Origin: Nostoc sp. LPT | Lineage (GTDB): Bacteria > Cyanobacteriota > Cyanobacteriia > Cyanobacteriales > Nostocaceae | DNA: 64,000 bases | Assembly (NCBI RefSeq): GCF_017115165.1 | Contig: NZ_JABXKF010000017.1 | Coordinates: 1-64,000 of the forward strand | Direction of reading: 5' to 3' | Shown here: positions 1 to 64,000 of the stretch, in pieces | Layout of the letters: each line of letters begins with the position of its first letter | How positions within the stretch are numbered: position 1 is the first letter of the stretch | The notes under the pieces: model-generated | What the model was told of the DNA's origin: nothing | Seen by the model: the letters and a program-made list of their open reading frames with translations, nothing else | Database searches by the model: none | Position numbers and translations under genes: made by a program

Positions 1-84
1 TCATTTGTTATTTTGGCGAACTCATTTGTTATTTTGGCGAACTCATTTGTTATTTTGGCGGACTCATTTGTTATTTCGGCGTGT
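1..84. repeat. 21-bp tandem repeat, four copies
   Basis: Four head-to-tail copies of a 21-bp unit beginning TCATTTGTTATTTTGGCG run from the window edge to about base 84. The last copy has diverged. The array may continue to the left of the window. Because 21 is a multiple of three, the array stays open in some frames, but I see no credible start or protein and do not call a gene. A second 21-bp array with a different unit lies at 32967-33155. Confidence 0.9.
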
Positions 85-133
85 CCAGAACGCACTCTAC
101 TGGCGTGTCATTACTCAAATGTTGCAAAAAAAT

Positions 134-167
134 GTAGGTTGGGTTGACGTAAGGAAACCCAACCTAC
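134..167. repeat. palindromic repeat of the GTAGGTTGGGTTG family
   Basis: An inverted repeat with arms GTAGGTTGGGTT and AACCCAACCTAC surrounds a short loop. Related copies lie near 27953-28130 and 46473-46502. It abuts the 3' gene fragment at 172-324, so the repeat probably marks the break point of that gene. Such palindromes are typical dispersed elements of Nostoc intergenic DNA. Confidence 0.8.
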
Positions 168-171
168 ACCT

Positions 172-324
172 TTTGACCACCCGCAACTGTTCGTTCCCAA
201 TGGACATCCGGGTAATGAGAGATCCGTTACCAACGATGGTACGGGCAAAGCTACAGATAGCCTACTGGAAATTCCTGCTGTTGGTAGGTATGGCGGTAGT
301 GGTATACGAAATTTCTTGAATTAA
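172..324 (+). pseudogene. 3' fragment of a lost gene, possibly a di-haem cytochrome peroxidase-like protein
   Basis: A frame of about 50 codons without a start reads through DHPQLFVPNGHPGNE, a DDGTGKATD-like stretch, LLEIPAVGRYGG and IRNFLN, then stops at 324. The composition is protein-like rather than random, and it resembles the extreme C-terminus of secreted di-haem peroxidase-type proteins. That match is from memory and weak. The 5' part is missing and the fragment starts right at a palindromic repeat. I read it as a gene remnant. Confidence 0.4.
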
Positions 325-359
325 TACCATTTCACGAAATACCTGATACCGATCAAGGT

Positions 360-387
360 GTAGGGCACGGCACTGCCGTGCCCCTAC
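360..387. repeat. REP-like palindrome upstream of the transposase
   Basis: The imperfect palindrome GTAGGGCACGGCA / TGCCGTGCCCCTAC lies 26 bp before the start of the transposase pseudogene. It is followed by GGTGTACTTCACGTAAACG. A second element at 32484-32530 has the same plan: a palindrome beginning GTAGG and ending CCCCTAC, then GTGTACTTCA. A palindrome next to a RAYT gene fits a REP element mobilised by it. Confidence 0.65.
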
Positions 388-761
388 GGGTGTACTTCAC
401 GTAAACGAGAACTATGAGTCGCCAACCGAGAAATTTTCAACCAGGATTCTCTTATCACGTTACTACTCGCTGCAATAACCGCGAGTTTAATCTGGCGCAG
501 CGAGAATGTCGGGAGGTCTTTTTGTATGCTATCAAAAAGGCTTTGGACAAATATGGTTTTAAGCTTTATGCTCTGTGCATTCTGTCAAACCACGTACACT
601 ATCTCATAGAACCTGCCGCCCACCAAGACTTGCCCAAAATCATGCATTTCTTGAATTGGTACAGCCCCTTTGGGGAATTCAAAAATCAAAAGTCAAAAGT
701 TAAAAAATAGGTACTTTCATCTCGTAGTGTGATGATATTTTTGCCAGATTATGTTTTTAGT

Positions 762-1295
762 ATGAATAATCACATACCAATTTCTGATAGAACATTTGAG
801 TTTGCTGTTAGAATAAGCAAACTTTGTTCTTATCTAGATAAGCAACCAGGAACACCCCTTCTCTGCGAGACGCTACGCGTAGCTTGCTTCCCCGCAGGGG
901 TACGGGGAAGTCAAAAGTATCAATTCAAAAGTCAAAATTAATAACCCTAAAAATAAATATGAGGATTTATAATCGGGACATAGTATTTCTTGTACCACGG
1001 AGTTTTTTATTTTTTGACTTTTGGCTTTTGACTTTTGAATTTGAGCGCAGCGAGTGGTACATCAATAGGCGCAAATATTGAAGAATCTCGTTCGGCTGAA
1101 AGTGATAGAGATTTTATAAGTAAGCAGTCTATAGCTTTGAAAGAGGCAAAAGAAACAAGATATTGGCTAAAGCTCTTAATTAAATCAGAAATGATGTCTG
1201 AAGAGAAAATATTAAGTCTTTTGGATGAATGCGAACAGTTGATTAAAATTATTGCTAAATCAATAATAACAACTAAAGAAAAGTTGAAGAAATAA
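762..1295 (+). pseudogene. four-helix-bundle (S23/IVP-like) protein, split by a repeat
   Basis: Codons from ATG 762 read MNNHIPISDRTFEFAVRISK and CSYLDKQPGTP, the first helix of the four-helix-bundle family often found in 23S rRNA intervening sequences. About 190 bp of palindromic and heptamer repeat follow (about 858-1044). Translation then resumes in another frame as ASGTSIGANIEESRSAE, the family's hallmark second-helix motif, and continues to KSIITTKEKLKK at 1295. Only a few codons of the gene are lost at the junction. The gene itself sits inside the transposase pseudogene. Family members have no established enzymatic role. Confidence 0.75.
858..1044. repeat. palindrome plus heptamer repeat inserted in the four-helix-bundle gene
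   Basis: The insert starts with CCTTCTCTGCGAGACGCTACGC, part of a Nostoc repeat family also visible near 28070 and 32830-32875. It ends with TTTTGACTTTTGGCTTTTGAC, a short tandem heptamer. It separates the two halves of a recognisable protein. A second heptamer stretch at 1295-1326 lies at the other border of the gene. Confidence 0.7.
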
Positions 1296-1636
1296 TTTTT
1301 TGACTTTTGACTTTTGACTTTTGACTTCCCGATAGGGAGTGGCATCCAGCTTTTTTACAACTGGGTAAAACATTAGATGAATGTGCCAAAAAGTATCGCG
1401 GGTTTTGCCAAAGGTATAAACCGAAATTAAAAACAGCCAGCAAGTCCTACTGGGGTAGTAAGCTGCTGGCTGGTCATCAGGTTCATAAAGGCAAGGGCAA
1501 ATGTTCACCTGGTCAACTAGCATTGCCGATTGGGCAGTGCAGAAGTGGTACAGAAATTCGTCCAAGCAAATCGAGGTTGTAGGTTTGATGTGCGGGTGTG
1601 AGGTATTATGTACAGAAATCCGACACAACAAGCCAA

Positions 1637-1867
1637 CTATATCGCTTGTTTGTGCCCTTTTTCTTCTTTTTTGTGTTTTCTTTCCTTGGCTTTGTCTCCA
1701 AGCGCATCTTTCGCAGCGCTTGCTCGAGATCCTATGCCAATCTCTTCATCCTCTTCATGTCTCTCTTCATGTCTGGTAAAGTCAGTAGTGTCCCTAACCA
1801 ACTCGCCTACCACGTTTGCCGCATTTTTAATACTTTCTATCCCATTTTCCATTTTCTCTAATTCCAC
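1637..1867 (-). CDS. small charged hypothetical protein
   Basis: This 71-76 residue frame starts at GTG 1867 or ATG 1852. It encodes a very hydrophilic protein with an acidic middle (HEERHEEDEEIG) and a lysine-rich tail (KERKHKKEEKGHK). An amphipathic N-terminal helix, NGIESIKNAANVVGELV, looks like real protein sequence. I do not recognise a family. It stands alone in a repeat-rich stretch with no clear ribosome binding site, so it may be a remnant or chance frame. Confidence 0.35.
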   Translation of the reverse strand: MELEKMENGIESIKNAANVVGELVRDTTDFTRHEERHEEDEEIGIGSRASAAKDALGDKAKERKHKKEEKGHKQAI

Positions 1868-2194
1868 GTGTGTTGTATTATTTTAATTATATGCTATTAG
1901 CTGCATGATAAGACATTGGGCAGTGCCCTAGACGACAAGTCTATCGATTTTTTACCGTTGCGACAACGGAGCCTACTCAACTCCAACAAGCTTTTTCTAC
2001 GCGACGCAGAGCGACCCATTTTTCTAGAGAGAGTGATGGAAGAGTGTTAGGGATTTCCAATAACGCCTTTAAGGGTGGGCATCTTGCCCGCTTTTGGCTG
2101 CGGGCGGGCGAGACGCCATACATGTCAACTTAAGGTCAAACCCTTGTAATGACGTGATGAATGAATTCACTCACGTACCATCATTCTTCGCATT

Positions 2195-2264
2195 ACCCCA
2201 CCCCGGCTTTGCTAACGCAAAACCTCCCCTCCCCGATGCTTTGGGGAGGGGTTGGGGGTGGGGT
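2195..2264. repeat. large palindromic repeat (ACCCCACCCC...GGGGTGGGGT)
   Basis: ACCCCACCCC on the left and GGGGGTGGGGT on the right bracket a nested inverted repeat, CCTCCCCTCCCCGATGC / GGGGAGGGG. It lies just beyond the 3' end of the acetyltransferase gene. A related GGGGAGGG-type element is at 32690-32780. It is a dispersed repeat; there is no T-run to make it a convincing terminator. The rest of 1868-2365 holds no gene I can support. Confidence 0.7.
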
Positions 2265-2365
2265 ATAACCGTTGTGGAACAAAGGTTTGAGCTGAAGTTG
2301 ACACCAATGGCGAGACGCCCACCCCACAAGAAGTAGTTGAGTATTTTTTTTTATTTGTCAGTCCT

Positions 2366-3544
2366 TTAAAAGAAATCAGCCACCCAAGGAGAACTACCTG
2401 CAAATATTTGCTCCGCTGCTGAAATAGCGGTTTGTGTCCCATGCAGTTTTCCAGCTATTTGCAAATGGTAGGGAGAGAACAAACTTGTATATAGTGGTGC
2501 TAGTTCTCGGATATCTAACTGCAACTCACCCTTTCCCCCTTTTGTAACTTCACCGCGTCCATTGGCGACAGAAAGAATGAATTTACCATTATTTCCAGGT
2601 AGTAAATTATCTTGAATATCTAAGTGCAGTTCAGTTTCAATTCCCGATGGATAACCCCGCATCTCCAGCGCCTTGACTACATCTACTACCCGCAGCATCC
2701 AACGCATCGTATTCTTAAGTTTGGCAGTTTGCTCTGGTAGCAGCAATGTCAAAGAATCAATTGCAGAACTCCGCCATCGCACCTGTTCAATTTGGGAGCG
2801 ATGACTGGCAAGAAAAGACCAGAATGTTTGTGCAGCCGCAACTGTGAGAATTACCCAATCCTTTACTCGCAAGATTGCGCCATCCTCTTTTGAATGTTGA
2901 CTGAAGAGGATGTAGCCTTCGGGTTTGTTTTTTGTACCGATAAAATATGCGTAAAATGTTTCTTTCTCATCTGGCTGGATTAACCGCTCCCAGATTGCTC
3001 GATGTCGGTCTAAATATCCATGCGTTAGTCTGGCCTGCTGCTGATATAGTTGATGAAAAACTTGATGATTGATACTCACTATTGGTTGCAAAGGTAGGAG
3101 TTGCTCTCGTACTTGGATACTCTTAGTAGAAACTTCCCAATTACACCAGCTACCCCCCTGCTCATACCCAACTTTTCGATACAAGCTTTGCACAGCTGGA
3201 TAAAGAGTAGAGAGCGGTATACCTCTAGCATAAAGTTCCTTGAGCGTCTGCTGCATGAGAGCGATCGCAGCTCCCGAACCACGGTATTCTGGAGCAATAC
3301 CCACAGAGGCAATTCCTGTCATTGGTACACGCACACCACCCCACCACTGACCCATATCCAGAGTTGCCAATCCACCAATTAATTGCCCAAATCCCCGAAT
3401 AATACGGAAATTTTCTACGCCAATGAGATTGATATAAGCTTTTTCGCCACCGCCTCCGGTGATGAAACACTGCTCAAGGATATAAATTAGCTGCTGAATA
3501 TCCTTTGGATCGGCAAGAGTACTGTATTCAAATTGAGCCGTCAT
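2366..3544 (-). CDS. GNAT acetyltransferase of the Eis type
   Basis: This 392-residue protein has the three-part plan of Eis-like acetyltransferases: an N-terminal GNAT domain, a second degenerate GNAT domain, and a C-terminal sterol-carrier-like domain. The acetyl-CoA loop is visible as VGIAPEYRGSGAAIALM around residues 81-97. The C-terminal part, with GRGEVTKGGKGELQLDIREL, fits the SCP2-like fold. Members acetylate amines of small molecules or proteins using acetyl-CoA; the substrate here is unknown. Start ATG 3544 gives the family's normal length. No operon partner is visible. Confidence 0.85.
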   Translation of the reverse strand: MTAQFEYSTLADPKDIQQLIYILEQCFITGGGGEKAYINLIGVENFRIIRGFGQLIGGLATLDMGQWWGGVRVPMTGIASVGIAPEYRGSGAAIALMQQTLKELYARGIPLSTLYPAVQSLYRKVGYEQGGSWCNWEVSTKSIQVREQLLPLQPIVSINHQVFHQLYQQQARLTHGYLDRHRAIWERLIQPDEKETFYAYFIGTKNKPEGYILFSQHSKEDGAILRVKDWVILTVAAAQTFWSFLASHRSQIEQVRWRSSAIDSLTLLLPEQTAKLKNTMRWMLRVVDVVKALEMRGYPSGIETELHLDIQDNLLPGNNGKFILSVANGRGEVTKGGKGELQLDIRELAPLYTSLFSPYHLQIAGKLHGTQTAISAAEQIFAGSSPWVADFF

Positions 3545-3979
3545 CTCTTATACCATTAGTAGGATAAAAACACAATCATACTACAGCAGACGTTGCCCCA
3601 ATGCTTGAGCAATTTCATCACCATAAAGCCCCGGAATCAGCCTCAATTATACTACTGCACGTTTGGTTTTAAATGTTGGTACTTATATCGCAATATGCTC
3701 GATTAAAGGTTATTGGTGTAGATAATTAGTTTTTCAAAACGCGATAAATCTGCGATAAATCGCGTCTCTACATTTGGGTTTTGTTGCTCATTCTGAACTG
3801 TATTTACTTAGATCGTTTCTTTGTGAGGCTGCATATATTTACCCTCGGCTACGCCTTGCCCCCAAAGCATCTTCATGGAGAATTAAGGTTATACTTGTAA
3901 AAATTTTTCATGAGTTACTTCAGGACTGTTTCTTCTATTTTTAGGGCCAGTTGCTCTTAACAAATTACTTACAAAAAAT
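3545..3979. other. intergenic, no gene seen
   Basis: This AT-rich spacer lies between the divergent acetyltransferase and SMR transporter genes and presumably carries both promoters. I inspected it for a guanidine-type riboswitch upstream of the SMR gene and saw no ACGR-loop hairpins. Confidence 0.5.
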
Positions 3980-4300
3980 ATGTCAACAAGTTGGATTTAC
4001 CTTATATTAGCAATCCTTTTTGAGGTTTCAGGCACAACTTGCATGAAATTATCACAGGGATTTACTAAAATAGTTCCTTCAGTATTAATATTTGTCTTCT
4101 ATGGACTTTGTTTTACTTTTTTGACCTTTGCCCTCAAAAGACTTGAAGTAAGTGTCGCCTATTCTGTCTGGGCTGGATTGGGAACTATTTTAATTGCTCT
4201 TATTGGTATTATTTGGTTTCGGGAATCTGCCACATTAATCAAACTTGTGTCGATCGCCTTAATCATCATCGGGGTAATTGGCATCAACGCAAGTCAATGA
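3980..4300 (+). CDS. small multidrug resistance (SMR/EmrE-like) transporter
   Basis: The 106-residue protein has four predicted membrane helices and the family length. The essential membrane-embedded glutamate of helix 1 is E15 in LAILFEVSGTTCMKLS. The helix 3 motif appears as VAYSVWAGLGT. SMR proteins work as antiparallel dimers in the inner membrane and exchange protons for cationic drugs, guanidinium or polyamines. The sequence does not show which substrate this one uses. It is monocistronic as far as can be seen. Confidence 0.93.
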   Translation: MSTSWIYLILAILFEVSGTTCMKLSQGFTKIVPSVLIFVFYGLCFTFLTFALKRLEVSVAYSVWAGLGTILIALIGIIWFRESATLIKLVSIALIIIGVIGINASQ

Positions 4301-4538
4301 AGGAGGCAGGGGAGAGGGTTTACAGATTTTACACAGCTTAGTATTCGCTGCTTTTGCATTGCTGCTTGTCCAGCAGAGTTTGCCCCGCCTACCAAGTAAA
4401 CCTCTTCGTTGGTGCAGGCGATCGCCTCAGTCATGGCAGCACCGTAATAAATTCCTGCTCCTGTGAGCTTCTCTGCTCCTGGAACCTATGGAGGGGATTC
4501 AAAAAGGTAAAATTATAAAGAATCGTTACAACATACTC

Positions 4539-5219
4539 ATGTCAGCTATCCAAACAACTGTAGTTCTTGCCATGACAGCCGATGGAAAAATTAGTGCCGT
4601 AGATCCGAAAGCGCCTCGTGAACCCAATGTAGTCGATCAAGCACACTTGGAGTATCAAGTCTCCCTTGCCGATCTAGTCCTGGTAGGAGCAGGGACAATT
4701 CGGGCTGAGGGGGGAACCTTTACAATTCGCAATCCCGAACTGTTGGCAGGACGTGAGGTTCGGGGTCAATCTCCCCAGCCGATTACTTGTGTTGTTTCAG
4801 GTTCCCTTGACTTATCGCCGGACTTGCCTTTTTTGAGTCAGGACATTGAGCGATGGATATTTACGACACGGGCTGCTTTGCAGCGCAGTTCTGATACAAC
4901 AACTTTGCAAAAACTGGCTGAATTAATTGATTTGGGAGATACAGACCTGGACTGGGATCGGGCCTACACCTTGATGGCAGAGCGGGGTATTCACAAAGTC
5001 GTTGCTTTGGGAGGTGGCTCTTTAACAGCTGCTCTAGTTCAGGCAGGGCGAATTGACGATTGGTGGTTGACCATTTGGCCCGTCATTTATGGAGGAAAGG
5101 ACGCCCCTAGCCCAGTGGAGGGAGAGGGTTTTCTTCCCAATGCTGCTCCTCATCTCCAACTCATAGAAACTCGTCAGGTTGGAAGTGATTTGTTTTTACA
5201 TTACCGCACAGTCAAGTGA
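4539..5219 (+). CDS. RibD C-terminal-like / DHFR-fold reductase
   Basis: From ATG 4539 the protein has 226 residues; the upstream in-frame ATG 4488 adds a 17-residue lysine-rich leader that looks non-native. It matches the RibD_C family (NADPH-dependent reductases of the riboflavin pathway): VVLAMTADGKIS at the N-terminus, then ADLVLVGAGTIRAEG, VVALGGGSLTAALVQAG and DDWWLTIWPVIYGG. Stand-alone RibD_C proteins reduce the ribosylaminopyrimidine intermediate or unknown pterin-like substrates. No deaminase domain is present, so the riboflavin role is inferred. Repeat-type sequence follows downstream. Confidence 0.85.
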   Translation: MSAIQTTVVLAMTADGKISAVDPKAPREPNVVDQAHLEYQVSLADLVLVGAGTIRAEGGTFTIRNPELLAGREVRGQSPQPITCVVSGSLDLSPDLPFLSQDIERWIFTTRAALQRSSDTTTLQKLAELIDLGDTDLDWDRAYTLMAERGIHKVVALGGGSLTAALVQAGRIDDWWLTIWPVIYGGKDAPSPVEGEGFLPNAAPHLQLIETRQVGSDLFLHYRTVK

Positions 5220-5429
5220 AAACGCGCTGCCAGAATTAAGCACTATGATCCTTGATATTAAAAAGCAGGGGAGCAGAGGTACTTTTGCCCACAATTCCAC
5301 TCAGTTTGTACCTTTATACCGTAAATCAAAGGGTTTAAGACCCCTACCTCTACAGGTAGCGCGGAGTCGGAGCCACTCCGCCTCCGATCATTTTCAGACG
5401 GGGATTTAAACCCCGACTGAAAATGTCTT

Positions 5430-5466
5430 TAATTTTGAATTTTGAATTTTGAATTTTGAATTTTTA
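5430..5466. repeat. heptanucleotide short tandem repeat (AATTTTG)n
   Basis: About five consecutive copies of AATTTTG lie between the RibD-like gene and the convergent HIT gene. Heptameric STRRs are a known feature of heterocystous cyanobacteria. An inverted GGTTTAAGACCCC / GGGGATTTAAACCCC motif lies just upstream (about 5331-5415). Confidence 0.85.
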
Positions 5467-5492
5467 ACCTGCCCCCTGCCTGCTGTCTCTCA

Positions 5493-5849
<357 letters not shown>

Positions 5850-5973
5850 CTACCTACTAATCTGCTAGAGATTTTATATTAAGTCCGCCTAATTACTTAT
5901 CATTGAAGAAATTTGATTGTGCGGGTATATCCCAATTTACTGTTCGGTTAGGTTTTTTCAGGTAAAAGCTATG

Positions 5974-6008
5974 AAAAAACCTGCTAATCTTTTAAAAAGA
6001 CTAGCAGG
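5974..6008 (-). terminator. rho-independent terminator of tRNA-Pro
   Basis: On the minus strand, CCTGCTAGTCTTTT pairs with AAAAGATTAGCAGG and is followed by TTTTTT. It sits 17 bp beyond the 3' end of the tRNA, so it most likely ends the tRNA transcript. Confidence 0.8.
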
Positions 6009-6024
6009 TATGGCTTATCATCAA

Positions 6025-6098
6025 TCGGAGCGGCGGGATTCGAACCCACGACCTCCACTACCCCAAAGTGGCGCGCTACCAAGCTGCGCTACGCCCCG
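6025..6098 (-). tRNA. tRNA-Pro (anticodon GGG)
   Basis: The minus strand folds into a 74-nt cloverleaf. The acceptor arms are CGGGGCG and CGCTCCG with discriminator A. The D-stem is GCGC/GCGC with loop AGCTTGGTA. The anticodon stem is CCACT/AGTGG with loop TTGGGGT, giving anticodon GGG. The T-arm is GTGGG-TTCGAAT-CCCGC. CCA is not encoded. It reads proline codons CCC/CCU. A terminator follows at once. Confidence 0.97.
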
Positions 6099-6148
6099 GT
6101 CAGAATTCCTATCGTATAGCAAAACTGTAGGATAATCAAGAGGCGATT

Positions 6149-6514
6149 TTAAAAAACCTTAAGCATCCCACTAGCTTGCAGTAAATCTGGAACAGCAGAA
6201 GCATTCCATTTACCTTCTACACATCGCCCTGTATTCAAGATGAAACGCAGACTGTAATCATGAGGATAGCCTTCCACTTCCATCCATAATAAATCGCTTT
6301 CGGCTTCACAAGTAATTTTTTCCTCTTCCATCAATTCAGTTGCGAGTTGCTTCATGGTGTCTGCTAGCTGTGCTAGTAGACGACAAAAATCATTTAACTC
6401 GGCTTCGGTTAACTCAATTGCCCAATCATCTGTTCCGACTAAACCTTTAAACTCAGGTGTGTCGGGGTTCCAGCCAATACGCCAACCCGATCCGGTTTTG
6501 ACAACGCGTTCCAT
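6149..6514 (-). CDS. DUF1818 family protein
   Basis: A 121-residue soluble protein starting MERVVKTGSGWRIGW, with TDDWAIELTEAELNDFCRLL and a C-terminal LRFILNTGRCVEGKW. This matches my recollection of DUF1818, a family conserved in cyanobacteria and some plastids, of unknown function. It lies upstream of the tRNA on the same strand and downstream of a membrane protein gene. No catalytic motif is visible. Confidence 0.75.
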   Translation of the reverse strand: MERVVKTGSGWRIGWNPDTPEFKGLVGTDDWAIELTEAELNDFCRLLAQLADTMKQLATELMEEEKITCEAESDLLWMEVEGYPHDYSLRFILNTGRCVEGKWNASAVPDLLQASGMLKVF

Positions 6515-6579
6515 AGTTTAGTTTTTTAAACGCAGAGGTACGCAGAGGTGTAACGCAGAGGGGCGCAATGGAAAATTTA

Positions 6580-7227
6580 TCATTTTAGTAGTTCGGCACC
6601 TCCCCGTTGTGGTGGCTGTGGGGTAGTTGATGTAGTCGGACTGGGTGCGGTATTGGGGTTAGGAGATAGGGTATTTTGGGAAGTAGGATTAAATATATTG
6701 ACTAAGACTTGTACTAGGGCATCTCGTTGGCTGCGGGTGAGACTCTTGATGGCTTTGCGATCGCCTTCTATCGGATTTTCCCGTAGTGCATCATTTCCTG
6801 GATAGGTAGTATCATACATAATTTCATTTACACCCAGGTAATCAGCTAAAGTCAGCTTCCAATCTAAGCGATAAATAGGGGCCCGCCCTTTGGTATAAAT
6901 GTGATATCTAATTAGACGATTTGCTAAAGTATTGTTTTCGGCAACTTTCCCATTTTCTTTGCTGATATACTTATTTTCCTGGGGAAAATCTGGCAATTGC
7001 TGATAAACTAGCTGCCAAACATCGCTAGGAGTGATTGTCTGGGCATCAGCAGGTTGGATACTAAATAAATTTCTATGTATTGATTTATCCGCCCCGGAAC
7101 CTAAAATAATTACACCCATTACCATTAAGGTAAGCAGTAGTGGTGTTAGCGGATAACTAAAGTTGAGCCAGTGCAAAGTTGCGAGTTTTGATAAAATTGA
7201 TTTAAACAGAAATTTTTTCTCTTTCAT
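6580..7227 (-). CDS. conserved cyanobacterial membrane-anchored protein, function unknown
   Basis: A 215-residue protein with a basic N-terminus, one hydrophobic helix (about residues 27-45, PLTPLLLTLMVMGVIILGS) and an ADAQT site around residues 60-64 that could be a signal-peptide cleavage site. The following domain (about 65-180) contains SDVWQLVYQQLPDFPQEN and a YHIYTKGRAPIYRLDWKLTL segment. The tail is low-complexity proline/threonine. I recognise no function. It lies between rpoZ and the DUF1818 gene in the same direction. Confidence 0.75.
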   Translation of the reverse strand: MKEKKFLFKSILSKLATLHWLNFSYPLTPLLLTLMVMGVIILGSGADKSIHRNLFSIQPADAQTITPSDVWQLVYQQLPDFPQENKYISKENGKVAENNTLANRLIRYHIYTKGRAPIYRLDWKLTLADYLGVNEIMYDTTYPGNDALRENPIEGDRKAIKSLTRSQRDALVQVLVNIFNPTSQNTLSPNPNTAPSPTTSTTPQPPQRGGAELLK

Positions 7228-7302
7228 AGAACAATATTTTGGGCGTTGCTGAGTGAAAATATGAATTTGCCTGATTCAGAATTCAGCACTCAGCACTCTA
7301 TC

Positions 7303-7539
7303 TTATAGTTCGCCGATAATTTCTGGTTGAGTCAATTCATCGGACATTTCGATTATTGCCCTTAGCACTGGCTTCATCATTGCATCTTCGTTACTTTCAA
7401 AGTCTTCGTAACGCCGACGTTTAGCACGATTTGCTACCTGAACCGTAATGCGATAACGATTTGAGGCTGCACTAATCAGATCCTCAGCACGGTGCATAAT
7501 CTGAGATTGAGTTGTCTCGAATTTAGAACGCTTTAGCAT
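7303..7539 (-). CDS. rpoZ: RNA polymerase omega subunit
   Basis: A 78-residue protein with the cyanobacterial omega pattern: [20 protein letters not shown], then [15 protein letters not shown] and a C-terminal [20 protein letters not shown]. Omega helps assemble and stabilise the core polymerase around beta'. The normal cyanobacterial length and start ATG 7539 fit. Downstream on the same strand lies the membrane-anchored protein gene at 6580-7227. Confidence 0.93.
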
Positions 7540-7689
7540 AATCAGTGGTTCTTAGGGTCATTCTCCAGTGTAACAGTACTAAATCAGTCTGCTGCTGTCT
7601 GTTAAATCGCCAGCAACCTCTCTATTGATAGAGGCTAAGATATTTTAGTCACTTTATAAGTAACTTGTAGTATTAAATAACGCACCCTC

Positions 7690-8109
7690 ATGGCTGATCT
7701 TGTGGAAACTGCGATCGCAGCAGGTAATTTCAATACCCTAATAAAGGCTGCTAAAGCTGTAAATTTCATCGAAACTTTGAAAAGCCCTGGTTCTTTCACG
7801 CTCTTTGCACCAACTGACGAAGCTTTTGCTAATCTACCAGAGGGAACTTTAGACTCGCTACTACAAGATATCCCCAAGCTCCAGAAAATTGTGGCGTATC
7901 ATATCGCTAGTGGGGATGTTAGGTCTGATGATTTAGTACAGATTAACGAGGCAGAGACCCTTGAAGGTTCAATTGTAGCCATTGAATCTGCCGACGGCAA
8001 ATTTAAGGTAAATAACGCCAATGTCCTGAAAACAGATATTCTGACAGACAATGGCGTGATCCATATCATTGATGCGGTGTTGATGCCTGCAATGGTGGCA
8101 GGGAAGTAA
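7690..8109 (+). CDS. fasciclin (FAS1) domain protein
   Basis: A single FAS1 domain fills the whole 139 residues. Box H1 is visible as FTLFAPTDEAFANLP and box H2 as DNGVIHIIDAVLMP, with the conserved YH in IVAYHIASGDV between them. FAS1 domains mediate adhesion or protein interaction, often outside the cell. No signal peptide is present here, so its location is uncertain; many cyanobacterial stand-alone FAS1 proteins share this leaderless form. Confidence 0.93.
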   Translation: MADLVETAIAAGNFNTLIKAAKAVNFIETLKSPGSFTLFAPTDEAFANLPEGTLDSLLQDIPKLQKIVAYHIASGDVRSDDLVQINEAETLEGSIVAIESADGKFKVNNANVLKTDILTDNGVIHIIDAVLMPAMVAGK

Positions 8110-8112
8110 TTT

Positions 8113-8225
8113 ATGGGATGTGGGGCATGGGGCATGGTGCATCGGGCATTGGGGCAGAGGGAAAAAACTTACTGCAACTTCTCCCCAGTTCCCCAGTCCC
8201 CAATACCTAATCCCCAGTCCCCAAA
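8113..8225. repeat. GGGGCATGGG...CCCCAGTCCCC repeat with shared core
   Basis: G-rich runs (GGGGCATGGGGCATGG) face C-rich runs (CCCCAGTTCCCCAGTCCCC) around the core GAAAAAACTTACTGCAACTT. The same core recurs at 28819-28842, also between G-rich and C-rich arms. It fills the space between the convergent fasciclin and amylase genes and overlaps the last codons of the amylase gene, whose tail may be repeat-derived. Confidence 0.75.
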
Positions 8226-9673
8226 ATGCACCCACTCCGTGCGGGAACAGTCAATGACAACTGTTGAGTTTCTTCTTTACTATTCCACTCAACTTCAGCA
8301 TTACCATATAAAAGTTTGTTGGGTTGAGTACGCAAAGTAGCGACATCTGCATTCGCTGTTGCCGAACTTGTACCAGCATTGATAGCAATTATCAATTCTT
8401 CTGTCCCCAAAGTTCGCGCAAAGATATAAAGTTGTCCTTGAGCATGGAGGACTTGGTAATCACCTGTACGCAAGGCTGGGTATGTGTGGCGCAGGGCAAT
8501 TAATTGACGATGAGTATTGAAAATTTCTTGATTCCAATTACTCTCTAAAGGAAAACCACGGCGTGAGTCGGGATCTATTGCACCAGGTAAACCAACTTCA
8601 TCACCATAGTAGATGCTGGGGGCACCGGGAAAAGTGAGTAACAGTAGAGTTGACAATTCTATACTGCCTATATCACCGCCTGCAATAGTCATCAATCGCG
8701 CTGTATCGTGACTTGCAAGCAAATTGAGTTGAGTTAGCTGAATTTCCCAAGGATAAAGTTGCAGTACTTCTTGAATTTTGGTGGCGTACTCGGCGGCAAA
8801 TAAGGGTGGGTAGGGTTGATAGTCGCGGCTTTGGACTTGTTCTAAGACTACACGATCGCCTGCTGCAAAGGCAATTGTCGGCCCGGCAAATAAATAATTC
8901 ATCACGCCGTCAAATTGCGTCCCATCCAACCACTCACGTGAATCTCCCCAGACTTCGCCCACAATGTAAGCTTCGGGATTGACTGCTTTAACGCGATCGC
9001 GAAATTCCTGCCAAAAACCAGGAGTTTTAATTTCAAATGGTACATCTAATCGCCAACCATCAATGCCGAATTTAATCCAATATTCGGCAATTTCCATAAT
9101 GTATTCTCGTACTTCTGGATTATCGTGGTTAAATTCTGGCAAGGCACGATTTTCCGCCCAACCCACGTAGTTTGCAGGGAATTCACCATTGTAAGGTGAA
9201 AGCGGCCAGCCTTCTATTTTGAACCAATTTACCCAAGGCGAATGGGGGCCATTCTCTAAAACATCGTGGAAAAAGAAAAAACCACGGCTGGAATGGTTAA
9301 ATACCCCATCTAGAACAACTTTGATATTCCGTTGATGGGCTGCATCAAGCAATTCTTTAAAAGCCTCGTTGCCCCCTAGCATGGGGTCAACTAGATAATA
9401 ATCGTGGGTATGATAGCGATGATTGCTGGCGGATTGAAAAATGGGTGTGAAATAAATTGCATTAATTCCCAAATCCTGGATGTAGTCTAAACCCTCCATG
9501 ATGCCCCATAAATCACCGCCTTTATAACCCTGGAGTGTTGGTATAGAGTCCCAATCTTCCCAACGGGCTTCACGCAGCAGCCGTTTGCGCGGCTGTTTGC
9601 TTCTAGCAAAGCGGTCTGGGAAGATTTGGTAGAAAACAGCGTGCTTTACCCAGTCTGGTGTTTGAATTTGCAT
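8207..9673 (-). CDS. GH13 alpha-amylase family glycosidase
   Basis: From ATG 9673 the protein has 488 residues and begins MQIQTPDWVKHAVFYQIFPD, the usual start of this family; 12 further upstream codons look untranslated. The catalytic triad is in place: nucleophile D210 (DGWRLDVPFE), acid/base E240 (IVGEVWGDS) and D323 (LLASHDTARL). The DGVFNHSSRG motif is also present. There is no signal peptide, which suggests cytosolic maltodextrin or glycogen-derived substrates. Neopullulanase/cyclomaltodextrinase-type activity is possible, but the N-terminal domain of those enzymes is missing. Confidence 0.92.
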   Translation of the reverse strand: MQIQTPDWVKHAVFYQIFPDRFARSKQPRKRLLREARWEDWDSIPTLQGYKGGDLWGIMEGLDYIQDLGINAIYFTPIFQSASNHRYHTHDYYLVDPMLGGNEAFKELLDAAHQRNIKVVLDGVFNHSSRGFFFFHDVLENGPHSPWVNWFKIEGWPLSPYNGEFPANYVGWAENRALPEFNHDNPEVREYIMEIAEYWIKFGIDGWRLDVPFEIKTPGFWQEFRDRVKAVNPEAYIVGEVWGDSREWLDGTQFDGVMNYLFAGPTIAFAAGDRVVLEQVQSRDYQPYPPLFAAEYATKIQEVLQLYPWEIQLTQLNLLASHDTARLMTIAGGDIGSIELSTLLLLTFPGAPSIYYGDEVGLPGAIDPDSRRGFPLESNWNQEIFNTHRQLIALRHTYPALRTGDYQVLHAQGQLYIFARTLGTEELIIAINAGTSSATANADVATLRTQPNKLLYGNAEVEWNSKEETQQLSLTVPARSGCILGTGD

Positions 9674-10280
9674 GAATAACTTTTTGTACTTCAGAAGCGA
9701 TCGTTGCAAATATTAGCTTCTTTATGGCTCTTACTTATGATAGAGAATCTGTCATTTCTCAGTATTCATTAGTGATTTAGCCTTTTTCATGCTGTTTTAT
9801 ACGCAAATGTTATCAGTCTTAACTATTTTGACTACAATTTGTTTTAGTTTTTAACAGGTCAACTAGATAGACTCGTCACTGATTGCATTCTGACTCCTAA
9901 ATTCTTCTTTAAGAAATTTATTTATTACTTAATTATTCTTAATTTTATTTTCCTCACTTTGTCCGTAATGATTTAGGCAGACAATGGATTAGTTTAATAG
10001 CTTCATAAAAATTGCCTATTATCTCAGATTTCGGTAATTCTTAGATGCACCCGATCAAAGATGTCTCATGAACCACAGAAAATCACGATGATGGATACTT
10101 AATTCAAGAATATGAGTTATAAACTAGCAATTGTCTTAGGAATAACTTACCACTTCCTAAGCTTATTTGATGTTATCTATGAAAAAAATAGATAACTATA
10201 GTCTGCATTAATGTTAAAGCGACTTATCCTACTAAAATCACTACTTCGTTGACAGCAAATAAATTGAGTTTGAGGTAAAA
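9674..10280. other. intergenic, about 600 bp, no gene seen
   Basis: A very AT-rich spacer between the divergent amylase and subtilase genes. No frame with protein-like composition and no strong hairpin was noticed. It presumably holds both promoters. Confidence 0.5.
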
Positions 10281-12008
10281 ATGAGACACGAAAAACTTTC
10301 TCCTGGACTACTTTTGGCATATCAAGACTATCAAAATGAAGGAGATAAAGCTTTAGTTACACATAAGCGATCGCTTGGCATCATTGCCCACAAAAGCCCG
10401 GTCAAGCCCACTAAAAGCGTCGTTTTTATTTACTGCGACCCTGATGCAGACTTAAGTTATCTATCACAATATAATATTGAAGTCAATCAAAACTCTGGGA
10501 GTGTGCGGACAGCTTTCTTACCGATAGAGAGTTTAGATGTCTTATCTGAAGAAGATGTGATTCAGCGGATTAAGCCATCACGCAAACTTCATTTGCGGAT
10601 GGACAGTGCAATGAAAACAGTTAAACTGCCGGAGTTCCAGAATAAAACCGGACTGACTGGAAAAGGAGTAATCATCGGCATTATAGACAGTGGTATCGAT
10701 CCCAAACACCCCGCCTTTGCTGGACGAATTTTACACATTTGGGATCAAACATTGCCAGGCCCAGGAGTCACAGAGGGCGGCTATGGGGCTGAATTTACGG
10801 GAGCGCAACTGACAGTTTCTCAGGATACTGGTGGTCATGGTACTCACGTTGCGGGAATTGCTGCCGGTGCCGATGCTAGTTATAGTGGTGTCGCACCAGA
10901 AGCGGAATTAGTTGTCGTCAGGTCTGATTTACAGGATGCCCACATCGCAGATGGTGTGCGTTATATTTTCCGAGTTGCTAGGGAGTTGGGACGCCCAGCA
11001 GTGGTAAATCTCAGCTTGGGTGGACACGCTGATGCCCATGATGGTAGTGATTCCTTATCCAAAGTCATCGACGCCGAAACTGGCCCTGGAAGAATTGTTT
11101 GCTGTGCTGCGGGTAACGAAGGAAACGATAACATTCATGGACAAGCGACGATACCCAGTGGACGCACTCGTGGTATGCGGTTTAATGTTCCTTTGAATCA
11201 AGTAGGTATAGTTTGGTTAAACGCTTGGTATGCCAAAGACAGCGAATTGGAAGTATCTGTGCGGAGTCCTAACGGTTTTGTCACCCCCTTTCAAAAAATC
11301 ATTACTGAAGGTAATGCTGCCCAAGATTACCAATTACCAGATGCACGGGTGCAATTAGCGACACCAGCGCCAGACCAAGCCAACGGCGACCATAATTTCT
11401 TTGTGCAAATCCGGGGTATTGGCCCCTCACAAGTAATGGGAGGTGTTTGGCAGCTGCGAGTCCGCAACCCTTCTTCAACTGACACATGTTTAAATGTATG
11501 GACACTAGATGACAGTTCATCAGTGTTTTTCACAGGTAAAAGTGTGAAGGATGCGTTAAAAATTGGTTCGCCGGGAGCCGCCAGCAGTGCAATTACAGTT
11601 GCCGCCTATACTACTAAAACCAAATACACAGATATTGATAACCAAGTGCGAGAAATGGGCTTAGAATTGGATACTATTTCGGAATTCAGTAGTGAAGGGC
11701 CTCTACGCAATAATGGACAGAAGCCGGATGTAGCAGCACCAGGCGCAATGATCGTTTCGACACTTTCCGCCGATGCAAATTTTGACCGCTCATCGATGAT
11801 TAATTCCAAGTTTGTGGTTCAGGCTGGTACGAGTATGGCGACACCGTTTGTTAGTGGGTTAGTGGCACTGCTGTTGCAGCGAGATCCTAAACTTGATCCG
11901 GCTGCGGTGAAAGACTTGCTACGTAAAAATAGTGCCATTCCCGGAAAACCCGCAGGCACATTTGATGACAAATGGGGTTATGGAGTCATTAACGCAGCTA
12001 ATCTGTAA
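10281..12008 (+). CDS. S8 family subtilisin-like serine protease
   Basis: A 575-residue subtilase with all catalytic residues: D136 (IGIIDSGID), H186 (GGHGTHVAGIAAG), oxyanion N279 (CCAAGNEG) and S518 (AGTSMATPFVSG). Residues 1 to about 110 look like an I9-type propeptide, ending before LTGKGVIIGI. A domain of roughly 130 residues is inserted between N279 and S518 (about 290-420), as in CspA-like subtilases with a jelly-roll insert. No signal peptide is visible, so it may be cytosolic. The next gene encodes a propeptide-like protein. The caspase-STAND gene lies 1 kb further on. The substrate is unknown. Confidence 0.95.
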   Translation: MRHEKLSPGLLLAYQDYQNEGDKALVTHKRSLGIIAHKSPVKPTKSVVFIYCDPDADLSYLSQYNIEVNQNSGSVRTAFLPIESLDVLSEEDVIQRIKPSRKLHLRMDSAMKTVKLPEFQNKTGLTGKGVIIGIIDSGIDPKHPAFAGRILHIWDQTLPGPGVTEGGYGAEFTGAQLTVSQDTGGHGTHVAGIAAGADASYSGVAPEAELVVVRSDLQDAHIADGVRYIFRVARELGRPAVVNLSLGGHADAHDGSDSLSKVIDAETGPGRIVCCAAGNEGNDNIHGQATIPSGRTRGMRFNVPLNQVGIVWLNAWYAKDSELEVSVRSPNGFVTPFQKIITEGNAAQDYQLPDARVQLATPAPDQANGDHNFFVQIRGIGPSQVMGGVWQLRVRNPSSTDTCLNVWTLDDSSSVFFTGKSVKDALKIGSPGAASSAITVAAYTTKTKYTDIDNQVREMGLELDTISEFSSEGPLRNNGQKPDVAAPGAMIVSTLSADANFDRSSMINSKFVVQAGTSMATPFVSGLVALLLQRDPKLDPAAVKDLLRKNSAIPGKPAGTFDDKWGYGVINAANL

Positions 12009-12078
12009 TTAGACTGAGAAAGGTAGATATTATTTCTGCACAAGGGTAGGCGATAAAAACCTACAACTTTGATAGATT

Positions 12079-12103
12079 AGGGTAGGCAATTGTTGCCTGC
12101 CCT
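12079..12103. repeat. palindrome AGGGTAGGCAA/TTGCCTGCCCT
   Basis: The near-perfect palindrome lies between the subtilase stop and the ATG of the small downstream gene. The 12-mer AGGGTAGGCAAT recurs inverted at 12428-12439, just after that gene, so the small gene is bracketed by inverted copies. There is no T-run, so it is not a classical terminator. Confidence 0.6.
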
Positions 12104-12122
12104 ATTTACCAAGGAATTACTG

Positions 12123-12422
12123 ATGAATTATCATAAACTAGATGCCGCTCTTGCTACAGCGCTGAATGATGTTCAAAATTCAGAAGAACCGAATTTAGGG
12201 GTTTTCATCCATACTGAACCAGTTTTAAACTCTGCTGCAACTGCTGTTTTAGAAAGTTTAGGCGTTAATGGTGTTAGCAGTGGCAAAGATATTTTCACCG
12301 CAACACTTTCACCAAATGCCATTTCTCAGTTATCAGAGCAACCTTGGGTGATGAGTCTGAAGCGATCGCAGCAATTGCGTTTGGTTAATAGGAAGATAAA
12401 TACACCGAAGTTAGGTGTTTAA
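12123..12422 (+). CDS. small protein resembling a free-standing subtilase propeptide/I9 inhibitor
   Basis: From ATG 12123 the protein has 99 residues; a further 11 in-frame codons upstream overlap a palindrome. It reads LGVFIHTEPVLNSAATAVLE, then GKDIFTATLSPNAISQLSEQ, then PWVMSLKRSQQLRLV. This beta-alpha-beta, beta-alpha-beta order with a final basic strand parallels residues 45-106 of the upstream subtilase (KSVVFIYCDPDADLSYLS ... IQRIKPSRKLHLRM). I infer an I9-like fold acting as inhibitor or folding chaperone of the neighbouring protease. It has no signal peptide or catalytic motif. The match is structural pattern reading, not a search. Confidence 0.6.
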   Translation: MNYHKLDAALATALNDVQNSEEPNLGVFIHTEPVLNSAATAVLESLGVNGVSSGKDIFTATLSPNAISQLSEQPWVMSLKRSQQLRLVNRKINTPKLGV

Positions 12423-12465
12423 TGGGCATTGCCTACCCTTACAATGTGTAGATAATTTTTTGCTG

Positions 12466-12837
12466 TTACTGTGAATCCGGTTTTGGTTTTTCTGGAAACT
12501 TACACTTCACCTCAATTTCCAAATTACTTTCAGCAGAGCCTTCGGTAATGTAAGGAATACCTGCTTTGCCACCCAACTTAATGCCAAATTTAAGTTTTAC
12601 CTCCTCAATCTCAGCAGTATTGAAGTCTTTAAAAGCACTTAGAGCATAGATAGTATAAGAGCGAATCATTTGACGAGCTTGTTGCATCCGAGCGATCGCA
12701 TCTGTTCGTACATCTTTGTATTTTATGCCATCGTCGTCCTCCTCAATTTCCGAAGTTGTTTCAGTGGCTGTAACGTTAATCTCAATCTGCTCAATCTCTC
12801 TGTCTGCTTGGAAAAATAGTTGCTGCACTTCTGACAT
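12466..12837 (-). CDS. TRYPCO1-like (CU044_2847 family) protein
   Basis: A 123-residue protein with an N-terminal strand region, an acidic loop (SEIEEDDDG), a helix (RMQQARQMIRSYTIYAL) and a C-terminal block, EIEEVKLKFGIKLGGKAGIP, followed by SAESNLEIEVKCKF. That block matches the 'vEFGiKLs..aG.i.a..saeanf.v' signature I associate with trypsin-co-occurring domain 1. These domains occur with proteases and STAND NTPases in bacterial conflict systems and are thought to be adaptor or sensor parts. It is divergently transcribed from the caspase-STAND gene across a 147-bp gap. Confidence 0.65.
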   Translation of the reverse strand: MSEVQQLFFQADREIEQIEINVTATETTSEIEEDDDGIKYKDVRTDAIARMQQARQMIRSYTIYALSAFKDFNTAEIEEVKLKFGIKLGGKAGIPYITEGSAESNLEIEVKCKFPEKPKPDSQ

Positions 12838-12984
12838 AAGCCACCTCGATTAAAGTTTTGTAACGTATCTGAATAAATTTCAGCTTGCTTGCAGAAAACT
12901 AACAGATGGTATTGTTTCTAATAACACAGCCATTGATTGTGTCTGTCAAGATTATCCCGCATTTACCAAGCCAAGGTGTGTTAA

Positions 12985-15843
12985 ATGGCACGATATGCGC
13001 TTGTTATTGGCATCGCTGAGTATCTCAGCCCATCATTACCGCGTTTGTCGAAGACTACAAATGATGCTGAGGCTGTAGCGCAACTTCTAGAGCAATATGG
13101 TGATTTCCAGTCTGTGCAAAGACTACCACAGCGCTGGAATAAAGATAAAAACGGCTATGAAATGGCAGTGCAAAAAGTTACTGGCGCTCAACTGGGCCAA
13201 GATTTGAGAACTTTTTTACTAGAGCAAGCTGCTAATAATGAAGCACTAATTTATTTTAGCGGGCACGGTTTTACCATTTCCGACAATTTGGGACAACAAA
13301 AGGGATATTTAGCAAGTTCCGATTGTCAGATTGAATTTAAAGAAAACGAAAATGTTGAACAAAAATATGGCATTCCCTTGGATAGCCTTAACGACTTAAT
13401 TCGAGATTCGCAATTGAGTAGTTTAGTGATGCTCCTCGATTGCTGTCATAGCGGCTATTTCCTGGAAAGACAGTTAATAGAAAAAAGTCTTAACGCTTTC
13501 AGTTCGCAAAAGGATTATTACTTAATTACAGCTTGTCGTGGCTTTGAACGCGCCGGAGTGATTAAAAGTGAAGAATACAGCATTTTCACAGGTGCAGTTG
13601 TTAAGGGATTGGCGGCAGAAAATGCAAGTAGTAGTAGGCGAATTAGTGGCGATCGCTTGTTTGATTTTGTCAGCAATGAACTTAAAGGTTCTGTACAGGA
13701 GCCGATTCGCATGGGTTGGGGACGTTCGATTACCTTGGTGACTTATCCCAAATTAGATATTTTTACAAAAGAAAAAATTGCTTTCAATCAGGAAAATCCT
13801 TATCGGGGACTTTATGCTTTTGAATCAGAACAAGCGCAATATTTTCGTGGACGAGATGAAGCAGTTCGTACCCTAATTTCACGTTTAGCAGAGAGTCATT
13901 TTTTGGCTGTAATTGGCTATTCAGGTAGTGGTAAATCTTCCTTAGTAAAAGCAGGTTTGTTACCGCAACTGAAAGGCGATCGCCTTCCTGGAAGCAGTCA
14001 ATGGGAAATCGCATCTTTTACACTAGGAGAGCATCCTTTAGGTAAATTAGTTGATATTTTAGCTAGGCAACAGCAGCAAAATAAACCGCATCTATTATTT
14101 ATCGATCAATTTGAAGAAGTATTTACACTTTGTCAAGACGATGAGGAACGCAAAGCTTTTATCCGCTTAGTGGCACAGGAAGTAAAAAAAGGTGAGGGAG
14201 AAACGCGGATAATTTTGACAATTCGCGGTGATTTCTTAAATCGTTGTGCTGACTATTTAGAAATTATTACTCTCATCAATAGCATTCCTCCCACATCATT
14301 CATCGTCACACCAATGTCTTTTGCTGAGTTAGAAGAAGCAATTGAAAAACCAGCAAAATTACATGGGGTAACATTTGAGCGTGGTTTAGTTTCGCAAATT
14401 TCCGCCGATGTCGTCAACCGTCCGGGTGCATTACCCATACTGCAATATGCACTCAAAGAGTTGTGGCGAGTTTGCATTGAAGAACCTGAATCGCCACAAC
14501 CGCTTTTAACTCGCAAAGGCTATGAAGAAATTGGTGGAGTTAAAGGAGCTTTAGACAAACGAGCGACAATTTTGTATCAAAGTTTAACAACTATAGATCA
14601 AGCCTTTGCGCGTTGCTTGTTTATGGAATTGGTGCAATTAGGTGAAGCTGGAGAAGTGACGCGGCGGCGTGCTAGCTGGGATAGATTAGAAGCAATTTCA
14701 GATTCTCCACAACAATTACAACGGGTTGTAGGATTACTGGCAGGTTCTCAACAACGCTTAATTATCACTGATGAAAAGACGGTTGAAGTTGCTCATGAAG
14801 CACTTTTATCTGAGTGGAAATTATTAAATAGTTGGATTGCTGAAAATCTGGAGAATATTCGTCTCAGTCGTTCTTTAGAGGAAGATTGCCAGGAATGGCT
14901 ACAAAGATTTAATAAATCGGATGAAGCACTATTGACAGGTGCAAAATTGGCTGTAATTTCTGAATGGGTGAATAAGATTCAGCCAAGACTTACGCCATTA
15001 GAAGCGGAATTTTTGCATAAGAGTTTGGAGAGACGCGATCGCCAAAATCAGGCAGAATTAGAGCAAGCAAAAAAACTCCAACAGCAAGCAGAAGCTAAAG
15101 CCAAAGCTGAATCACAAAGAACTAGATTTGCGATCGCCTCTGCAATACTTGTAGCTGTATGTGGGGGATTAGGAGCGTTTACATGGCAACTTAGCACAAA
15201 GAATAGCCTGAAGGATAAGATCGCTTCTGGAGCATTAATTGCATTGCCTGAGCTACTTTTGCAAACAGGGAATCAGCTTGATGCGATGATAGCAAGTGTA
15301 CAAGTACTTAAGCAATTTCAAGATTTAGGTATAGACAATGCTGACGCACTTAATCGACTTAAATTAGTGATAGATAAAGTGCAAGAACACAATCGTTTAC
15401 AGGGACATACAGATTCTGTTAGCAGTGTAAGTGTTAGTCCTACAGAAAACCTTATTGTTTCTGCAAGTCATGATAAAACTGTGAAACTTTGGAAGTTGGA
15501 TGGCACTCTGGTTAAAACTATGAGACATGATGCTGCTGTCTATAGTGTAAGTTTTAGTCCTGATGGTCAGTATATAGTCTCTGGTGGTGGTGATAAAAAA
15601 GTTAAGCTTTGGAAGAAAGATGGTACTTTCCTTGATTCGGTTACAGAAGACAAAAATATCTATTTTGTCAATTTTAGTCCTGACAATAAAATAATTTCTA
15701 CTAGGGAAGATGGCACTGTAAGGTTATGGGAATATAATTCATCAAAAATTATACAAAAACCTTATAAAACCATACTAGGAAATGGCAAAGACGGAGTTTG
15801 GAGTGCAGAATTTAGTCATAATAATAGTAGTAAAATTCATTAA
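12985..15843 (+). CDS. caspase-like peptidase / STAND NTPase / WD40 protein, WD40 array cut short
   Basis: This 952-residue protein joins several domains. Residues 1-255 are a caspase-like peptidase with catalytic H94 (YFSGHGF) and C154 (LLDCCHSGYF). Residues 270-690 form a STAND/nSTAND1-type NTPase with Walker A at 311-319 (GYSGSGKSS) and Walker B at 370-378 (LLFIDQFEE). A coiled, alanine/lysine-rich segment leads to a hydrophobic helix (about 712-732). About three WD40 repeats follow from residue 805 (LQGHTDSVSSVSVSP, DKTVKLW). Related proteins usually carry many WD40 repeats, so the C-terminus is truncated. Sensing by WD40, NTP-driven assembly and caspase activation is the family model. 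Confidence 0.92.
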   Translation: MARYALVIGIAEYLSPSLPRLSKTTNDAEAVAQLLEQYGDFQSVQRLPQRWNKDKNGYEMAVQKVTGAQLGQDLRTFLLEQAANNEALIYFSGHGFTISDNLGQQKGYLASSDCQIEFKENENVEQKYGIPLDSLNDLIRDSQLSSLVMLLDCCHSGYFLERQLIEKSLNAFSSQKDYYLITACRGFERAGVIKSEEYSIFTGAVVKGLAAENASSSRRISGDRLFDFVSNELKGSVQEPIRMGWGRSITLVTYPKLDIFTKEKIAFNQENPYRGLYAFESEQAQYFRGRDEAVRTLISRLAESHFLAVIGYSGSGKSSLVKAGLLPQLKGDRLPGSSQWEIASFTLGEHPLGKLVDILARQQQQNKPHLLFIDQFEEVFTLCQDDEERKAFIRLVAQEVKKGEGETRIILTIRGDFLNRCADYLEIITLINSIPPTSFIVTPMSFAELEEAIEKPAKLHGVTFERGLVSQISADVVNRPGALPILQYALKELWRVCIEEPESPQPLLTRKGYEEIGGVKGALDKRATILYQSLTTIDQAFARCLFMELVQLGEAGEVTRRRASWDRLEAISDSPQQLQRVVGLLAGSQQRLIITDEKTVEVAHEALLSEWKLLNSWIAENLENIRLSRSLEEDCQEWLQRFNKSDEALLTGAKLAVISEWVNKIQPRLTPLEAEFLHKSLERRDRQNQAELEQAKKLQQQAEAKAKAESQRTRFAIASAILVAVCGGLGAFTWQLSTKNSLKDKIASGALIALPELLLQTGNQLDAMIASVQVLKQFQDLGIDNADALNRLKLVIDKVQEHNRLQGHTDSVSSVSVSPTENLIVSASHDKTVKLWKLDGTLVKTMRHDAAVYSVSFSPDGQYIVSGGGDKKVKLWKKDGTFLDSVTEDKNIYFVNFSPDNKIISTREDGTVRLWEYNSSKIIQKPYKTILGNGKDGVWSAEFSHNNSSKIH

Positions 15844-15891
15844 TTAGATTCTTCTCGTACAATTCTCTTTGGAGGGAATTTTATTGCTTAA
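15844..15891 (+). pseudogene. possible remnant of the missing WD40 array
   Basis: Directly after the stop at 15841-15843 the same frame continues as LDSSRTILFGGNFIA before another stop. This resembles the 'S.D.rtILsGG..ia' part of a WD40 blade. It suggests a nonsense change or deletion cut a longer propeller. The stretch is very short, so this is tentative. Confidence 0.35.
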
Positions 15892-15951
15892 CTGATTTCA
15901 AGCGATCGCCTGAATCCATAACCATAACTACCAAATGGGTTATTAGCAAAT

Positions 15952-16075
15952 AGACCTCTTGCAAAAGTCAAAAAATTAAAAATGTCATTCTGAGCGGAAC
16001 GCAGTGACAGAAGAATCTCACTACTCTGTTTAGCTCCGCTCGATATGACAATTTAAGCATTTATGCAAGAGGTCT
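15952..16075. mobile_element. MITE-like element with AGACCTCTTGCA inverted ends
   Basis: A 124-bp element bounded by perfect 12-bp terminal inverted repeats, AGACCTCTTGCA and TGCAAGAGGTCT. Inside, TGTCATTCTGAGCGGA near the left faces TCCGCTCGATATGACA-like sequence on the right, so most of it folds into one long hairpin. It has no coding capacity. It lies between the truncated STAND gene and glgC. The TGTCATTCTGAGCGGA core is one I associate with widespread bacterial palindromic repeats. Confidence 0.8.
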
Positions 16076-16336
16076 GATCTCTTTAAACTTATGTTTTTTT
16101 ACCATAACCTGAAATTTAGTTATGTCTCTCAGCATGAGTGTAGTCTAGCGATCGCACCCCCTTCCTCATCCCAATTAATACAAACGTTCTATTTTTTCTC
16201 TTGATCGCCCCCACTATCCATCATCAGTAGGATTCTGTAAAATTCATCCCAAAGAATCAGATGATCCCCCTTACCTGTGGTGGCAGACAGTCCTAAACTT
16301 AAGATGAGAGTTGAACAGGCAGTCGGGAGAAATTTT

Positions 16337-17626
16337 GTGAAAAAAGTATTATCAATCATTCTTGGTGGTGGCGCGGGTACTCGACTTTACCCACTAACCA
16401 AACTCCGCGCTAAACCAGCAGTACCAGTAGCGGGGAAGTACCGCCTAATCGATATCCCTGTTAGTAACTGCATAAATTCCGAAATATTCAAAATCTATGT
16501 CCTGACACAATTCAACTCAGCTTCCTTGAATCGTCATATCGCCCGTACCTACAACTTTACTGGCTTCAATGAAGGGTTTGTGGAAGTGCTAGCCGCACAA
16601 CAAACACCAGAAAACCCTAACTGGTTCCAAGGTACAGCAGATGCTGTACGTCAGTATCTGTGGTTAATGGAAGAATGGGATGTAGAAGAATATCTAATTC
16701 TCTCAGGCGATCACCTCTACCGCATGGATTATCGCCAGTTTATCCAGCGCCATAGAGAAACCGGGGCTGATATTACTCTCTCAGTCATCCCCATTGATGA
16801 GCGTCGCGCCTCAGATTTTGGCTTGATGAAAATTGACGATTCTGGTAGAGTAATCGATTTTAGCGAAAAACCTAAAGGTGAAGCGTTACTCCAAATGCAA
16901 GTTGATACAAGTGTACTGGGATTATCAAAAGAACAAGCCCAGCAACAGCCTTACATCGCTTCAATGGGGATTTATGTCTTTAAAAAAGATGTTTTGTTCA
17001 AGTTGTTGAGAGAAGGTATAGAAAGGACTGATTTCGGCAAAGAAATTATTCCTGATGCCTCTAAAGATTACAACGTTCAAGCTTACCTTTTTGATGACTA
17101 CTGGGAAGATATTGGAACAATCGAAGCATTTTATCATGCCAATTTAGCCCTAACTCAGCAGCCTCAGCCACCTTTTAGTTTCTACGATGAAGAAGCACCA
17201 ATTTATACCCGTGCTCGCTACTTACCTCCAAGTAAACTTTTAGATTGCCAGGTGACAGAATCAATTATCGGCGAAGGTTGTATTTTGAAAAATTGCCGCA
17301 TTCAACATTCAGTGTTGGGAGTGCGATCGCGAATTGAATCTGGCTGCGTCATCGAAGAGTCCCTACTCATGGGTGCAGATTTTTATCAAGCTTCTGTAGA
17401 ACGCCAATCTAATGTAGAAAAAGGCGACACTCCTGTAGGTATTGGTACTGACTCGATTATTCGCGGTGCGATCATTGATAAAAACGCCAGTATCGGCCAC
17501 GATGTTAAAATCATCAATAAAGATAACGTGCAAGAAGCTGACCGAGAAAGTCAAGGTTTCTACATCCGTAGTGGCATCGTTGTCGTGCTGAAAAATGCTG
17601 TAATTGCCGATGGAACCATCATTTAA
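16337..17626 (+). CDS. glgC: glucose-1-phosphate adenylyltransferase (ADP-glucose pyrophosphorylase)
   Basis: Starting at GTG 16337 ([20 protein letters not shown]) the protein is 429 residues, the length I recall for the Anabaena enzyme. Twenty further in-frame codons from 16277 are probably leader. It makes ADP-glucose from ATP and glucose-1-phosphate, the committed step of glycogen synthesis. Motifs present are [19 protein letters not shown], the sugar-binding [10 protein letters not shown] and the C-terminal left-handed beta-helix with lysines for 3-phosphoglycerate activation ([12 protein letters not shown]). It functions as a tetramer in the cytosol. Confidence 0.97.
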
Positions 17627-17627
17627 T

Positions 17628-17766
17628 AGTGCTGAGTGCTGAGTTGTGAGTGCTGAGTTAGGAGTTATGAGTTATGAATAAAACTTCTAATCACTCTTCA
17701 CTCCTAACTTCTAACTCCTCATTCTTAACCTCTTACTCAGCACTCAGCACTCAACACTCAGCACTG
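17628..17766. repeat. GTGCTGAGT/ACTCAGCAC inverted repeat
   Basis: A run of TGCTGAGTGCTGAGTTG is followed by its reverse complement, CTCAGCACTCAGCACTC, forming a large imperfect hairpin with heptamer character. Its right half is translated as the first 30 codons of the P-loop kinase gene. Similar ACTCAGCAC runs occur at 51430-51605, 55250 and 63105. Confidence 0.85.
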
Positions 17767-18264
17767 ATCTTACTGATTGGTCTTCCAGGTAGCGGTAAGT
17801 CAACTTTGGCAAAACAATTACTGGCAGAATGCCCCCAAATGGCGCTAATTTCTACAGATGCCATTCGGGGGCAATTGTTCGGTTCCCAAGCCGTTCAAGG
17901 GCCGTGGCTACTGATTTGGCGCGAAATTGAGCGGCAATTTCAGCAAGCTATTTCCACAACTAATACAGCTATTTTTGATGCCACCAATGCCCAGCGTCGC
18001 CATCGTCGTGAAGTGATTACTTTCGCCCGTAACCTGGGCTTTACCCACATTAGGGGAATTTGGGTAGATACACCAGTTTGGCTGTGTTTGGCACGGAATA
18101 AAAAGCGATCGCGCCAAGTTCCAGAAGAAATTATTTTGCGGATGCACCGTCAACTCCGGGATGCTCCCCCAAGCCAGGAAGAAGGACTAGACAGCCTGAG
18201 CCGCTTATCAGAAAAATCGGAGTACGGGAATTGCTATCCCTTGGTGAGCGAGAACCACACTTGA
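17674..18264 (+). CDS. P-loop kinase (AAA_33 / polynucleotide-kinase-like) with repeat-derived N-terminus
   Basis: The 196-residue frame has a Walker A at residues 36-44 (GLPGSGKST), a phosphate-acceptor-site-like LISTDAIRGQLFG, a second conserved IFDATNAQRRHRRE, and a lid region (LCLARNKKRSRQVPEEIILR). This matches small ATP-dependent kinases related to the T4 polynucleotide kinase domain; the substrate is unknown. The first 30 residues (serine/threonine-rich, STQHSAL) are encoded by an intergenic repeat, so the original start has been replaced. The end after RDAPPSQEEG also looks unusual. It could still be functional. Confidence 0.8.
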   Translation: MNKTSNHSSLLTSNSSFLTSYSALSTQHSALILLIGLPGSGKSTLAKQLLAECPQMALISTDAIRGQLFGSQAVQGPWLLIWREIERQFQQAISTTNTAIFDATNAQRRHRREVITFARNLGFTHIRGIWVDTPVWLCLARNKKRSRQVPEEIILRMHRQLRDAPPSQEEGLDSLSRLSEKSEYGNCYPLVSENHT

Positions 18265-18391
18265 TTTTCTATATTTTTTGTTAATTTAAAATCAGATTCT
18301 TGATTCTTTTTGTTTGGCACTATACCAGGCAAATTAAACATCTCTCATCTTAAAAAAAAACATAACGGGAATTTCTATAGGAGGCTGGTAA

Positions 18392-19408
18392 ATGGCTGCA
18401 ACCGACTTCAAGGACTATTACGCTATTTTGGGAGTCAGTAAGACTGCCAGTTCAGAGGAAATTAAACAAGCCTTTCGTAAACTAGCCCGCAAATATCACC
18501 CTGATGTCAACCCAAACAACAAACAGGCAGAGGCACGCTTCAAAGAAGTTAGCGAAGCCTACGAAGTTATATCAGATCCAGATAAACGTAAAAAGTACGA
18601 CCAATTCGGTCAATATTGGAAACAAGCTGGTGAAGGTTTCCCATCTGGCGGCGCTGGCCCCGATATGGGTAACTTTGACTTCAGTCAATACGGCAATTTT
18701 GATGAGTTCATTAATGAGTTGCTAGGACGCTTTGGTGGTGCTACCCCTCGTGGTGGGGCGCGACAAAGTCACTCACGAAGTTACTCTTACCGCACTTCTC
18801 CAGGTACGTCAACTAATTTTAACAGCAGCTTTAACAACGATTTTGGGTTTCAAGATGGAAGTGTGGGTAGTACCCAGGATAGTGAAGCTGCGATCGCTCT
18901 AACTTTTGCTGAAGCATTTAATGGTGTGAAAAAGCGTTTCAGTTTAGGTAATGAAACAATAGATGTCAACATCCCATCTGGGGCTAAAACTGGTACTCGC
19001 CTACGAGTGCGGGGCAAAGGTCAGATCAACCCCATGACTCAACAACGGGGGGATTTATACTTAAAAGTCGAACTTCAGCCGCACACGTTCTTCCAAATGG
19101 AAGGCGATAACTTGGTATGCGAAGTGCCAATCACACCAGATGAAGCTACTCTGGGAGCGTCTATTGATGTACCTACTCCCGATGGTTCAGTTAATGTCAA
19201 ACTACCAGCAGGAGTGCGTTCTGGTCAATCTCTACGTTTACGTGGCAAAGGTTGGCCTCTCGCCAAAGGTGGACGCGGCGATCAGTTGGTGAAAGTGGCG
19301 ATCGTTCCACCAAAAGACCTCAGCCAACAAGAACGGGAATATTATGAAAAAATCCGGGCTATACGAACTTATAATCCCCGTAGTCATTTGAACCAATTCA
19401 GGCTTTAA
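18392..19408 (+). CDS. DnaJ-type co-chaperone without zinc finger (CbpA-like)
   Basis: 338 residues. The J domain fills residues 8-75 with H36-P37-D38 in [11 protein letters not shown] glycine/phenylalanine-rich stretch follows (about 76-165). The two C-terminal substrate-binding beta domains run from about 170 to 325 ([20 protein letters not shown] ... [17 protein letters not shown]). No CxxCxGxG zinc finger is present, so it is a class B J-protein that stimulates DnaK ATPase activity. ATG 18392 follows an AGGAGG-like ribosome binding site. Confidence 0.95.
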
Positions 19409-19872
19409 TAAGCAAAAAGGGAATCCCCATAATTAAAATCTCGTCATTACCCACATTTTGGTAACAGTCAAAGTATTATGCTAAACCACATCTTGTCTAA
19501 AACTTAAGTTCTGCGGCTCAGAGCTACTGTTCACTCAAGTGGACTTGAATGATGTTCGGGTGAATGTTTAACCGAACTTAAGATGAATTGTTGTTTAGTC
19601 CAGTTAAGAGAACTTGAACTATTAGCCTTTGAATTGTATTCCGAGGTTGAATAGCAACGAAGCTAAAGATAAAACAGATGTGGGTAATGACAAATAATAA
19701 TAAAGGGATTTTTGTGGCGATCAACTAGCGTCAACTTCGCTCACTATTAAAGCCGAGCGAAGTCGAACTCTTAAGATTTGATTAGGGTCTGATTACAATT
19801 CAAATCTTAAAAGTTCTCAATTCCCGATCCCTAGTTTTCAGCACCAATTCAAGTTATTTTGAATATTTATAA
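19409..19872. other. intergenic, about 460 bp, short palindromes only
   Basis: Between the convergent DnaJ-type and redoxin genes. It contains the perfect TCAAGT-GG-ACTTGA palindrome near 19535 and a hairpin around CTTCGCTC/GAGCGAAG (19735-19765). No gene was identified. There is no clear T-tract terminator. Confidence 0.5.
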
Positions 19873-20409
19873 TCAATTGAATTGTTCTAACAATGTTTCA
19901 ACACTGGCATTGTGAGCCAAAAAAGAAAATAAATGCCAGTAGCGCAGTTTTCCTTCTTTATCTAATACAAACTGTGCTGGTAAAGGCGCTCCTAGTGCTT
20001 GTCCTACTTGATATGTACGAAAAATTCGACAACTAGGATCGCTCAATAAAGGCATTTGTAAGCCTAAATTTTTCACAACTATTTGACTCTGCCGTTCATC
20101 AGTACTAGTAATCATTAAAACTTCTATACCGCGATTTTTGAATTGCTCGTAGTTTTCATTCAAGGCTTTGATATGAGGAAAACAAAAAGGGCAATATTGC
20201 TTTTCGGTAAAGATGCGAGTAAAGGCGAGTAATACTGGTTGTTTGCCTTTATAATCAGACAATTTTACTAAAGTTCCGTTGGTAATATCTGGCAATTGAA
20301 AGTCAGGTGTTCCCACTCCAAATCTGAGTTGATTGCTAGCTGGGACTGGTAAAAGATTGCGGAAGAATCGCTCATTTAATAAGCCACTAAAGTCAGTTGA
20401 AGTCAGCAT
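19873..20409 (-). CDS. peroxiredoxin-like / AhpC-TSA family redoxin
   Basis: 178 residues with a thioredoxin fold. PDFQLPDITNGTLVKLSDYK precedes a CxxC site, C73-P-F-C76, in KQYCPFCFPHIKAL. The pair resembles thiol-disulphide reductases or PrxQ-like proteins rather than typical 2-Cys enzymes, which have PTxxC. VLMITSTDERQS and PAQFVLDKEGKLRYWH are conserved strands of the family. It is next to a 2-Cys peroxiredoxin on the same strand, separated by 176 bp, so both may serve peroxide defence. The reductant is unknown. Confidence 0.85.
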   Translation of the reverse strand: MLTSTDFSGLLNERFFRNLLPVPASNQLRFGVGTPDFQLPDITNGTLVKLSDYKGKQPVLLAFTRIFTEKQYCPFCFPHIKALNENYEQFKNRGIEVLMITSTDERQSQIVVKNLGLQMPLLSDPSCRIFRTYQVGQALGAPLPAQFVLDKEGKLRYWHLFSFLAHNASVETLLEQFN

Positions 20410-20585
20410 ATTTTTAACCTTGATTCTTGATTATTTAAATACAATTTTATAAATAAACCACAGATATATGACGGAGGTTGACATTGTTTAATGTGTATCT
20501 CTGTTTATCTGTGGTTTATCTGTGGTTTTCATTGATTTTGCTTTCAACTCCAAAAGGCTGGATTAGAGTTTTTTAGCCAGCTAAA

Positions 20586-21197
20586 TTAGACAGCAGAGAA
20601 GTAGACTTTAGACTTCACTGGGTCAGGATTCATTGTCTTGTCACCAGGTTGCCAACCAGCTGGGCAAACTTCGTCAGGGTGAGACTGAACATACTGAATT
20701 GCTTGTAATGTCCGCAGCGTTTCATCAACGCTACGACCAAAAGCTAGATTGTTAATGGTGGCGTGCTGTATGATACCATCTTTATCGATGATGAACAGAC
20801 CACGCAAGGCAATGCCTGCTGCTGGGTCAAGAACGTTGTAAGCGGCGCTAATCTCTTTCTTGATGTCGGAGACTAGAGGATAATTCAGGTCGCCAACGCC
20901 ACCAGACTTACGATCTGTTTGAATCCAAGCGAGGTGAGAAAATTCACTGTCAACCGAAGCCCCAAGGACTTCAGTATTGATTTTCTTGAATTCTTCGTAG
21001 CGATCGCTAAATGCTGTAATTTCAGTAGGACAAACAAAGGTAAAGTCTAGTGGGTAGAAAAACACAACGACATACTTACCGCGATAATCGGAAAGTTTGA
21101 TTGTCTTAAATTCCTGATCTACCACAGCCGTTGCTGTGAAATCGGGAGCTTGTTGACCAACGCGGAGGCTTCCTTCGGTTCCGTAAGTAAGGGACAT
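20586..21197 (-). CDS. typical 2-Cys peroxiredoxin
   Basis: 203 residues. Peroxidatic C56 lies in DFTFVCPTE and resolving C178 in [15 protein letters not shown] loop and a C-terminal YF motif (VYFSAV) are the features of overoxidation-sensitive 2-Cys peroxiredoxins. It reduces H2O2 and organic peroxides with electrons from thioredoxin or NTRC, in decameric form. The gene is divergent from the debranching enzyme gene, with a 131-bp shared promoter region. Confidence 0.97.
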
Positions 21198-21328
21198 TAA
21201 TCTAATTCTCCTTTATCGGTTTAGTAGCGTTGGAATTTGGGTCAAGTACAATTTACCCATCCACGCTCTCACAGTTTAATTACGATCTGTTACGACTATA
21301 TCATACTCATAACGATTTTGAGTAGCAA

Positions 21329-23677
21329 ATGCCTGATTTAGATACAAGAGAATGGTTGCTTACCAATGGCTTGGGAAGTTTTGCCAGCGGTACAGTTTCT
21401 GATGTCCGCACGCGCACATATCATGGTTGGCTATTTGCCGCGACAAACCCACCTTCTGGAAGGACTCTGCTGTTTTCGCACCTAGAAGCTAGCTTGGAAA
21501 TATTAGGGAGGGTTGTGGCACTAGGGACAAATGTTTGGGGTAACGGTGAGATTGAGCCAACAGGTTACGAACAGCTACGCCGTTTTGATATTAACCCAGT
21601 TCCCAAATGGACTTGGGGTCAAGATAACTGGCAATTAACTAGACAATTGGTGATGCCCTATGGTTTGGTGGGGACTGGGGGCTGGGGATTGAGGATTGGG
21701 GACGCAGGGACGAAGGGACAAGGGGGCAAGGAGACAAGGGGGTGGGGGAGCGGGGGAGCAGGGGGAGATGAGGAGGATAAGCGGGATAAGGGAGACAAAA
21801 GGGAATTATTGAATAAATCTCTCCCTTATCTCCCCCCTCTTGCTTGTCTCCCTCATCTCTTCTCCATGCCCAATGCCCAATTTTGCCATCGAATTTTAAT
21901 CCAGTATCACTATGAGGGAAGTGAAACAGCTATTTTACGGTTGCGACTGTTGATAGCAGAACGTGACTTTCACCACCAGCAAACTGCTAGTCAAGAATTA
22001 CAGTTTTCACAATTGCTAGGGCAACAGCAAGTCTGTTTACAAGCAATCAATTCTGGGCGCTTCGGCATACCTTGGCACTTACGCTGGACACAAGGAAATT
22101 ATCAACCAGATGCAGTTTGGTATTGGGATTATAGATTGTGTGAGGAGACAAAACGGGGGTTAGGCGACAAGGAAGACCTCCACAGTCCTGGTTACTTGAT
22201 AGTCACACTTCAACCAGGAGATACGGTGACTTTAGAAGCACGAGTCGGTTTTCCCGACTCAGTGCCAAGTGTTCTCACCCTCAAAACTTTTACAGAAGCT
22301 GTGGAGGCAGAGCAAGAAAGGCTCTCACAGATTTTTGGATGGAGAGAGGAAGCAGGGGAGCAGGGGGGACTCGGGGCCCCCTCTGGGGATAGGGGGGAGA
22401 GGGGAGCAGGGGAGCAGGGGAGACAAGGGGGAATTATTGAACAAGTCTCTCCCTTATTTCCCCCCTCTTCCTTGTCTACCTTGTCTGTTCTCAATGCCCA
22501 ATGCCCAATACCCAATGCCCACTCCCCAATCTGGCAACAACTACTTAAAGCAAGCGATCAATTTATCGTCTATCGAGCCTCAATTGCAGGCCCCACAGTT
22601 ATTGCTGGTTATCACTGGTTTAATGACTGGGGACGCGATACATTAATCGCTTTACCGGGGTTGGCACTAGTTCCACAGCGCTTTGACCTAGCAAAAGGAG
22701 TATTGCGAACTTTTGGGCATTATTGTCGCCACGGTTTGATTGCGAATGCATTTCCCGATCTCAATGGCGAACCAATTTATAACAGTATTGATGCGGCATT
22801 GTGGTGGATTGAAACTTTAGGACTTTATTTAGAAGCTACCCAAGACTGGGATTTTTTGACAGAGCAATTCCCTGTAGTACAGCAAATCTATAAAGCATTT
22901 GTCGGTGGTACACATTTCAATATCCAGGTCGATGCTACCGATGGGCTAGTTAGTTGGGATGCTCGTGGTGTAGCTCTCACCTGGATGGATGTGGTAATTG
23001 GGGCACACCCCGTCACACCCCGTTATGGGAAGCCAGTGGAAATCAATGCGCTGTGGTATTCTGCTCTATGTTGGCTGAGTCAGTGGGCAGAGCGCTTGAG
23101 CCAAATGGAATATGGCTCACCAGTGCGTCTCACTAAGCAAGCACAGCGTTATGCTAACCAAGCACAACACGTAAAAATCTCACTGCAAAAATTCTGGAAT
23201 CCTCAGCTAGGTTATCTGTACGATACTATTGAGCCGGACGATCGCCGGAATTTTCAAATTCGTCCGAATGCCGTTTTGGCGCTGTCGTTACACCATTGTG
23301 GGTTTTCTGAACAGCAAGGGTGTCAGATATTAGATTTGGCAACTACTAGCTTGCTCACACCTTATGGTCTTCGCAGTCTCGATCCAGGAGATCCCGAATA
23401 TAAAGGGAAATATGAGGGCAATCAACAGCAACGCGATCGCGCTTATCACCAAGGCACTGTTTGGACTTGGCTAATTGGACCATATATTCGGGCTTGGCAA
23501 CGTTTTTATCCACAACAAGCGTTGCCTTTTGATTGGCAACCCTTGCTAGATCACTTTTTCTTTGACGCTTGTCTTGGTTCTATTTCTGAGATTTTTGATG
23601 GCGATTCACCTCACACACCCAGAGGAGCGATCGCTCAAGCTTGGTCAGTTGCCGAAGTAATCCGCTACATTAAATAG
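21329..23677 (+). CDS. GH133 amylo-alpha-1,6-glucosidase (glycogen debranching) with two in-frame repeat inserts
   Basis: The 782-residue protein starts with REWLLTNGLGSFASGTV, the glycogen-debranching N-terminal domain. The catalytic domain of the amylo-alpha-1,6-glucosidase family contains WFNDWGRDTLIALPGL, NGEPIYNSIDAALWWIE and RDRAYHQGTVWTWLIGP. It should cut alpha-1,6 branches of glycogen. Two stretches are foreign: about 70 residues encoded by 21672-21879 (GGAGGDEEDKRDKGDK...) and about 62 residues encoded by 22345-22530 (GDRGERGAGEQGRQGG...). Both come from a dispersed G/C-skewed repeat yet keep the frame. Without them the protein would have about 650 residues. Activity is uncertain. 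Confidence 0.9.
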   Translation: MPDLDTREWLLTNGLGSFASGTVSDVRTRTYHGWLFAATNPPSGRTLLFSHLEASLEILGRVVALGTNVWGNGEIEPTGYEQLRRFDINPVPKWTWGQDNWQLTRQLVMPYGLVGTGGWGLRIGDAGTKGQGGKETRGWGSGGAGGDEEDKRDKGDKRELLNKSLPYLPPLACLPHLFSMPNAQFCHRILIQYHYEGSETAILRLRLLIAERDFHHQQTASQELQFSQLLGQQQVCLQAINSGRFGIPWHLRWTQGNYQPDAVWYWDYRLCEETKRGLGDKEDLHSPGYLIVTLQPGDTVTLEARVGFPDSVPSVLTLKTFTEAVEAEQERLSQIFGWREEAGEQGGLGAPSGDRGERGAGEQGRQGGIIEQVSPLFPPSSLSTLSVLNAQCPIPNAHSPIWQQLLKASDQFIVYRASIAGPTVIAGYHWFNDWGRDTLIALPGLALVPQRFDLAKGVLRTFGHYCRHGLIANAFPDLNGEPIYNSIDAALWWIETLGLYLEATQDWDFLTEQFPVVQQIYKAFVGGTHFNIQVDATDGLVSWDARGVALTWMDVVIGAHPVTPRYGKPVEINALWYSALCWLSQWAERLSQMEYGSPVRLTKQAQRYANQAQHVKISLQKFWNPQLGYLYDTIEPDDRRNFQIRPNAVLALSLHHCGFSEQQGCQILDLATTSLLTPYGLRSLDPGDPEYKGKYEGNQQQRDRAYHQGTVWTWLIGPYIRAWQRFYPQQALPFDWQPLLDHFFFDACLGSISEIFDGDSPHTPRGAIAQAWSVAEVIRYIK
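21672..21879. repeat. dispersed repeat, copy 1, inside the GH133 gene
   Basis: A G-rich arm (GGGGGCAAGGAGACAAGGG type) is followed by the core GGGAATTATTGAATAAATCT, a C-rich arm CTCCCTTATCTCCCCCCTC and CAATGCCCAATT. The core recurs at 22429-22508 and 35773-35852. It is translated in frame here. Confidence 0.85.
22345..22530. repeat. dispersed repeat, copy 2, inside the GH133 gene
   Basis: The same architecture as copy 1, with core GGGAATTATTGAACAAGTCT, then CTCCCTTATTTCCCCCCTC and CAATGCCCAATGCCC. It is inserted after the codons for FGWREEA and left before IWQQLLKASDQFI, without breaking the frame. Confidence 0.85.
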
Positions 23678-24140
23678 TTATAGGGATACAGATGGTCTTG
23701 GATAATCATTCTTGATTAACATACATCCACAAATTAATGTTGCTAGTTTTAATCTACAAAACCCTTACTATATAAGCTTTTTATTAATTTATCTGATTAT
23801 CCAAAAGTGACTAGAGATTTTCGATGATTTCACAAATTGAGGCCGCAAAACCAAAAATTTTTATTTTCTTCTGTGAGAAAATAAAATATGAAAAAAGTTT
23901 ATCAACGAGATGTAGTATTCTTAATAGTAGCAATGTATTTCAGGCTTAATTAGATGCTCTACAGGATGGATGATTGACAGTGCAATTACTATTGATAAAG
24001 CTGATTTTACATTTATTTATTATAAACACATCATATCTTAACGCTAAATAAGCCTAAAGAAGTATAGATATGAATTGAGAAATAAATTAATAAAATAAAG
24101 TACAAAAAATCAAGTTCACGTAGGAAGAATTGTAAATAAA
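23678..24140. other. intergenic, about 460 bp, no gene seen
   Basis: Very AT-rich leader of the oxidase gene. I noticed no repeat and no stable hairpin. It probably contains the promoter of the 24141-26622 pair. Confidence 0.5.
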
Positions 24141-25625
24141 GTGACTCAACCTAATAACAAGACTAACCTTCAAGAGGAAATCGATTTAGGGACTTCTATT
24201 GCTCTGGCTACTACTACAGATAAATGGCAAGTATTGTCGTACAATGCTCCAATCCTACCTATACATGCCGCTCTACTTCGTACTGGTAAGGTATTCTTGT
24301 TCTGTGGCTCAGGTAACGATCCCAATCGGTTAAATACTCCCTATGACAGTGTGGTCTGGGATGTAAACAAGGGAACCTTTTCCCCTCAAGCGCCTCCATT
24401 GGATAGTAACAATCAACCTATGGATATTTTTTGCGCTGGTCACTCCTTCCGCCCTGATGGTATGTTACTGGTTGCAGGTGGAACTTTGCGCTATGACCCA
24501 TTTTATGGTTCACCCTATGCTCTGATGTTTGATCCCATTGCTGAGAAATGGGTCAAGATACGATCAATGAATAATGGTCGCTGGTATCCTACTGTGTTAA
24601 CACTAGGCAGCGGTCGAGTCTTAGCAGTATCTGGGCCGGATAAAGATGGCAAGCTCAATAGACAACCAGAAATTTATTCTGCTTTCTTTGCAAATGGTTG
24701 GAAAGCTTTTCCAACAACTAGTGCCTTACCAGCATACGCACATCTGTTTCTACTAAGTAGTGGAAAAGTTTTTTATTCAGGTGCTCAGATGGGTGGCACT
24801 GCAGTGACACCAAGGATATTGACCCTGCCAGAGACATTTACACAATCCATTACAGAAACAGTGGTGACAGGGCTGCAAGACATAGCTTTTGGCGATCAAG
24901 CTGCCAGTTTGCTTTTACCACCTGCACAAGACCAAAAGGTGATGATTCTCGGTGGGGGTAGTGGTAAGACAGCAACAAAGAGGGTAAATATTGTCGATTT
25001 AAAAGTTAGTAATCCAACTTACGTAGCAGCAAAGCCTTTAAATTATCCCCGGATGCATCACAGCGCAGTTTTATTGCCCGATCGCACAGTGTTTGTTTGC
25101 AATGGTAGCAAAATGAATGAGGACACAACACAATCAATGCTGCCAGCAGAAATCTACAATCCAGCTACAAATACTTGGACAGTAGTAGCTAAACAAAATG
25201 TCCCCCGCGTATATCACTCGGTGGCCTTGCTACTACCAGATGGTAGGGTCGTCACAGCTGGGGGGAACCCTCTACGGAGGGTCAATGAACTGCGATTAGA
25301 AATCTACAGTCCGGCGTATATGTCGCGATCGCGACCAGTTATTCAGAGCGCTCCTCAAATATTGAACTACGGGCAGCAATTTACGATTCAGACACCCCAA
25401 GCTGCAAATATTAAATGGGTTAGTCTGATTAGACCAATCGCAACTACCCATTCTTGCGATACAGAACAAAGGTTAGTAGATGCACCCATTATTTCTAGAA
25501 ACGCTACTTCTGTTAAGGTCACGCTAACAAACAATCGAAACATCGCACCCCCAGGCTGGTACATGCTTTTTATTAGTAACAACAATGGAACACCCTCAGT
25601 AGCAACTTGGACGCAAATACATTAG
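24141..25625 (+). CDS. putative copper-radical oxidase (galactose/glyoxal oxidase-like, DUF1929)
   Basis: A 494-residue kelch-type propeller (GRVLAVSG, KVMILGGGSG, GRVVTAGGNPL) followed by a C-terminal immunoglobulin-like DUF1929 domain (about 395-494). All residues of the galactose/glyoxal oxidase active site can be placed: C98 (DIFCAGHSF) and Y149 (NNGRWYPTV) for the thioether-linked radical pair, Y358-H359 (PRVYHSVALL) and H437 (ATTHSCDTEQR) as copper ligands. Such enzymes oxidise alcohols or aldehydes and produce H2O2. It starts at GTG 24141 after an AGGAAG-like site. There is no obvious signal peptide. It is 61 bp from the next gene. Confidence 0.85.
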   Translation: MTQPNNKTNLQEEIDLGTSIALATTTDKWQVLSYNAPILPIHAALLRTGKVFLFCGSGNDPNRLNTPYDSVVWDVNKGTFSPQAPPLDSNNQPMDIFCAGHSFRPDGMLLVAGGTLRYDPFYGSPYALMFDPIAEKWVKIRSMNNGRWYPTVLTLGSGRVLAVSGPDKDGKLNRQPEIYSAFFANGWKAFPTTSALPAYAHLFLLSSGKVFYSGAQMGGTAVTPRILTLPETFTQSITETVVTGLQDIAFGDQAASLLLPPAQDQKVMILGGGSGKTATKRVNIVDLKVSNPTYVAAKPLNYPRMHHSAVLLPDRTVFVCNGSKMNEDTTQSMLPAEIYNPATNTWTVVAKQNVPRVYHSVALLLPDGRVVTAGGNPLRRVNELRLEIYSPAYMSRSRPVIQSAPQILNYGQQFTIQTPQAANIKWVSLIRPIATTHSCDTEQRLVDAPIISRNATSVKVTLTNNRNIAPPGWYMLFISNNNGTPSVATWTQIH

Positions 25626-25686
25626 CGTTATCTGTTTACGTTGCCACTGCTACCTAATAAAAGTCATTAATTCTAGGAAGGAAAAT

Positions 25687-26622
25687 ATGAATTACAAGCT
25701 ATCACGTCGAAAGTTTGGACAGTTGGCACTTGCTGGAACTGTAGTATCTGGACTTAGTTATCTCACCAAGAAAGCCTTGGCAGAAACACCAAGTGTAAAT
25801 ATTGTAGGTATAGGTTCTAGCCCGATCGTTACTGCTGACCAAACGGTTATTACAGAGGTAAACACCACTGAATTAGTAGAGAACACTGCCCTAAACAGTG
25901 TAAGCACAGATATTAAGCCTGTAGGACTAGTTTTGCAATCCTTAATGACAGGAAAAGCTCAGGTACTTACAGATAAAAGTACACCTCTATTAGAACCTAA
26001 TGAGATATTGAGTGGTTTTACCTCTTTAAGTGATGGCACACTTGTTGTAGCCATTACTCCAGTTGCGCTTAGTCGAAGACAGGCGACACCTACTCGCATT
26101 ACATTTTTGGGTACGCCTGTAAAAACTTTGATAGTCTCAGGACTTAAACCAAATCAACAGCTTGGGAGCTTGCTAGGTACTAATGATGGGCGACTCATTG
26201 GTCTAGTAGGTAAGAAGAACGGTACACCACCAATCAGATTGGTAGATATTAACCTTCAAACAGGAGAGATAAGTTCTATTAGTAAGATTAAATTCATGGA
26301 CGATGAGCGGGTCAGCAATTTAGCTGAGTGCCCAGATGGAATACTTTATACCTCTTTAGTTGGTGCGTATGGTGATACAACTCTGGTGCAGCTAGATTCC
26401 AATCAAAAAAAGCCGATCAGACTAGGACAATTGAAAGTTAATGGTCAAGCATGGAATAATGGCTTACAAAGCTTAGTTTGCTCTGCAACAGGTCAACTCC
26501 TCGCCTTTGGAGCTATGAGATATGAGACACCTAATGCTGTGTATATTGTTGATAAGAACAGTGGAAATATGACTCGGCTGCAAGACTTTGATACTACTCA
26601 GATTACGCGTGCTCGTGCTTAG
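25687..26622 (+). CDS. Tat-exported beta-propeller-like protein of unknown function
   Basis: 311 residues. The N-terminus, YKLSRRKFGQLALAGTVVSG, is a twin-arginine signal; the LAETP site near residue 36 could be cleaved. The rest is made of repeating strand-rich units (GFTSLSDGTLVVAITPV, LGSLLGTNDGRLIGLVGK, NLAECPDGILYTSLVGA), which suggests a propeller. I recognise no family. It follows the oxidase with 61 bp between, has an AGGAAGG ribosome binding site and ends at a terminator, so the two probably form an operon. Confidence 0.8.
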   Translation: MNYKLSRRKFGQLALAGTVVSGLSYLTKKALAETPSVNIVGIGSSPIVTADQTVITEVNTTELVENTALNSVSTDIKPVGLVLQSLMTGKAQVLTDKSTPLLEPNEILSGFTSLSDGTLVVAITPVALSRRQATPTRITFLGTPVKTLIVSGLKPNQQLGSLLGTNDGRLIGLVGKKNGTPPIRLVDINLQTGEISSISKIKFMDDERVSNLAECPDGILYTSLVGAYGDTTLVQLDSNQKKPIRLGQLKVNGQAWNNGLQSLVCSATGQLLAFGAMRYETPNAVYIVDKNSGNMTRLQDFDTTQITRARA

Positions 26623-26660
26623 AAGGAATTGAGCTTGATATTTCTAATAAAAAACTGCCT

Positions 26661-26689
26661 AGCCCTCATCTTTGCTTGAGGGCTTTTTA
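26661..26689 (+). terminator. rho-independent terminator after the oxidase/Tat-protein pair
   Basis: AGCCCTCA pairs with TGAGGGCT around an 8-nt loop and is followed by TTTTTAT. It lies 39 bp past the stop of the Tat-exported protein. Confidence 0.85.
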
Positions 26690-26805
26690 TTAGCATTGAT
26701 TGGTACAGCTTATCCCTAATTACCACTGCTTTATCTGCGCCAAATGGCTAAGAAGACAGCACCTGAAGCGTTCCCTTGCTTCATTTGTGATTTCAGTCCT
26801 CAGTA

Positions 26806-26846
26806 GCCGTGATTTACATCACTTTTAGGAGTGACGTGAATCACGG
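26806..26846. repeat. hairpin, possible left end of the IS605-type element
   Basis: CCGTGATTTACATCAC and its imperfect complement GTGACGTGAATCACGG form a hairpin upstream of the tnpB remnant. IS200/IS605 elements carry subterminal hairpins rather than inverted repeats, so this may be the old left end. The assignment is tentative. Confidence 0.45.
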
Positions 26847-26869
26847 TTGCTGGATTGAATTGGTATTAG

Positions 26870-27790
26870 TTACCCCTGGAAATTCTAATTGTTGGGAAGA
26901 AAGGTTTTCCCCAATTCCAAAAAGATTGTCGTTCGGTTGAGTACAAAACATCAGGATGGAAGCTTGCTCCTGATCGCAAATCTATAACTTTTACCGACAA
27001 AAAAGGTATCGGGACTTTTAAACTCAAAGGTACTCGTGACTTGCACTTCTACCAAATTAATCAAATTAAACGGATTAGATTGGTAAAGCGGGCTACGTCG
27101 GTGTACGTTCAATTTTGTATTGATGTAAATCGTTCTGAAAACGTAGAACCTACTGGTAATACAGTCGGGTTAGATGTTGGTTTAAAGGAATACTATACCG
27201 ATTCTGATGGCGTGATGGTCGAGAATCCTAAATTTCTCGCCCAAGGAGAAAAAGTTCTTAAGCGTTCACAGCGTCGTGTTTCCAAAAAGGTAAAAGGTTC
27301 AAATAACAGAGGCAAGGCTAAACAAATTTTAGGCAAGCGCCACCTCAAAATAAGTAGGCAATCGTATTGCACCATGCAGTGAAGCTTGCACAGTGCGTAG
27401 TTCAGTCTAACAACTTGATAGCCGTGCGTTGACTTGAGGATTAAAAATATGGCGAAAAATCACTGTTTAGCCAAGTCAATAAATGAGGCATCTTGGTATC
27501 AGTTTCGTGTCTGGGTTAAGTACTTTGGAAAGGTATTTAAGCGCGTCACGGTTGCGGTTAATCCACAATATACGAGCCAGGAATGTTCTAGCTGCGGTGA
27601 AATTGTTAAGAAAACACTATCCACCAGAACTCACGCCTGTGAATGTGGTTGTGTCCTGGATAGAGATGAAAATGCAGCTAGAATTATCCTTAGTCGAGGA
27701 TTGGGTACGGTAGGGCATATCGGAACCTCTGCACTAGATGTAGGCAACGCTTGCAAAGATGAAACCTCTACTCTAGTTGGTGCAAACTGA
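26870..27790 (+). pseudogene. decayed tnpB (IS605-family OrfB)
   Basis: An open frame without a start (from about 26870) reads KDCRSVEYKTSGWKLAPDRK, then the RuvC-I motif region VGLDVGLKEYYTDSDG, up to RGKAKQILGKRHLKISRQ at about 27360. Here the frame is lost. One shifted frame briefly continues the family sequence (HAVKLAQCVVQSNNLIAV), but the segment that should carry the catalytic VED motif is damaged. From 27434 a second frame reads RIKNMAKNHCLAKSI, the zinc ribbon CSSCGEIV...CECG and RuvC-III DRDENAAR. About 100 N-terminal residues are missing. The protein must be inactive. Confidence 0.85.
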
Positions 27791-27807
27791 AGAGAGCAAG
27801 TTATGTC

Positions 27808-27848
27808 TTAGATTCAAGAATCCCCGTCCATTTATGGCGGGAAGTGTC
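27808..27848. repeat. probable right end of the tnpB element
   Basis: TTCAAGAATCCCCGTCC-ATTTAT-GGCGGGA is a short hairpin directly after the tnpB remnant, the usual place of the IS605-type right end and of the 3' part of an omega-RNA-like transcript. With the gene decayed, no activity is expected. Confidence 0.55.
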
Positions 27849-27952
27849 AATCTATTAGATTCTCCTTTGGAGTACGGCGATCGCCTTTTCGACAGCTAAG
27901 AATCTTTATCATCTACCAATACGCTTGGGTTAGCGTCAACAACGATAAACTG

Positions 27953-28130
27953 CGTAGGTTGGGTTGAACTTTAGTGTTACCCAACAAACCACTGAAAATG
28001 TTGGGTTTCGTTCCTCAAACGCCACTTGCTTCTCCCTTGGCGCTAGCCTCTCCCTTTGGGAGAAGGGGAGACGCTGCGCGAACAAGCCGGGAAACCCGTC
28101 CAACGCAGTGGCTCCCCAACCTACGATTCT
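27953..28130. repeat. composite dispersed repeat (GTAGGTTGGGTTG ... CCAACCTACG)
   Basis: The outer arms GTAGGTTGGGTTG and CCCCAACCTAC enclose CTCTCCCTTTGGGAGAAGGGGAGACGC-type sequence. It is related to the palindromes at 134-167 and 46473-46502, with a second repeat family nested inside. It separates the tnpB remnant from the RNA-binding protein gene. Confidence 0.7.
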
Positions 28131-28214
28131 ACGATTCTCCTTAACCCAAGCGTATTGTATCATCTCCAACTTAATTGGTACTGGGCAATTTAAGCCATCC
28201 AGTAGACCGGAGCG

Positions 28215-28248
28215 CAAAAAGAAAGGGCAGAATCATTATCTGCCCTTT
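28215..28248 (-). terminator. rho-independent terminator of the RNA-binding protein gene
   Basis: On the minus strand AAAGGGCAGA pairs with TCTGCCCTTT around a 7-nt loop and is followed by CTTTTT. It lies 33 bp after the stop codon of the RRM gene. Confidence 0.85.
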
Positions 28249-28280
28249 AGACATTAAAACTTAATTTTTGATTTTAAAGC

Positions 28281-28598
28281 TTAGTAGCGCGATCTATTGT
28301 ATCCACCGCCACCACTGCCGCGACGATCGCCACCACCAAAAGAACCACCTCTATCTTCCTTTGGTTTAGCTTTATTCACTTTCAGGTCGCGTCCCATCCA
28401 TTCAGCTCCATCAAGAGCATCAATGGCAGCTGTTTCTTCTGCTTCTGTGCCCATCTCTACAAAGGCAAAGCCGCGTGGACGTCCTGTTTCACGGTCAGTA
28501 GGCAACTGAACCCGCTTTACAGTACCGTGTTCGGCAAAAACAGAATTGAGGTCTTCTTGTGTGACCTCGTAGGATAGATTACCTACATAAATTGACAT
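28281..28598 (-). CDS. glycine-rich RRM RNA-binding protein (cyanobacterial Rbp)
   Basis: 105 residues: one RRM domain (1-80) with RNP2 IYVGNL and RNP1 RGFAFVEM, then a short glycine/arginine tail ([20 protein letters not shown]). Cyanobacterial Rbp proteins bind single-stranded RNA. Several are cold-induced, and some place thylakoid protein mRNAs near the membrane. The tail class suggests the cold-regulated type. A long AT-rich leader and a strong terminator flank the gene. Confidence 0.93.
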
Positions 28599-28769
28599 GC
28601 ATTATCTCCAAAATCATAGGTGTGTAGAGATTTAGATTTCGGAGGCAAGCTTGTTAAGACCAAAAGGGAAAAGCCTGTCAATACTAAAAACAAACAATGT
28701 AACCGAATTTTATTCTCACTTAATTACCTTAGCACATCATTGAGTTCTTACCCATCGTAACTAAAGATT

Positions 28770-28880
28770 GGGGATTGGAGATTGGGCACAAGAGACAGAG
28801 GTGCAAAGGGGTACAGAGGAAAAACTTACTGCAACTTCTCCCCTGTTTTTCCACTCACTCATCTCCCCCAGTACCTAGTC
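28770..28880. repeat. second copy of the GAAAAACTTACTGCAACTT repeat
   Basis: A G-rich arm (GGGGATTGGAGATTGGGC), the core GAAAAACTTACTGCAACTTC and a C-rich arm (CTCCCCCAGTACC) match the plan of the element at 8113-8225. It lies in the divergent region between rbp and tldD. Confidence 0.75.
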
Positions 28881-28957
28881 TCCTCATAATATTGATTAGC
28901 AGAAATTCCCCAAATAATTGCAAAATAAATGCAGTTCGTCATTGTTACTAATTGGAA

Positions 28958-30352
28958 ATGCCGACTACACTTGCTGAGGCACAAAATTTACTTTCTGACC
29001 TGATCGCCCGCTACTCTGAGCGTGTAGATTATCTGATGATTCGCCTTGAAGAAGCAGAAGGGACTGATATCTTGTTGCGTGGCGACAAGGTAGAAACCCT
29101 TAGTGAAGGTCTCTCCATTGGTGGACATATTCGCGCTTGTTATAAAGGCGGATGGGGGTTGAGCTGCTTTAACCAGCTGGCAACAATCAAGGATCGCATA
29201 GAAGAAGCGATCGCTGCTGCGCGGATGGTTGGTGATGAAGAAACTTTACTTGCACCTATTGACCCGGTGCAAGCAGTATGCATTCTACCCCTAAAAGGTA
29301 CTGACCCCCGAAACATCCCACTCTCGCAGAAAAAACAATTGTGCGATCGCTATGCCCAACTGCTTAAAAGCGTCGATCCCCGAATTACCACTACCTCAGT
29401 GCGTTATGGTGACAGCGCCCAAAAAGTAATCATTGCTACTTCCGAAGGTACTTTGATCGAGCAATCTTGGGTGGATATGGAAATGCGCTTTGCCGCCACC
29501 GCCAGAAATGGCGAAACCGTACAAACTGGACGGGAAACTACTGGCTCTCGCAAAGCTTACGAAGATTTAACTGGTTTGGATGAACAGGTAAAAGGTGCGG
29601 CTCAAAGAGCGATCGCTGCTTTATCTCTACCATCAGTCAAAGGCAATACTTACACTGTAGTCATTGACCCAATTCTCACAGGTTTATTCGTCCACGAAGC
29701 CTTTGGACATCTTTCTGAGGCTGATATGGCTTACGAAAACCCCGATCTGCTGGAAGTGATGACCATCGGACGGCGGTTTGGCCCAGCAGAACTCCAAATT
29801 TTTGATGGTGCGGCTCCAGAGGGACATCGCGGTAGCTATTTTTACGACGATGAAGGCACACCAGCTACTACTACTCAACTAATTAAAGATGGAGTTTTAG
29901 TGGGACGTTTACATTCTCGTGAAACTGCTGGCAAATTGGAGGAAGCGCCTACAGGTAACGCCCGCTGTCTCAACTATCACTTTACTCCTATTGTGCGGAT
30001 GACAAATACCTGGATTGAACGGGGTAAAACACCAGTCACAGACTTATTCACCGATATCAAAGAAGGAGTTTATGCCCGTAATTGGTTGGGTGGGATGACG
30101 AATGGGGAAATGTTCACCTTTAGTGCTGGGGAAGCCTGGATGATTAGGAACGGTAAAATTGCTGAACCTGTCCGGGATGTGACGCTTTCAGGAAATGTAT
30201 TCCAAACCTTAGCGGATATTGAGGCACTTGGTGATGATTTTTACTGGGATGAATCTGGCGGTTGTGGTAAGGGAGGGCAAAATGGCTTGTCAGTAGGTTG
30301 TGGTGGCCCTAGCCTCCGAATTCGAGATGTAGTGGTTGGTGGGGAAACATGA
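28958..30352 (+). CDS. TldD/PmbA family metallopeptidase (TldD-like)
   Basis: The start is ATG 28958; an in-frame TTG at 28952 is less likely. The 464-residue protein has the TldD zinc site H246-E247-AFG-H251 in LFVHEAFGHLSEAD and the N-terminal strand DYLMIRLEEAEGTDILLRGD. A C-terminal GGMTNGEMFTFSAGEAWMI with a cysteine-containing GGCGKGG follows. TldD pairs with TldE as a heterodimer that digests unfolded peptides in a narrow tunnel and matures some ribosomal peptides. No tldE partner lies beside it in this window. Confidence 0.93.
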   Translation: MPTTLAEAQNLLSDLIARYSERVDYLMIRLEEAEGTDILLRGDKVETLSEGLSIGGHIRACYKGGWGLSCFNQLATIKDRIEEAIAAARMVGDEETLLAPIDPVQAVCILPLKGTDPRNIPLSQKKQLCDRYAQLLKSVDPRITTTSVRYGDSAQKVIIATSEGTLIEQSWVDMEMRFAATARNGETVQTGRETTGSRKAYEDLTGLDEQVKGAAQRAIAALSLPSVKGNTYTVVIDPILTGLFVHEAFGHLSEADMAYENPDLLEVMTIGRRFGPAELQIFDGAAPEGHRGSYFYDDEGTPATTTQLIKDGVLVGRLHSRETAGKLEEAPTGNARCLNYHFTPIVRMTNTWIERGKTPVTDLFTDIKEGVYARNWLGGMTNGEMFTFSAGEAWMIRNGKIAEPVRDVTLSGNVFQTLADIEALGDDFYWDESGGCGKGGQNGLSVGCGGPSLRIRDVVVGGET

Positions 30353-30396
30353 ACTATCCGCTGCGATCGCAATCCTGAATCAAACGCGCAAAAACA

Positions 30397-30430
30397 AGAT
30401 CCCCGACAACTTTTACGAAGTCGGGGATCT
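30397..30430. repeat. perfect inverted repeat AGATCCCCGAC/GTCGGGGATCT
   Basis: An 11-bp perfect palindrome with a 12-nt loop lies 45 bp after the tldD stop. There is no T-run, so it could be either a dispersed repeat or a weak terminator between the convergent genes. Confidence 0.7.
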
Positions 30431-30501
30431 GCGAGTTGCAATTCTTACAAATCAAGTAGGATTGCTATATACCCGTGGTCTTACGGCAATTAATAAAAAA
30501 A

Positions 30502-31392
30502 TCAATTTGCTAGCCAGAAAGCGACGTTACGCACATAGGTTTTGATATCTTCTAAGGCGCGTGGCTCTTTTTTCATCCCATCTCCTGGTGGTTCATCTAC
30601 AAAAGTGGGGCAACCTTTATTAATATCCCAGTTGTAATCTACTAAATGATGGAAGCTAGAGTTAGCGACTGCTCGTCCTAGTATATTCCCCTGCTGATCT
30701 TGATGATGCTCGATCGCTACCACCAGATTGAAGTGACGATCTGTAACTAAACTTTTACCAAGGGCAATTACCCGCGCGTTTGCATTGCCCAAAGGTACGC
30801 CAATACCGCCTTCGTGGGGATGTGTTGGGAAAAATTCAATACTTCCCAAAGGTGAATTGGGATTTTTTAAAAGTTCATGAATGGGTTCAATAATGGTAAT
30901 TTTTTGATAATCGCCGTTAGCTCCAGAATGATAGTTGGGCCAGGAGATATAAGTTGTGTATGAGTCATCTCGGCTCCAACGAGATTCATCGGGATCGGGA
31001 TTTTTGGTGTTGAAATAGTGGATATCACCAATATCAGCTAAACCACACATCGAACAGCCCATATCCTGATGATCACGTGTTGTCAAAATCCCGCCGCCGC
31101 GTTGCCGAAAAGCATTAATTCCGGCAATGTCTTTTTCGGTTAAACCGTTATCTACCTCTAGGCCAAATAGCCAAAGTTCATCAAAATCTGATTTGTCGAG
31201 ACTACTTAAAACTGAGTCACCACCGACTGCATCTGATTCGTAATCGCGTCCCGTAACTTCAAATAAGGAGTTTCCGGCTTCGTCTTTAATCGATGTTAAG
31301 TAATCTTGTAACATCGAGAAACGAAAAATACTCCAGTCATCTTCAGTCGTAGGAATCGTAGTCTGCAAAAGAATACGAATTGGTTTTGCCAT
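30502..31392 (-). CDS. conserved hypothetical protein with a glutamine-amidotransferase-like fold
   Basis: 296 residues, soluble. RIRILLQTTIP-like strand 1, a DFDELWLFGLEVDNGLTEKD strand-helix, and RQRGGGILTTRDHQDMG are reminiscent of class I glutamine amidotransferase/ThuA-type Rossmann proteins. The usual nucleophile elbow is not clear, although CSMCGL follows. Histidine-rich parts (EFFPTHPHEGG, VVAIEHHQDQQG) could bind metal. I do not know its function. It stands alone and is convergent with tldD. Confidence 0.75.
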   Translation of the reverse strand: MAKPIRILLQTTIPTTEDDWSIFRFSMLQDYLTSIKDEAGNSLFEVTGRDYESDAVGGDSVLSSLDKSDFDELWLFGLEVDNGLTEKDIAGINAFRQRGGGILTTRDHQDMGCSMCGLADIGDIHYFNTKNPDPDESRWSRDDSYTTYISWPNYHSGANGDYQKITIIEPIHELLKNPNSPLGSIEFFPTHPHEGGIGVPLGNANARVIALGKSLVTDRHFNLVVAIEHHQDQQGNILGRAVANSSFHHLVDYNWDINKGCPTFVDEPPGDGMKKEPRALEDIKTYVRNVAFWLAN

Positions 31393-31814
31393 AACCTCTG
31401 CCAGACGAACACCAGAATTAAGTATAGCGATCGCTTTGCAATAATGCTTAAATTTTTAAGGTGAGCAACATCCCTCCCAAGTATGAAATTAACTCACAAC
31501 TCTAGGTAGTAGCGCTAGTAGTTAAAAATAGCTAGTCTAGACAAAGTTGATTCAATATCCACTCTAGTTTGATTCATCACACTAATCCTCCGTGGCGCGC
31601 GCTGGGGATTTACTGTTAGTCTGGATAGTCCAAAATTATTCGTAATCAATCGCTTGCAGACTCCCTACTACTGCGCTAACGTAATTCGTAATAAAGACTG
31701 TTTCAGACTTTTATTTAGACCCAAACTGAAATAAAGCCACGTATATAGATAAAAAAGGGCAATTACACTCAAAAATTACGAATTAGTTAAACGTTCCTTA
31801 GCACAGTGACAGAT
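31393..31814. other. intergenic, about 420 bp
   Basis: Contains scattered fragments of the GCTAACGTAATTCGTAAT motif, which also occurs in altered form at 61860-61935. Otherwise no gene or clear structure is visible. It presumably contains divergent promoters. Confidence 0.45.
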
Positions 31815-32345
31815 ATGAAAGCAGATCAACTCCTGAAAAACTATGCCGCAGGTGTCAGAGACTTTACTGGTGTCAACTTGAGCGAGGCCAACTTAAGAGA
31901 AGCCAATCTCAGTGGCGTAATTTTAGATCGAGCAATTTTAGATGGAGCTAATCTGAGTCACGCTAATTTAACCGACGCCAGTTTGATTGAAGCAGACTTA
32001 AATGGAGCAGATTTGAGCAATGCGGATCTCAGTAATAGCAACTTAAGCAAAGCTATTTTGGATGGAGCTATCTTGGATGAAGCTATCTTGGATGGAGCTA
32101 ATTTGAGTCACGCTGATTTGACGGTTGCTAAATTGATTGAAACTAAATTGAGTGAGGCGGATTTGCAGGAAGCAAACTTGATAGCAGCAAATCTAAATGG
32201 AGCGGATTTAAGTGGTGCAGATTTAACTGTAGCCGACTTATCCCAGGCAAATCTCACTCAAGCAGATTTGAGCCAGACAAATTTGAGCGGAGCCAATTTG
32301 GATGGAGCCAATATAGAAGCAACTATTCTGGATGAGAATGTTTAA
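31815..32345 (+). CDS. pentapeptide repeat protein
   Basis: From ATG 31815 (or GTG 31806) about 176 residues, nearly all in A(N/D)Lxx repeats (for example ANLREANLSGVILDRAILDG). About 30 repeats would stack as a right-handed quadrilateral beta-helix. There is no signal peptide or extra domain, so the protein is probably cytosolic. Some pentapeptide proteins mimic DNA and protect gyrase, but most cyanobacterial members have no known role. Confidence 0.93.
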   Translation: MKADQLLKNYAAGVRDFTGVNLSEANLREANLSGVILDRAILDGANLSHANLTDASLIEADLNGADLSNADLSNSNLSKAILDGAILDEAILDGANLSHADLTVAKLIETKLSEADLQEANLIAANLNGADLSGADLTVADLSQANLTQADLSQTNLSGANLDGANIEATILDENV

Positions 32346-32483
32346 TCTCGTTTCTATACAGAGCATGGTTTCTGGGTTGCTGACTCAATATATTAACCCA
32401 AACAGTAGCTCGAAACACCGAGAGCAAAACTCGAAACTTTAGCTTCATATAGCAGATTGCAACAGGCGTGAGGTACAGATAAT

Positions 32484-32530
32484 TGTAGGGACACAACATG
32501 TTGTGCCCCTACCGTGTACTTCATTTACCT
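32484..32530. repeat. REP-like palindrome related to 360-387
   Basis: GTAGGGACACAACATGTTGTGCCCCTAC is a palindrome followed by CGTGTACTTCATTTACCTGA. Both the palindrome frame and the GTGTACTTCA tail match the element in front of the RAYT pseudogene. Confidence 0.7.
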
Positions 32531-32689
32531 GAAATACGCTGTATTATGTTTGTTTGATTACTTAATTAAACCCGCAGAACCCCACACGCCAGATACTCGA
32601 CTTGGGGAGACACCAAGGGCGATGGGATCTCCCCTTCTGCCAAAGCTACTGTGTATACACAAGTCTGAAATAGCTGAGAAATCACGGTT

Positions 32690-32885
32690 TTACCCCACCC
32701 TAACCCTCCCCGTATGTATTGGGGAGGGAACTAGATTCCTGTTTCCCCCCAATGCATCGGGGGGATTAAGGGGGTTAATTCGACTTCTGTATACACTCTA
32801 GTTCTCCTAAAGGGAGAGGCTAGCGCCTTTCCTTCGGAACGCTACGCGAACGCGGAGCGTCTCGTAGAGAAGGGAGAATACCGCA
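32690..32885. repeat. composite dispersed repeats
   Basis: A GGGGAGGGAAC / CCCCCCAATGCATCGGGGGGA palindrome is followed by a CGCTACGCGAACGCGGAGCG-type palindrome. These belong to the families seen at 2195-2264 and 858-905. No gene was found in 32346-32960. Confidence 0.7.
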
Positions 32886-32966
32886 CTGGCTCCCCTTAAT
32901 CTCCTTTCTACAGGCGCTACACTTTACACACAAGTCTTTTGGAGTTGCAATGGCTTTGTTTTGACT

Positions 32967-33155
32967 GACAATGCGATTGTTTCAGCTGACAATGCGATTG
33001 TTTTGACTGACAATGCGATTGTTTCAGCTGACAATGCGATTGTTTTGACTAACAATGCGATTGTTTCGACTAACAATGCGATTGTTTCGACTAACAATGC
33101 GATTGTTTCAGATGACAATGCCATTGTTGCGACTGACAATGCCATTGAGATGAGA
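32967..33155. repeat. 21-bp minisatellite, nine units
   Basis: Nine exact-spaced 21-bp units, each containing (G/A)ACAATGC(G/C)ATTG, start at 32967, 32988, 33009, 33030, 33051, 33072, 33093, 33114 and 33135. The variable half alternates TTTCAGCT and TTTTGACT. Both strands stay open across it: plus reads DNAIVSA/TNNAIVS heptapeptides, minus reads ETIALLV/KTIALSA heptapeptides. There are no spacers, so it is not CRISPR. It lies upstream of the SLH protein gene. Confidence 0.95.
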
Positions 33156-33325
33156 ACTTGGAATGTTGCATAAGAGTCTATAACTTATGTGTACACACAA
33201 TCTGCTTGTCAAAAAAAGTCAGGTGGATATATTTTCTATACACAAAGATATTACTGTGAAAAAGTTTGCTACAAGTAGTGTTATTTACGATTGTCATAAT
33301 TAAAACAATTGACTCTCAACTATCA

Positions 33326-34843
33326 ATGGTGAACTCTACCCTCGTTGTCACACTCTATGTCAACCCTATGACAGGGAATGATACCAACAATACTGGTTCA
33401 CGGTTGAGTCCGTTTAAAAGCCTCACCCGTGCTTTAAAAGTAACCAAAATCCTGACGATAATTCATCTGGAGTCAGGGACTTACAACGTCACTAGTGGTG
33501 AGGTGTTTCCACTAATCGTCCCTAGAGGAGTGACAGTGGTGGGTGATGAAGCAAACATTGGTGTAGGGATTGTAATTTCCGGGAGTGGTGAGTATCAAAG
33601 TCCCAGTTTTGGTATACAAAATATTACGCTGCTCTTGGTAGATAATGCCAGTATTTTAGGTGTAACTGTCACCAATCCCTCAGCCAAAGGTACTGGTATC
33701 TGGATTGAATCGGCTGCACCTACTTTAAGTAACAATACTCTGAGCAACTGTGGGCGGGAAGGTGTGTTTACCACTGGTACTGCCAAACCCACAATTTTAG
33801 ATAACGTATTTGTGCAAAATACTGCTAGCGGGTTAGTAATGGCAGGTCATAGCCAGGGAGAAGTATTGCGGAATGTATTTCAAAGAAACCCTTTAGGTAT
33901 AGCAATTAGTGACTTTGCTGCGCCGACGATCGCTAATAACAAATTATCAGAAAATCGCACAGCGATCGCACTTTCTCGCAACGCCCAACCTGTGCTACGT
34001 CAAAATCTCATTGCTAAAAATACCCAAGGTGGTTTATTAGTTAATGGCAATGCAGTCCCCGATTTAGGTAATACCGAAGATCCAGGTGATAATATTTTTC
34101 GCGATCATAGTGAATTTGATTTATATAATGCCACTACACAAAAGCTAGTTTCCGTAGGTAATCAATTAAATCCGTCTTTAGTCAAGGGTTTGGTAGAATT
34201 ACTCCCAATCAATCAAGTAGCAGGTAACACCAGTTCTTCTAACGCTTTAACAGAATCCGCCTCTCCCGAATTAAACGGACATTGGGCAGAACCATTTATT
34301 CAGGCATTTGCGAGCATGGATTTAACTCATGCTTTTGCCGATGGTAGCTACCAGCCAGATAAACCCATGACTCGCGCCCAGTATGCAGCTTTGGTGGCGA
34401 TCGCTTTTAACCCATTTCCGAAAATCCCAGCTCCTGATTTTACGGATGTACCCAAGGATTTTTGGGCTTATAGCGCTATCCAAATCGCGGCTAGCGGTGG
34501 CTTTGTTGGCGGATTTAGCGATCGCACTTTCCGCCCCGATCAAAGTGTGCAGCGGCTACAGGTGATTGTCTCCTTAGTAAACGGACTGGGACTACCAGCT
34601 GTCGAGCGCGATGTTTTAGAAATATATAGCGATCGTCATACCATTCCCGACTACGCCCGAACAGCCGTTGCCACTGCAACACAACAGGGAATAGTTGTCA
34701 ACTATCCAGAGCCGAAAGTGCTTGCACCTTTACGTTCGGCAACAGGCGCTGAAGTTGCAGCTATGGTTTATCAGGCATTAGTTGCCATTGGGCGAACATC
34801 TGCGATTAAATCAGTCTATGTGGGGTTGCATTCTAAAAGTTGA
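33326..34843 (+). CDS. DUF1565 beta-helix protein with C-terminal SLH domains
   Basis: From ATG 33326 the protein has 505 residues (TTG 33266 would add 20 hydrophobic residues that could serve as a leader). The N-terminal DUF1565 segment (LYVNPMTGNDTNNTGSRLSP, FKSLTRAL) leads into a right-handed parallel beta-helix (about 120-250). Three SLH motifs complete it: GHWAEPFIQAFASMD..., FTDVPKDFWAYSAIQIAASG... and IYSDRHTIPDYARTAVATA.... SLH domains bind peptidoglycan-linked polymers, so this should be an envelope surface protein. The missing standard signal peptide is odd. Confidence 0.88.
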   Translation: MVNSTLVVTLYVNPMTGNDTNNTGSRLSPFKSLTRALKVTKILTIIHLESGTYNVTSGEVFPLIVPRGVTVVGDEANIGVGIVISGSGEYQSPSFGIQNITLLLVDNASILGVTVTNPSAKGTGIWIESAAPTLSNNTLSNCGREGVFTTGTAKPTILDNVFVQNTASGLVMAGHSQGEVLRNVFQRNPLGIAISDFAAPTIANNKLSENRTAIALSRNAQPVLRQNLIAKNTQGGLLVNGNAVPDLGNTEDPGDNIFRDHSEFDLYNATTQKLVSVGNQLNPSLVKGLVELLPINQVAGNTSSSNALTESASPELNGHWAEPFIQAFASMDLTHAFADGSYQPDKPMTRAQYAALVAIAFNPFPKIPAPDFTDVPKDFWAYSAIQIAASGGFVGGFSDRTFRPDQSVQRLQVIVSLVNGLGLPAVERDVLEIYSDRHTIPDYARTAVATATQQGIVVNYPEPKVLAPLRSATGAEVAAMVYQALVAIGRTSAIKSVYVGLHSKS

Positions 34844-34975
34844 TAAGTAGAATAGGGAACACTTGCCTATCGGCTTGGCAACTCTTGGAAAAATAAACCA
34901 TGTAGTTAAAAGCACGCTAGGCTAATATGCGATGGGTGACAAATCTTAGACCTATTGCCTAAAGCTAATAGCCCC

Positions 34976-35770
34976 ATGTTAACAACACTTCCAGACACCT
35001 CTGCCAACTTGGCGATCGCCTTATTAATTAACTATAGTTTCGATCTCGGTGGATATAGTGCCAATGAGCTAGTTGAGCGTTGGCAAACGCAATACCCTCT
35101 TAATTGGCTACACCTGGCAGTGATTGAGGCACTATATCAAGGTCGTTATAAAGCGGTTTCCGTGCAGCAAATTTTAGTATTTTGGCAGCGCCGGGATCAG
35201 GCTACATATCATTTCAACATGGAATTTGAACGGATGATTTGTAGCAAATTTCCTCAAAGCTTAACCTCATCGGCTGCGCCAGCTCTTGCGCCAGCCAAGA
35301 GAGAACCCACTGTAGAGCAAGTGACGAGTCCTCAATTACCACCAGCTAAGATTGGCAACGGCTATCAACACAGCAATACTGCGACTCTCCAACTGAAAAG
35401 TTATGAACCAAAGACATCTTTGAGTGAAGAAGAGGGAAAGCAAAAAGATAGAGACAATAAAACCGTCTTGAAATCTCCGCTTTCTGGGAAATTTGCCTCT
35501 TCGGCAACCCTTGAGCGATTATCTGCTGTCAGCCAAAGGCAAACTTCACAAGAAAGTCCAGCACCTTCCCCATCACCAAACCATCATCAACGACAGCCAA
35601 AACTTCTCCCACCTGCTCCTATTCATGCCCCAATCGGGCAATTTACTCCCGAAAAAAGCGATCGCTCTGAGTCTTTTACATCTAAACTCAAAGCCATGTC
35701 AGGGGAGCAAGGGAGCAGGGAGCAGGGGAAGCAGGGGAGCACGGGGAGCACGGGGAGCAGGGGGAGATGA
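34976..35770 (+). CDS. hypothetical protein with repeat-derived C-terminus
   Basis: From ATG 34976 about 264 residues. The N-terminal 80 residues form a compact helical domain (LIALLINYSFDLGG-like start, WQTQYPLNWLHLAVIEALYQ, VQQILVFWQRRDQATYHFN) that seems conserved in cyanobacteria. A long disordered serine/proline/glutamine segment follows. The last 25 residues (GEQGSREQGKQGSTGSTGSR) come from a dispersed repeat that supplies the stop codon. The original C-terminus is therefore probably lost. Confidence 0.7.
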   Translation: MLTTLPDTSANLAIALLINYSFDLGGYSANELVERWQTQYPLNWLHLAVIEALYQGRYKAVSVQQILVFWQRRDQATYHFNMEFERMICSKFPQSLTSSAAPALAPAKREPTVEQVTSPQLPPAKIGNGYQHSNTATLQLKSYEPKTSLSEEEGKQKDRDNKTVLKSPLSGKFASSATLERLSAVSQRQTSQESPAPSPSPNHHQRQPKLLPPAPIHAPIGQFTPEKSDRSESFTSKLKAMSGEQGSREQGKQGSTGSTGSRGR

Positions 35771-35855
35771 GGGGGAATTATTGAATAAATCTCTCCCTTA
35801 TCTCCCCCCTCTCCCTTATCTACCTTGTCTCTTCTCAATGCCCAATGACAAATGA
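35695..35855. repeat. dispersed repeat, copy 3 (end of the 34976 gene)
   Basis: GGGGAGCA-type heptamers are followed by the core GGGAATTATTGAATAAATCT, CTCCCTTATCTCCCCCCTC and CAATGCCCAATGAC. This is the same core as the two copies within the GH133 gene. Confidence 0.85.
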
Positions 35856-35873
35856 CAAATTCCTTTTAGATTT

Positions 35874-37952
35874 TTATTCTGCAACTAACAGCTTAAAGCG
35901 CTCATCGTCGGCAATATCATCAAAATCGAGGTCAGTTGCTGCATCTTCTTTATACCTGGGATTAAGTTCAATCGCTTGTTGTAGAGTTAACAGAGATCGG
36001 TCAACTTGTCTTTGCAGTGCGTAACAGGCTGCTTTGTTGTAATAGGCACTGGCGTAATCTGGCTTAATTTCTAAGGCTTTGTTAAAACTAGCGATCGCTT
36101 CATCATCGCGTCCCAATCTTACCAATGTATAACCGTGTTTATCCCAGATTTTGGGAGAATTGGGTTGGAATTCTAGCGCTTTCTCAAAGGAGATTATTGC
36201 CTCTTCATATTGTTCTAATGCTACTAGGGAAAGACCGCGATTTAACCAGGCAACAGCATCGTCAGGTTTGATTTGTGTGGCTTTGTCAAATGAGGCAAAG
36301 GCTTGCTGATGTTGTTGTAAGTTTCCAAAAGCAACGCCGCGATCGCACCAAGCTTGATGATAATCTGGCTGAATCGCAATCGCTTGATCATAAGATGCGA
36401 TCGCATCTTGGTAGCGTTTCAACCTTCCCAGAGTTAGACCCCGTTTTAACCAACTCACAGGTTCATCAGGTTGGATTTTAACCGCTTGGTTGTAAGCTGC
36501 GATCGCATCTTCATAGCGCCTTTGAGAAAACAGATCGTCTCCCTGTTTTACATACTCATCAGCAGAGAATTCCGGTTGTTGCGGCTGTTCTTGTATTTCT
36601 TCTTCAACTTCAGAATTTACCACCTCTAGAATGGATTCAGGCGTAATTTCAGATAGTTCTTGAAGAATCAGATCCTTTCTTTCTTGGGCATCCAATTGTA
36701 ACTCAGAGAGTTGAGATACAAACTCAGTTTCTAATCTTTCTAACTTCTCCAGAATGAGAATCTTTTGTTGTTGAGCATTCCATTGTAATTCTGAAAATTG
36801 CGAACTAAACTCAGAACCAGATTTTTCTAAATTTTCAATGATTAGCTCTTTGGATTTTTGAGCATCGACTTGTAATTCAGATAATTGAGATTTAAATTCT
36901 GACTGTAATACTTCTAAACTTGCAATAATTTTATTTTTTTGTTCTTGAGCATCTACCTGTAATTCAGATAATTGAGATTTAAGTTCCTGCTCAAATATGC
37001 CTAAACTGTCAACAGCAATCTCTTTTTGCTTTTGAGAATCAATCTGTAATTCGGATAACTTTTCTACAAACTCTGACTGCAATTTTGTTAAACTTTCAAA
37101 AATTATATCTTTTTGTTGTTGAGCATCAGACTGCCATCTTGAAAGTTGAGATGTGAACTCAGACTTTGATATTTCTAAATCAGCAACGGCTAGTTTTTGC
37201 TGTTGTTGCACACCTAACTTTAACTTAGACAGTTCATCTGCGATCGCAGATGCTAATTTTCCTAAATTATCCAGTGCTATATCTTTTTGTTGTTGAGCAT
37301 CAAATTCTAACTTAGATAACCCCGAAGCCAATTTTGACTCTAAATTTTCTATATTTTCTTGAGATTTTTTTAGTTCCGCTTCTAATCTACTTAATACCTG
37401 TGCTTTAGCTAAATCTAGATCGGATATCAGAATAGATACATTTTCTTGTTCATTTTTAATTTTTTGTTGTAAAGCAGTCGTTTCCTGTTCTAATTCATAA
37501 TTTATTTTTTTCGCATCTTGAATAACATTTTCAGCTTCTTGTTTAACGGTGGTTAGCTGATTTTGTAATTTTTCCATTCCCTGGACTTGTTGCATTGCCC
37601 TATCAACAATTTCTCGGATTATCACCCGTCGCAACAGCCATAACAAAGCAATGACTGCGACTGGAAAGAGACTTAATATAACTAGCCAAACATCGAATAA
37701 TATGGTTGTGCGACTAAAAGTGCTCTTAAAATCAGATTGGACTTGCTGTTGAATTCGTTTTTCTGCTCGTAGTCGTGCTAATTCTTCCCGTTCTGAATTC
37801 GATAACACCTGAGTCGGAGTTAGTGCTGGGTTGGGTGATGGTGCAGATTGTCCACTGGCAATTCCAACGGATAACAGTAAGGGTAAAAATACAATAGTGC
37901 TTTTTACAATTAAAGCGAAAACAGCTTGATTTTTGCTCTGCATAACAACCAT
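35874..37952 (-). CDS. membrane-anchored coiled-coil protein with C-terminal TPR repeats
   Basis: 692 residues. A signal-like hydrophobic stretch (12-34) and a second membrane helix (84-107) are followed by a long coiled coil (about 115-435). Within it, residues 213-432 form exact 29-residue repeats of the type ELQVDAQ.QK..I..SLE.L.SEF.SQLS. From 467 to 662 lie about six TPR units (PDEPVSWLKRGLTLGRLKRY and so on). TPRs bind protein partners; the coiled coil may act as a spacer. Function is unknown. The alternative start is ATG 37943. Confidence 0.88.
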   Translation of the reverse strand: MVVMQSKNQAVFALIVKSTIVFLPLLLSVGIASGQSAPSPNPALTPTQVLSNSEREELARLRAEKRIQQQVQSDFKSTFSRTTILFDVWLVILSLFPVAVIALLWLLRRVIIREIVDRAMQQVQGMEKLQNQLTTVKQEAENVIQDAKKINYELEQETTALQQKIKNEQENVSILISDLDLAKAQVLSRLEAELKKSQENIENLESKLASGLSKLEFDAQQQKDIALDNLGKLASAIADELSKLKLGVQQQQKLAVADLEISKSEFTSQLSRWQSDAQQQKDIIFESLTKLQSEFVEKLSELQIDSQKQKEIAVDSLGIFEQELKSQLSELQVDAQEQKNKIIASLEVLQSEFKSQLSELQVDAQKSKELIIENLEKSGSEFSSQFSELQWNAQQQKILILEKLERLETEFVSQLSELQLDAQERKDLILQELSEITPESILEVVNSEVEEEIQEQPQQPEFSADEYVKQGDDLFSQRRYEDAIAAYNQAVKIQPDEPVSWLKRGLTLGRLKRYQDAIASYDQAIAIQPDYHQAWCDRGVAFGNLQQHQQAFASFDKATQIKPDDAVAWLNRGLSLVALEQYEEAIISFEKALEFQPNSPKIWDKHGYTLVRLGRDDEAIASFNKALEIKPDYASAYYNKAACYALQRQVDRSLLTLQQAIELNPRYKEDAATDLDFDDIADDERFKLLVAE

Positions 37953-38426
37953 CTGAGTCTGTTGGTCAGTTTTTGAAGCGGCGTGCCTCTTTCCAATCTA
38001 TAACAGAATTAAGTAGTTAAATGGTGTAGAGGCAGTGTAAAATTCTGAGCAATCTTTAACTAATCCGTTTCCTCGTCCTTAATCTACGTACAACTTTAGT
38101 CGTAGAGTGCAGTCAAGTTTGTGACAAGTTTTGGTGAGGTACTACTATAATATTACTACGTTGTGATTACTGCTAAAGATGGTGAAAGTCAAGCAGTAAA
38201 AATAATAATTTATCAACCAGTGGAAGACAAAATGCGAAGCATCGACGCTTTCTTAAACCATCGAGCAAAGATGGTTCGGACTTTGTTTTTACAGATAACA
38301 GGGCGGTGAAACTGGAAGTTCTACCTGTATGGGAAGTGTCAGGTGTGGTTACTTCGCATTAACATTAGATTATCTACAGTAAGTAGATTACTTGTCCTCA
38401 AATTAACTTAACAAAGGCGGTAGAAA
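37953..38426. other. intergenic with protein-like open stretches
   Basis: Two start-less frames overlap here. One, about 38163-38310, reads VITAKDGESQAVKIIIYQPV. The other, about 38250-38361, reads SKDGSDFVFTDNRAVKLEVL then PVWEVSGVVTSH and stop. They look like gene debris. AATGCGAAG at 38231-38239 and CTTCGCATT at 38352-38360 could pair and enclose AACCAT/ATGGTT and ACCTG/CAGGT hairpins, but I cannot decide between RNA structure and coincidence. Confidence 0.4.
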
Positions 38427-38687
38427 ATGGGTCGCATAAATCCTTATACACTGCAATTGCAGATTACCCGAATGTTTGAGCAAGGGCAATCATTTTTTGC
38501 CACAACCAAGGTACAGGAATGGTTGAAAGAACATAAACACAATCCAGAAGATTATGACATTATTTTCCATAAAAAACCTGCACCTCCTGGTTCCAAAGAA
38601 GTGATGGTAGTGGAAATTGAATTACGCCGCAAAGATGGACAACCTGTCGATCCGTGGTTGCAGGAACAAGCAAATCTCCATGCCTGA
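38427..38687 (+). CDS. small conserved hypothetical protein
   Basis: 86 residues, soluble, starting MGRINPYTLQLQITRMFEQG, with TTKVQEWLKEHKHNPEDYDI and EVMVVEIELRRKDGQPVDPW. The alpha/beta composition and codon use look genuine, and an AAAGGCGG sequence lies 8 bp before the ATG. I do not recognise the family and see no motif. Confidence 0.7.
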   Translation: MGRINPYTLQLQITRMFEQGQSFFATTKVQEWLKEHKHNPEDYDIIFHKKPAPPGSKEVMVVEIELRRKDGQPVDPWLQEQANLHA

Positions 38688-39006
38688 TTTTCGCAACTAT
38701 AGCAGTCCTAAATTAGATGTGAAAACTTCTTTTTCTTTTCTTGGCATTTTGCAGAAAAAGTGGTTTGTTCATTTTCACAACTTAGATAGGATTGCTATGT
38801 GTAAGGGCTACGCCTACGCCCATAAAAACATAAGCTACTGTAAATATTGAAATAAGTTTACACAAATTTTATATATACCTGACAACCTTAAAGATTTAAC
38901 AAAGATAGTTTTTTGTTGGTTATTTCTTAACCTATATACATTGGTTAAAAGTTTATTTAAGTGAAATTACAAAATTATTCATTTTTTAGCTTCGGAGCAT
39001 TTTCTG

Positions 39007-39552
39007 ATGAAATTAGCTAAAGATATTAGCATTGCTGCTTTTGCTGTTGCGATCGCGGTTGCTGCTGTTGTTAAACCGACGCAAGCTGCCTTAGTTAATT
39101 ATGATTTCACCGTAAATGCGACATCTGGCGATCGCCCCGGTCAGTATTTCGGCTCTTTTCGGTATGATGACTCGACCTTAAGCGGGTTAGGCGAGGAAAC
39201 TCTAGGCGTTAACAATGGATTATCTATCTTGTTTGACTACTTGGGTACTCAGTATACAGGGGCAAGTGATTTTGATTACCCATCATCTCCTGTAGTCAGC
39301 TTTACAAATCGCAACCTGTCAGGACTGAGCTATTTGGTTGAAGATCGGTTTTTTATTGGCAACAATCCAGGTAATCCAAATACAGGAGGAACAAAATTTT
39401 ATAGCATTCTCAGTGCTGACTTATTGTCTACAACAGAGGTGGGTACAGTAACTTACTCTAAAAGTACGTCCGTACCAGAACCGATGACTCTTGGTGGTAT
39501 AGCGATCGCTGGTGCTATGGCGTTGGGAATGAAACCCAAAAAAACTATCTAG
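39007..39552 (+). CDS. PEP-CTERM sorting-domain protein
   Basis: 181 residues. A signal peptide (VAIAVAAVVKPTQAA, cleavage near 28), a beta-rich exported domain, and a C-terminal VPEPMTLGGIAIAGAMALG followed by KPKKT, which is the PEP-CTERM sorting signal (PEP motif, membrane helix, basic tail). Such proteins are processed by exosortase and go to the envelope or extracellular matrix. The central domain is not recognised. It is convergent with the first phoX-like gene. Confidence 0.9.
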   Translation: MKLAKDISIAAFAVAIAVAAVVKPTQAALVNYDFTVNATSGDRPGQYFGSFRYDDSTLSGLGEETLGVNNGLSILFDYLGTQYTGASDFDYPSSPVVSFTNRNLSGLSYLVEDRFFIGNNPGNPNTGGTKFYSILSADLLSTTEVGTVTYSKSTSVPEPMTLGGIAIAGAMALGMKPKKTI

Positions 39553-39624
39553 AGTAACAAATTAATAGTCCTACTTTGAAAATTAATGTAGAGACGTTAG
39601 ATAATAACGTCTCTACACACATAG

Positions 39625-41988
39625 TTAAGTAAAATTGCCAGTAGGATTTTTACGTCTGATAGCAATTACAGATGGTTTGGGAACACTTCTCGGTTGACCC
39701 TTACCACCGTCAGCAGTTGGGATGTTACTTGGCCAACTACTACCACGAGGGACAGTCCGGGTCTGATTGAATGTAACACCATTCAAATCCAGTAGTTCAA
39801 TCTCACGACTCAAAATCGTACCATCATTAATTGGGCTATCTTCGCCGGGATGCTGTACGGAAATAATCAGCGTGTCTCCCACAAAAGTTGGCCCTGTCAT
39901 CTCACAACGCACTGGCCCATGAGCAAAGGGTATTACCTCTCCCGCGTGAGTACCAGTAGTAGGAATATAGAATAGCCAGTTATTACCGAAAACTCCTGTA
40001 AAATTGGAAACATTACCACTGGCTGTGTGGTCGATGATAGTTACAGTACCAGCAGCACCAACATTAAAACCATTGTGAGTGGTGGTAGACATATCCGTTA
40101 CCCCCCAAATATTTGCTTTATTGTCGAACACTAGGTTATCTACATTTGCAAAACCAGCACCAGAAATTGATCCGGCTTCTCCACCCTGAGCAAATCTTTG
40201 CCAACGGAAGGTTAGACCAGTACCATCGGCACTATCTTCAATAATTTTGTACAATCCCCCGGATTGCTGCGTTGCGTTGACGTTTGTACTTAACTTAGCA
40301 ACCTGAAAAATGCGCGAATCTGGATAACCGTCGCCTCCTGGGGCACCATCGGTATATGCAATGAATACTTCTTTGGTGGTCGGATGCACTTCTATATCTT
40401 CTGGACGTGCTGTCGGAGTTCCGCCGGCTAAATTCGCTGCTAAAAAAGCATCACTGAGAATAGCACCTTGGGAAGTGTAGAAGTCAGATAGCTTCTTACC
40501 TTGATAAGCAGGTAGTCTCTCTGCTTCATTGGTGCGATCGACTGCGAGGGAACCACCATCTGTAGTTTGACCTGCAATACCATTGCGTTTTGGTAGGGGT
40601 AAAAGACCATTTCTTTGAGCAGAACCCAAAGCATCAAACTCCACAGAAGAAATTAACGATGGCGAAATGGGATTGGTAGGACTGTTTAAACGTAACGGTA
40701 TCCATTCACCCGTACCATTTGGATTGTAACGGGCGGCATACAATGTACCACTTTCCCATAAACTGCTGTTGGCTTTATTGGTTGGTGAAGAAATCACACC
40801 TGCACTGACAAATTTCCAGGTGTGTCCGCCACGTCTATCATCACCCATGTAGGCGATTAATGGTTTCCTAGCTTCGGCACGGATGGCAACGTTTTCATGG
40901 CGGAAACGACCCAATGAAGTATGTTTGCGAGGGCGGAAATTTGGATTAACGGGGTCAATTTCGACAATCCAACCGTATTTTTCACCAACTAAACCGAAGG
41001 TCTTACCAGTAGTACCATCGGTGTAAGCTGTTTGAGTTCCATTAGGGTTGACTGATTCTGTAACACCCACAAAAGCTCCTACACTTCCTTGAAAGTTCTC
41101 TTCGCCACTTAAAATAGTTCCCCAAGGAGTTGTACCGCCAGAACAGTTATAGCTAGTGCCAATAATTTTGTCGCCTAGTCCATCGGAGGAGAGGTTAAAT
41201 ACTTGGGTTGCAGCTGGGCCAGTTGCGATGAGATAGTTTTGATCGCCTTTTTGGTAGCTACGACTTCCCCAAGAAGTGACATTTTTATATTCATCACTCC
41301 TTTGGCTATTAACTCCCAACCCAGAAAGACCATGAAGGCGACGATTTCTCGCATCACCTTTAACCACAGCATAACGGTTACTAGAATTACGTCGGGAGAT
41401 GCGGACGATTGATCCGCCTAAGTTATATAGAACTTCGCCGTCAAATTCAAGACTTCTGGTGGCAGGTAAAGCCCAACCAATCACTGATTCAAAGGTGGTA
41501 GTCAATCCTTTAACATCAGCAGGAGCTTCTGGTGCTAGATCGGAAAATGGAAAACTCACATATTCGTGATTAACCCATAAATAGCCGACATCGTTGGTTC
41601 TGCCCAGAGGAATAAAACCCGTATAATCGTTGTTGTAACCAAAATATTCATCTTTGTTAGGAAAGACGCGATCGCCCCAGCTGATAATTACATAACGTTC
41701 GTACTCTGGTGGCACTACCAGATCATCAACTACGTTGTAGCTATTTAATTTCGTATTTGCAGATGCATTGATTACCTGTCCCTGACCGATTCCCGTTGGC
41801 AAGAAACTTTTTTGCTGTTTATAAACGGGTAAGGAATGGGGTAAGCGCACTGGTGTAAAGCTCAGTCGCCTGTTGTTTGCTCCGGCAATACTAGAAACAC
41901 CATCTAGAATTGTGTCTCCCAACACAGCAGCACCAGCACTGCCAGCAAAAAATACTAAAATTTGTCTGCGACTTAATTTAGACATCAA
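39625..41988 (-). CDS. PhoX-like phosphatase (DUF839), Tat-exported, copy A
   Basis: 787 residues; ATG 41985 is an equally good start. The N-terminus SKLSRRQILVFFAGSAGAAV is a twin-arginine signal. The body matches PhoX, a calcium/iron-dependent extracellular alkaline phosphatase: GYLWVNHEYVSFPF, GTILSGEENFQGSVG, RFRHENVAIRAE, GGHTWKFVSA, RPEDIEVHPTTKEVFIAY and SVQHPGEDSP. The neighbouring 42343-44682 gene is a close paralogue. A Pho-box-like element lies 195 bp upstream. It should release phosphate from organic esters outside the cytoplasm. Confidence 0.92.
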   Translation of the reverse strand: MMSKLSRRQILVFFAGSAGAAVLGDTILDGVSSIAGANNRRLSFTPVRLPHSLPVYKQQKSFLPTGIGQGQVINASANTKLNSYNVVDDLVVPPEYERYVIISWGDRVFPNKDEYFGYNNDYTGFIPLGRTNDVGYLWVNHEYVSFPFSDLAPEAPADVKGLTTTFESVIGWALPATRSLEFDGEVLYNLGGSIVRISRRNSSNRYAVVKGDARNRRLHGLSGLGVNSQRSDEYKNVTSWGSRSYQKGDQNYLIATGPAATQVFNLSSDGLGDKIIGTSYNCSGGTTPWGTILSGEENFQGSVGAFVGVTESVNPNGTQTAYTDGTTGKTFGLVGEKYGWIVEIDPVNPNFRPRKHTSLGRFRHENVAIRAEARKPLIAYMGDDRRGGHTWKFVSAGVISSPTNKANSSLWESGTLYAARYNPNGTGEWIPLRLNSPTNPISPSLISSVEFDALGSAQRNGLLPLPKRNGIAGQTTDGGSLAVDRTNEAERLPAYQGKKLSDFYTSQGAILSDAFLAANLAGGTPTARPEDIEVHPTTKEVFIAYTDGAPGGDGYPDSRIFQVAKLSTNVNATQQSGGLYKIIEDSADGTGLTFRWQRFAQGGEAGSISGAGFANVDNLVFDNKANIWGVTDMSTTTHNGFNVGAAGTVTIIDHTASGNVSNFTGVFGNNWLFYIPTTGTHAGEVIPFAHGPVRCEMTGPTFVGDTLIISVQHPGEDSPINDGTILSREIELLDLNGVTFNQTRTVPRGSSWPSNIPTADGGKGQPRSVPKPSVIAIRRKNPTGNFT

Positions 41989-42182
41989 ATTCTCCTCTCT
42001 TGTGACATCAAGAATTTCGTAAAGGCAAATCTTGATTACTGACAGAAAAAGCCATCAATTATTTACGTGAAATGCCACAGATTTTGAATAGTAAATAACC
42101 TGTTATTAACAAAAGGTTGTTTTTTATTTAGGTTACATAACCAGACAAAAATTTTTACTTTTTCATATAATCTAATGACCAA

Positions 42183-42212
42183 AAATTAACCCAAGGTTAT
42201 ATCTGGATTAAT
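42183..42212 (-). promoter_or_regulatory. Pho-box-like triple 8-mer upstream of PhoX copy A
   Basis: The minus strand reads ATTAATCC-aga-TATAACCT-tgg-GTTAATTT: three 8-mers with 3-bp spacers. The cyanobacterial Pho box is described as tandem PyTTAAPyPy(T/A) 8-mers with this spacing; each unit here deviates by one or two bases. A matching element lies before copy B. Confidence 0.5.
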
Positions 42213-42342
42213 GGAGATTTATTCTATAATTAACTAAAACCTTTGTTGTCTATGAAATCTCACAAGAATAAGTCACGTTGCATCTTTACGATATGCAACG
42301 CATAACTTTTTCGTTCAAAATTTAATTCTGAATTCTGTCTTG

Positions 42343-44682
42343 TTAAATAAACTTACTGCGAGAATTTTTTGGGCGGATACCAATTACAGATGGTCGGGGA
42401 ACACCTGTAGCTTGCTCCTTACCACCATCAGTTTTCGAGATATTACTTGGCCAACTACTGCCACGAGGTAAACTCCGAGTTTGATTGAATGTAGTACCAT
42501 TCAAATCTAGTAATTCAATGCCGCGACTCAGCATTGTGCCATCGTTAATTGGACAATCTTCACCAGGATGCTGTACAGAAATAATCAGTGTATTTCCGAC
42601 AAAACTTGGCCCGGTCATCTCACAACGCACTGGCCCATGAGCAAATGGTATTACCTGTCCGGCATTTACACCACTGGTAGGGATAAAAAATAGCCAGTTA
42701 TTACCGAAAACTCCAGTAAAATCGGAAACATTACCACTAACGGTATGATCGATTTTGGTTTGCTTACCTTCAGCACCTACATCAAAACCGTTGTGAGTGC
42801 CGGTAGACATATCCGTGACACCCCAAACATTTCCCTGATTGTCAAAAACTAAATTATCAACGTTGGCAAAACCAGCACCATTAACAGTTCCAGCTTCGCC
42901 ACCTTGAGCAAATCTTTGCCACCGGAAGGTTAAACCTGTAGCATCGGCACTATCTTCAATAATCTTGTACAGTCCTCCTGATTGCTGAGTCGCATTGGCA
43001 TCTGTACTTAACTTGGCAACTTGAAAAATCCGCGAATCAGGATAACCATCGCTTCCCGGTGCACCATCAGTATAGGCAATGAATACTTCTTTGGTGGTTG
43101 GATGCACTTCTATATCTTCTGGACGCGCTGTAGGAGTTCCCCCGACTAAGTTTGCAGCTAAAAAGGCATCACTCAGAACAGCACCTTGGCTAGAGTAGAA
43201 GTCAGATAGTTTCTTATTTTGATAATCAGGTAGTGCTTTTGCTTCGTTAGTGCGATCGCATTTAAATGTACCACCATCTTTGTTTTCACCTGCAACCCCA
43301 TTACGTCTCGGTAGTGGTAAAAGACCTTCTTTTTGGACTTTCTGCAACGCAGCAAATTCTACAGAAGATAGAACTGTCGGCGTAATTGGATTGGTAACAG
43401 TAGTTAAAAGTAACGGTATCCATTTACCTGTACCGTCTGGATTGTAACGGGCAACATACAAAGTCCCATTTTCCCACAACCTACTGTTGGTTTTACTCAT
43501 TGGTGAAGCAATAGTGCTTGCACTGACAAATTTCCAAGTGTGTCCCCCACGTCTGTCATCACCCAAGTAAGCAACCAATTTCTTGCCTTTTTCAACACGC
43601 AGGGCAACATTTTCATGGCGAAAACGACCCAACAAAGTATGTTTGCGGGGGCGAAATTTCGGATTTTTCGGGTCAATTTCTACAATCCAGCCGTATTTTT
43701 CGCCAACTAAACCAAAAGTCTTGCCGATCGTTTTGTCTGTATAATCTGTCTGAGTACCATTAGCTTTGACTCCTTCTGTGACGCTATTTTGGAAGTTCTC
43801 TTCCGCAGATAAAATCGTACCCCAAGGAGTTTTACCACCAGAACAGTTGAAAGCAGTACCAATAATTTTGTTGCCCAATTTATCAGAGGAGAGATTAAAA
43901 ACTTGGGTTGCAGCTGGGCCAGTTCCGATTAGATAATTTTTGTCACCTTTTTGGTGGTTACGACTTCCCCAAGTGGTGATATTTTTGTAGTCATCATTGC
44001 GTTGGTTATTGATTCCCAACCCAGACAGACCATAAATGCGGCGATTTTTGGCATCTTTGACTACAGCAAAACGTTTATTCTTATTCTGGCGAGAAATGCG
44101 AACGATTGAACCGCCTTGATTATATAAAAATTCCCCTTCAACTTCAATATTTCTGCTGGAGGGTAAAGCCCAACCAATTACCTTTTCAAATGCGTCAGGC
44201 AGTCCTTTCAGATCGGATGAATCTTCTACGACTAAACTAGAAAATGGAAAACTAACGTATTCATGATTCACCCATAAATACCCGACATCATTAGTTTTAC
44301 CAAGGGGAATAAACCCAGTGAAATCGTTGTTGTAACCAAAATAATCATCTTTGTTAGGAAAGATGCGATCGCCCCAACTGACAATCACATAACGTTCGTA
44401 CTCTGGCGGCACCACCACATCATCAATAACGTTGTAGCTACTTAACTTAATATCCGCAGATGCTTTAACTACTTCTCCCTGACTAATTCCTGTTGGCAAG
44501 AAATTTTTCTGTTGTTGATAAATTGGTAGGGGATGTGGTAAGCGTACAGGTGTAAAGCTTATACTCGCGGTTTTTGCTTCTGCAACTCTAGCAAAATTAT
44601 TTAGAAGTTTATCTCCCAAAATAGCAGCACCAGTACTGCCAGCAAAAAATATTAAAAGTTCTCTCCGACTTAATTTAGACAT
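42343..44682 (-). CDS. PhoX-like phosphatase (DUF839), Tat-exported, copy B
   Basis: 779 residues, aligned by eye with copy A over the full length, with most positions identical. The Tat signal is SKLSRRELLIFFAGSTGAAI. Conserved PhoX stretches include GTILSAEENFQNSV, RFRHENVALRVE, GGHTWKFVSA and SVQHPGEDCP. It differs from copy A by a shorter loop after EENFQ (about seven residues missing). The tandem same-strand arrangement suggests duplication. The 354-bp gap contains its own regulatory element for copy A, so the two are probably transcribed separately. Confidence 0.92.
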   Translation of the reverse strand: MSKLSRRELLIFFAGSTGAAILGDKLLNNFARVAEAKTASISFTPVRLPHPLPIYQQQKNFLPTGISQGEVVKASADIKLSSYNVIDDVVVPPEYERYVIVSWGDRIFPNKDDYFGYNNDFTGFIPLGKTNDVGYLWVNHEYVSFPFSSLVVEDSSDLKGLPDAFEKVIGWALPSSRNIEVEGEFLYNQGGSIVRISRQNKNKRFAVVKDAKNRRIYGLSGLGINNQRNDDYKNITTWGSRNHQKGDKNYLIGTGPAATQVFNLSSDKLGNKIIGTAFNCSGGKTPWGTILSAEENFQNSVTEGVKANGTQTDYTDKTIGKTFGLVGEKYGWIVEIDPKNPKFRPRKHTLLGRFRHENVALRVEKGKKLVAYLGDDRRGGHTWKFVSASTIASPMSKTNSRLWENGTLYVARYNPDGTGKWIPLLLTTVTNPITPTVLSSVEFAALQKVQKEGLLPLPRRNGVAGENKDGGTFKCDRTNEAKALPDYQNKKLSDFYSSQGAVLSDAFLAANLVGGTPTARPEDIEVHPTTKEVFIAYTDGAPGSDGYPDSRIFQVAKLSTDANATQQSGGLYKIIEDSADATGLTFRWQRFAQGGEAGTVNGAGFANVDNLVFDNQGNVWGVTDMSTGTHNGFDVGAEGKQTKIDHTVSGNVSDFTGVFGNNWLFFIPTSGVNAGQVIPFAHGPVRCEMTGPSFVGNTLIISVQHPGEDCPINDGTMLSRGIELLDLNGTTFNQTRSLPRGSSWPSNISKTDGGKEQATGVPRPSVIGIRPKNSRSKFI

Positions 44683-44817
44683 TAAACTTTCCTCTGGTGG
44701 GGCAGAAAAATTTAGTATAAATAAACTCTAATTTCTGAAAACATGTGGTATTTGAAATAATTAATAAGCTATTAATAATAAGAAGATAATTATTTTATTA
44801 TTTACTCTAGTTGACAA

Positions 44818-44847
44818 TGATTAAGCTTAGGTTATAAACTAATTAAC
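44818..44847 (-). promoter_or_regulatory. Pho-box-like triple 8-mer upstream of PhoX copy B
   Basis: The minus strand reads GTTAATTA-gtt-TATAACCT-aag-CTTAATCA. The third unit fits PyTTAAPyPy(T/A) exactly; the other two miss by one base each. It lies 136 bp before the start codon. The middle unit TATAACCT is identical to that of copy A. Confidence 0.6.
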
Positions 44848-44949
44848 TAAAAATTATCACCTTTTACTATTTTCTTAGCTCGAATCAAGTAAGGAACAGT
44901 GTCAGCGCCCCATCTGTCCTATCCTGGAGAAGGATAAATCAATAGTGTT

Positions 44950-45903
44950 GTGGGTGAGACTGTGTTTTTCAGCGTTGTGATACCGACTTATAATCGCCAA
45001 CCGATTTTAGAAAAGTGCCTCCGCGCCTTGGAGGTGCAGGAGTTAAGTCAGCCAAGTTCGGTTACTGATTACGAGATTGTCTTAGTAGATGATGGTTCTA
45101 CTGATGGCACATTGGAGTGGTTAGCAGCACACAAAGAAGAGTTTCCCCATGTGCGCTGGTTTGAGCAAGATCATGCTGGTCCAGCTGCGGCTCGGAATTT
45201 GGGAGTAAAACAGGCACTAGGAGACACAATTATCTTTATTGATAGTGATTTAGTCGTGCTGAAGAATTTCCTGCAAGCTCATGCTAGCGCACTAGTGGAG
45301 GGGAAAGAGAAATTGGGGAGCGATCGCTTTTTCACTTACGGTGCAGTTATTAATACTTGTAATTTCGACAATCCAACGGCCGAACCCTACAAAGTCACAG
45401 ATTTTTCAGCAGCTTTTTTTGCTACGGGAAATGTAGCAATCCCCAAACATTGGTTAGATAAAGCAGGACTTTTTGATACTAGTTTTCAACTCTACGGCTG
45501 GGAAGATTTAGAATTAGGTGTGCGGCTAAAAAAACTAGGTTTGACACTAATTAAATGTCCAGAAGCCGTAGGATATCACTGGCATCCACCATTTAATTTA
45601 GAACAAATTAAAAGCTTAATCGACAAAGAAATTCAACGCGGACGAATGGGAGTTTTGTTTTATCAAAAACATCCGACATGGGAAGTGCGAATGATGATTC
45701 AAATGACTTGGCTGCATCGCTTACTTTGGGGGATTCTTTCACTCAATGGCACACTGAATGAACGGACAATGGCTCCTTTTTTGCAATGGCTAATTAATTT
45801 AGGTAAACCACAATTGGCTTTAGAAATTGCCCGAATTTTTCTCAACTGGTACAACGTGAAAGGCGTTTATGAAGCCTATGCCGAAATGCAGCAAACATCG
45901 TAA
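44950..45903 (+). CDS. family 2 glycosyltransferase
   Basis: 317 residues from GTG 44950, with GGAGAAGG 13 bp upstream. GT-A fold signatures are FSVVIPTYNRQPILEKCL, EIVLVDDGSTDGTLEW, GPAAARNLGVKQA and the metal-binding IIFIDSDLVV; FQLYGWEDLELGVRLKKLG is the acceptor-side motif. No membrane segment is present, so it is likely peripheral. The acceptor (polysaccharide or lipid) is not shown by context. It is divergent from phoX copy B. Confidence 0.92.
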   Translation: MGETVFFSVVIPTYNRQPILEKCLRALEVQELSQPSSVTDYEIVLVDDGSTDGTLEWLAAHKEEFPHVRWFEQDHAGPAAARNLGVKQALGDTIIFIDSDLVVLKNFLQAHASALVEGKEKLGSDRFFTYGAVINTCNFDNPTAEPYKVTDFSAAFFATGNVAIPKHWLDKAGLFDTSFQLYGWEDLELGVRLKKLGLTLIKCPEAVGYHWHPPFNLEQIKSLIDKEIQRGRMGVLFYQKHPTWEVRMMIQMTWLHRLLWGILSLNGTLNERTMAPFLQWLINLGKPQLALEIARIFLNWYNVKGVYEAYAEMQQTS

Positions 45904-46031
45904 TTACAAAATTCCTTTCCCTAATACCTTACGCTTTAACACCACTATTCGAGGTCTTGCTCCTTGACCTAAAAAACATAAACCTTCACGAAAGATTTCC
46001 CTGTGCAGTGCCTTGTTATGGCGTTGTCATC

Positions 46032-46442
46032 TTACTCGAACTTGATTAACCCAGCAGAGGTGGGGTAGAAGCCACAGTTTTGATAGAAGTTTTGCAAATG
46101 TGGCTCATAATCTACATGAACCCACTTAACTTTCTTATGCCGAGCGACATCAATGGCTTGGCGCACTAACTGGCTACCAATGCCGCGCCTTTGGAAGTCC
46201 TGATGAACGACGGCCTCTGAAATAAAGGTGTGAAAACCTCCATCCCACGCCAAATTCACAAAGCCAATCAAACGCTCTGAACAATAAGCGCAAGTATAGG
46301 CGATGCTCCGCTCAAGCATTGGTTGGAAGTCATTGTGGAGATCTTGCGGCCAACCCCAAGCACTGGCAAACAGTGCGTTCAGATCGTCATTCGACACTGC
46401 TGGATTCACACTGAAGAAAATATTATCTATGTTCGTGTGCAT
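46032..46442 (-). CDS. GNAT family N-acetyltransferase
   Basis: 136 residues, single GNAT domain. Motif A, AVVHQDFQRRGIGSQLVRQA, holds the Q/RxxGxG/A acetyl-CoA loop (RRGIGS), and the C-terminal FYQNCGFYPT is motif B. The substrate is unknown. Start ATG 46442 gives normal length. Confidence 0.92.
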   Translation of the reverse strand: MHTNIDNIFFSVNPAVSNDDLNALFASAWGWPQDLHNDFQPMLERSIAYTCAYCSERLIGFVNLAWDGGFHTFISEAVVHQDFQRRGIGSQLVRQAIDVARHKKVKWVHVDYEPHLQNFYQNCGFYPTSAGLIKFE

Positions 46443-46472
46443 ACAATGACTGGACTAAGTTCAGGGTTTGTT

Positions 46473-46502
46473 GGGTTTGACTTCGTTCAACCCAACCTAC
46501 AA
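46473..46502. repeat. GTTGGGTTTGAC/GTTCAACCCAAC palindrome
   Basis: Third member of the GTAGGTTGGGTT palindrome family in this window. The rest of 46443-46783 has a short frame ending FSVQQVQQLEIAEAEKQQEE at about 46695 that may be gene debris, but no supported gene. Confidence 0.65.
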
Positions 46503-46783
46503 TTATCCTTAACTGAACCGTATTGGTTTAAAATAACTAATTCTATTAAGAAATTAAAGATGAATTGCGCCGTTTATGACGAGCTGCTCAGAGAGGGAGT
46601 GTCTGTGGAAGTTTGCCCGAGTCACTGAGTTTTCAGTTCAACAGGTACAACAATTAGAAATTGCTGAAGCTGAAAAACAACAAGAGGAGGAATAATTTTA
46701 CATACACAGCTGATAATTTTATCAGGCGATCGCAATACTCCTATCTAACTTACTCAAGGCTATTGAGATGTAATCGGACATAG

Positions 46784-49264
46784 TTATGTCAAAATCGCCC
46801 CACCCATTAACTGCTCATACCGATACTTCAATTCTTCTTTCATCAAATACCAACGCTCTAAAGTAACATCCATCTCTATAATTTTCTCCGCTGCTTGCCG
46901 CGCTAAAAGTAAAACTTCCTCATCGTCAACCAAACTCGCCAAGGTAAAATCTGGCACTCCTGATTGACGAGTTCCCAGTACTTGCCCTGGCCCACGAAAA
47001 CGCATATCCATCTCGGAAATAAAAAAACCATCCTGAGATTGTTCCAATACCTTCAACCGTTGTTGAGCATCAGGACTTCTGGAACTGCTCATCAACAGAC
47101 AATAGGACTGAGCCGCACCACGACCAACGCGCCCCCGTAGTTGGTGCAGTTGCGATAGTCCAAATCGCTCTGCATTTTCAATGAGCATTACTGTAGCATT
47201 AGGTACGTCTACACCAACCTCAACAACGGTAGTAGAAACCAAAATTTGCGTTTGGTTATCGCGGAATTTGGTTATGGCGTCGTCCTTTTCGGCTGAACTC
47301 ATGCGACCGTGCAGCAACCCAACTTGAAAGTCGGGAAAAACACTTTCTTGTAACTTTTGATGCTCCTCCACAGCCGATCGCAAATCCAGTTTTTCTGATT
47401 CTTCCACCAAGGGCAAAACCACATAAACTTGCCTACCTTGGGCAATTTCTCGGCGGATGAGGTCGTAAGCATGGTTGCGTTGCTGACCTGACAATACTGT
47501 TGTCTGAATCTTTTGTCGTCCCGGTGGTAACTCATCAATTTGACTCACATCCAAATCCCCGTGTATCGTCAGTGCTAAGGTTCGGGGAATTGGGGTAGCT
47601 GTCATAGTTAACACATGAGGTTGATTGCCTTTTTGCTGCAAACGTGCCCGTTGTTCTACCCCAAAGCGATGCTGTTCATCTATGACTACTAACCCCAGTT
47701 GATGGAAGTTTACGGGGTCTTGAATCAGGGCATGAGTTCCCACTAACAGAGGTAATTCACCAGTTCCTAACTGAGAATGTATTTGCTTTCGTTTAGCAGT
47801 TTTAGTCGAACCTGTTAGTAATTCCACTGGTAAATGCAGTAGATTAAACCAGCTAACTAACTTGCGATAATGTTGTTCTGCCAAAACTTCTGTAGGAGCC
47901 ATCAGCGCCGCTTGGTAGCCAGATTGAATTGCTGCAAGGATAGCCAGCACGGCGACGACTGTTTTACCAGAACCGACATCACCTTGCACCAAACGATTCA
48001 TTGGCACGGGTTTTTGTAAATCGTTGAGAATGTCGTTGAGAACTCGTTGCTGTGCGCCAGTGAGTTGAAAAGGCAGTATTTCGTGAAATTTCTTTACAAG
48101 TTGACCGCGTGGGACAAGGATGGCGCTGGTTTGAATCGCTCTTGCTTGCTGTTGACGTTGGAGTAACCCAAGTTGCAGGTAGAAAAATTCGTCAAAAACT
48201 AGGCGACGACGGGCAACTTGTAGGGCGGCGCTATCGCTGGGAAAATGGATATTAGCGATCGCATCTTTTAATTCCATCAAACCATACTTCTGCCGCAAAC
48301 CACTTGGCAAAGGGTCTTTCAGGTTAGCCGCAGCGGGTAAAGCAGCAATTACCGCCTGTCGCACTGTATTCGCCACCACGCCCTCAGTCAGTCCATAAAT
48401 TGGTACTACCCGCCCAATATTTAGCGACTCAATCGTATCTCCTGGATTTGCCAAAACCTCTAGTTCTGGATTATCCAGTGTCAATCCGTATTTACTTTCT
48501 TTCACCAACCCACACGCCGCCAAAATACTACCTACTGGATAACGGCGTTTTAAACTTTCTTGCCAAGCGCGACTGCTAAAGCGCGTACCTGCGTAAAAAC
48601 GGCCAATTTTGATTTGACCGCTGTTATCTTTTACTACCAATTCTAAAATTGATAATTTCTGATTTTTCGGGCTAGTAAAGCAGTTGCAACGCTTCACTGT
48701 AGCGATTATTGTCACCGTATCACCCGCCTGTAACTCGCGGATATTCACCTGACGCGCATAATCAATATGGTCACGAGGATAGTAGAAAAGCAAATCACGG
48801 ACGGTATGTAAACCAAGCCGTGCCAAATTATCAGCTTTTTTAAAACCTATTTCTGGTAAATCACTGAGTTTTTGCTCAATTTTTGGTGCAAGTCTCCGAC
48901 TCACCTCAGTAACAATTGGAGATTTTGGATTTTTAATTTTGGATTTATAAATTCTCCCTTGCTCCCCCTGCTCCCCCTCCTTCCGCTGCTCCTCTTGCTG
49001 TAGTTGGGAAAGATACCTACGAGTCTCTGCTACTAAATGCTGCCTTTCTTCCAGTGCTAGATGTGGATAACTAGCAAATTGCACCGCTAATCCTTGCCAA
49101 CGGCGGCGTTCAATTTGGGGTAAGCCTGTTGGGAATTTGCCCAAAGTTAGGCTCAGAAATTCACTGAAACGGTATTCTCTGCCCATCAAGTCTGTAAAGC
49201 CACGTTCAGCTTCTATTGCTAAGGCTTTGTGCAATCGTATCCAATCTGGTTTTTCATTAATCAT
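46784..49264 (-). CDS. recG: ATP-dependent DNA helicase RecG
   Basis: 826 residues. The N-terminal wedge/OB domain (DLLFYYPRDHIDYA ... TVTIIATVKRC) precedes helicase motifs I (QGDVGSGKTVVA), II (VVIDEQHRFG), III (TMTATPIPRTL) and VI (QLRGRVGRGAAQSYC). RecG regresses stalled forks and branch-migrates Holliday junctions. A cyanobacterial N-terminal extension contains a foreign stretch, about residues 92-118 (KEGEQGEQGR then KSKIKNPKSP), encoded by intergenic repeat sequence and tolerated in frame at the wedge-domain border. All motifs are intact, so it should work. Confidence 0.96.
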   Translation of the reverse strand: MINEKPDWIRLHKALAIEAERGFTDLMGREYRFSEFLSLTLGKFPTGLPQIERRRWQGLAVQFASYPHLALEERQHLVAETRRYLSQLQQEEQRKEGEQGEQGRIYKSKIKNPKSPIVTEVSRRLAPKIEQKLSDLPEIGFKKADNLARLGLHTVRDLLFYYPRDHIDYARQVNIRELQAGDTVTIIATVKRCNCFTSPKNQKLSILELVVKDNSGQIKIGRFYAGTRFSSRAWQESLKRRYPVGSILAACGLVKESKYGLTLDNPELEVLANPGDTIESLNIGRVVPIYGLTEGVVANTVRQAVIAALPAAANLKDPLPSGLRQKYGLMELKDAIANIHFPSDSAALQVARRRLVFDEFFYLQLGLLQRQQQARAIQTSAILVPRGQLVKKFHEILPFQLTGAQQRVLNDILNDLQKPVPMNRLVQGDVGSGKTVVAVLAILAAIQSGYQAALMAPTEVLAEQHYRKLVSWFNLLHLPVELLTGSTKTAKRKQIHSQLGTGELPLLVGTHALIQDPVNFHQLGLVVIDEQHRFGVEQRARLQQKGNQPHVLTMTATPIPRTLALTIHGDLDVSQIDELPPGRQKIQTTVLSGQQRNHAYDLIRREIAQGRQVYVVLPLVEESEKLDLRSAVEEHQKLQESVFPDFQVGLLHGRMSSAEKDDAITKFRDNQTQILVSTTVVEVGVDVPNATVMLIENAERFGLSQLHQLRGRVGRGAAQSYCLLMSSSRSPDAQQRLKVLEQSQDGFFISEMDMRFRGPGQVLGTRQSGVPDFTLASLVDDEEVLLLARQAAEKIIEMDVTLERWYLMKEELKYRYEQLMGGAILT

Positions 49265-49300
49265 TGGTCATTGGTCATTGGTCATTAGTCATTGGTCATT
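49262..49300. repeat. heptamer STRR (TCATTGG)n
   Basis: About five copies of TCATTGG/TCATTAG in tandem upstream of recG. Similar heptamers are at 57304-57345 and 63238-63298. Confidence 0.85.
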
Positions 49301-49358
49301 TGACTCTGGACAAAGGACATAGACGCGCCAGCGGCTTCCCGCAGGGTAGGACAAATGA

Positions 49359-50201
49359 CTAATCCTCAAACCAACTAGCACGCCATGCAGCTTCCGCTTC
49401 AGCGATCGCCTTTTCTTTATATCTCTTTTTATACTCTCGTCCTAGTTTGTTTAGCTGAACTAAAATACTGCGGATTCGCTTGCGCTCAGAGGAAAGTGTC
49501 ACATCAGCAAATTCAATTTCTCCTAGCCGCAGGTTAATAGCCATGATTTGAGTCAGTCCAGAATCTTCTGACTGTTGCTCATTTTCAATTTCAATTACTA
49601 AATTTAATAAATTGGGTGGCCCTGGCATCACCTCAGCAGATGCTTCTGATGCTGCCGCCGCTGCTGCTAAAATCGGTTCTGGTAATTTTTTCCGTAATAC
49701 TCCAGCTTTTTGTAACAAAAGATTAGCATCATGCGAAAGTTTTTTCAGTATCTCTTGCGCAGCCTCTTCTAATTTCTGTTGCCATTTTGCCAGTTCTATA
49801 GGATCGGAGGTGTTGGCAGTGAGATACTGAGAATTAGAAGTGAAAAATAGTGAAGATGAAGAGGATGTTACTTCCTCATCCACCTCATCTGCCTCATCTC
49901 CCTCATCTTCCCCTGATTCTTCACTTTTAAGATAAATGAGCAATTGTTCAGCTGCCAGTTGACCCAACTTACGAATAGCTTGTTGCAATTGTTGGCGCTG
50001 ATTCAATGACAAATGCAAAAAGTTTTCGGGATACCCTTGGGTACAGAGGTGGTAACTTGCGAGAATCAACTGTTTGCGTACAGCTAGCCCCAAGGTGTTT
50101 AGATAGCTAGCATAAGCGCTTTGTAGTTCGATTGCGATCGCCCGGATCGCTTCTTCGAGTGCTGCAATATCCTGCTCAATTCGCTCGATTGCTCTTGCCA
50201 T
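49359..50201 (-). CDS. conserved cyanobacterial hypothetical protein, helical
   Basis: 280 residues, predicted largely helical with coiled-coil character: ARAIERIEQDIAALEEAI at the N-terminus and SERKRIRSILVQLNKLGREY near the C-terminus. An acidic low-complexity stretch (about 94-120, ESGEDEGDEADEVDEEV then serines) looks derived from a CTCATC-type heptamer repeat. It lies directly upstream of recG on the same strand. I do not recognise a function. Confidence 0.75.
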   Translation of the reverse strand: MARAIERIEQDIAALEEAIRAIAIELQSAYASYLNTLGLAVRKQLILASYHLCTQGYPENFLHLSLNQRQQLQQAIRKLGQLAAEQLLIYLKSEESGEDEGDEADEVDEEVTSSSSSLFFTSNSQYLTANTSDPIELAKWQQKLEEAAQEILKKLSHDANLLLQKAGVLRKKLPEPILAAAAAASEASAEVMPGPPNLLNLVIEIENEQQSEDSGLTQIMAINLRLGEIEFADVTLSSERKRIRSILVQLNKLGREYKKRYKEKAIAEAEAAWRASWFED

Positions 50202-50318
50202 ATTTTTTCGCTCTTGCCCATCTGAACCATTACATAGTACAAATGTACAAACTTATTTTAGGATAACTTTTTAGAGAATTTTAGATTTTAAATTAAATGC
50301 AAAATTTTCTGTCTTTAC

Positions 50319-50355
50319 TAAATAAAATACAGGTCAAGCAAATAACCTGACCTGT
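50319..50355 (-). terminator. rho-independent terminator of tsf
   Basis: On the minus strand ACAGGTCA pairs with TGACCTGT around an 11-nt loop and is followed by ATTTTATTTAG. It lies 66 bp after the tsf stop. Confidence 0.7.
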
Positions 50356-50420
50356 TTTGTAAAGAGTCATTAGTCATTCGTCATTTGTCCTTGGTAGAGA
50401 CTAATAACTAATGACTAATA

Positions 50421-51365
50421 TTACTTGGTACCCATTTGTGCAGCGACTTCATCAGCAAAGCTCATTTCTTGCTTTTCAATGCCTTCGCCCAGTATATAAC
50501 GGACAAAGCGAGTCACTTGAATCTCTTCGCCTAATTGTGCCTTCACTTGCTTTATCAAGTCTTCCACGGAAATACTCTGATCGCGAATGTAAGGCTGATC
50601 AAGCAAAGTCAATTCTTTCAAGCGTTTTTCAATCCGTCCCTGAACAATCTTTTCTTTGATGTTTTCAGGCTTGTTCGCCAAATCATCCTTGCCCATTTCA
50701 ATGTCTTTTTCCTTTTGGGCAACTTCGGCGGGGATTTGGTCTACACTCACATACTCGACATTAGGACAAGCCGCAACTTGCATTGCAGTGTTCCGTGCCA
50801 AGGTTTGGAACTCTGAATTAGCAGCCACTGACTCAGTTTTGGAACCTAGTTCTACTAATACACCAACTCGACCGCCAGTGTGAATGTAGCTGTCTACTAC
50901 ACCTTGTGTGCCTTCTGCTATTGCAAAATTAACAAAGCGGCGCACTTGGATGTTTTCACCAAGGGTGGCAATGGTTTGCTTGATAAATTCTTCTACAGTC
51001 GCACTTTCATTATCAATATAGGGTTGAGCCAACAAAGACTCAACACTATCAGCAGTAGCTGCTTGCTTTGCTAGATTCTTAACTAAAGCTTTAAAAGCCT
51101 CGTTACGAGCAACAAAGTCGGTTTGGCAGTTGACTTCTATGAGTACACCCACTCGGCCTTTGGGCTGAATGTAAGTGTCTACTAGCCCTTCTGCCGCAAT
51201 GCGATCGCTTTTTGCCCCTGCCTTAGAGATGCCCTTTTTCCGTAGCCAGTCTGCGGCTTCTTCTACGTTGCCTTCAGTCTCTATCAGCGCCTTTTTGCAG
51301 TCCATCATGCCGGCACCAGTTTTTTGGCGTAGCTCTTGGACGAGTTTTGCAGATATTTCCGCCAT
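50421..51365 (-). CDS. tsf: translation elongation factor Ts
   Basis: 314 residues. The UBA-like N-terminal domain carries signature 1 ([16 protein letters not shown]), and signature 2 is [11 protein letters not shown]. The N and C core subdomains repeat ([20 protein letters not shown] / [20 protein letters not shown]). EF-Ts exchanges GDP on EF-Tu. It lies downstream of rpsB on the same strand, the usual bacterial order, but 238 bp of repeat-containing DNA separates them. Confidence 0.98.
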
Positions 51366-51424
51366 TTTGCCTCAATTCCTAACTTGACCTCGAGTTGTAA
51401 TCACTCACCTAATTTAGTACTGAG

Positions 51425-51603
51425 TACTGAGTTTTGTTAGCGTTAGCGGGACGTTTAGCCCGTGCTGAGTTTTGAGTGTTCAGTTATCAATTTTATTCTT
51501 CATTGACAAATCACAACTTACAACTTCAAAAATCAAGACTCAGCACTATCGAATTTGCTGAGTCTTTCTATCTTACTCAGCACTCAGCACTCTTGACTCA
51601 GCA
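51425..51603. repeat. GTTAGCG...TTTAGCCCGTGCTGAG and ACTCAGCAC repeats between rpsB and tsf
   Basis: TGTTAGCGTTAGCGGGACG-TTTAGCCCGTGCTGAG is followed by TACTCAGCACTCAGCACTC. The same words make up the left part of the MITE at 55243-55395. Here the right part of the MITE is missing. Confidence 0.7.
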
Positions 51604-52398
51604 CTATTCTTCTGCTTCCTCGTCGGGAATTACGGCATCAGTATATTCGGTTTCTTCGTAGTCATCGTCATACTCACTACCGTCGTAATCTTCGTAATCA
51701 TCTTCAACATCCAGCTGACCGTGACGACCTTCATAAATGGCATCTGCCAATTTTCCGACTATCAGCTTAATCGATCTGATAGCATCGTCGTTTGCTGGGA
51801 TGGGGATATCTACTACATCGGGGTCACAGTTTGTATCCAACATGGACACAATGGGAATATTCAGCTTTTGGCATTCTTGAACTGCGTTATATTCCCGGCG
51901 TTGGTCTACGATTACCACGATATCGGGCACTTTCCGCATTGTTTTAATGCCACCCAAGTATTTCTGAAGCTTCGTCATTTCCCGACGTAGCATTGATGCT
52001 TCTTTTTTCGGTAATAAATCTAGTGCGCCAGTTTCTTCACGGCGTTCTAAATCTTTCAGACGGTCAACCCGTGTTTTGATGGTTGCCCAGTTGGTCAACA
52101 TTCCGCCCAACCAGCGTTGGTTAATGTAGTGGGAACCACAACGGCTGGCTTCTTGGGCAATAATTCCAGCTGCTTGGCGCTTGGTGCCGACAAAAAGAAA
52201 TTTCTTCCCTTGTTCTGCGTGCGATCGCATGTAGTTGTAAGCATTATCCATCAACTGGGCAGTTTGCACCAAGTCGATAATATGCACGCCATTGCGGGAA
52301 GTATAAATGTAAGGAGACATTTTTGGGTTCCAACGCCGGGTCTGATGCCCAAAGTGAACACCTGACTCCATCATTTGAGCCAATGAAACTACTGGCAT
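51604..52398 (-). CDS. rpsB: 30S ribosomal protein S2
   Basis: From ATG 52398 the protein has 265 residues and begins [20 protein letters not shown], the canonical S2 start; upstream in-frame codons are not native. [32 protein letters not shown] and [20 protein letters not shown] are S2 signatures. The acidic tail rich in D/E/Y (about 228-265) is common in cyanobacteria. It precedes tsf. Confidence 0.98.
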
Positions 52399-52553
52399 AT
52401 ATTTTTCAACTCCAATTCGGGTTAAACCTCCATCCAAGTGCATTTCCCAATCGGGAAACACCCGAATTCTTAGATGTGCGAGATTAGTTAACCATACTAG
52501 GTTAGCATATTCTGAAGAGTTGTAATTGCTTGACCGAGTGAGGTCAAGAAAAT

Positions 52554-52584
52554 AGTGCTGCCTACTCAACAATCAGGCAGCACT
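52554..52584 (-). terminator. terminator-like hairpin between the 52615 gene and rpsB
   Basis: On the minus strand AGTGCTGCCT pairs perfectly with AGGCAGCACT around an 11-nt loop and is followed by ATTTTCTT. It most likely ends the small upstream gene. Its position in the long rpsB leader also allows an attenuator role, which the sequence cannot decide. Confidence 0.75.
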
Positions 52585-52614
52585 TACTAATGAAAATCTT
52601 ACTTTTTTAAAGGT

Positions 52615-52782
52615 CTACTCGCGGTCTTCTCGATCTTTGGGTTTGGGTTTTTGTCGCCGTTGTTCGATCTGATCGTCGATAGTTTCTCTCATTTTGCGAT
52701 CAGCAGCGTCCATCGCAGAATACTTAAAGCGGTTGATTATGCCACTGAACAAGTTGCCAAAGAATCTTTCAATTTCTTGCAT
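52615..52782 (-). CDS. small conserved hypothetical protein
   Basis: 55 residues from ATG 52782 (MQEIERFFGNLFSGIINRFK). An amphipathic N-terminal half is followed by a strongly charged tail (DQIEQRRQKPKPKDREDRE). It seems typical of short cyanobacterial proteins of unknown function. It has its own terminator. Confidence 0.6.
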   Translation of the reverse strand: MQEIERFFGNLFSGIINRFKYSAMDAADRKMRETIDDQIEQRRQKPKPKDREDRE

Positions 52783-53258
52783 AATTTTATACCTCAATAT
52801 CTAAAGGTAAATTCTTGACTCTACATTGATCTTGGACTTTCTAGTGGAAGTAGGAAATAAAACGCTAACCTATCCTTGAAGTATCTGTTAATCTCTTAGC
52901 GTCTCTGGGTGCTTAAAGGCTGGCGGTTTATTTATCCTTTGATTCAATTTTGTTTGGGAATTACTGTATAAAACAGTCTTCTCAATCAAAGCAGTATTGT
53001 TGAGACTCACTAGATTGAAACGCGCTAGAGATTCATCTATTGTATTCTGTCTCAGGTAATAAATGTAGCAAAAATACAGGTAACAAATTGTTTACTTGGT
53101 ATTTAGCTAAGATATAACCAAAAATCTGCAAGATCATCTCGAAAGGCATGATTTTCCGTTGTAAATGATGGCTGAAAAACTTAGATGTAGCAAATTGTAA
53201 ACCCAGACAGGATAAAGTTTTTCAAACCGGCTTGCAGAAAACTACACATATATCGGTT
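52783..53258. other. intergenic, about 475 bp, no gene seen
   Basis: AT-rich spacer between two minus-strand genes, the small charged protein and the AraC regulator. No frame, tRNA or hairpin stood out. Confidence 0.5.
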
Positions 53259-54173
53259 TTATACATGGTCTAAAATACTACTTATTTCTTGCTGATAACG
53301 CTTGGGGGTTGTGTGTAGCATTCGTTGAAACACAGATGTCATGTGACTTTGGTTGCCAAATCCTGCTTCTACGGCTACCTGCGCCAGCGATCGCCTTTGG
53401 TTTTGTAACAGTTGTTGGGCAAGTTCCAACCGACACCGGAGGACATACTGATAAGGTGACAGTCCAGTTGTGACTTTAAATGCTCGTGCAAAATGGTAGG
53501 GACTGAATCCTACCGTAGCAGCAATCTGGTTCAGGTTAAGTTCCTGGGATAGATGCGCTCTGATGTATTCCAAGGCAAACTTTAACAAATTTGGTTCTAA
53601 AAACTCTGGTGGACGTTTGAGCCGTCCAGATAGGTTTGAACGCCGGTGAATAATCTGTGCCAACACCGCCGTTGCAACTGATTCTAAGTAAAATGCACCA
53701 CCAATTTGTCCATTATAAAAAAACTCTTGTATAGCGATCGCAGCACTCAAGCCCCAGTGAGTTTTGGGAATTTGCCCTGGCTGTAATTCAATTGTCTGTC
53801 CCTCTGCTTCCACTTTAACTATCCGCTCTAGAAAAGATTGGGAATATCCAAACACCACAAAACAAGAAGCATCTTCCACCGAACTATAAGTACTACCTTG
53901 AGGCACAATATCAAAATCTCCTGGTAGGGCTTGGTAAGGTTGCAGTCGATCAGCATTGAAGGCAGCAATCCCACGAGTTTCTCCAAAACTTGTGACCACA
54001 AGGTTAAGTGGTGAGCGAATATTAACTTCTAAATGTCCTGGCGGAATGATTGCTACCATCAACTCTGGTGTTTCTAACCAGTGTCCCCACTGGGGTAAAG
54101 CTTCTAGTGGGGGCTGATCGAGGGGAATTTTCCGTTCTGGGGGATTGAACAAAAACTCTTTTAGCAAATTCAT
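53259..54173 (-). CDS. AraC/XylS family transcriptional regulator
   Basis: 304 residues from ATG 54173. The C-terminal 100 residues are a double helix-turn-helix AraC domain: LNLNQIAATVGFSPYHFARA and SLAQVAVEAGFGNQSHMTSV, then FQRMLHTTPKRYQQE. The N-terminal 190 residues form a cupin-like sensing domain (NIRSPLNLVVTSFGETRGIA, LPGDFDIVPQGS). The ligand is unknown. It is divergent from the MAPEG gene, 151 bp away, which makes that gene a candidate target. Confidence 0.93.
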   Translation of the reverse strand: MNLLKEFLFNPPERKIPLDQPPLEALPQWGHWLETPELMVAIIPPGHLEVNIRSPLNLVVTSFGETRGIAAFNADRLQPYQALPGDFDIVPQGSTYSSVEDASCFVVFGYSQSFLERIVKVEAEGQTIELQPGQIPKTHWGLSAAIAIQEFFYNGQIGGAFYLESVATAVLAQIIHRRSNLSGRLKRPPEFLEPNLLKFALEYIRAHLSQELNLNQIAATVGFSPYHFARAFKVTTGLSPYQYVLRCRLELAQQLLQNQRRSLAQVAVEAGFGNQSHMTSVFQRMLHTTPKRYQQEISSILDHV

Positions 54174-54324
54174 GGGCAGAGGCAATCAAGTATTAACAGC
54201 AATTTAAATGCTTCAACCTTATTGTCTCAAAAAGCAAATTTCAATATTCCGCAAGAATTGAAAAGACAGTAACAATTGCAGCCAAGTATTTTCAAAGTTA
54301 GGATTTCGATTTGAGTGATTGTCA

Positions 54325-54831
54325 ATGCCTGTTTTGATTCCTATTTCAACCTTCTTTATCGGCTGTCATGGGCTACTTGCTTTGGGTTTATCTTACCGAG
54401 TGGCAATGGAACGCACCCGTACTCGGATTTGGCATGGTGCATCTCCATCTGAGGTTGCTTCACAGCCCAATTACCTAGATCATCCGAATGTTTGGGCAGA
54501 GTTTGTGGAAAAAATGACACAACAATCTATTGTCACCAAAAACATAGAAGATGGGGTGTTGCAGCGTACTATCCGAGCGCATGGTAACTTTACAGAATAC
54601 GTACCACTTAGCCTTATATTCCTAATTGCCCTAGAGTGGATGCAGGCTGGGGAGGGACTGTTGTGGATGCTAGGTACTCTATTGACACTAGCTCGGATTG
54701 CCCATGCTTGGGGATTAATACAGACTTATGGGCCATCACTGGGCAGGGCAATCGGTTTTTTCGGAACTTGGCTAGTTTATATCGTCGGCAGTCTAGCTTG
54801 TCTTTACTACAGCGTGCAGCAATTTTTATAG
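54325..54831 (+). CDS. MAPEG family membrane protein
   Basis: 168 residues from ATG 54325. Four hydrophobic helices and the MAPEG pattern: RTIRAHGNFTEYVPLSLIFL with the conserved R-x-x-x-N-x-x-E, then LARIAHAWGLI. Family members include glutathione S-transferases of the membrane and eicosanoid enzymes. Bacterial members of this YecN-like group have uncertain substrates. The divergent AraC gene may regulate it. Confidence 0.9.
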   Translation: MPVLIPISTFFIGCHGLLALGLSYRVAMERTRTRIWHGASPSEVASQPNYLDHPNVWAEFVEKMTQQSIVTKNIEDGVLQRTIRAHGNFTEYVPLSLIFLIALEWMQAGEGLLWMLGTLLTLARIAHAWGLIQTYGPSLGRAIGFFGTWLVYIVGSLACLYYSVQQFL

Positions 54832-54876
54832 TCCAGCGACGACCCTAAGTAAAAAATGATAATGCTTAAAGCAATG

Positions 54877-55516
54877 TTACTGAATAGTATCGGGGTCTAC
54901 ATTGAGCGATGGCTGCGCCAACGCCAAAGGCGAACGCAACCTTGCCTTTAACTGTTCTATCTGCAATTCTGCCTGTTTTGCTCGTTGGCGTTCTTGTTCT
55001 GTTCGTTGGCGTTCCTGTTCTGTTCGTTGGCGTTCCTGTTCTACTAGTTCTTCTGCTTGTTGTCTTGCTAAAATTTCCTGCCTTAAAGCTTCTACCAGTT
55101 CACCAGGGATCAGTAATTTTTCCCCTGTATCCTCTCGATAAAACCCAATTAGCCTTCCCTCAACCACCAAGCGTAGTTGTAACGGTTCACTGCGTCCATC
55201 TTGTATAGGTTCGTAGATTTCTCCCCGCAGGCGATAGCCACGTATAGCAAAGTGCTGAGTGCTGTTAGCGATAGTGGGGCGTTTAGCCCGTGCTGTTAGC
55301 GTCAGCGGGGCGTTTAGCCCGTGCTGAGTAGAAACCCAGTTAAATAAAGGCTTTTAGCAATCAATATTGTCCTAACCTATGTGGCTACGGCTATAACTGT
55401 TGTTCCACCCACTCGCCTTTAGGGTCAAATAGCCAGCATTCCTTGACACCTAACTGTTGATAGAGGGTCTTTTTGAAGATTTCTGATTTGACACTAACAG
55501 GTAGAGTAGCTGTCAT
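54877..55516 (-). pseudogene. Uma2-family (PD-(D/E)XK-like) gene, N-terminally deleted and split by a MITE
   Basis: The upstream piece (55516 down to about 55396) reads KSEIFKKTLYQQLGVKECWL, then FDPKGEWVEQQL. The downstream piece (about 55242 to 54877) reads RGYRLRGEIYEPIQDGRSEP, LVVEGRLIGFYRED and a heptad-rich tail with EQERQRT repeats. Together they match the C-terminal half of cyanobacterial Uma2 proteins. A 153-bp element separates them; removing it with one TA restores the frame as EQQL-R-GYRL. The catalytic N-terminal half is missing, so the gene was already damaged. Confidence 0.85.
55243..55395. mobile_element. TA-target MITE, copy 1 (in the Uma2 pseudogene)
   Basis: The element starts TATAGCAAAGTGCTGAG and ends GGCTACGGCTATA. 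The interior has GCGGGGCGTTTAGCCCGTGC twice and then CCCAGTTAAATAAAGGCTTT. It sits at a duplicated TA with short TAGC/GCTA ends and no coding capacity. Copy 2 is at 63099-63221. TA duplication is characteristic of IS630/Tc1-mariner-type transposition. Confidence 0.85.
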
Positions 55517-55566
55517 GGTTGTAAACTCAGTGCTACGAGATTATTGTAGAACAACTCTACTTCTTT

Positions 55567-56364
55567 CTAACTTGGGATGTACAAGCTTTTTAAAATATAA
55601 CTAGATAACTCACAAAAACCTTCCCCTTCGGCAGCAGTAGTAATGTAAGCAGGCTGATATTTCAATTGATTCACATATTCCAGGACGTTGGCCACGCCTA
55701 CAGAAACAGGAAAATAATGCCGATCAAATAAACTTTCATCATTGGGGCTATCACCCACAGTGACAATTTGTTCTAATGAGTACTGGGGCAAATATTCGCG
55801 CAATACCTGCAACAATCCCACAGCTTTATCTTGTCCTTGGGGTTTAATGTGACACTGCACGTTGCTATAGGTAAATCCCCAGCCCATTTGTTGACAGAGA
55901 TTATCTAGGGTTTGTACTTCGTCTTGACGCAAACCAGCTACATCAAAAGTCCAGTCGGTGATGCGAAAGCGATTATCAGCAGATTCTTGGATTTGGGGAA
56001 ATTTAGTTTGTAAATTCTCAAAAATTGTAGCCAAGTGCTGGCGATGGTGAACTAAATCGGGAATAGGTGTTAAAACTACTGGTTTCTGATTTCCAGGGGG
56101 AAAGTACAAACCGCCATTTTCTGCCATCGCACCTGCCACTGGCATCAAACTACTCAATCCACTTACCCACCCAGCAGAACGTCCTGTGACAATTAGCACC
56201 TTAATGTCAGCTGCGGCTAAATCCTCTAAAGCTTGTAGCAGTGCGGGAGTAAATTTTCCTCGTCTAGTCAGGGTGCCATCCATATCTGTGGCTATCAGAC
56301 GAATCTTGCTCAAGCTTGTAGATGAAACCTCAGATAGGGGAGGGAGGCTCAAATGTCTGGACAT
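55567..56364 (-). CDS. HAD-IIB family phosphatase
   Basis: 265 residues. HAD motif I is IATDMDGTLTRRG, motif II is VLIVTGRSAGW, the motif III lysine is in QGQDKAVGLL, and motif IV is IVTVGDSPNDESLF. The C2B cap suggests a sugar-phosphate substrate, as in sucrose- or mannosylglycerate-phosphate phosphatases. The exact substrate cannot be told. About 15 N-terminal residues before SKIRLIATDMDG may be extra if a later start is used. Cytosolic. Confidence 0.88.
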   Translation of the reverse strand: MSRHLSLPPLSEVSSTSLSKIRLIATDMDGTLTRRGKFTPALLQALEDLAAADIKVLIVTGRSAGWVSGLSSLMPVAGAMAENGGLYFPPGNQKPVVLTPIPDLVHHRQHLATIFENLQTKFPQIQESADNRFRITDWTFDVAGLRQDEVQTLDNLCQQMGWGFTYSNVQCHIKPQGQDKAVGLLQVLREYLPQYSLEQIVTVGDSPNDESLFDRHYFPVSVGVANVLEYVNQLKYQPAYITTAAEGEGFCELSSYILKSLYIPS

Positions 56365-56468
56365 ATACGGTTTGTAAAAGGCTGTAAAAAATATTAATCA
56401 TACAGCAAGATGACCTTGAAGATTTGGGCATCCTAAACATCAGGAGTCAAGTTTTTCAGTTTCCAACC

Positions 56469-57293
56469 ATGTCCACTTCAATGTTTCTTGCCCAATCCTC
56501 CGGGAAAAAGACTACTAAAAAGGCATCCCAGGAAGTGCCAGCAAGTAATCCTGAAATACCACCTTTATTGTTGGTAACTTCTGGAGGACTGGCTTTAATG
56601 GTGATTGCTTTGATTGTGTATATTAAACTCCAGAAGGATAAGCTGGAGAAAAAACTTAAGTTTGAACAATTCCGCGCACGAGAACTAGAGAAAAAGTTTA
56701 AGCTGGCGCTGGAAACAATTCGCAAAATGGAAACTAATCCTGATTTGGTGAACTCACGAGACTTTAACCTGGATTATCTGCGAATGCGGATGTCAGAGGA
56801 GGTGTTTCATTTTGCAATTCTTAATCAAATAAAGATTCAGATCAAAGAAAAAATTTCTCAAGCCCTGCGTCCAAATCAAGCCCAACAAGGATCGGTTGGA
56901 ATTGCTAATAGTGCTGGACGGCAAGTGGATGAAATTTTTGATGTCGAGTATGAGACTGGTAGTCCAGGGAATTCTGCTAAACGGGTGCTGTTTCGGATTC
57001 AAATCAAGTTAATGAAGTTACCGACGCAAGCAACTTCTGCGACTATTAGTCAAATTATTGATTGTATAGAAACTTACCTAAGCCCCATCGAAGACGAAGA
57101 TAGTTGGCAACCAATAATTCAAGGTCGGATTGCGACCATGCATTGGGATCAAAAGGCTAAACCTACGCCTCTACTAGTGCTGGAACAATCGAACGAAGGT
57201 GTGAATGTAACTTTCCGTACCAGTCGCCAACCAAATACTCCAACTCCACCAAAGTCACCTGGAATTAAAAAATCAGGCTCGGCTAGACAATAA
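56469..57293 (+). CDS. conserved cyanobacterial single-span membrane protein
   Basis: 274 residues from ATG 56469. A short alanine/lysine-rich N-terminus, one membrane helix (about 34-54, LLLVTSGGLALMVIALIVYI), a basic coiled coil (LQKDKLEKKLKFEQFRAREL) and a soluble C-terminal domain (about 90-260). It resembles conserved cyanobacterial proteins of unknown function. It stands alone, convergent with the dev genes. Confidence 0.75.
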   Translation: MSTSMFLAQSSGKKTTKKASQEVPASNPEIPPLLLVTSGGLALMVIALIVYIKLQKDKLEKKLKFEQFRARELEKKFKLALETIRKMETNPDLVNSRDFNLDYLRMRMSEEVFHFAILNQIKIQIKEKISQALRPNQAQQGSVGIANSAGRQVDEIFDVEYETGSPGNSAKRVLFRIQIKLMKLPTQATSATISQIIDCIETYLSPIEDEDSWQPIIQGRIATMHWDQKAKPTPLLVLEQSNEGVNVTFRTSRQPNTPTPPKSPGIKKSGSARQ

Positions 57294-57303
57294 ATTATCG
57301 CTG

Positions 57304-57345
57304 TCATTGGTCATTAGTCATTAGTGATTGGTTATTGGTCATTCA
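57304..57345. repeat. heptamer STRR (TCATTAG/TCATTGG)
   Basis: TCATTGGTCATTAGTCATTAG-type tandem heptamers lie between the convergent membrane-protein and devA genes. Confidence 0.8.
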
Positions 57346-57366
57346 CAAAGGACAAATGACTAAAAG

Positions 57367-58077
57367 TCATGACTGAATAAGTGTATTAGAGGAATTACGG
57401 GTTAGAAGACCATCTTCCATTTCTACGATGCGATCGGCTATGTCTAAAATGCGGTTGTCGTGTGTCACTAATAAGATAGTAGTTCCCTGATTTTTGGCTA
57501 GACTCTGCATTATTTCCACAACATCGCGTCCTGATTGTTTGTCTAATGCTGCTGTTGGTTCGTCTGCTAGTACCAAGGGGGGACGGTTCACCAAGGCGCG
57601 GGCGATCGCAATTCTTTGTTTTTGTCCACCAGAAAGATTGTCTGGGTAGTAATCAACTCGTTCTTCTAGACCAACAGACCCCAGCATAGCTTTTGATTTA
57701 GCCACTGCTTCTGTTTGAGAAATATTATCGTTCAATTCTACCGCCATTTGCACATTTTGCTTGGCTGTCAAGAACCCTAGCAAATTGTGAGCTTGGAAAA
57801 TATAACCAATGTTGCGTCGCATCTGCACTAATTTGTTTTGACTGACGCCAATAAGTTCTTCACCTAAAAATTTTAAACTTCCTTGTTGTACAGAGCGCAA
57901 ACCACCAATTAAGCTCAGTAATGTTGTTTTACCTGAACCTGATGGGCCGGTCATAATCACAATCTCACCTGGATAAATTTCTAGGTTAATGTCAAATAAT
58001 ATCTGTTTTCTCAGTGAGCCTTTGCCATAGAAGTGATTGAGATTTTTAATGGCGATTACAGGTTCTTTTTCCATCAT
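57367..58077 (-). CDS. devA: DevA-like ABC transporter ATP-binding protein
   Basis: 236 residues. Walker A GPSGSGKTTLL, Q-loop, signature LSGGQKQRIAIARAL, Walker B LVLADEPTAALD and switch histidine LVTHDNRI are all present. It follows DevC and DevB genes on the same strand. In Anabaena, DevBCA with a TolC-type outer channel exports heterocyst glycolipids; Nostoc genomes hold several paralogous sets, so this set may serve another substrate. Confidence 0.9.
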   Translation of the reverse strand: MMEKEPVIAIKNLNHFYGKGSLRKQILFDINLEIYPGEIVIMTGPSGSGKTTLLSLIGGLRSVQQGSLKFLGEELIGVSQNKLVQMRRNIGYIFQAHNLLGFLTAKQNVQMAVELNDNISQTEAVAKSKAMLGSVGLEERVDYYPDNLSGGQKQRIAIARALVNRPPLVLADEPTAALDKQSGRDVVEIMQSLAKNQGTTILLVTHDNRILDIADRIVEMEDGLLTRNSSNTLIQS

Positions 58078-58200
58078 ACTTTTGTTAGTTATAAATTAGT
58101 AGTTCCAAAATTTAATAGTGACTGTCAGAAATAAAATTCGCTTACTTATTATCATAAATTAAACTTATTATTAATATATTTTTAATTAATAAAATATTAA

Positions 58201-59355
58201 TTAAAAGATATCTGCTGGATCGGCAGAGCGTAATTTTCTAACTGCGATCGCACCAGAAATAATGCACATTAGCATAGTCAAAATTAATACCATTACTGCT
58301 CGGTCAAAACTCATAAAAACTGGTAGAAGTGTTGCACTTCTGGCGCTATTATACATAAATAGGGCAAAAACTATTCCAGGAAAATAGCCTAAAATTGCTA
58401 ATAATAAAGCTTCTTGAAGAATGACTGTCAATAAATAGTTTTGTGTATAACCTATTGCCTTAAGAGTAGCGTACTCAGCTAAGTGATCTGCAACTTCTGT
58501 ATAAAGAATTTGATAAACAATCACAGTACCAACAATAAAACCCATGACAGTCCCTAATGTGAAAATAAAGCCAATAGCTGTACTATTTGCCCAATAATTC
58601 CGCTCAAAGTCAATAAATTCTTGTTTAGTTAAAACATTTACTTCATTAGGTAAATACTTGCGTAATTCTTGAGCAACAACATTAGCATCAGCTCCTGGTT
58701 TTAATCTAATTAGCCCAATATCAATTAATCCTTTTTGACGATTACTGAATATTCGCAGAAAGTTGATATCACTCGTGATTAAATTACCATCTGCGCCAAA
58801 TGATGCGCCTAATGTAAATAGCCCTTCTACTTTAACTCGCCGCCTTCGTACTTCTGCTGTTACAATCTTTCCTTGATCATAATTAGCAGCGATCGGGCCA
58901 TACTCTACCCTAGAAGAACGGTCAAATAGAACTATATCAGGTAGTTTAAGTTTATCTAAATTTTCCTGAACTCCAGGTAAGTTAAATAGGTTATTTTCTG
59001 GATTCATTCCAAAGATTAGGATACTCCGAGGCCTGCCTGTAACAGGGTTTTTCCAGATTGTATAGTCCAAATATATCGGATGTACTGATTGAACTGCGGG
59101 TAATTCTAAAGCTTTATATAATCGTCGTTGAGAAAAGCTTCTCATTGCTAATATAGCGTTAGATTGACTATTAATTAAAATAATATCGCCTTGCAAGCTG
59201 TTATGGAATCGAACGTTACTATAATACAGAGCATCTCGAAAGCCGAGTTGCATAAACATTAAAATATCTGCAAAAGCAATTCCTGCTAAAGCCACAGCTA
59301 GGCGAGTTTTTTCTCTTGTCAGTTGTAGCCACGACAGAGGTATTTTTTGATTCAT
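58201..59355 (-). CDS. devC: DevC-like ABC transporter permease
   Basis: 384 residues. MacB/FtsX-type permease: N-terminal helix near residues 18-38 (AVALAGIAFADILMFMQLGF), a large periplasmic domain, then three helices (TAIGFIFTLGTVMGFIVGTV, LLAILGYFPGIVFALFMYNS, AVMVLILTMLMCIISGAIAV). It forms the inner membrane core with DevA. It lies between devB and devA, 124-148 bp from each. Confidence 0.92.
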   Translation of the reverse strand: MNQKIPLSWLQLTREKTRLAVALAGIAFADILMFMQLGFRDALYYSNVRFHNSLQGDIILINSQSNAILAMRSFSQRRLYKALELPAVQSVHPIYLDYTIWKNPVTGRPRSILIFGMNPENNLFNLPGVQENLDKLKLPDIVLFDRSSRVEYGPIAANYDQGKIVTAEVRRRRVKVEGLFTLGASFGADGNLITSDINFLRIFSNRQKGLIDIGLIRLKPGADANVVAQELRKYLPNEVNVLTKQEFIDFERNYWANSTAIGFIFTLGTVMGFIVGTVIVYQILYTEVADHLAEYATLKAIGYTQNYLLTVILQEALLLAILGYFPGIVFALFMYNSARSATLLPVFMSFDRAVMVLILTMLMCIISGAIAVRKLRSADPADIF

Positions 59356-59502
59356 TTTATAGGGATTTTAGCAAGTTTAGTGATTTGAGATTTTCCACCC
59401 CTTATGGTGACACCTGTATCGGATTGATAGAATGTTTAAAAAAACATTTTTAATCCAAAATATCAACTTATGGATTGGGGTTACTGCTCACCTACAACTT
59501 AA

Positions 59503-60927
59503 TTAATTATTAATATCGACAAGAACTTTGGCGTAAGTTAAACCGGAAACTTTTTGGCTATCTTCTGGAGACAGAGCAATTTTAACTTCTACAACTCTGG
59601 CATCCACATCTGCTGCTGGATCTGTATTCAGCACATCTTTTTTACCAATTTTTCTACCAATTTCAGTGACAGTTCCCTTTAATTCGCCGCTAAATGCGCC
59701 GTTATCACTGGTGATAGTAGCATTTTGACCAAGACGCACTTTACCAATGCTGTCTTCAGTGACTTCAGCAATTACAAACATTTGGTTGGTTTGGCCAATT
59801 TCAGCAATGCCATTTGCGCCGATTGCTTCACCCGATTTGGTATAAACCTTTAAAATCTCTCCAGCGATTGGTGCTTGAACGTAGCTTAACCTTAGTTCTG
59901 CTTCGGCTTTTCTGACATTTGCGATCGCATTACTAACTTGGGCTTGTGCTACTTGCACATCGGTAGGACTAACATCTAAAATTCTGCTTAGTTTGGCCTT
60001 TTCTTCATCGATTTGTCTTTGCAAAGTTGCTACAGCTTTATCACGGTTAGCTTTAGCTTCGATTAACTGCTGTTGCAAAGTTGCTAAATTTTGTATTTGG
60101 TTGGCTCTAGCCTCAGCAAGTTGCTGTCGCAAAGTTGCCAATGTCTGCTTTAGGGTAGCTTGGCTTTCAGCCACCTGCTGATTAGCAGTTATTGCACTCA
60201 AGCGTCTTCTGTCACGCTCTTGCTGAGAAATAGCACCTTCTTTGTATAAATAATCATAGCGTCCGGCATCGACTTGAGCATTGCGCTGTTCGGCTTGAAT
60301 ACGTGTAAGCGTTGCTCTGAGAGCATCTCTTTGCCCACTAAGTTGAGCTTCTAGGCGATTCACGGTTGCTTGTTGGACAAGTTTATCACCACTTAACTGA
60401 GCTGCAATCCGCGCGATCGTTGCTTGTTGAGCATTCCTTTCCCCAAGTAACTGCGCTTGTAGGCGAGCAATAACTGCTCTTTGAGCTTGAATATCTCTTG
60501 GAGAGCCAGCCCTGACTTGTGCTAAATTTGCACGGGCTTCTTGGACTTTTGCTTTTGCCTCTTGTAGTCCGGCTACTTGGGTATCGCGGTTGTCCAAAAT
60601 TGCCACAATTTGACCTTGTTTTACCTGTTCACCCTCTCTCACCAGAAGTTGCTGAATTCGTGACGATGGTGCTAATCCTGATGATGGGGCGGACAATTTA
60701 ACAACTTCGCCTCGCGGTTCCAAACGCCCTACAGCACTAATGCTATTAGTAGATGGCATTACTGGTACGGATGTAGTTAGTTTTCTTAACTGCTCGATTT
60801 TGGCTGTACCTAGTATCCCAGCAGCGATTACTATTGGTACGGCTACAGCGATACCCCACCAAATCTTAGGTTGTTCATGATTAAGTGCCTGCTCACTTGG
60901 CTTCGGCTTTTCAGTCACCCTTGACAT
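59503..60927 (-). CDS. devB: DevB-like membrane fusion protein (HlyD family)
   Basis: From ATG 60927 (MSRVTEKPKPSEQAL) 474 residues; 21 upstream codons are probably leader. A single N-terminal membrane helix (GIAVAVPIVIAAGILGTA), a lipoyl half-motif (QLLVREGEQVKQGQIVAILD), a long alpha-hairpin with repeated QL/AR/TL segments (about 130-330), the second lipoyl half (LSYVQAPIAGEILKVYTKSG) and a beta-barrel. It bridges DevAC to an outer membrane channel. First gene of the set. Confidence 0.93.
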   Translation of the reverse strand: MSRVTEKPKPSEQALNHEQPKIWWGIAVAVPIVIAAGILGTAKIEQLRKLTTSVPVMPSTNSISAVGRLEPRGEVVKLSAPSSGLAPSSRIQQLLVREGEQVKQGQIVAILDNRDTQVAGLQEAKAKVQEARANLAQVRAGSPRDIQAQRAVIARLQAQLLGERNAQQATIARIAAQLSGDKLVQQATVNRLEAQLSGQRDALRATLTRIQAEQRNAQVDAGRYDYLYKEGAISQQERDRRRLSAITANQQVAESQATLKQTLATLRQQLAEARANQIQNLATLQQQLIEAKANRDKAVATLQRQIDEEKAKLSRILDVSPTDVQVAQAQVSNAIANVRKAEAELRLSYVQAPIAGEILKVYTKSGEAIGANGIAEIGQTNQMFVIAEVTEDSIGKVRLGQNATITSDNGAFSGELKGTVTEIGRKIGKKDVLNTDPAADVDARVVEVKIALSPEDSQKVSGLTYAKVLVDINN

Positions 60928-61939
60928 AGTATGTTGCCCATTTACCTGAATTGTGGTGATGGAAGTAAAAATAAAAAGGTTTTTAATCAACAGCCAGCTA
61001 TTAGGACAAACAACAGTGGTTTCAAGCTGGGTATGGCTTAAAAATCCATTGTGTGATGAACGTTCAACACTATGGCTTTACAAAATGGTGTTTTCTATAG
61101 CCGTTCATTATGTATGCAATACACTTTGACCTCTCTTCTTTTAGGAGAGAAGCTTTGAGGCTTACTAAAGGGCAGGGTTAGGTCTGTATTGAAACTAAGA
61201 AGCGCTATAATAGCTGGCTATTCAATAACTCTGAGTATTATTGAGACATAAGTGCAATGGAAGTTAGCAGAATTCACAAGCAGTATGAATCTAGATATAG
61301 AGAAGCGATATATCACGTCTCTACACAAAATCCTAAATTGGTATGATGCGGTACTTTACTGCTACATTCATTACGGATATAGTTAGTCACAAAATTGAAA
61401 AGAAACATCAAAAATAGACTGTTGCCTTTGTTGGACACAATCTTGCTACAAAAGTTAGTCTTCCTTAAGTCAATCAACGATTAACTAACCAAAAAGTGTC
61501 TGTCAACTTGAACATTCCTAACATCAGAGTTTCCTTAACTTTCTGGTCGATGAGTTAGCTGTCTCTAGTTGTTTGCACCTACCAAGACAACAAACCATTT
61601 TGTAATATTCGCTTCAAAAACCTTACTATTCTCCCTGTTGCTGTTTTGGGACTCCATTAAACTCTCGTTGAATGAATTCTACATTTATCCGTTAGCTGAA
61701 AACGTAACAGAGCCTACAGATGGGGAGATGAGGGGGATGGGGGAGATGAGGGAGATAATTAACTAATTTCGGGGGTTTAAGTTGCATAGCAACTAACAGA
61801 GGCAACTTTTGTGGCTCTTGTCTTTATAAGATTTACAAAACTTAATGACGTTAGCGAGTCAGTGAGCGTGATTACGAATTACGTTAGCACAGCGCTAGCG
61901 AGTAATCGAGCGTCCGTAGGAGCGTCATTACGAATTATT
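60928..61939. other. long intergenic region upstream of devB, no gene seen
   Basis: About 1 kb without a supported gene. It contains TCTCTTCTTTTAGGAGAGA-type and GATGGGGAGATGAGGGGGAT repeat pieces, and at 61841-61935 an ATTACGAATTA/GCTAACG-type element. A GTA-N8-TAC palindrome is at 61341-61354. The long leader of devBCA in Anabaena makes a distal promoter plausible. Confidence 0.5.
61341..61354 (-). promoter_or_regulatory. possible NtcA box (GTA-N8-TAC) about 410 bp upstream of devB
   Basis: GTATGATGCGGTAC fits the NtcA consensus exactly. No good TAN3T box follows at 20-24 bp on the minus strand; the nearest is TAGAGA. A GTA-N8-TAC match is expected by chance about once per 4 kb, so this rests mainly on its position upstream of devBCA, a known NtcA target in Anabaena. 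Confidence 0.3.
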
Positions 61940-62677
61940 TTAAGTTGGGAGGTCGAATAAAACTGTGGTCATGTAATTTTCTGCCCAAGCTGGGCCAAAG
62001 GCTTTTTCTAGTACGCGGCGGGTTTTATCGTTTTGCTGCTGTTTGGTGCAGTAGTTGTGTTGTCCGGCGAGATTTTGCGTGACTTGTTCAATTGAAACAG
62101 GATTAGAAGCGATCGCTTGGATGCAATGAATATCTAAAAATTCTCGCACCCGCGACAGAAACATTGTTTCTTCTTCAGGGGAACTGGGGCGCACAAAGAT
62201 ACAAAAATCCGAAAAAATATTTCCCCATTCTGGTAATTCACGGGGTTGGGAAAAGTTAAGCACTGTTAGCTGTGTCAGCGCAGAAGTATACGATTCTGGT
62301 AAGGTGCGTTCTACTTGGATAGGAGAAAGGTCTGCGATCGCAGCACTAATTTGACCTCTACCCCCAACTAAATCACAACCGAACATCGGTAGATTGTATT
62401 CTGGACGAGGAAACATGACACAGTGCAAAATATCCAGCATATTTCCGATTTTTGCCAGTTCCAAGTGCATTTTCCGAAACTGGGGCGTTTGATAGCAGCG
62501 GTTTTCAATCGTCAGTTTTTCGCCTTCTAGTCTACCTTCCACATACCCCAATTCATTAGGCAAATGATAGGGGGATAAATCCAGGTGCTGATGCCAAGCT
62601 GCCTCAATACAATCAGCTAGCTGACGAATTAGGGGATGTTGTTGCTCACGCAGCGAGGGCATAGAAGTAAATGACAT
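61940..62677 (-). CDS. pcyA: phycocyanobilin:ferredoxin oxidoreductase
   Basis: From ATG 62677 ([20 protein letters not shown]) 245 residues, the family length; 28 further upstream codons are unlikely. PcyA reduces biliverdin IXalpha by four electrons to phycocyanobilin, the phycobilisome and phytochrome chromophore. The catalytic residues E73 (MHLELAKIG), H85 ([13 protein letters not shown]) and D102 ([12 protein letters not shown]) have the same spacing as E76, H88 and D105 of the Synechocystis enzyme. Soluble, ferredoxin-dependent. Confidence 0.96.
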
Positions 62678-62880
62678 ATCTAGTTGGGAATGCGATCTAA
62701 TGGCCAGTCTACAACCTGTCGTGCCATACCTGTTGTGGTTTGCAACAATATAAGCAAACACTTACACCCAGCCAACGTAAATTTATAAGACAGATACTTT
62801 TCACAAGGGTTATTGATTTTGTAGTCTAGGTTACATAAATAATTTTAGATTAGCTCATATTTGAAGGCTAATAGAAAGCT

Positions 62881-63114
62881 ATGAAACTAGATTCTCATAG
62901 ACCGGATTTTGCTGTGCAAGCAATAAGGCACAATCTGCAAGGTTTACAGAGGTTCAGAGTTTCTACTTGGGTAAACCTTCTGCAACTTCCCAACCCCTTT
63001 AGTTTTGACGAAGCACTTTTATTGTGTCCGGTTTCAGCAGATGAGTGGCTAGCCTGGATTCCAGATCATGGAGAGACAATACTCAATATCGGGCAATTTA
63101 TAGCAAAGTGCTGA
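62881..63114 (+). CDS. small hypothetical protein whose 3' end is altered by a MITE
   Basis: 77 residues, with QAIRHNLQGLQRFRVSTWVN, LQLPNPFSFDEALLLCPVS and ADEWLAWIPDHGETILNIGQ. It looks like a short cyanobacterial conserved protein. The last four residues (IAKC) and the stop come from the MITE at 63099-63221. Without the element the end would read NIGQFSY and stop. Only the last few residues change, so it may remain functional. The role is unknown. Confidence 0.7.
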   Translation: MKLDSHRPDFAVQAIRHNLQGLQRFRVSTWVNLLQLPNPFSFDEALLLCPVSADEWLAWIPDHGETILNIGQFIAKC

Positions 63115-63221
63115 GTGCTGTACATGGATAGCGGGGCGTTTAGCCCGTGCTGAGTATAAACCCAGTTAAATCAAGGCTTTTAGGAATCAATATTGTCCTA
63201 ACATATCTGGCTACGGCTATA
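63099..63221. mobile_element. TA-target MITE, copy 2
   Basis: It starts TATAGCAAAGTGCTGAG and ends GGCTACGGCTATA, matching copy 1 at 55243-55395 along its whole length. Copy 2 lacks one of the two GGGGCGTTTAGCCCGTGCTG units, which makes it 30 bp shorter. TA is duplicated at the ends. Confidence 0.85.
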
Positions 63222-63237
63222 GTTATTAGTTATTGGG

Positions 63238-63298
63238 CATTGGGCATTGGTTATTCACTTTGGACAAATGACAAATGACAAATGATAAATGACAAACG
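63238..63298. repeat. heptamer STRRs (GGGCATT and CAAATGA)
   Basis: GGGCATTGGGCATTGG is followed by ACAAATGACAAATGACAAAT in tandem, immediately after the maf gene. A GGGCATTGGGCATTGG run also lies at 63917-63933. Confidence 0.8.
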
Positions 63299-63299
63299 A

Positions 63300-63893
63300 C
63301 TATTGCCAGAAATCAGTGATATCGTATCCCAATTCCTCTAGCATGTGCCGCAGCAGGGGTAAACTCAGTCCAATTACATTGCTGTGACAGCCTTCAATTT
63401 TTTCCACGAAGAAACTTCCAAAACCTTCAATGGCAAAGGCACCAGCACACTTGAGGGGTTCACCTGTGGCAACATAAGCTTTAATTGCCTTCTCGCTCAT
63501 TTGAGCAAAGTAAACTTTTGTAACTTGAGACTTGACTAAAGTACGGTTTTGGTCAGGGTCAATTAAAGCATGACCTGTGTACAGGTCGCCAGAGTTACCT
63601 TGCATTATCTGCCAACGAGCGATCGCTTCAGAGAAGTCTGCTGGTTTGCCGTAAATTTCACCATTGATGGACAAAACTGAATCACAACCCATAATCAAAG
63701 CTGATTCAAACTGTGGGGCTACAGTTTCCGCTTTATACTGGGCAAGAGTTTTGACCAATTCTGCTGGTTCACTTAGTTCAATTTGCGACTCATCAAAGTC
63801 ACTAGGTTGAACTATCGGTTCAATACCAACAGTTTGCAGCAAGCGGCGTCGGGCTGGGGAAGCTGAGGCAAGTACAAAAGGTGGAATTTTCAT
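63300..63893 (-). CDS. maf: Maf-like nucleoside triphosphate pyrophosphatase
   Basis: 197 residues. The N-terminal [17 protein letters not shown] loop, the [18 protein letters not shown] motif with the base-side aspartate, and the C-terminal [20 protein letters not shown] and [11 protein letters not shown] are Maf signatures. Maf proteins hydrolyse non-canonical or methylated nucleotides (dTTP/UTP/m7GTP depending on subtype); overexpression inhibits septum formation. The length is normal. Repeat-rich DNA flanks it on both sides. Confidence 0.95.
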
Positions 63894-64000
63894 GAGATTT
63901 TAGAAAAATTTGTTAATTGGGCATTGGGCATTGGTGATTAAATATATTCTCTATCCCTATTCCCCATTCCCCATTTCCCAATTAATAATTAATAAACAGA

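Follow-up and report, generated by a model that had tools for sequence, protein, structure and literature searches.

A Trypco1-paired caspase receptor of Nostoc and its relatives, with a constant protease–NTPase half and WD40 sensors that appear to be exchanged

Described systems closest to the receptor and its partner

Apaf-1 couples a STAND NTPase and a WD40 sensor to a caspase. The cyanobacterial receptor analyzed here shares this coupling with the apoptosome (PMC7159879), but its caspase is fused to the other parts in one chain, its NTPase is a bacterial nSTAND1 and its predicted location is the membrane. The succession of effector, NTPase, and WD40 sensor is also that of the fungal HNWD receptors encoded by het-d and het-e, which have highly polymorphic sensors and many inactive alleles (PMC12222747). 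However, the HNWD effector is HET/TIR-like and the NTPase a NACHT, whereas our receptor lacks a HET/TIR-like effector and has a caspase and an nSTAND1 in these places; HNWD sensors vary through near-identical internal repeats, whereas whole propellers appear to be replaced in our case; and the membrane helix predicted in our receptors is not mentioned for HNWD receptors in the available part of that paper.

As for the small partner gene, the VMAP-ternary systems of multicellular bacteria include the same Trypco1 family, and there too the protein is encoded by a small gene that neighbors a protease gene (Kaur et al. 2020, PMC7159879). Trypco1 was named there for the trypsin-like proteases of MoxR–vWA–VMAP systems, and caspase goes there with an alpha/beta hydrolase, whereas the Trypco1 gene examined here lies head-to-head with a caspase–nSTAND1 receptor gene and has the gene of a 99-aa protein on its other side; MoxR, vWA, VMAP, and trypsin-like protease genes are absent from the ten flanking genes scanned. 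The EACC1-caspase systems of the same paper also combine a small constant gene, a caspase protein with a variable C-terminal part and an association with the membrane, but there the small EACC1 protein bears the membrane helix, whereas our partner is a divergent Trypco1 without helix, and the variation of our receptors, unlike theirs, would consist in an exchange of sensors at one site. Neither is our caspase of the EACC1-associated type (91 bits against NF047832, for a cut-off of 140).

Hypervariable sensors of multicellular bacteria are further known from DGR-diversified orthocaspase/STAND proteins (PMC10907252, PMC7517822), in which a retroelement varies lectin-type domains, whereas here WD40 propellers appear to vary by whole-sensor replacement; Trypco and caspase-like genes are mentioned near some DGR loci (PMC10907252), and proteins with orthocaspase domains are among those varied by DGRs (PMC7517822). 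In the canu caspase–nuclease systems (PMC12799240), a partner family goes with trypsin-like proteases or with caspases according to the setting, as Trypco1 does, but the partner is an MBL-type nuclease, none of which was found among the genes scanned beside our receptor. Catalogues of cyanobacterial caspase homologues go back to at least 2010 (PMC2853523), and orthocaspases with WD40 repeats or with membrane helices are listed among them (PMC2853523, PMC8283722). Hu et al. (2017, PMC5587647) noted caspase and DnaJ neighbors of cyanobacterial WD40 genes, and variable WD40 propellers in TRADD-N proteins have been ascribed to recombination (PMC8195603). In the available text of the literature naming Trypco1 (PMC7159879, PMC10907252), we found no description of a head-to-head Trypco1–caspase–nSTAND1 pair, and a search at the level of titles and abstracts, mostly outside subscription journals and supplements, returned no paper on WD40 sensor exchange in bacterial caspase receptors.

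Two gene pairs in one interval

The locus lies in a stretch of 64,000 nucleotides of DNA from Nostoc sp. LPT, which was analyzed as a whole and is hereafter called the window. Its relevant features are as follows:

8207..9709, minus strand: alpha-amylase family gene, the left syntenic flank
10281..12008, plus strand: subtilase (S8) gene, 575 aa (PF00082, E 7.8e-46), triad D136/H186/S518 present
12123..12422, plus strand: gene of the 99-aa propeptide-like protein, probably related to the pro-region of the neighboring subtilase
12466..12837, minus strand: Trypco1 gene, 123 aa (PF19493 / CU044_2847), head-to-head with the receptor gene
12838..12984, no strand: divergent intergenic region between the Trypco1 and receptor genes, 147 bp
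12985..15843, plus strand: receptor gene, encoding caspase, nSTAND1, basic linker, predicted membrane helix and WD40 in this order; 952 aa, truncated at the C-terminus
12985..13719, plus strand: caspase (Peptidase_C14) domain, residues about 1-245 (PF00656, E 3.8e-15), with H94 and C154
13798..14907, plus strand: nSTAND1 NTPase, residues 272-641 (PF20703, E 2.7e-109), with Walker A and B
15127..15183, plus strand: predicted membrane helix, residues 715-733 (Kyte–Doolittle 2.07), bordering the constant and variable parts
15184..15840, plus strand: variable sensor part, an incomplete WD40 propeller (232 aligned residues past residue 720 against about 424 in locus L066)
15835/15836, no strand: deletion junction, 1,269 bp of L066 missing, exact microhomology absent at the join
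15952..16075, no strand: imperfect inverted repeat of 26 nt, MITE-like, between the receptor gene and glgC
16277..17626, plus strand: presumably a glgC-like gene, judging by its protein sequence, the right syntenic flank

A sequence-only reading of this DNA had described, within 5.6 kb, a subtilase with an intact triad, a propeptide-like protein of 99 residues, a TRYPCO1 relative, and a caspase–STAND–WD40 protein, and these gene calls hold. All four reading frames exist where it had placed them, the catalytic residues of both proteases are present, and PF00082, PF00656, PF20703, and WD40 profiles were matched, the receptor having GYSGSGKS as its Walker A motif and LLFIDQFEE as its Walker B region; the His–Cys dyad of H94 and C154 is invariant in all 37 aligned caspase proteins, that of the window included. 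By its Pfam domains and Walker motifs, the receptor fits the STAND/NLR-like layout of an effector, a STAND NTPase, and a superstructure-forming sensor. The relation of the 12466-12837 product to TRYPCO1 is confirmed by 65.6 bits against PF19493 (cut-off 24.6) and 88.2 bits against NCBIfam CU044_2847_fam (cut-off 23). For the 99-aa protein, neither Pfam nor PADLOC yielded a match up to E 1, the only two NCBIfam matches fell far under their cut-offs, its AlphaFold model (pLDDT 48) is too poor for use, and a sequence-based search for solved structures returned no convincing relative; a profile–profile comparison matches it to the N-terminal pro-region of the subtilase (probability 93.8%, P 1.8e-7, 84 columns, from shallow alignments with few effective sequences), so that the label "propeptide-like" is fair. 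PADLOC models, run on the four proteins, yielded general matches, for example to subtilase, caspase, and partial IetS. Between Trypco1 and the receptor, a promoter-like TTGACA (12949-12944) and TGTTAT (12926-12921) on the minus strand, with 17-bp spacing, are partly conserved in an alignment of 19 loci.

The sequence-only reading went on to propose that two protease classes, a regulator, and a possible inhibitor make up one switch. In such a switch, subtilase, inhibitor, Trypco1, and caspase–STAND protein would act in one proteolytic cascade. The closeness of the four genes in the window speaks for such a switch, as does the recurrence of the set, whole or broken, in 15 of the 140 loci read around Trypco1 (window not counted), 14 of them from the Nostoc group (caspase gene broken in four) and one from Symplocastrum (L146), which has the amylase gene too. 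The distribution of the genes over genomes nevertheless argues against it. In a family sample of 99 genomes (subtilase called at E<=1e-60, Trypco1 at E<=0.001), the 99-aa gene is present in 68, the subtilase in 67, and both in 66, that is, in two thirds, at most 1 kb apart in 47 genomes and at most 5 kb apart in 53; Trypco1, found in 47 of the 99, adjoins the 99-aa gene in just 5 of the 68 (the window's genome, G006, G059, G033, and G090, the last with a remnant). The 99-aa gene lies within 1 kb of Trypco1 in 16 of 80 named loci (the best 80 of 215; L128 via a Trypco1 fragment), is followed by glgC in 14 of 20 hand-picked regions that lack Trypco1 at this place, and is absent from the stretch read in 18 of the 33 rows of the window's receptor clade, and Planktothrix keeps amylase, Trypco1, receptor, and glgC without the subtilase. 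The four genes thus rarely co-occur, an outcome that the sequence-only reading had itself named as a refutation, and the four-gene switch, which we consider very unlikely, was rejected on this pattern: the association of Trypco1 with the caspase–STAND protein stands, whereas the subtilase and the 99-aa protein fall outside it and form a conserved two-gene module of their own. Within that module, the putative stand-alone propeptide probably restrains the subtilase, the likeliest role in view of its probable relation to the pro-region. The four genes are neighbors because both pairs occupy one old interval between the amylase gene and glgC, and the full set in Symplocastrum, which NCBI taxonomy assigns to Oscillatoriales and not, like Nostoc, to Nostocales, indicates that the linkage is old.

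That Trypco1 and the caspase–STAND protein belong together, as the sequence-only reading had it, is seen from a caspase gene lying head-to-head with Trypco1 in 45 of the 60 loci from the family sample and in 70 of the 80 named ones (44 and 69 within 500 bp). The two sets overlap, with 12 identical Trypco1 ends in common; the 80 named loci are the top ones of 215, and the family sample comes from 66 Trypco1 places, 59 of which were taken with flanks, the window being read directly and six weak ones left out, plus one further locus. Trypco1 and caspase distances correlate strongly over 97 pairs (Mantel r 0.93 with shared ancestry still in, the best of 2000 shuffles reaching 0.19), and pairs residing in one genome diverge in step (for example 0.32 for the caspase and 0.34 for Trypco1). 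Among 37 chosen caspase proteins adjoining Trypco1, Pfam recognizes the caspase in 37, nSTAND1 in 35, and WD40 in 18. Such head-to-head pairs are also carried by all four plasmid records examined, out of six available (two of Acaryochloris, one each of Gloeothece and Nostoc), and the loci without one include trypsin-type neighbors (L122, L123), a CHAT-domain ORF (L106), contig ends, and remnants. Elsewhere in the window's genome, of 8.6 Mb, lie three further Trypco1 genes: those of L075 and L097 are head-to-head with caspase genes that are longer or of another kind, and that of L122 adjoins a trypsin gene. A direct relation of Trypco1 to the protease is likely, its partner being a trypsin in some settings and a caspase in others; the gated nucleases described in PMC12799240 show a similar switch of partner between trypsin and caspase. 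Most likely, then, Trypco1 and the receptor constitute a two-gene module in which Trypco1 is the constant partner. It is not an obligatory one, since caspase–nSTAND1 genes exist without it: they occur in 13 of 14 regions hand-chosen for having no adjoining Trypco1 match, none of which contains Trypco1. Its low-confidence predicted fold (pLDDT 62) consists of two strands, a long helix, and two long strands; against solved structures, nothing convincing came up by sequence and nothing at E<=0.001 by fold from this weak model, no relative was found in viral contigs, and no membrane helix was detected (top hydropathy 0.45-1.34 in the 20 proteins listed, for a threshold of 1.6). Of 292 genomes sampled across the phylum, 33 gave a match to Trypco1 and 10 a match to the 99-aa protein.

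The surroundings of this module are shared well beyond the window. Other Nostoc genomes keep the order amylase, subtilase, 99-aa gene, Trypco1/receptor, glgC, AAA33, and dnaJ, Symplocastrum (L146) has fasciclin, amylase, subtilase, 99-aa gene, and Trypco1/receptor, and in Planktothrix (L149) and an assembly related to it (L147) Trypco1/receptor stands between amylase and glgC. In a receptor tree of 94 rows, the window falls into a 33-row clade with a support of 99, to which every row with any of these flanks belongs save L143, which sits on a long, unsure branch; the named rows closest to the window are from Nostoc, and the named members of the clade are, judging by their genus names, presumably all filamentous cyanobacteria. 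The flank order and the extension of this clade across families point to a resident gene at an old site, and the receptor accordingly looks like one that was lost in most Nostocaceae rather than like a recent arrival. The Trypco1–receptor pair had also been considered as a mobile element inserted beside the subtilase, an idea dropped once the same gene order appeared in other families.

Sensor divergence on a constant receptor part

All 28 proteins of the clade that were examined (at least 900 aa long) have a membrane segment between residues 694 and 775, with a Kyte–Doolittle value of at least 1.75, and a comparable segment was found in 20 of 57 proteins of other clades; the 12 hydropathy values listed for the first 600 residues of clade receptors are all at most 1.28. 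Basic residues are more numerous before the helix than after it (means of 5.4 vs. 2.9 in the 28 proteins), which, as far as hydropathy and charge go, suggests an N-inside orientation, with the caspase and nSTAND1 inside and the WD40 part outside the cytoplasmic membrane.

The ten intact Nostoc-group receptors at the site measure 1129-1191 aa, against 952 aa in the window, whose reading frame is short because the 1,269-bp deletion relative to L066 removes the end of the propeller; with part of its propeller deleted, the window's own receptor is probably unable to sense. Neither this truncation nor the predicted helix at 715-733 figured in the sequence-only reading. Decay is frequent at this site: out of 20 Nostoc-group loci, 10 have one long receptor ORF, 6 have a broken or shortened receptor beside a full-length Trypco1 ORF (the window, L127, L129, L130, L134, L137), and 4 are remnants (L071, L145, L169, L181) in which the Trypco1 matches begin at residue 47-66, although single frameshifts may be errors, as some loci come from metagenome assemblies.

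Among up to 11 Nostoc-group loci, several rows of the comparisons being metagenome assemblies, the mean pairwise identity is 0.92 for the amylase (9 loci), 0.88 for the subtilase, 0.85 for the 99-aa protein (10 loci), and 0.93 for glgC, and it equals 0.89 for each of Trypco1, caspase, and nSTAND1 (11 loci). The sensor past residue 720 has a mean identity of 0.38 in the 10 full-length loci, so that, as in HNWD genes, sensor polymorphism lies far above that of the rest of the gene (0.38 vs. 0.89), a contrast measured here between species and not within one. The identity tables and the sensor tree do not include the broken receptors L127, L129, L130, L134, and L137; the truncated window row was used throughout, save in the sensor mean for full-length loci. 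Trypco1 identity tracks subtilase identity (correlation 0.96), sensor identity hardly so (0.17), and a constant part at 0.9 or above is combined with a sensor below 0.5 in 23 of 29 pairs, as against 0 of 12 in a second Trypco1-paired WD40 group. Named rows not marked as metagenome assemblies (L126, L128, L132, L133, L136) keep this pattern of a constant receptor part and a divergent sensor, with constant and sensor identities of 0.94 and 0.35 for L126–L128, 0.94 and 0.37 for L126–L132, and 0.96 and 0.66 for L128–L132.

The phylogeny of the sensors departs from that of the genes bearing them. In a sensor tree of 25 rows (near-duplicates L142, L148, and L152, and also L158 and L162, left out), the window groups with L066, L131, G033, G012, and Symplocastrum (100/100), apart from L125/L128/L132/L133/L136 and from L065/L126, even though the window and L125 share 96% identity in their constant parts. 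Judging by the branch lengths, the grouping of the window with Symplocastrum reflects an old split of sensor classes rather than a recent transfer. A search of five genomes (L125's own excluded) for the donor of the L125 sensor returned none that is close, the best-scoring match being 36% identical and none exceeding 47%.

Silent sites tell the same story. The Planktothrix-type pair L147/L149 has identities of 0.97 in the constant part and 0.47 in the sensor, with dS of 0.128 and 0.80, respectively, and L144/L150 has dS of 0.204 and 1.34, so that silent sites diverge along with the protein, which indicates a replacement of the sensor by recombination and not merely a fast change of the protein. 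Conversely, L144 and L148 (Tychonema bourrellyi) have a constant identity of 0.92 and a sensor identity of 0.99, with dS of 0.253 and 0.012. The change in nucleotide identity is abrupt and falls roughly at codons 650 to 800, next to the membrane helix or past it. The sensor classes cross species and families. Given a pair whose sensor dS is 20-fold below that of the rest of the gene, the sensors appear to move as cassettes, with the proviso that L144, L151, and L152 are metagenome assemblies, so that the two pairs with near-identical sensors may partly reflect chimeric assembly. Sensor dN/dS lies between 0.26 and 0.55 in 9 of 10 pairs, which places the sensors under constraint, with L141/L142 (1.15) as the one possible sign of diversifying selection on sensor residues. 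An extra WD40 ORF follows the receptor gene in L065 (82% identical to its fused sensor) and L138 (37%), and these ORFs could be displaced or spare cassettes. In Group C, whose sensors are pentapeptides, a positional drop in identity and unequal repeat content were seen, the short reference row precluding sensor identities.

Possible roles of the receptor

The reading that we favor, with moderate confidence, is that of a membrane NLR-like caspase receptor serving immunity or allorecognition, with Trypco1 as its constant partner, in which function and topology are both predicted. The WD40 propeller would sense a variable ligand outside the cytoplasmic membrane; upon binding, the nSTAND1 NTPase would oligomerize with ATP and bring the caspase domains together, as the STAND and caspase families lead one to expect; the assembled caspases would then cut targets, leading to cell death or arrest. 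Trypco1 would act in the cytoplasm on the protease–NTPase half, as a restraint, an adaptor, or a substrate. Were the ligands, on phages or on other strains, to change, a swap of sensors would be favored, and a costly misfiring of the receptor would account for its numerous broken copies. For the Trypco1–caspase part of the locus, the conflict or death role that the sequence-only reading had suggested is plausible. The fixed location between metabolic genes, unusual for a phage-defense module, counts against the receptor model.

How such a receptor would be used can be conceived in two ways. If it served phage defense, a tentative reading that we hold well short of conviction, the sensor would recognize phage structures, its swaps would follow phage evolution and the death of infected cells would protect the filament. 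Caspase homologues, NLR-like ones included, do act in bacterial antiphage systems (PMC12799240), and related Trypco1–caspase modules are found on plasmids (four records) and elsewhere in genomes; yet the resident clade sits between amylase and glgC genes across families and not in a recognized defense island, and the predicted sensor side lies outside the cytoplasm. These two features, the fixed site and the outward sensor, would suit allorecognition, in which the sensor would read variants of a periplasmic self or neighbor protein and unmatched contact would trigger caspase-dependent death, as het-d and het-e recognize HET-C. A polymorphism that crosses species and the frequency of null alleles (among 20 loci, 6 are broken or shortened and 4 reduced to remnants) are consistent with it; in het-d and het-e, too, the WD40 sensors are polymorphic and numerous alleles are inactive (PMC12222747). 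We nonetheless regard allorecognition as rather unlikely when taken by itself.

A more prosaic explanation would be that constraint on the WD40 part is relaxed and that it decays or drifts fast without any meaning, as half of the 20 Nostoc-group loci being broken or remnant and the truncation of the window's copy might lead one to think. However, the sensors of intact genes stay open and under purifying selection (dN/dS in the range given above), synonymous divergence rises with protein divergence, near-identical sensors are found on more divergent constant parts, and the second WD40 group shows no such sensor divergence, which makes relaxed constraint most improbable. Cells of a cyanobacterial filament share a periplasm. 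Returning to the membrane receptor, we would venture a wider proposal, as a possibility rather than an expectation: an ancient site between glycogen-metabolism genes of filamentous cyanobacteria may hold a membrane-spanning, apoptosome-like receptor whose outward WD40 cassette passes from strain to strain and from species to species. Its sensor classes would predate the divergence of NCBI orders, its caspase and NTPase, like Trypco1, would stay constant, and this receptor may be a bacterial counterpart of the fungal het genes for self-recognition or immunity along filaments.

To our knowledge, the trigger of sensor-bearing cyanobacterial caspase homologues is not known. A constant death part combined with exchangeable sensors at a fixed site would offer a natural allele series for finding the ligand and the function, and Trypco1 gains in the caspase a second, very common protease partner. 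More broadly, such a receptor would bring bacterial caspases under the same logic as the polymorphic NLR genes of fungi and plants.

Fragments and repeats at the receptor site

Signs of rearrangement at the receptor site come from two loci, L065 and L128, in each of which an extra fragment of Trypco1, the usual head-to-head partner of the receptor gene, adjoins the gene for the 99-residue propeptide-like protein:

L065 9926-10123, extra Trypco1 fragment
L128 11731-11937, extra Trypco1 fragment

In the window itself, a MITE-like element lies between the receptor gene and glgC:

Window 15952-16075, imperfect inverted repeat of 26 nt, arms 72 nt apart

This repeat is probably not behind the receptor-gene deletion, because the alignment with L066, the Nostoc-group locus holding the deleted segment, runs through it.

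Variation in sensors and C-termini

Directly after the receptor gene, two loci carry orphan WD40 ORFs, which are possibly spare or displaced sensor cassettes (82% identity to the fused sensor in L065, 37% in L138):

L065 4328-5404, orphan WD40 ORF
L138 3048-4334, orphan WD40 ORF

Diversifying selection on the sensor is possible in a single pair, the Oscillatoria loci L141 and L142, whose dN/dS reaches 1.15 in this C-terminal part compared with 0.17 for the constant part. Nine loci (L187, L188, L190, L193, L194, L204, L110, L097, and L197) form a second group of receptors paired with Trypco1; its caspase–nSTAND1 part is constant and its C-termini differ strongly in length (721-1165 aa), with pentapeptide repeats in seven receptors and none detected in L097 and L197.

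Small genes where Trypco1 is absent

Six of the 13 caspase–nSTAND1 genes lacking Trypco1 face another small gene head-to-head (product of 154-194 aa):

L231 3852-4313, small head-to-head gene
L232 5695-6276, small head-to-head gene
L235 4059-4535, small head-to-head gene
L236 3715-4194, small head-to-head gene
L237 4792-5271, small head-to-head gene
L240 4423-4887, small head-to-head gene

No Pfam family matched any of the six, and no NCBIfam family matched the three scanned against that collection. All six are mutual homologues, and they may represent a second partner family of caspase–nSTAND1.
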